From NCBI GenBank assembly GCA_903930515.1, contig CAIYYW010000237.1:1-11658 (forward strand): a stretch of DNA of 11,658 bases. The letters are read 5' to 3'. The first letter of the stretch is position 1; each line of letters starts with the position of its first letter. Shown piece after piece: positions 1-11,658 of this stretch. A program made the position numbers and the translations under genes. The notes beneath the pieces are model-generated. The model made no database searches and was not told where the DNA came from. It saw only the letters and a list, made by a program, of their open reading frames with translations. The DNA comes from an uncultured delta proteobacterium (GTDB lineage Bacteria; RBG-13-61-14; DRUE01).

Positions 1-29
1 ATTTCACTCTTTTGCTCTTTCAGGCTCAT
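1..29 (-). CDS. Possible start of a gene running off the left edge (partial)
   Basis: An ATG at 29-27 on the minus strand is preceded four bases upstream by a GGGGA Shine-Dalgarno-like run. It opens a frame reading MSLKEQKSEI up to the window edge. The same frame stays open upstream to a TGA at 101-99 and reads like plausible protein, but it has no ATG, GTG or TTG there, so 29 is the only start available. It would lie 236 bases downstream of icd on the same strand. Only about nine codons are visible, so no family can be named and the call rests on the ribosome binding site and the open frame. Confidence 0.3.
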
Positions 30-177
30 TTTTCCCCAACGGTCAAATTCTTCCGGAGCGAAAGCAAGATTGTCGCATCCGGCAAATCCTTGCCTCCCTC
101 ATCTCCCAACCTATTCTACCAGAAATTCCTCCTGGGAGCGATGCGGGCAAAAAAATCTTCTGGTAAAAAGCAGTTCT

Positions 178-201
178 GACCGTTTGATTCGAACCACGGT
201 C
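178..201 (-). terminator. Hairpin downstream of icd, possible weak terminator
   Basis: GACCGT at 178-183 and ACGGTC at 196-201 form a perfect 6-bp inverted repeat around a 12-base loop whose centre is TTCGAA. Read on the minus strand, it lies about 65 bases after the icd stop, and a run of five T follows about 8 bases further on. The spacing to the T run is too long for a textbook intrinsic terminator, so the assignment is tentative. The rest of 30-265 shows no gene. Confidence 0.22.
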
Positions 202-265
202 GGTTTCTTTGCCGGGAAAACCGATCCAACTTGGCGCGCTGATCCGGAGTCGGCGGAATTTTCAG

Positions 266-1519
266 TCATTTTTTCAATTTGCAGATGTTTTGCGTCACCG
301 CTTTTCCGAAACCGGAGCAACTCACTTCTTTTGCTCCTTTCATCTGTCGGGCCAGGTCGTAGGTCACGATTTTATCAAGGATGGTTTTTTGCATTCCTTT
401 GCGGATCAACTCGCCGGCGGAGGTCCATCCCAAATAGTCAAACATCATTGCCCCGGAAAGGATCAGCGAGCCGGGATTGACCTTATCCTTGCCCGCGTAT
501 TTGGGAGCGGTGCCGTGGGTGGCTTCAAACACCGCGCAATGGTCTCCGATGTTGGCGCCGGGCGCCATTCCCAATCCGCCTACTTCAGCCGCGACCGCGT
601 CCGAGAGATAGTCTCCGTTCAAGTTGGGGGTCGCGATCACCTGGTATTCCGAGGGCCGGAGCAGCACTTGCTGGAACATCGCGTCCGCGATCCGGTCTTT
701 GATGATGACCTTGTCCGATGGACATCGGCCCGAGAATTTTTCGTTAAGCTCTTGCTCGGTGATGGTCTGATCCGAGAATTCTTCGCGCGCCAATTGGTAT
801 CCCCATTCGCAAAAGGCGCCTTCGGTGAATTTCATAATGTTGCCTTTATGCACGATGGTCACGCTCTGCCGATGATGGTCAACCGCATATTGGATCGCTC
901 TCCGCACCAGTCTCTTGGTATTGGACTCGCTGATCGGCTTGAGCCCGATGCCCGAATCTTGCGCGATCTCCACTCCCAAAGTTTTTTTCAGAAAAGATCT
1001 GAGCTTCGCAGCTTCCCGGGAACCTCTTTGCCATTCAATCCCGGCATAAACATCTTCCATATTCTCGCGGAAGATGATCATATCCACATCTTGCGGCTTC
1101 TTGAGCGGACTGGGCACGCCTTTAAGGTATTTGACCGGTCGGATGCAGGCATAAAGCTCAAGCGCCTGCCGGAGCTGGACATTGATGCTCCGGATCCCTC
1201 CCCCGACCGGGGTGGTGAGCGGGCCTTTGATGGTGAGATGAAAATCCCGGATCGCCTCCAGGGTTTCTTGCGGAAGCCATTTCCCGATTTTCTTGAAAGC
1301 CTTTTCCCCGGCAAAAATTTCCTTCCAAAAAACCTTCCGGCGGCCTTGGTAGGCCTGCGCGACCGCGACATCAAACACCGGCTGCGAGGCCTTCCAGATA
1401 TCCGGGCCGACGCCGTCCCCGATAATAAAGGGGATGATCAAATGATCGGGAACCTTCATTACTCCATTTTTATATGCAATGGCCTTTCCCGAAACCCTCA
1501 ACTTGGGCATTTTTTTCAT
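266..1519 (-). CDS. icd: Isocitrate dehydrogenase, NADP-dependent
   Basis: This enzyme oxidises and decarboxylates isocitrate to 2-oxoglutarate with NADP+ in the cytoplasm. From the start chosen it is 417 residues, close to the 416 of the E. coli enzyme. Visible family motifs are GDGVGPD near residue 34, the substrate loop [13 protein letters not shown] at 107-119 (S111 matches the E. coli phosphorylation serine), [16 protein letters not shown] at 148-163 and [18 protein letters not shown] at 334-351. K340, Y341, Y387 and R391 match the residues that set NADP preference in E. coli (K344, Y345, Y391, R395). The open frame reaches back to 1615, but that extension overlaps the upstream gene and reads as basic junk. 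The ATG at 1519 leaves a 16-base gap and restores normal length. The enzyme lies directly after the citrate synthase-like gene and is probably cotranscribed with it. Confidence 0.95.
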
Positions 1520-1535
1520 TGGGATTTCATTCCGA

Positions 1536-3404
1536 TCATTTTTCGGTATTTGCTTTTTCCTCTTCGCCGGCTTTTTGCTTTTCAAGCATCTCATCATATT
1601 TGACCAGTTGCTCAAACATTATATCCGTGCCGAGGATTCCCACGATTTCATCATTGGGATTGTAAATCGGCCCGGACACGGTGATGCAGAGGCGGTTGGT
1701 AATCTTGGAGGTATAGAAATCCGAGACAAAGACCTTGCCGGTCTTGACCGGGTTCTGAAACCAGGGCCGGTCGGAATAATCAAAGTCCATCCCGGCCTTT
1801 TCATAAAGGGCGCGGTCTTCAATATGGGTGATGTTGGGGGTAATCTTCTTGCCGTTGATATCCACGATGTAAACGAACTGGATGAAGGGATTGTCTTCCA
1901 GGAAACTCCGCAGCACCGGCACGATCAGTTCCGCTTTCATGGCGCGGATCTCGTCGCTTTCCACCAGTCTCTGGACCAGGTGCGCGGCCAGGGAATGGGC
2001 GTGTTTTTTAAGCCGGTCAAAGTCGGAGATGAACAGCTCAGGCAGATACTTGGCCGCCATATTATAGATTTCCTTGTGGCTGATCGCGGTGATCCGTCCT
2101 TTGTCGTATTCGGCCTGGACCCATTTGGCGAGCTTGATCACGCCCGGATGTTTCTTGTCCACCTGGCGGTCCCCCTCCAGCTTCAAATGGATGTTCAGCC
2201 ACCAGGCGATGCCGGCGTTGCCGGACTTGTCATTGATCAACACATCCACCGGCCGGTTCAAAATCTTGGCGGTGTCAAAGATATTATAGATCTCCTCGTT
2301 CTTGATCATCCCGTCCGCGTGGATCCCGGCCTGGGTGACATTGAACTGCTCGCCCACGAACGGGTAATTGGCCGGGATATGATCGCCGATTTCCTTCTGG
2401 TAGTATTCCGCGATCTCGGTGATCACCGCGGTGTCAATGCCGGAGGCGTTCCCGGTCAGGCCGATGTATTCCATAATCAAACCCTCAATGGGCGGGTTGC
2501 CGGTCCGCTCCCCCCATCCGAGCAGGGTGCCGTTGGCCGCGGAGCATCCGTAAATCCAGGCGGTGGCGGCGTTGATCAGGACTTTGTGAAAATCATTATG
2601 GCCGTGCCATTCCAGGCATTCTCCGGGAACGCCTGCGTCATCAATCATCCCCCGCACCCATTTGTCCACCGCGCGCGGAGCTGCCGCTCCCGGATAGGGC
2701 ACGCCGAACCCCATCGTGTCGCAAATCCTGATCTTGACTTTCTGTTTTGATTCCCGGGAAAGCTTCATCAACTCGGTCGCAAACGGAACGCAGAACCCGT
2801 AAAGGTCGGCGCGGGTCGCGTCTTCAAAATGACAGCGCGGCACAATCCCGCTCGCCAGCGCTTCCTTTACAATCGCCAAATAGCCGTCCATCGCCTGTTG
2901 CCGGGTCTTGTTCAGCTTGAGATAAATATGATAGTCGGACACCGAGGTCAGAATCCCGGTCTCGGCCAGTTCCATTTCCTTGACCAGTTTGAAATCCTGC
3001 GGATTGGCCCGGATCCAGCCGGTGATCTCCGGAAATTTCAAGCCCAGCTTCCGGCATTTTTCCACTGCTTCCTTGTCCTTTTTGGAATAGAGGAAAAATT
3101 CGCTCTGACGGATCACCCCGTTCGGTCCTCCCAGCTTGCTCATCATCTGAAACAAGGCCACCATCTGCTCCACGGTATAAGGCTTGCGCGCCTGCTGTCC
3201 GTCGCGGAAGGTGGTGTCCGTGATCACAATTTCATTGGCCGGACTGGGCCGGATGATCTTGAGATCAAACGGAACCTTGGGAACTTCCGAGTAAGGGAAA
3301 ATCTCGCGGAATAACTCCGGCTGAGAATGATCCTCCAGCTTGACCCGATTGCTCCTGGGCTTGAAACTCAACAGGAATCCTCTGCTCTCGTCTCGCTTGA
3401 CCAT
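1536..3404 (-). CDS. Re-citrate synthase-like HMGL-family enzyme with C-terminal Cache sensor domain
   Basis: This 622-residue protein has two parts. Residues about 55-460 are an HMGL/2-isopropylmalate synthase-type TIM barrel that condenses acetyl-CoA with a 2-oxo acid. Visible motifs are [11 protein letters not shown] (61-71), the metal-binding HGHND (267-271), [10 protein letters not shown] (297-306) and GIHADG (360-365). The sequence looks most like Re-citrate synthase, which makes citrate from oxaloacetate in anaerobes lacking ordinary citrate synthase. The icd gene 16 bases downstream supports that reading. Homocitrate or citramalate synthase activity is the main alternative. Residues about 475-605 are unlike the LeuA regulatory domain. 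[34 protein letters not shown] and [19 protein letters not shown] are hallmarks of a Cache sensor domain. No signal peptide or membrane segment is seen. The tail (606-622) is charged. The start is fixed by GAGGAGG five bases before the ATG. Confidence 0.85.
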
Positions 3405-3408
3405 AAAT

Positions 3409-3414
3409 CCTCCT
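3409..3414 (-). promoter_or_regulatory. Strong Shine-Dalgarno site of the citrate synthase-like gene
   Basis: CCTCCT on the plus strand reads AGGAGG on the minus strand. It ends four bases before the ATG at 3404 and fixes that start. Confidence 0.85.
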
Positions 3415-3430
3415 CGGTCAAATTTATTTT

Positions 3431-3458
3431 AAAATACCACAAAAAGTCGCGATCTCAA
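3431..3458 (-). promoter_or_regulatory. Sigma-70-type promoter for the citrate synthase-like gene and icd
   Basis: On the minus strand TTGAGA (3458-3453), a 16-base spacer and TATTTT (3436-3431) match the -35 and -10 boxes at five and four of six positions. Transcription would begin near 3424, giving a leader of about 20 bases that contains the AGGAGG site. This fits a two-gene operon separate from the DUF362 gene upstream. Confidence 0.5.
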
Positions 3459-3489
3459 ATCAAGTCAGGGCAGGAGGGGTTGGGGGATG

Positions 3490-3556
3490 GGAATTCGGAA
3501 TTAGGAATTCGGGATTGGGGATTTGCAATTAGCCAATGCCTAATTCCCAATTCCGA
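3490..3556. repeat. Degenerate heptamer repeat folding into an inverted repeat
   Basis: From 3490 the plus strand runs in 7-base steps: GGAATTC, GGAATTA, GGAATTC, GGGATTG, GGGATTT, GCAATTA. From 3539 the unit returns on the other strand as CCTAATTCCCAATTCC. TCGGAATTAGGAATT (3495-3509) pairs with AATTCCCAATTCCGA (3542-3556) at 14 of 15 positions, leaving a 32-base loop. The right arm abuts the stop codon of the DUF362 gene (3559-3557), so a transcript of that gene would end in this hairpin. There is no T run, so a role in RNA stability or ending is inference. It may equally be a mobile-like palindromic repeat. Confidence 0.7.
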
Positions 3557-4645
3557 CTAACTTGAATATGTCAGCCATTTCTTCCCCCAGGCCGTGGCCA
3601 GGAATTTTTTCACCCGGCTTTTCCCTCTCGTCGGGTACCAGATGAAATCGTGGAAGATAAAACTTCCGAACACGAAAAAATACACCAGCGGGGTGTGGAA
3701 GAATATTTTCTGGAACCGGGAGAGCCAGGAATTGAACCAGAACGGTTTGACAAAGGCCACCGCCCAGTTGGATCCGACTTTAAAACCCCAGTTTTGCCGG
3801 CTGATGTCGTCTCCGACGATTTCAATCTCCGCGGGGTCGCCCATTCCCAATCCAGCCTCGGTGGCGAGCCGGATGTATTTGAAATCCATCGGGTCAAACC
3901 CCATCATCTTGGCCGCGACCGCGTCAATCGCGACCTGGTCCGCGCTTGCCAGGATCACATTCTTATACATCGGACACATCGTCCTCGGACCCGGGCCGTT
4001 CCCGGCGATGGTGCCGTCCATCACCGCGAACAGGCCCGGATGAATTTCCTTCTGGATCGCGAGCAGGTCCACCAAAGTTTCGTGGATCACGCTGTGGGTG
4101 TAATGGCGCTTGGTCGGGAGCAGACCCCCAAAGGCGTTTTTCATCGCGCCGGTGGTTCCGGTATAGACATGACATTTGACGGTTGGGAGATGGATGATGT
4201 TTTTGCCGACGAAAAAATCCGGGACCTGAATCCCCTCCGGGAAGATGGAGTTGAGCGCGAGCATTTTGGCTTTGGGCTGAAAGGGGATCCATTCCATATC
4301 CGATTTGCGGAAGTTGTATAACACCTTGACCCCGAAGCGGTTGAAGATGGGGGTAAACTTGTTCAGCCTCTCCCCCTTGAACGGGTCGGTCACCACCGTG
4401 TTGTTCTCCACCGCGGAAATCTCGGCGAAATGGTTCTGGCGCAAATAATCCAGCACACTTTCCATCTGCCAGGGCGTGGTGTTGGCTCCGGGGAAGAAAT
4501 AATGCCAGGAGATATTGGGCTTGATGATGGTTGGAATTTTCTGGTCCAACTCCTGCTTCAGGCCGGCCAATTCAAATAGCCGGAAGTAATCCTGATTGAC
4601 TTTTTCAGGACTGGTAAAAAGGGCCGCCACTTTGGATTTCGCCAA
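3557..4645 (-). CDS. DUF362 domain protein with C-terminal hydrophobic segment
   Basis: This protein of about 362 residues belongs to the DUF362 family, whose biochemical role is not established; some members carry Fe-S clusters. Family features are IHLPTVKCHVYTGTTGAMKN followed by FGGLLP (about residues 151-177), MDGTIAGNGPGPR (209-221) and the stretch ending ILASADQVAIDAVAAKMMGFDP (231-252). No ferredoxin-type CxxCxxC cluster is present. Residues about 315-338 (FFHTPLVYFFVFGSFIFHDF) are strongly hydrophobic and aromatic and are followed by a basic tail, suggesting membrane contact. Two in-frame TTG codons compete as the start. AGGAG at 4656-4652 touches the first (4651) but lies six bases before the second (4645), so 4645 is preferred. 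There is no ATG nearby. The gene follows the FAD reductase gene by about 39 bases and is probably cotranscribed with it. Confidence 0.85.
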   Translation of the reverse strand: MAKSKVAALFTSPEKVNQDYFRLFELAGLKQELDQKIPTIIKPNISWHYFFPGANTTPWQMESVLDYLRQNHFAEISAVENNTVVTDPFKGERLNKFTPIFNRFGVKVLYNFRKSDMEWIPFQPKAKMLALNSIFPEGIQVPDFFVGKNIIHLPTVKCHVYTGTTGAMKNAFGGLLPTKRHYTHSVIHETLVDLLAIQKEIHPGLFAVMDGTIAGNGPGPRTMCPMYKNVILASADQVAIDAVAAKMMGFDPMDFKYIRLATEAGLGMGDPAEIEIVGDDISRQNWGFKVGSNWAVAFVKPFWFNSWLSRFQKIFFHTPLVYFFVFGSFIFHDFIWYPTRGKSRVKKFLATAWGKKWLTYSS

Positions 4646-4684
4646 ATTCAACTCCTCTTGACAAGATTTTATTTGACCTTGACC

Positions 4685-5818
4685 TTAAATCAAAACCTGC
4701 GATACCGCTTTCAGCAGTTTCAACAAGACAGCGGTTCGCTTGGGCCTCCCGCCGGGAAGCAGTTCCACGGTTAATGCCCGGGCCGCTTCGCTTTTGGCGA
4801 TCATTTTGGAAAACAGCTTTTGCATTCCGGGCCGGTAAAAAATCGGTCCCCACAAGGATGCTCCGGTTAATTCCTGTCTGCACATCCGCCTCCAATCTTG
4901 CTGGTAACGCCGGGGATTCCCGGAAATAATGGAGTCTGCCAGAAGATTCGCGCTAAAGATGGCATTATGAATCCCGCCTCCGCTCACCGGATGAGCCGCA
5001 CCCGAGGCGTCGCCCGCCAGGGCCCAGTACTCGCCCACCACCTTTTGGCGGAGGAAGCTGGAAAAAGTGAGCGAGGGAATCAATGCCGCGACCGCCTCCG
5101 CCCTCAAATCCAGGTTCAGCCCTGAAAGTTCCGGGTTCTTTGAAACCATTTGAGCCAGGAAGGAGAAGAGGGTCTCGGCTTTATATCTTCCGGCCTTGGC
5201 GCCGATGCCGATGGAGGTTGAATCTATGCCCGGAAAAATCCAGGTATAGCCGGCCAATCCCGAAAAGAATTGGAAAGTCAGCGGAACCGACACCGGTTTG
5301 GGAATTAAAACCGAAAGCGAGTAATTGAAATTCCGGCTGGCCCATGCGCCGCATAATTTTCTTCGCACCAGGCTGGACACTCCGTCCGCGCCGACCATAA
5401 AATCCACCCGGGCGCGGCCGCCGCGATTATCTATCAGTTCAACTCCGTTATTATTCCGGGTAAAATTATCCACCTTGGCCGGAGAGAATTCCGCGCCCGC
5501 GGAAGCGGCCTTATCCATCAGGAATCGCCCCAGTCTTTTGCGGGTAACCGTGTAGAGGGGATGGCTGACCTCGGATTCCAGTTTCTCGCCCAGCACGGTG
5601 ACGATCCTGAATTTACGGTTGGGATATCCCTGGCTTTTAAGCGGATCCAGTTCCGGAAACCTGCCCCAGAGCACGGAGCTTAATCCACCGGCGCAGGGTT
5701 TTTCCCAGGGAACTTTATGATCGTAGATCAGGACTTCCAGCCCGGCTTGCGCCAATCGGTATGCAAGCCAGGCCCCGGCCGGACCTGCTCCGATGATCCC
5801 TATTTTCTTCGGCGTCAT
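4685..5818 (-). CDS. Geranylgeranyl reductase family FAD-dependent oxidoreductase
   Basis: This 377-residue flavoprotein belongs to the p-hydroxybenzoate hydroxylase-like fold. It has an N-terminal FAD dinucleotide motif GAGPAG (10-15), D33 at the end of the second strand, the family signature KPCAGGL (40-46), a second FAD motif GADG (143-146) and AGDASGAAHPVSGGG (268-282), which holds the FAD phosphate and isoalloxazine ring. Length and motif order match the geranylgeranyl reductase group, which reduces isoprenoid double bonds in lipids, quinones or chlorophyll side chains. The substrate cannot be read from the sequence. No Shine-Dalgarno site precedes the ATG at 5818. The tRNA gene ends 23 bases upstream on the same strand. 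The DUF362 gene follows closely, so the two may act in one membrane-lipid or quinone pathway (inference). Confidence 0.88.
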   Translation of the reverse strand: MTPKKIGIIGAGPAGAWLAYRLAQAGLEVLIYDHKVPWEKPCAGGLSSVLWGRFPELDPLKSQGYPNRKFRIVTVLGEKLESEVSHPLYTVTRKRLGRFLMDKAASAGAEFSPAKVDNFTRNNNGVELIDNRGGRARVDFMVGADGVSSLVRRKLCGAWASRNFNYSLSVLIPKPVSVPLTFQFFSGLAGYTWIFPGIDSTSIGIGAKAGRYKAETLFSFLAQMVSKNPELSGLNLDLRAEAVAALIPSLTFSSFLRQKVVGEYWALAGDASGAAHPVSGGGIHNAIFSANLLADSIISGNPRRYQQDWRRMCRQELTGASLWGPIFYRPGMQKLFSKMIAKSEAARALTVELLPGGRPKRTAVLLKLLKAVSQVLI

Positions 5819-5841
5819 TTAATTGTCAACGGGCAAAAAAA

Positions 5842-5917
<76 letters not shown>

Positions 5918-5931
5918 ACGAACCAATAACT

Positions 5932-5959
5932 ATTTTAATCGCTAAACCAAAAAAAGCAA
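5932..5959 (-). promoter_or_regulatory. Promoter of tRNA-Val
   Basis: On the minus strand TTGCTT (5959-5954), a 16-base spacer and TAAAAT (5937-5932) form a sigma-70-type promoter. The predicted start near 5925 lies about eight bases before the mature tRNA 5' end, a normal short leader. Whether read-through also feeds the FAD reductase gene is unknown. Confidence 0.5.
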
Positions 5960-5975
5960 GCGCGAGAAGGCTTTC
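5949..5975 (-). terminator. Weak hairpin and T run after the radical SAM gene
   Basis: Downstream of the stop at 6012 the minus strand has GAAAGC (5975-5970), a 12-base loop and GCTTTT leading into further T. The stem is at most six pairs, one of them G-U, and merges with the T run. It would separate the radical SAM gene from tRNA-Val, but it overlaps the tRNA -35 box. Confidence 0.3.
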
Positions 5976-6011
5976 ATTTTCGTCCCGGTTGCGGATTTTT
6001 ACCCTTTGCGA

Positions 6012-7475
6012 TTAAGCAGCTTGGTTGCGGCCGGAGCGTTTGAGATTGAGCATCTCGATCAGGAGTTCCCATCCGATCTTCAGGCCAGCCTTGGACTTGG
6101 TCATTAAATCCTCCAACGAGGTCAGTTTGAGAAAGGAATTAAACAGATACCGAGGACGGAAGTAATATCTTAAATAGGCGCGTCCAAGAATTTTAAGCAT
6201 TTTATCTTCGGTCAAGGCGGTTTCCCAGACCTTGAATTGAAAATCCTTCACCGGATTGCGGGCGTAGCGCCGGAAATAATCGCCGCCAAAGCCGGGGTCC
6301 TGAATGGCCTGTTGGTAAATCTCCGAACCCGGCTCCGGCATCAAACTGTGGAACAGGGAAAAGTTGGTGTTGAGCTTAAAGGCGAATTGGATGGTCTGAT
6401 TTATCTGTTGAAGGGTCTCGCCCGGGAAGCCGATCACATAATAGCCCAGAGTCGAAATTCGATATTGCTTGCAAAGGAGGACCGCCTTAACGCTTTGTTC
6501 GGGAGTGATCTGCTTCTTGACTTGCTTCAAGATTTCCGGATCCGCGGATTCAATGCCGAAAGATATGCGCTCGCAGTTCGATTCCGCCATCTTGGCGATC
6601 AACGGTTCGTCCACCTGGTCCACCCGGCACCGGCAGGACCACGGCATCTTGATTTTGTTTTTAAGCAACGCCTCGCTGATGTCCATCACCCGCTGCTTGG
6701 TGACATTGAAGACGTCATCGTAAAAATCCAGAGAACGGTATCCTAGTTTTTTAACCGCCAGGATTTCCTGGATAATGTTTTCGGGAGAGCGTTCCCGGTA
6801 ATGCCGGTCAATCTTGCCGCAAAAAGTGCAGTTGAACGGACAGCCTCTGCTGCTGATGATGACCGCGGCAGGCGCAAGGTGATCAGTGGTCACCCGGTGC
6901 TGAAAAGGGTCAAAGCCGAAGCGGTCCGGAAAGGGGAAGAGGTCTGGATTTTTTTCCACCTGCCGGGCCGGATTGCGAACAATCTTGCCGCCCGCCTTGA
7001 ACCACACCCCGGCAATCCCTTGCAGGCTTGCGCCTTTGGCGAGCGCGTTGGCCATTTCCAGGAGTGTGTACTCGCCCTCGCCGATTACAATGGAATTCAC
7101 TTCAGGCTGGCCCATCGATTCCTCGGGATAGATCGCGGTATGCGGTCCGCCCAGAACGAGATGGCTGGAGGGCATTTTCTTCCTAACCAGCCGGGCGGTT
7201 TCCAGGGCGTCATACCAGTTGAAAAGCATCACGGAAATACCGACCAAGTCCGGCTGGTATTGACCCAGCAAGTCCTCCAGTTGCGCGAATCCCTGCTGGC
7301 CGGGCACCTGCGCGTTCCAGAGTTTGACCTTAAAGTCAGACTCCCTTTGCAAGAAGCTTTTTAAATACATCAGCCCCACCGGAGGCGCGTAATTATGGGA
7401 GAAAGTGATCAGTTGATTGGAGCCGGGCAGTTTGACGCAATGCTGGTAAGGCGGATTAATGAGTAGAATTTTCAT
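6012..7475 (-). CDS. B12-binding-type radical SAM protein
   Basis: This 487-residue protein has an N-terminal cobalamin-binding-like Rossmann domain (about 1-165). That part contains INPPY (6-10), PPVGLMYLKSFLQ (31-43), VLGGPH (107-112) and IGEGEYTLLE (131-140). A radical SAM core follows with RGCPFNCTFC, in which C212, C216 and C219 bind the 4Fe-4S cluster, then GIESADPEILK and YVIGFPGET further on. The DxHxxG cobalamin ligand motif is not evident, so base-off B12 binding is not assured. The C-terminal part (about 390-487) is a family-specific tail. Such proteins catalyse methylations and rearrangements in lipid, cofactor and natural-product synthesis. The substrate here is unknown. The ATG at 7475 is preceded by a weak AGAAG site and a good promoter. 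The geranylgeranyl reductase-type gene lies downstream beyond the tRNA, hinting at lipid chemistry without proving it. Confidence 0.9.
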   Translation of the reverse strand: MKILLINPPYQHCVKLPGSNQLITFSHNYAPPVGLMYLKSFLQRESDFKVKLWNAQVPGQQGFAQLEDLLGQYQPDLVGISVMLFNWYDALETARLVRKKMPSSHLVLGGPHTAIYPEESMGQPEVNSIVIGEGEYTLLEMANALAKGASLQGIAGVWFKAGGKIVRNPARQVEKNPDLFPFPDRFGFDPFQHRVTTDHLAPAAVIISSRGCPFNCTFCGKIDRHYRERSPENIIQEILAVKKLGYRSLDFYDDVFNVTKQRVMDISEALLKNKIKMPWSCRCRVDQVDEPLIAKMAESNCERISFGIESADPEILKQVKKQITPEQSVKAVLLCKQYRISTLGYYVIGFPGETLQQINQTIQFAFKLNTNFSLFHSLMPEPGSEIYQQAIQDPGFGGDYFRRYARNPVKDFQFKVWETALTEDKMLKILGRAYLRYYFRPRYLFNSFLKLTSLEDLMTKSKAGLKIGWELLIEMLNLKRSGRNQAA

Positions 7476-7493
7476 CTGATCTTCTGAAGTTCA

Positions 7494-7522
7494 ACCATAA
7501 CCCAAAAGAGCCTTCCTGTCAA
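7494..7522 (-). promoter_or_regulatory. Strong sigma-70-type promoter for the minus-strand radical SAM gene
   Basis: On the minus strand a consensus TTGACA (7522-7517), a 17-base spacer and TATGGT (7499-7494) lie just upstream of the ATG at 7475, giving a leader of only about 10-15 bases. The -35 box lies within one arm of an inverted repeat (7513-7560). Confidence 0.65.
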
Positions 7523-7560
7523 GGAATTTTAAGGGCGTGTCGCGCCAAAACGAACAGGAA
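7513..7560. promoter_or_regulatory. Nested inverted repeat over the -35 box, possible operator
   Basis: TTCCTGT (7513-7519) and ACAGGAA (7554-7560) are perfect inverted repeats. Between them TTTT (7527-7530) faces AAAA (7547-7550), and GGCG (7534-7537) faces CGCC (7543-7546) across a five-base loop. The left outer arm covers part of the TTGACA box. A dimeric regulator site is a reasonable guess. Confidence 0.35.
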
Positions 7561-7704
7561 AGAATTCTATAAATATTTTTATCTCCGGAACAGACTTGGA
7601 AAGTTCAGGAACGGGGTTCGGCTGATGGCGGAGCCTTAAAGTCTTTCCCGCTGAATTGATATTCCCGTCATCTGAAAGGAGATTAACTCAGGTCTTCGGC
7701 GGAT

Positions 7705-7733
7705 TTGTTTTTAGGAACCTTTTCTTTTATCAT
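7705..7733 (+). promoter_or_regulatory. Promoter of the plus-strand radical SAM gene, predicting a leaderless mRNA
   Basis: TTGTTT (7705-7710), a 17-base spacer and TATCAT (7728-7733, five of six matches to the -10 consensus) lie immediately before the gene. Transcription would begin at about 7740-7742, at or next to the ATG at 7742. No Shine-Dalgarno sequence precedes that ATG, which agrees with a leaderless message. The 7561-7704 stretch upstream shows no further gene. Confidence 0.45.
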
Positions 7734-7741
7734 CTAAAACT

Positions 7742-9340
7742 ATGGCGGGCAATCCCAAAGTTCTCTTCAGCTCGGTGTTCAAGCCGTTCGCGGAGGCGGA
7801 CAATCTATATTCCCGTCTGGATTCCAAGATTGAGTTGTTCCATAACCAGATCACCAAGTACCAGGGGATTTTCAGCCCGCGCATCCATTACCACACCTTC
7901 GGTCTGCACGCGATCGCGAACAACCTGGGAGAAGCGAGCGTGGTGTTGGACTATCCGACCCTGGACCTGTTCATCCAAGAGATCAGGAAGGGCTATGACT
8001 ATGTCGGGATCGGGTCCATCACCCCCAATTTCAACAAGGTGAAGCGGATGACCGAGGAGATCCGGAAACACAGCCCGCAGAGCAAGATCGTGATCGGGGG
8101 ATTTTGCGCGATGATCCCGGACCTGAAGCAGTTGCTGGATGTTGATTATGTCTGCGTCGGGGAGGGGATCAGCTTTATGAAGGAGCTGCTGGGGAAACCG
8201 CCCGAGTTCTGTTTCCGTCAGCCGGATATGCTTTCCGAGACCAGGGAGTTGCTGGGCGTGCCTTTTTTTTGGGGAGACTACCACCCGTTCATCGCGGTCG
8301 GACTGGGCTGCCCCTATGCCTGCGATTTTTGCTGTCCCAGCCATTTTTTCGGCAAGAAGCATATCAAGCTGCTTCCAACCGGCGAGCGGATTTTCCAGGA
8401 GATTGTCCGGCTGGGCAAAAAATTTCGGACCAGCTCGTTCGGCCTGGGAGGGGATGATAATTTTTTAGCCGACCCGGAGCGGGCCAGGCAGCTTCGGGAA
8501 CAGGTGGTCAAGAGCGGGATGCAGATCAAGCTATTCCTGTTCGCGAGCGCGGACCTGCTCGCGCAGTGGGAGCCGGAGCAATTGGCGGAAATGGGCGCGA
8601 GCGTGATCTGGATCGGAAGGGAGAGCCGCTCCGCTCCTTACGGCAAAAACCGGGGCATTGATCTGAAAGCCTTGATTGATCGGCTCCGGGAAGTCGGGAT
8701 CAAGGTGATCCTGAGTTCCATTCTCCTGTTTGATTTCCATACCAAAGAAAATATCTGGGCGGATGTGGAAGATCATTTGGCCTGCCGACCGGCTTTCAGC
8801 CAGTTCGCCTTTTACTCGCCGATGCCGGGAAGCCCGCTCTACCAACGGATGAAGAGCGAGGGGAAGCTCCTGGAAAATATTCCGTTTGAGGAATGGCATT
8901 CGTTCAAGCAGCCCTGGTTCATCCATCCGGAATTCACCCTGACGGAAGCGGAGAAAATCCAGGAGAGAGCGTATCTTGATGATTTTTACCGGCTGGGACC
9001 GAGCATTGTGCGCCTGATCCGGGACGAGCTGGAGGGATATTTGCGTATGCGCGAATCCGGAAACCCGAGGCTCCGGGACCGGGCGGAATTTTTCGCCAAG
9101 GATTTTGCAAGGTATCGGGCGATCCTGCGGGCTTGCGAAAGCCTGGTGCCCAAGCCGGAGATGCGGGAGCAGGCTCGGGAGATCCGGGCCCGTCTGGAAC
9201 AGGTTACCAAAAAAATCGGGATCATTGAAAATGTGGGAGCGCTGGGCCTTTACGGCTTCGGCCGGTTCCGGGAATTCCGCACCCGCCATTTCGGAGATGC
9301 CATCCAGCCCAAGACCAAGATTACTTATTATCCCGGCTGA
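7742..9340 (+). CDS. Radical SAM protein with N-terminal B12-binding-like domain and distinctive C-terminal tail
   Basis: This 532-residue protein begins with a degenerate cobalamin-binding-like domain (about 1-165) showing YDYVGIGSI (85-93), KIVIGGF (115-121) and DYVCVGEG (135-142). It lacks a clear DxHxxG B12 ligand motif. The radical SAM core follows with GLGCPYACDFCC, in which C190, C194 and C197 are the cluster ligands and C198 is an extra adjacent cysteine. Later core features are FGLGGDDNF (233-241) and YSPMPGSPLYQRM (358-370). The last 100 residues form a helical, arginine-rich segment ending in LGLYGFG (501-507), RTRHFGD (513-519) and IQPKT (521-525). The reaction is unknown. The N-terminal half is unlike the other radical SAM protein in the window, so this is a separate family. 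A decayed tandem copy follows after 72 bases, then two small sensor-like proteins. Confidence 0.9.
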   Translation: MAGNPKVLFSSVFKPFAEADNLYSRLDSKIELFHNQITKYQGIFSPRIHYHTFGLHAIANNLGEASVVLDYPTLDLFIQEIRKGYDYVGIGSITPNFNKVKRMTEEIRKHSPQSKIVIGGFCAMIPDLKQLLDVDYVCVGEGISFMKELLGKPPEFCFRQPDMLSETRELLGVPFFWGDYHPFIAVGLGCPYACDFCCPSHFFGKKHIKLLPTGERIFQEIVRLGKKFRTSSFGLGGDDNFLADPERARQLREQVVKSGMQIKLFLFASADLLAQWEPEQLAEMGASVIWIGRESRSAPYGKNRGIDLKALIDRLREVGIKVILSSILLFDFHTKENIWADVEDHLACRPAFSQFAFYSPMPGSPLYQRMKSEGKLLENIPFEEWHSFKQPWFIHPEFTLTEAEKIQERAYLDDFYRLGPSIVRLIRDELEGYLRMRESGNPRLRDRAEFFAKDFARYRAILRACESLVPKPEMREQAREIRARLEQVTKKIGIIENVGALGLYGFGRFREFRTRHFGDAIQPKTKITYYPG

Positions 9341-9412
9341 ATCCGGTAACTCCTCAATCCCAGCGATGCTTTTAATTAAGCTAAATTGTTTTAGAATCCA
9401 TAAATAGGAATT

Positions 9413-10026
9413 ATGGAAGGAATTCCCAAAATATTATTCAGCTCGGTGTTCAAGCCGTTCGCGGAGCGGACAGCCTTTACTCCCGGAAGGATTCCAAGAT
9501 CGAGTTGTTCCATAACCAGATCACCAAGTACCAGGGCGTGTTCGGCCCGCGCGTGACCTATCATACCTTCGGCCTCCATACCATCGCCAACAACCTGGGA
9601 GTTCCTTCGGTGGCGCTAGAGTTCCCGACCCTGGATCGTTTCATCCGGGAAATCAAAAATGGGTATGACTACATCGGGATCGGGAGTATCGGCCTGAATT
9701 TCCAGACGGTGCGGCGGATGCGCGACTCCAAGAATCCCATCCTGCGGGAGCGGGCGGAGATGCTGGCGCAGAGCTTTTTCCGCTACCGGGCGGTGCTTAA
9801 GGGTTCGGCCTGGCTGGCGCCGACGCTTACGCTGCAGGAACAAATCCTTCAAGTGCTCGCGGGAGTGGAAGAGGTTTCCAGCCGGACCGGCCTGGTGGAA
9901 AGAGCGGCCGGACTGGGCCTTTACGGGTTCGGGAGCCTCCGTCGGATCCGGACCAGGTTTTTCGGAGACACGATCCAGCCCAGGACCACGCTCACCCGTT
10001 ACTCCGGGTCCGGCGGTTTATCTTAA
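9413..10026 (+). pseudogene. Decayed tandem copy of the radical SAM gene, core deleted and frameshifted
   Basis: From the ATG at 9413 (AGGA three bases upstream) the sequence aligns with the preceding gene. One G is missing around 9466-9467 (GCGGAGCGGAC against GCGGAGGCGGAC), which breaks the frame after about 18 codons. With that base restored the product is 204 residues. The first 103 match residues 1-103 of the intact gene (about 78 of 103 identical, counted by hand). The frame then jumps straight to residues 437-532. Exactly 333 codons (999 nt) are absent, including the GG/GEG part of the Rossmann domain and the entire radical SAM core with its three cysteines. The C-terminal tail is kept but less similar, with GLYGFG, RTRFFGD and IQPRT. 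A frame from 9505 to 10026 stays open. Catalysis is impossible without the core, so this is probably a relic. A sequencing error at the frameshift would leave a core-less small protein. Confidence 0.85.
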
Positions 10027-10039
10027 ATCGGATGTGTAG

Positions 10040-10068
10040 TTGTATTTATGCAAGCCGCGGGGTATAAT
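10040..10068 (+). promoter_or_regulatory. Promoter of the first small paralogue
   Basis: TTGTAT (10040-10045), a 17-base spacer and a perfect TATAAT (10063-10068) give a start near 10075 and a leader of about 69 bases before the ATG at 10144. The promoter begins 14 bases after the pseudogene stop, so the pair of small genes can be expressed independently of the radical SAM locus. Confidence 0.55.
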
Positions 10069-10143
10069 AACGCTCCGTTAAAGATTGATATTGGTTTTGG
10101 GACAAGCGCCGGCCAAGAATCTAAAAATGGAAAGGGGAAGTTC

Positions 10144-10722
10144 ATGGCAGAGGTCAGCGGGAGAGCGCTCCTGGGATTGATCAAGGTTATCAAAGCGGAA
10201 TTCGGTCCGGATTCCCTTCGCGATTTATTGAAGGGAGCGGACGCGGAAATGGCAAAGGTTTTCGGCAGATCAATCATGATCCTGAATTGGTATCCCTATC
10301 CGGTATATGTTTATCTGCTCACCGCCATTGACCGCAAAATGGGTAAGGGAGACCTGGCTTATTGCAAAAAGCTGGGAGAAAACGCCGCCAGCCTTGACTT
10401 GCATTCCATGCTCACGGCATTTAACGCGCGGGGCGGCCAGCGCGATTTGATCAAAAGCTGCACCATGGTCTGGTCCAATTATTACCGCGGCGCGGGCCGG
10501 ATGGAAGCTCTCTCCTGCGAGCCGGATAACACGGTGTTGCGCATCACCGATTTCCCGGAAATGGACCCGGCCCATTGCCGCTTGATGGAGGGCTGGATGA
10601 CCGAGGCGATGAAGATGATCGGCACCCGGGTGCTCACCGGGCTTACGGAAGTCAAGTGCATGAGCAAGGGCGGGCCTTATCACGAGTTCATTTGCACTTG
10701 GACGCTTTTGAATCCCAAATAA
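10144..10722 (+). CDS. DUF2378/TIGR02265-like or V4R-like sensor-type protein (paralogue 1)
   Basis: This 192-residue soluble protein has no signal peptide or membrane segment. The pattern LGENAASLDLHS, GGQRDLI, MVWSNYYRGAGRME and a G-rich C-terminal strand before a final W resembles the DUF2378 (TIGR02265) family best known from myxobacteria. The end, with C172 in KCMSKGG and HEF at 180-182, recalls V4R small-molecule-binding domains. Both identifications are from memory of family patterns and are tentative. The signature FPEMDPAHCRLMEGW (137-151) is identical in the next gene. Hand alignment over 188 positions gives about 102 identities with no gap. The open frame extends back to 10048, but AAGGGGAAG just before 10144 and the alignment of both N termini (MAEV) choose the later ATG. 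The role is unknown. A sensory or ligand-binding function is inference. Confidence 0.85.
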   Translation: MAEVSGRALLGLIKVIKAEFGPDSLRDLLKGADAEMAKVFGRSIMILNWYPYPVYVYLLTAIDRKMGKGDLAYCKKLGENAASLDLHSMLTAFNARGGQRDLIKSCTMVWSNYYRGAGRMEALSCEPDNTVLRITDFPEMDPAHCRLMEGWMTEAMKMIGTRVLTGLTEVKCMSKGGPYHEFICTWTLLNPK

Positions 10723-10879
10723 AAAAGCTTTTCCCCTCCGGTTGCAGCGCATCCCAATTGAGGCGCAGGCAGGGGCGGGGCTGGCGCCGTTGCTACCATG
10801 CGCAGCCTGCTCTCCACCAGCCGACGATGCGGAAATTTGCACTTGCAAAAACCCGCGGCTTTGCTAAGATGGAAGGGCG
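10723..10879 (+). other. Intergenic spacer between the two paralogues
   Basis: This 157-base spacer is GC-rich in its centre. It contains a short GGCGC/GCGCC inverted repeat (10762-10766 and 10784-10788) and ends in the promoter of the second paralogue. No convincing terminator or small gene is visible. The AAAAGCTTTT just after the first stop has no loop and is not a hairpin. Confidence 0.4.
10843..10870 (+). promoter_or_regulatory. Extended -10 promoter of the second paralogue
   Basis: TTGCAA (10843-10848), a 16-base spacer and TAAGAT (10865-10870) preceded by TGC give an extended -10 promoter. The predicted start near 10877 is only about three bases before the ATG at 10880. The GGAAGGG just after the -10 box would then mostly not be in the mRNA. 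If transcription comes from further upstream, that GGAAGGG could act as the ribosome binding site. Confidence 0.45.
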
Positions 10880-11446
10880 ATGGCTGAAGTAAACGGAAGG
10901 GAATTCCTGGGCCTGATCAAGCACATCAAGGAAAGCCGGGGCGCGGACTTTCTCAAGGAAGTGCTGGATCAGGCCGGAGAAGTTAACCGCAAGATTTTTT
11001 CCAAACGGGTTTTGGCTTTAGGCTGGTATCCCTATCAGGGTTATGTGGACCTGATCCGGGCGATTGCCAAGAAAATGGGCAACGGGGACCCGGCTTATTT
11101 CCGGAAGCTGGGGGAGGTCGCGGCCAGTCTGGACCTGGGGTCTTTCCTTAATGTCTATAAGATTTCCGGCGGGCCAGAGGAACTGATCCAGGCCGCGGGT
11201 ATGGTCTGGCCCGGATATTACCGCAACGCCGGAAAGATGGAGGTGAATTCCTCCCAACCCGAAAATACCGTGATTCGGATCCTGGATTTTCCCGAGATGG
11301 ATCCCGCGCATTGCCGTCTGATGGAAGGCTGGATCACCGCGGCGATGGTCATCCTGGGAGGGAAAATGGTCTCCCCGGCCCGGGAAACGATGTGTATGAG
11401 CAAAGGGGATTCTTGCCACGAATTCACTTTTACCTGGACGGCCTGA
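10880..11446 (+). CDS. DUF2378/TIGR02265-like or V4R-like sensor-type protein (paralogue 2)
   Basis: This 188-residue protein is a close paralogue of the preceding one. The same blocks are present: WYPY (49-52), KKMGNGDPAYFRKLGE (64-79), AASLDLGS (81-88), MVWPGYYR (108-115), the signature FPEMDPAHCRLMEGW (137-151) and CMSKGDSCHEF (172-182). Here C172 and C179 form a Cx6C pair. In paralogue 1 the second position is Y, so metal binding by this pair would be unique to this copy. C145 and C172 are shared. No membrane segment or DNA-binding motif is apparent. Tandem duplication with about 54% identity suggests an old duplication with both copies kept under selection. The ligand and partner are unknown. 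The neighbouring radical SAM locus is the only contextual hint. Confidence 0.85.
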   Translation: MAEVNGREFLGLIKHIKESRGADFLKEVLDQAGEVNRKIFSKRVLALGWYPYQGYVDLIRAIAKKMGNGDPAYFRKLGEVAASLDLGSFLNVYKISGGPEELIQAAGMVWPGYYRNAGKMEVNSSQPENTVIRILDFPEMDPAHCRLMEGWITAAMVILGGKMVSPARETMCMSKGDSCHEFTFTWTA

Positions 11447-11658
11447 ACTGCTGACCTTGAGTCCCGGCTATTGCCAGGAAACATTGATCACGGCGCAAGG
11501 CATGGGTGGATTTATGGAACCGGGCTCAAAAATTTTCAGGCCCCATTACCATCAATGATCCGGCGCCGTTGCAGGTGTTGCCGATCTTTATCCGCCAGTG
11601 AGCACAAGCCCAATTTTTCTTAGCCCAGGAGTTGAAGTAATTTAGTCTGGGATTTGAG
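11447..11658. other. Right end without a recognised gene
   Basis: The last 212 bases hold no gene I can support. On the minus strand a frame is open from the window edge (11657) to a TGA at 11528-11526, 43 codons, with three tryptophans and three uncommon codons (AGA, CTA, ATA). It could be the C-terminal end of a convergent gene beyond the window or chance. GGGC at 11522-11525 and GCCC flanking an A/T core near 11530 form an imperfect hairpin that could end transcription. Confidence 0.3.

Follow-up and report, generated by a model that had tools for sequence, protein, structure and literature searches.

Re-citrate synthases are enzymes of the HMGL/IPMS superfamily found in anaerobes that have no Si-citrate synthase. 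Those of Clostridium kluyveri and Syntrophus aciditrophicus are said to have been described by Li in 2007 and by Kim in 2013, and the S. aciditrophicus subunit reportedly has a mass of about 72 kDa, a size that would fit a fusion. Barrels of the HMGL type work as dimers, and Cache/PDC domains often dimerise as well. The two proven enzymes fall in one group (PMC12016533). Bacillota homologues, mostly 50-62% identical to the barrel considered here, end near residue 460 and carry no Cache domain. 2-isopropylmalate synthase offers a second comparison, joining a barrel of this kind to a C-terminal LeuA module.

The gene described here lies in a window of 11,658 nucleotides (the whole stretch of DNA that was analysed) and encodes a barrel of the same superfamily, followed not by LeuA_dimer but by a Cache domain, in one reading frame opening with an ATG (Table 1); its full-length homologues are up to 83% identical. 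Our preferred reading, to which a probability of roughly 0.6 may be given, is that of a Re-citrate synthase in which the C-terminal cytoplasmic Cache domain would serve as an allosteric regulatory module responding to a small carboxylate, likely an amino acid. The literature searched, on Cache domains in Re-citrate synthase, on HMGL-like proteins bearing dCache_1, on Cache domains in the cytoplasm and on soluble chemoreceptors that carry Cache, yielded no description of such a fusion and none of the regulation of Re-citrate synthase. The architecture is probably already listed in protein-domain databases.

Table 1. Features of the fusion gene and its downstream neighbour (window positions)
Feature	Position	Strand	Basis
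Re-citrate synthase-Cache fusion gene (predicted)	1536..3404	-	622 aa, ORF without internal stop
HMGL-type catalytic barrel, residues 59-333	2406..3230	-	PF00682, E 2.3e-27
Post-barrel subdomains and helical linker, residues 334-467	2004..2405	-	weak HCS_D2 match 356-381; model helices 395-481
Cytoplasmic Cache domain, residues 468-605	1590..2003	-	PF22673/PF02743, structure model, fold search
R546, putative carboxylate-binding Arg	1767..1769	-	R in 110/119 fusions; aligns with PctA R126, KinD R131
W548, putative pocket Trp	1761..1763	-	119/119 fusions; PctA W128
S566, putative pocket Ser	1707..1709	-	119/119 fusions; PctA D146 position, Ser in KinD
D594, putative amine-binding Asp	1623..1625	-	118/119 fusions; PctA D173 position
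NADP-dependent isocitrate dehydrogenase (ICDH)	266..1519	-	TIGR00183, 645 bits vs cut-off 567

The barrel as a predicted Re-citrate synthase

The HMGL/IPMS type that the earlier note had assigned to the catalytic barrel is borne out by the Pfam match and by the metal-binding and catalytic residues R67, D68, E194, H267 and H269, which are invariant in 61 aligned relatives. The motifs RDGQQ, HFED, HGHND and AGIHADG are likewise invariant among the aligned relatives, the last of them (residues 359-365) lying in the post-barrel part of the protein.

Gene context points the same way as the motifs. The ATG of ICDH is placed 16 nt past the stop codon of the synthase, on the same strand. Among 127 Cache-bearing loci, aspS precedes the fusion in 51, and downstream of it 12 have an aconitase-family gene and 24 have ICDH; wherever these neighbours were found they share one strand and one order, exemplified by aspS-CS-acn-acnS-icd on one Syntrophorhabdales contig. 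In Desulfobacterota-type genomes, including at least nine of the loci inspected, the fusion gene is preceded on the same strand by hisS-aspS or by aspS. Desulfovibrio is cited as a user of Re-citrate synthase (PMC12016533), and at seven loci on Desulfovibrio contigs the fusion stands directly before ICDH. A search of the source genome with the Si-citrate synthase family PF00285 gave no match, 13 of 14 control genomes being positive, although this absence is not absolute because the genome is 93% complete. The same genome holds two further HMGL paralogues (524 and 536 aa) located elsewhere, one of which adjoins a gene of LeuC/aconitase type, and a second aconitase-family ORF of 643 aa.

On the strength of the conserved motifs, the ICDH and aconitase context, the lack of a detected Si-citrate synthase and the Desulfovibrio fusions, the barrel is predicted with high confidence to be a Re-citrate synthase, which would convert acetyl-CoA and oxaloacetate to citrate; the earlier note, too, had proposed a citrate synthase-like enzyme. 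Another HMGL-type activity (homocitrate, isopropylmalate or citramalate synthase) seems very improbable. It is true that the best NCBIfam scores of the barrel are those of the nifV, LEU1 and LeuA models, and that the closest solved structure to the whole-chain AlphaFold2 model (61 aligned relatives, mean pLDDT 86) is a homocitrate synthase (6ktq, E 3.5e-22). However, the matches to the homocitrate, isopropylmalate and citramalate models remain far below their curated cut-offs (130 vs 463 for nifV), the gene has NADP-dependent ICDH as its partner and, in relatives, aconitase, and the genome has separate LeuA/CimA-like paralogues with no other citrate synthase found.

Elsewhere in the window, an ORF at 9505-10026 (+) resembles the radical SAM/B12 protein encoded at 7742-9340 in its N- and C-terminal parts but lacks the middle, and looks like a truncated duplicate of it. 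A pair of tandem paralogues (about 190-220 aa; 10048-10722 and 10880-11446, both +) adjoins the radical SAM genes; neither has a significant Pfam match, the second reaching V4R at E 0.12.

A Cache domain with a putative carboxylate pocket

The C-terminal part of the protein is a genuine Cache/PDC domain. Pfam places MCP-like_PDC_1 (PF22673) at residues 496-600 (E 1.8e-17, 64.2 bits vs a cut-off of 27) and dCache_1 (PF02743) at 478-600 (E 5e-13, 49.5 bits vs a cut-off of 45), and a match to PF22673/PF02743 is present in all 57 aligned members. Modelled alone with these 57 relatives, the region reaches a pLDDT of 92.4 and a pTM of 0.87 and displays the PDC/Cache fold, with a long N-terminal helix (463-481) and central strands. 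Foldseek and VIA match the model to KinD, WalK, Tlp3, CtaA, Mlp24, CitA, DctB, PctA and PctC (VIA Z 13-15.5), and all top fold matches are Cache/PDC sensors. The median column identity of the domain is 62% across 119 distinct fusions, and comparison with a same-genus genome gives a dN/dS of 0.19, a value which indicates purifying selection. The Cache hallmarks recognised by the earlier note are thus real, while the domain extends well beyond the residues 542-595 assigned to it there, to about 468-605. A chance Cache match is ruled out by profile, fold and conservation, and a LeuA regulatory fold for the tail by the fold search and by the Pfam scan of the 622-aa protein, in which LeuA_dimer has no match.

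In PctA-type receptors R126, W128 and D173 contact amino acid ligands, R126 and W128 binding the carboxylate and D146 and D173 the amino group (PMC6974571, PMC10104139). PctA, Tlp3, CtaA and Mlp24, which belong to dCache_1, share the Cache fold with the enzyme domain (VIA Z about 13-14), although theirs are periplasmic double Cache domains and that of the fusion is single and cytoplasmic. Equivalents of R126, W128 and D173 are kept in 92%, 100% and 99% of the 119 fusions, the Y129 position is Phe in 98% and the Y144 position is Tyr in 86%; all four putative pocket residues (R546, W548, S566 and D594) occur together in 109 of the 119, with R546 missing in about 8%. Unlike in PctA, the position of Y121 (residue 541) is variable and D146 is replaced by Ser, which leaves the dCache_1AA motif incomplete, and an amino acid was rejected as a settled ligand on this ground. 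The Arg, Trp and Asp speak for a ligand-binding Cache domain more than for an amino acid as such, because they are common across dCache_1 domains. Judged by these residues, the pocket looks built for a small carboxylate, in which D594 favours an amino acid and S566 together with the variable Y121 position leaves keto acids possible.

The same enzyme and sensor might instead respond to a carboxylate lacking the amino group, such as pyruvate, 2-oxoglutarate, oxaloacetate or another small acid, with feed-forward by a substrate or feedback by 2-oxoglutarate. The top fold match of the domain is KinD (VIA Z 15.5), a pyruvate-binding double PDC sensor (PMC8534201) that forms the extracytoplasmic part of a histidine kinase, and the profile alignment with KinD shares R131, a Ser and the next Thr (YSSRITG; YTSRITG in many fusions), R131 being the residue altered in a deposited R131A mutant and aligned with R546. 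The second Asp of the amino acid receptors, moreover, is Ser in the fusions. Such a ligand is nevertheless unlikely, if worth serious consideration, since D594, present in all fusions but one, matches PctA's amine-binding Asp in the alignment, where KinD has Ala. One fusion, locus L083 on contig C21 of genome G037, has His at this otherwise invariant position, and its ORF runs on into an Arg-rich repeat tail of the ERRSGTERR type.

A purely structural Cache domain, bringing synthase subunits together as dimers or larger assemblies without any sensing, would suit the dimerising habit of both domain families. It is an improbable explanation, though, as the putative pocket positions R546, W548, S566 and D594 are among the best conserved Cache columns; Cache-less homologues are also common, so assembly would not need the domain.

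For an allosteric module responding to a small carboxylate, likely an amino acid, we infer ligand, sign and route of regulation as follows. The Cache domain would bind the carboxylate through the putative R546 and W548, D594 suggesting a ligand that bears an amino group; the likeliest candidate may be an amino acid that ends the pathway fed by the enzyme or stands close to that end, namely glutamate or a derivative of it, or aspartate. Binding would then change synthase activity via the helical linker and the dimer. Since carbon that passes the enzyme is committed to 2-oxoglutarate, feedback by the glutamate family is the simplest proposal. The principle, end-product allostery, would be that of 2-isopropylmalate synthase, on which leucine acts through the unrelated LeuA domain, and implies no shared ancestry of the regulatory domains. 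The suggestion in the earlier note that ligand sensing by the Cache domain controls the entry of carbon into the oxidative TCA branch is therefore plausible.

Spread and history of the fusion

The domain pair, whose spread the earlier note could not judge, proves widespread in Desulfobacterota-type genomes, in Nitrospirota and in some Spirochaetota. A profile scan of genome contigs returned at least 584 relatives, and the best 80 of these loci all span the Cache domain except one from Bacillota, one from Brocadiaceae and a few that are cut or masked; these 80 come from Desulfobacterota, Nitrospirota, Spirochaetota, Lentisphaerota, Omnitrophota, Elusimicrobiota and further groups. By sample, the enzyme is present in 119 of 247 Desulfobacterota-type genomes, with a Cache domain on 113 of 116 complete copies, and in 31 of 118 Nitrospirota genomes, none of them clearly Cache-less. 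Spirochaetota are mixed (27 of 120 genomes; 11 copies with the Cache domain and 18 without it), both kinds occurring together in two genomes, and no Cache domain accompanies the enzyme in the samples of Bacillota (26 of 249 genomes) and Planctomycetota (8 of 119).

Since barrel and Cache domain form one gene in 119 distinct relatives, aligned over their full length, a local start/stop or assembly error, which would have split the two parts into separate genes, is ruled out. The earlier note had regarded the Cache domain as a replacement of LeuA. LeuA is indeed missing, but the Cache domain is an addition more than a replacement, because Cache-less homologues stop around residue 460 and carry no regulatory domain at all. 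A tblastn search with the Cache domain around the Bacillota and Planctomycetota loci it covered found no separate Cache ORF near the gene. Catalysis does not depend on the domain, since many homologues (Bacillota, Planctomycetota and part of Spirochaetota) lack it.

Set against the other Cache domains compared, those of 98 fusion enzymes group in a single clade (100/100). Distances between barrels track those between Cache domains with a correlation of r 0.76, and none of 1000 permutations exceeded 0.18. These two results argue for a single old fusion that was then inherited as a unit and kept over several phyla. The attachment of the outside Cache branch is unsure, long rows being joined there. 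The barrel tree requires 6-7 changes of Cache state, at least 2 of them forced by starred branches; gain and loss of the domain are not separable in direction on this tree, whose outgroup branch is very long.

A cytoplasmic Cache lineage and its possible meaning

No signal peptide was found in the 622-aa fusion protein and, because the highest 19-residue hydropathy is 0.99, no membrane segment, in agreement with the cytoplasmic placement given by the earlier note. The usual extracytoplasmic location of Cache domains is thus absent here, and being a trait that is not universal it is not a defining one. The Cache families YkuI_C and Diacid_rec are mostly intracellular (PMC4822843), so that a cytoplasmic Cache domain is unusual, yet has precedent. 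YkuI_C of EAL proteins resembles the enzyme domain in being a cytoplasmic C-terminal domain of Cache type, with a weak Pfam match (E 0.008 to 0.0006) and a fold match, but is joined to an EAL domain. One EAL protein that was read (L199) carries a C-terminal domain of the enzyme-Cache type, in which the pocket residues differ.

When the enzyme Cache profile was run on the Desulfobacterota-type sample, three score levels were obtained: the fusions below E 1e-44, a small set of proteins between 1e-25 and 1e-33, and all others no stronger than about 1e-14. Where members of the middle set were read (nine loci), an MCP signalling domain is followed by a C-terminal Cache domain, which its position behind the signalling domain places in the cytoplasm; five of these chemoreceptors have no membrane segment obvious by eye. 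On these scores, the closest relatives that the enzyme Cache domain has outside the fusions are the C-terminal, likewise cytoplasmic Cache domains of chemoreceptors, and since the subfamily occupies this position there too, a cytoplasmic location is normal for this branch. It is tempting, if doubtful, to go further and to see in this distinct Cache lineage an exchangeable intracellular metabolite-sensing module, which was fused once to Re-citrate synthase as an allosteric switch and is also carried by chemoreceptors, several of them apparently soluble, which would let a single internal metabolite, such as glutamate, inform both central carbon flux and chemotaxis.

Under the preferred reading, a synthase under allosteric control by its own Cache domain, Re-citrate synthases with the domain should be regulated differently from those without it, and the Spirochaetota genomes with both types (G690 and G726) provide a natural comparison. 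If this reading is true, a Cache domain on a metabolic enzyme would serve as a cytoplasmic allosteric domain. In many anaerobes Re-citrate synthase opens the route to 2-oxoglutarate and glutamate, and the presence of the fusion in many anaerobic species suggests a switch placed on the very step that feeds carbon towards glutamate.
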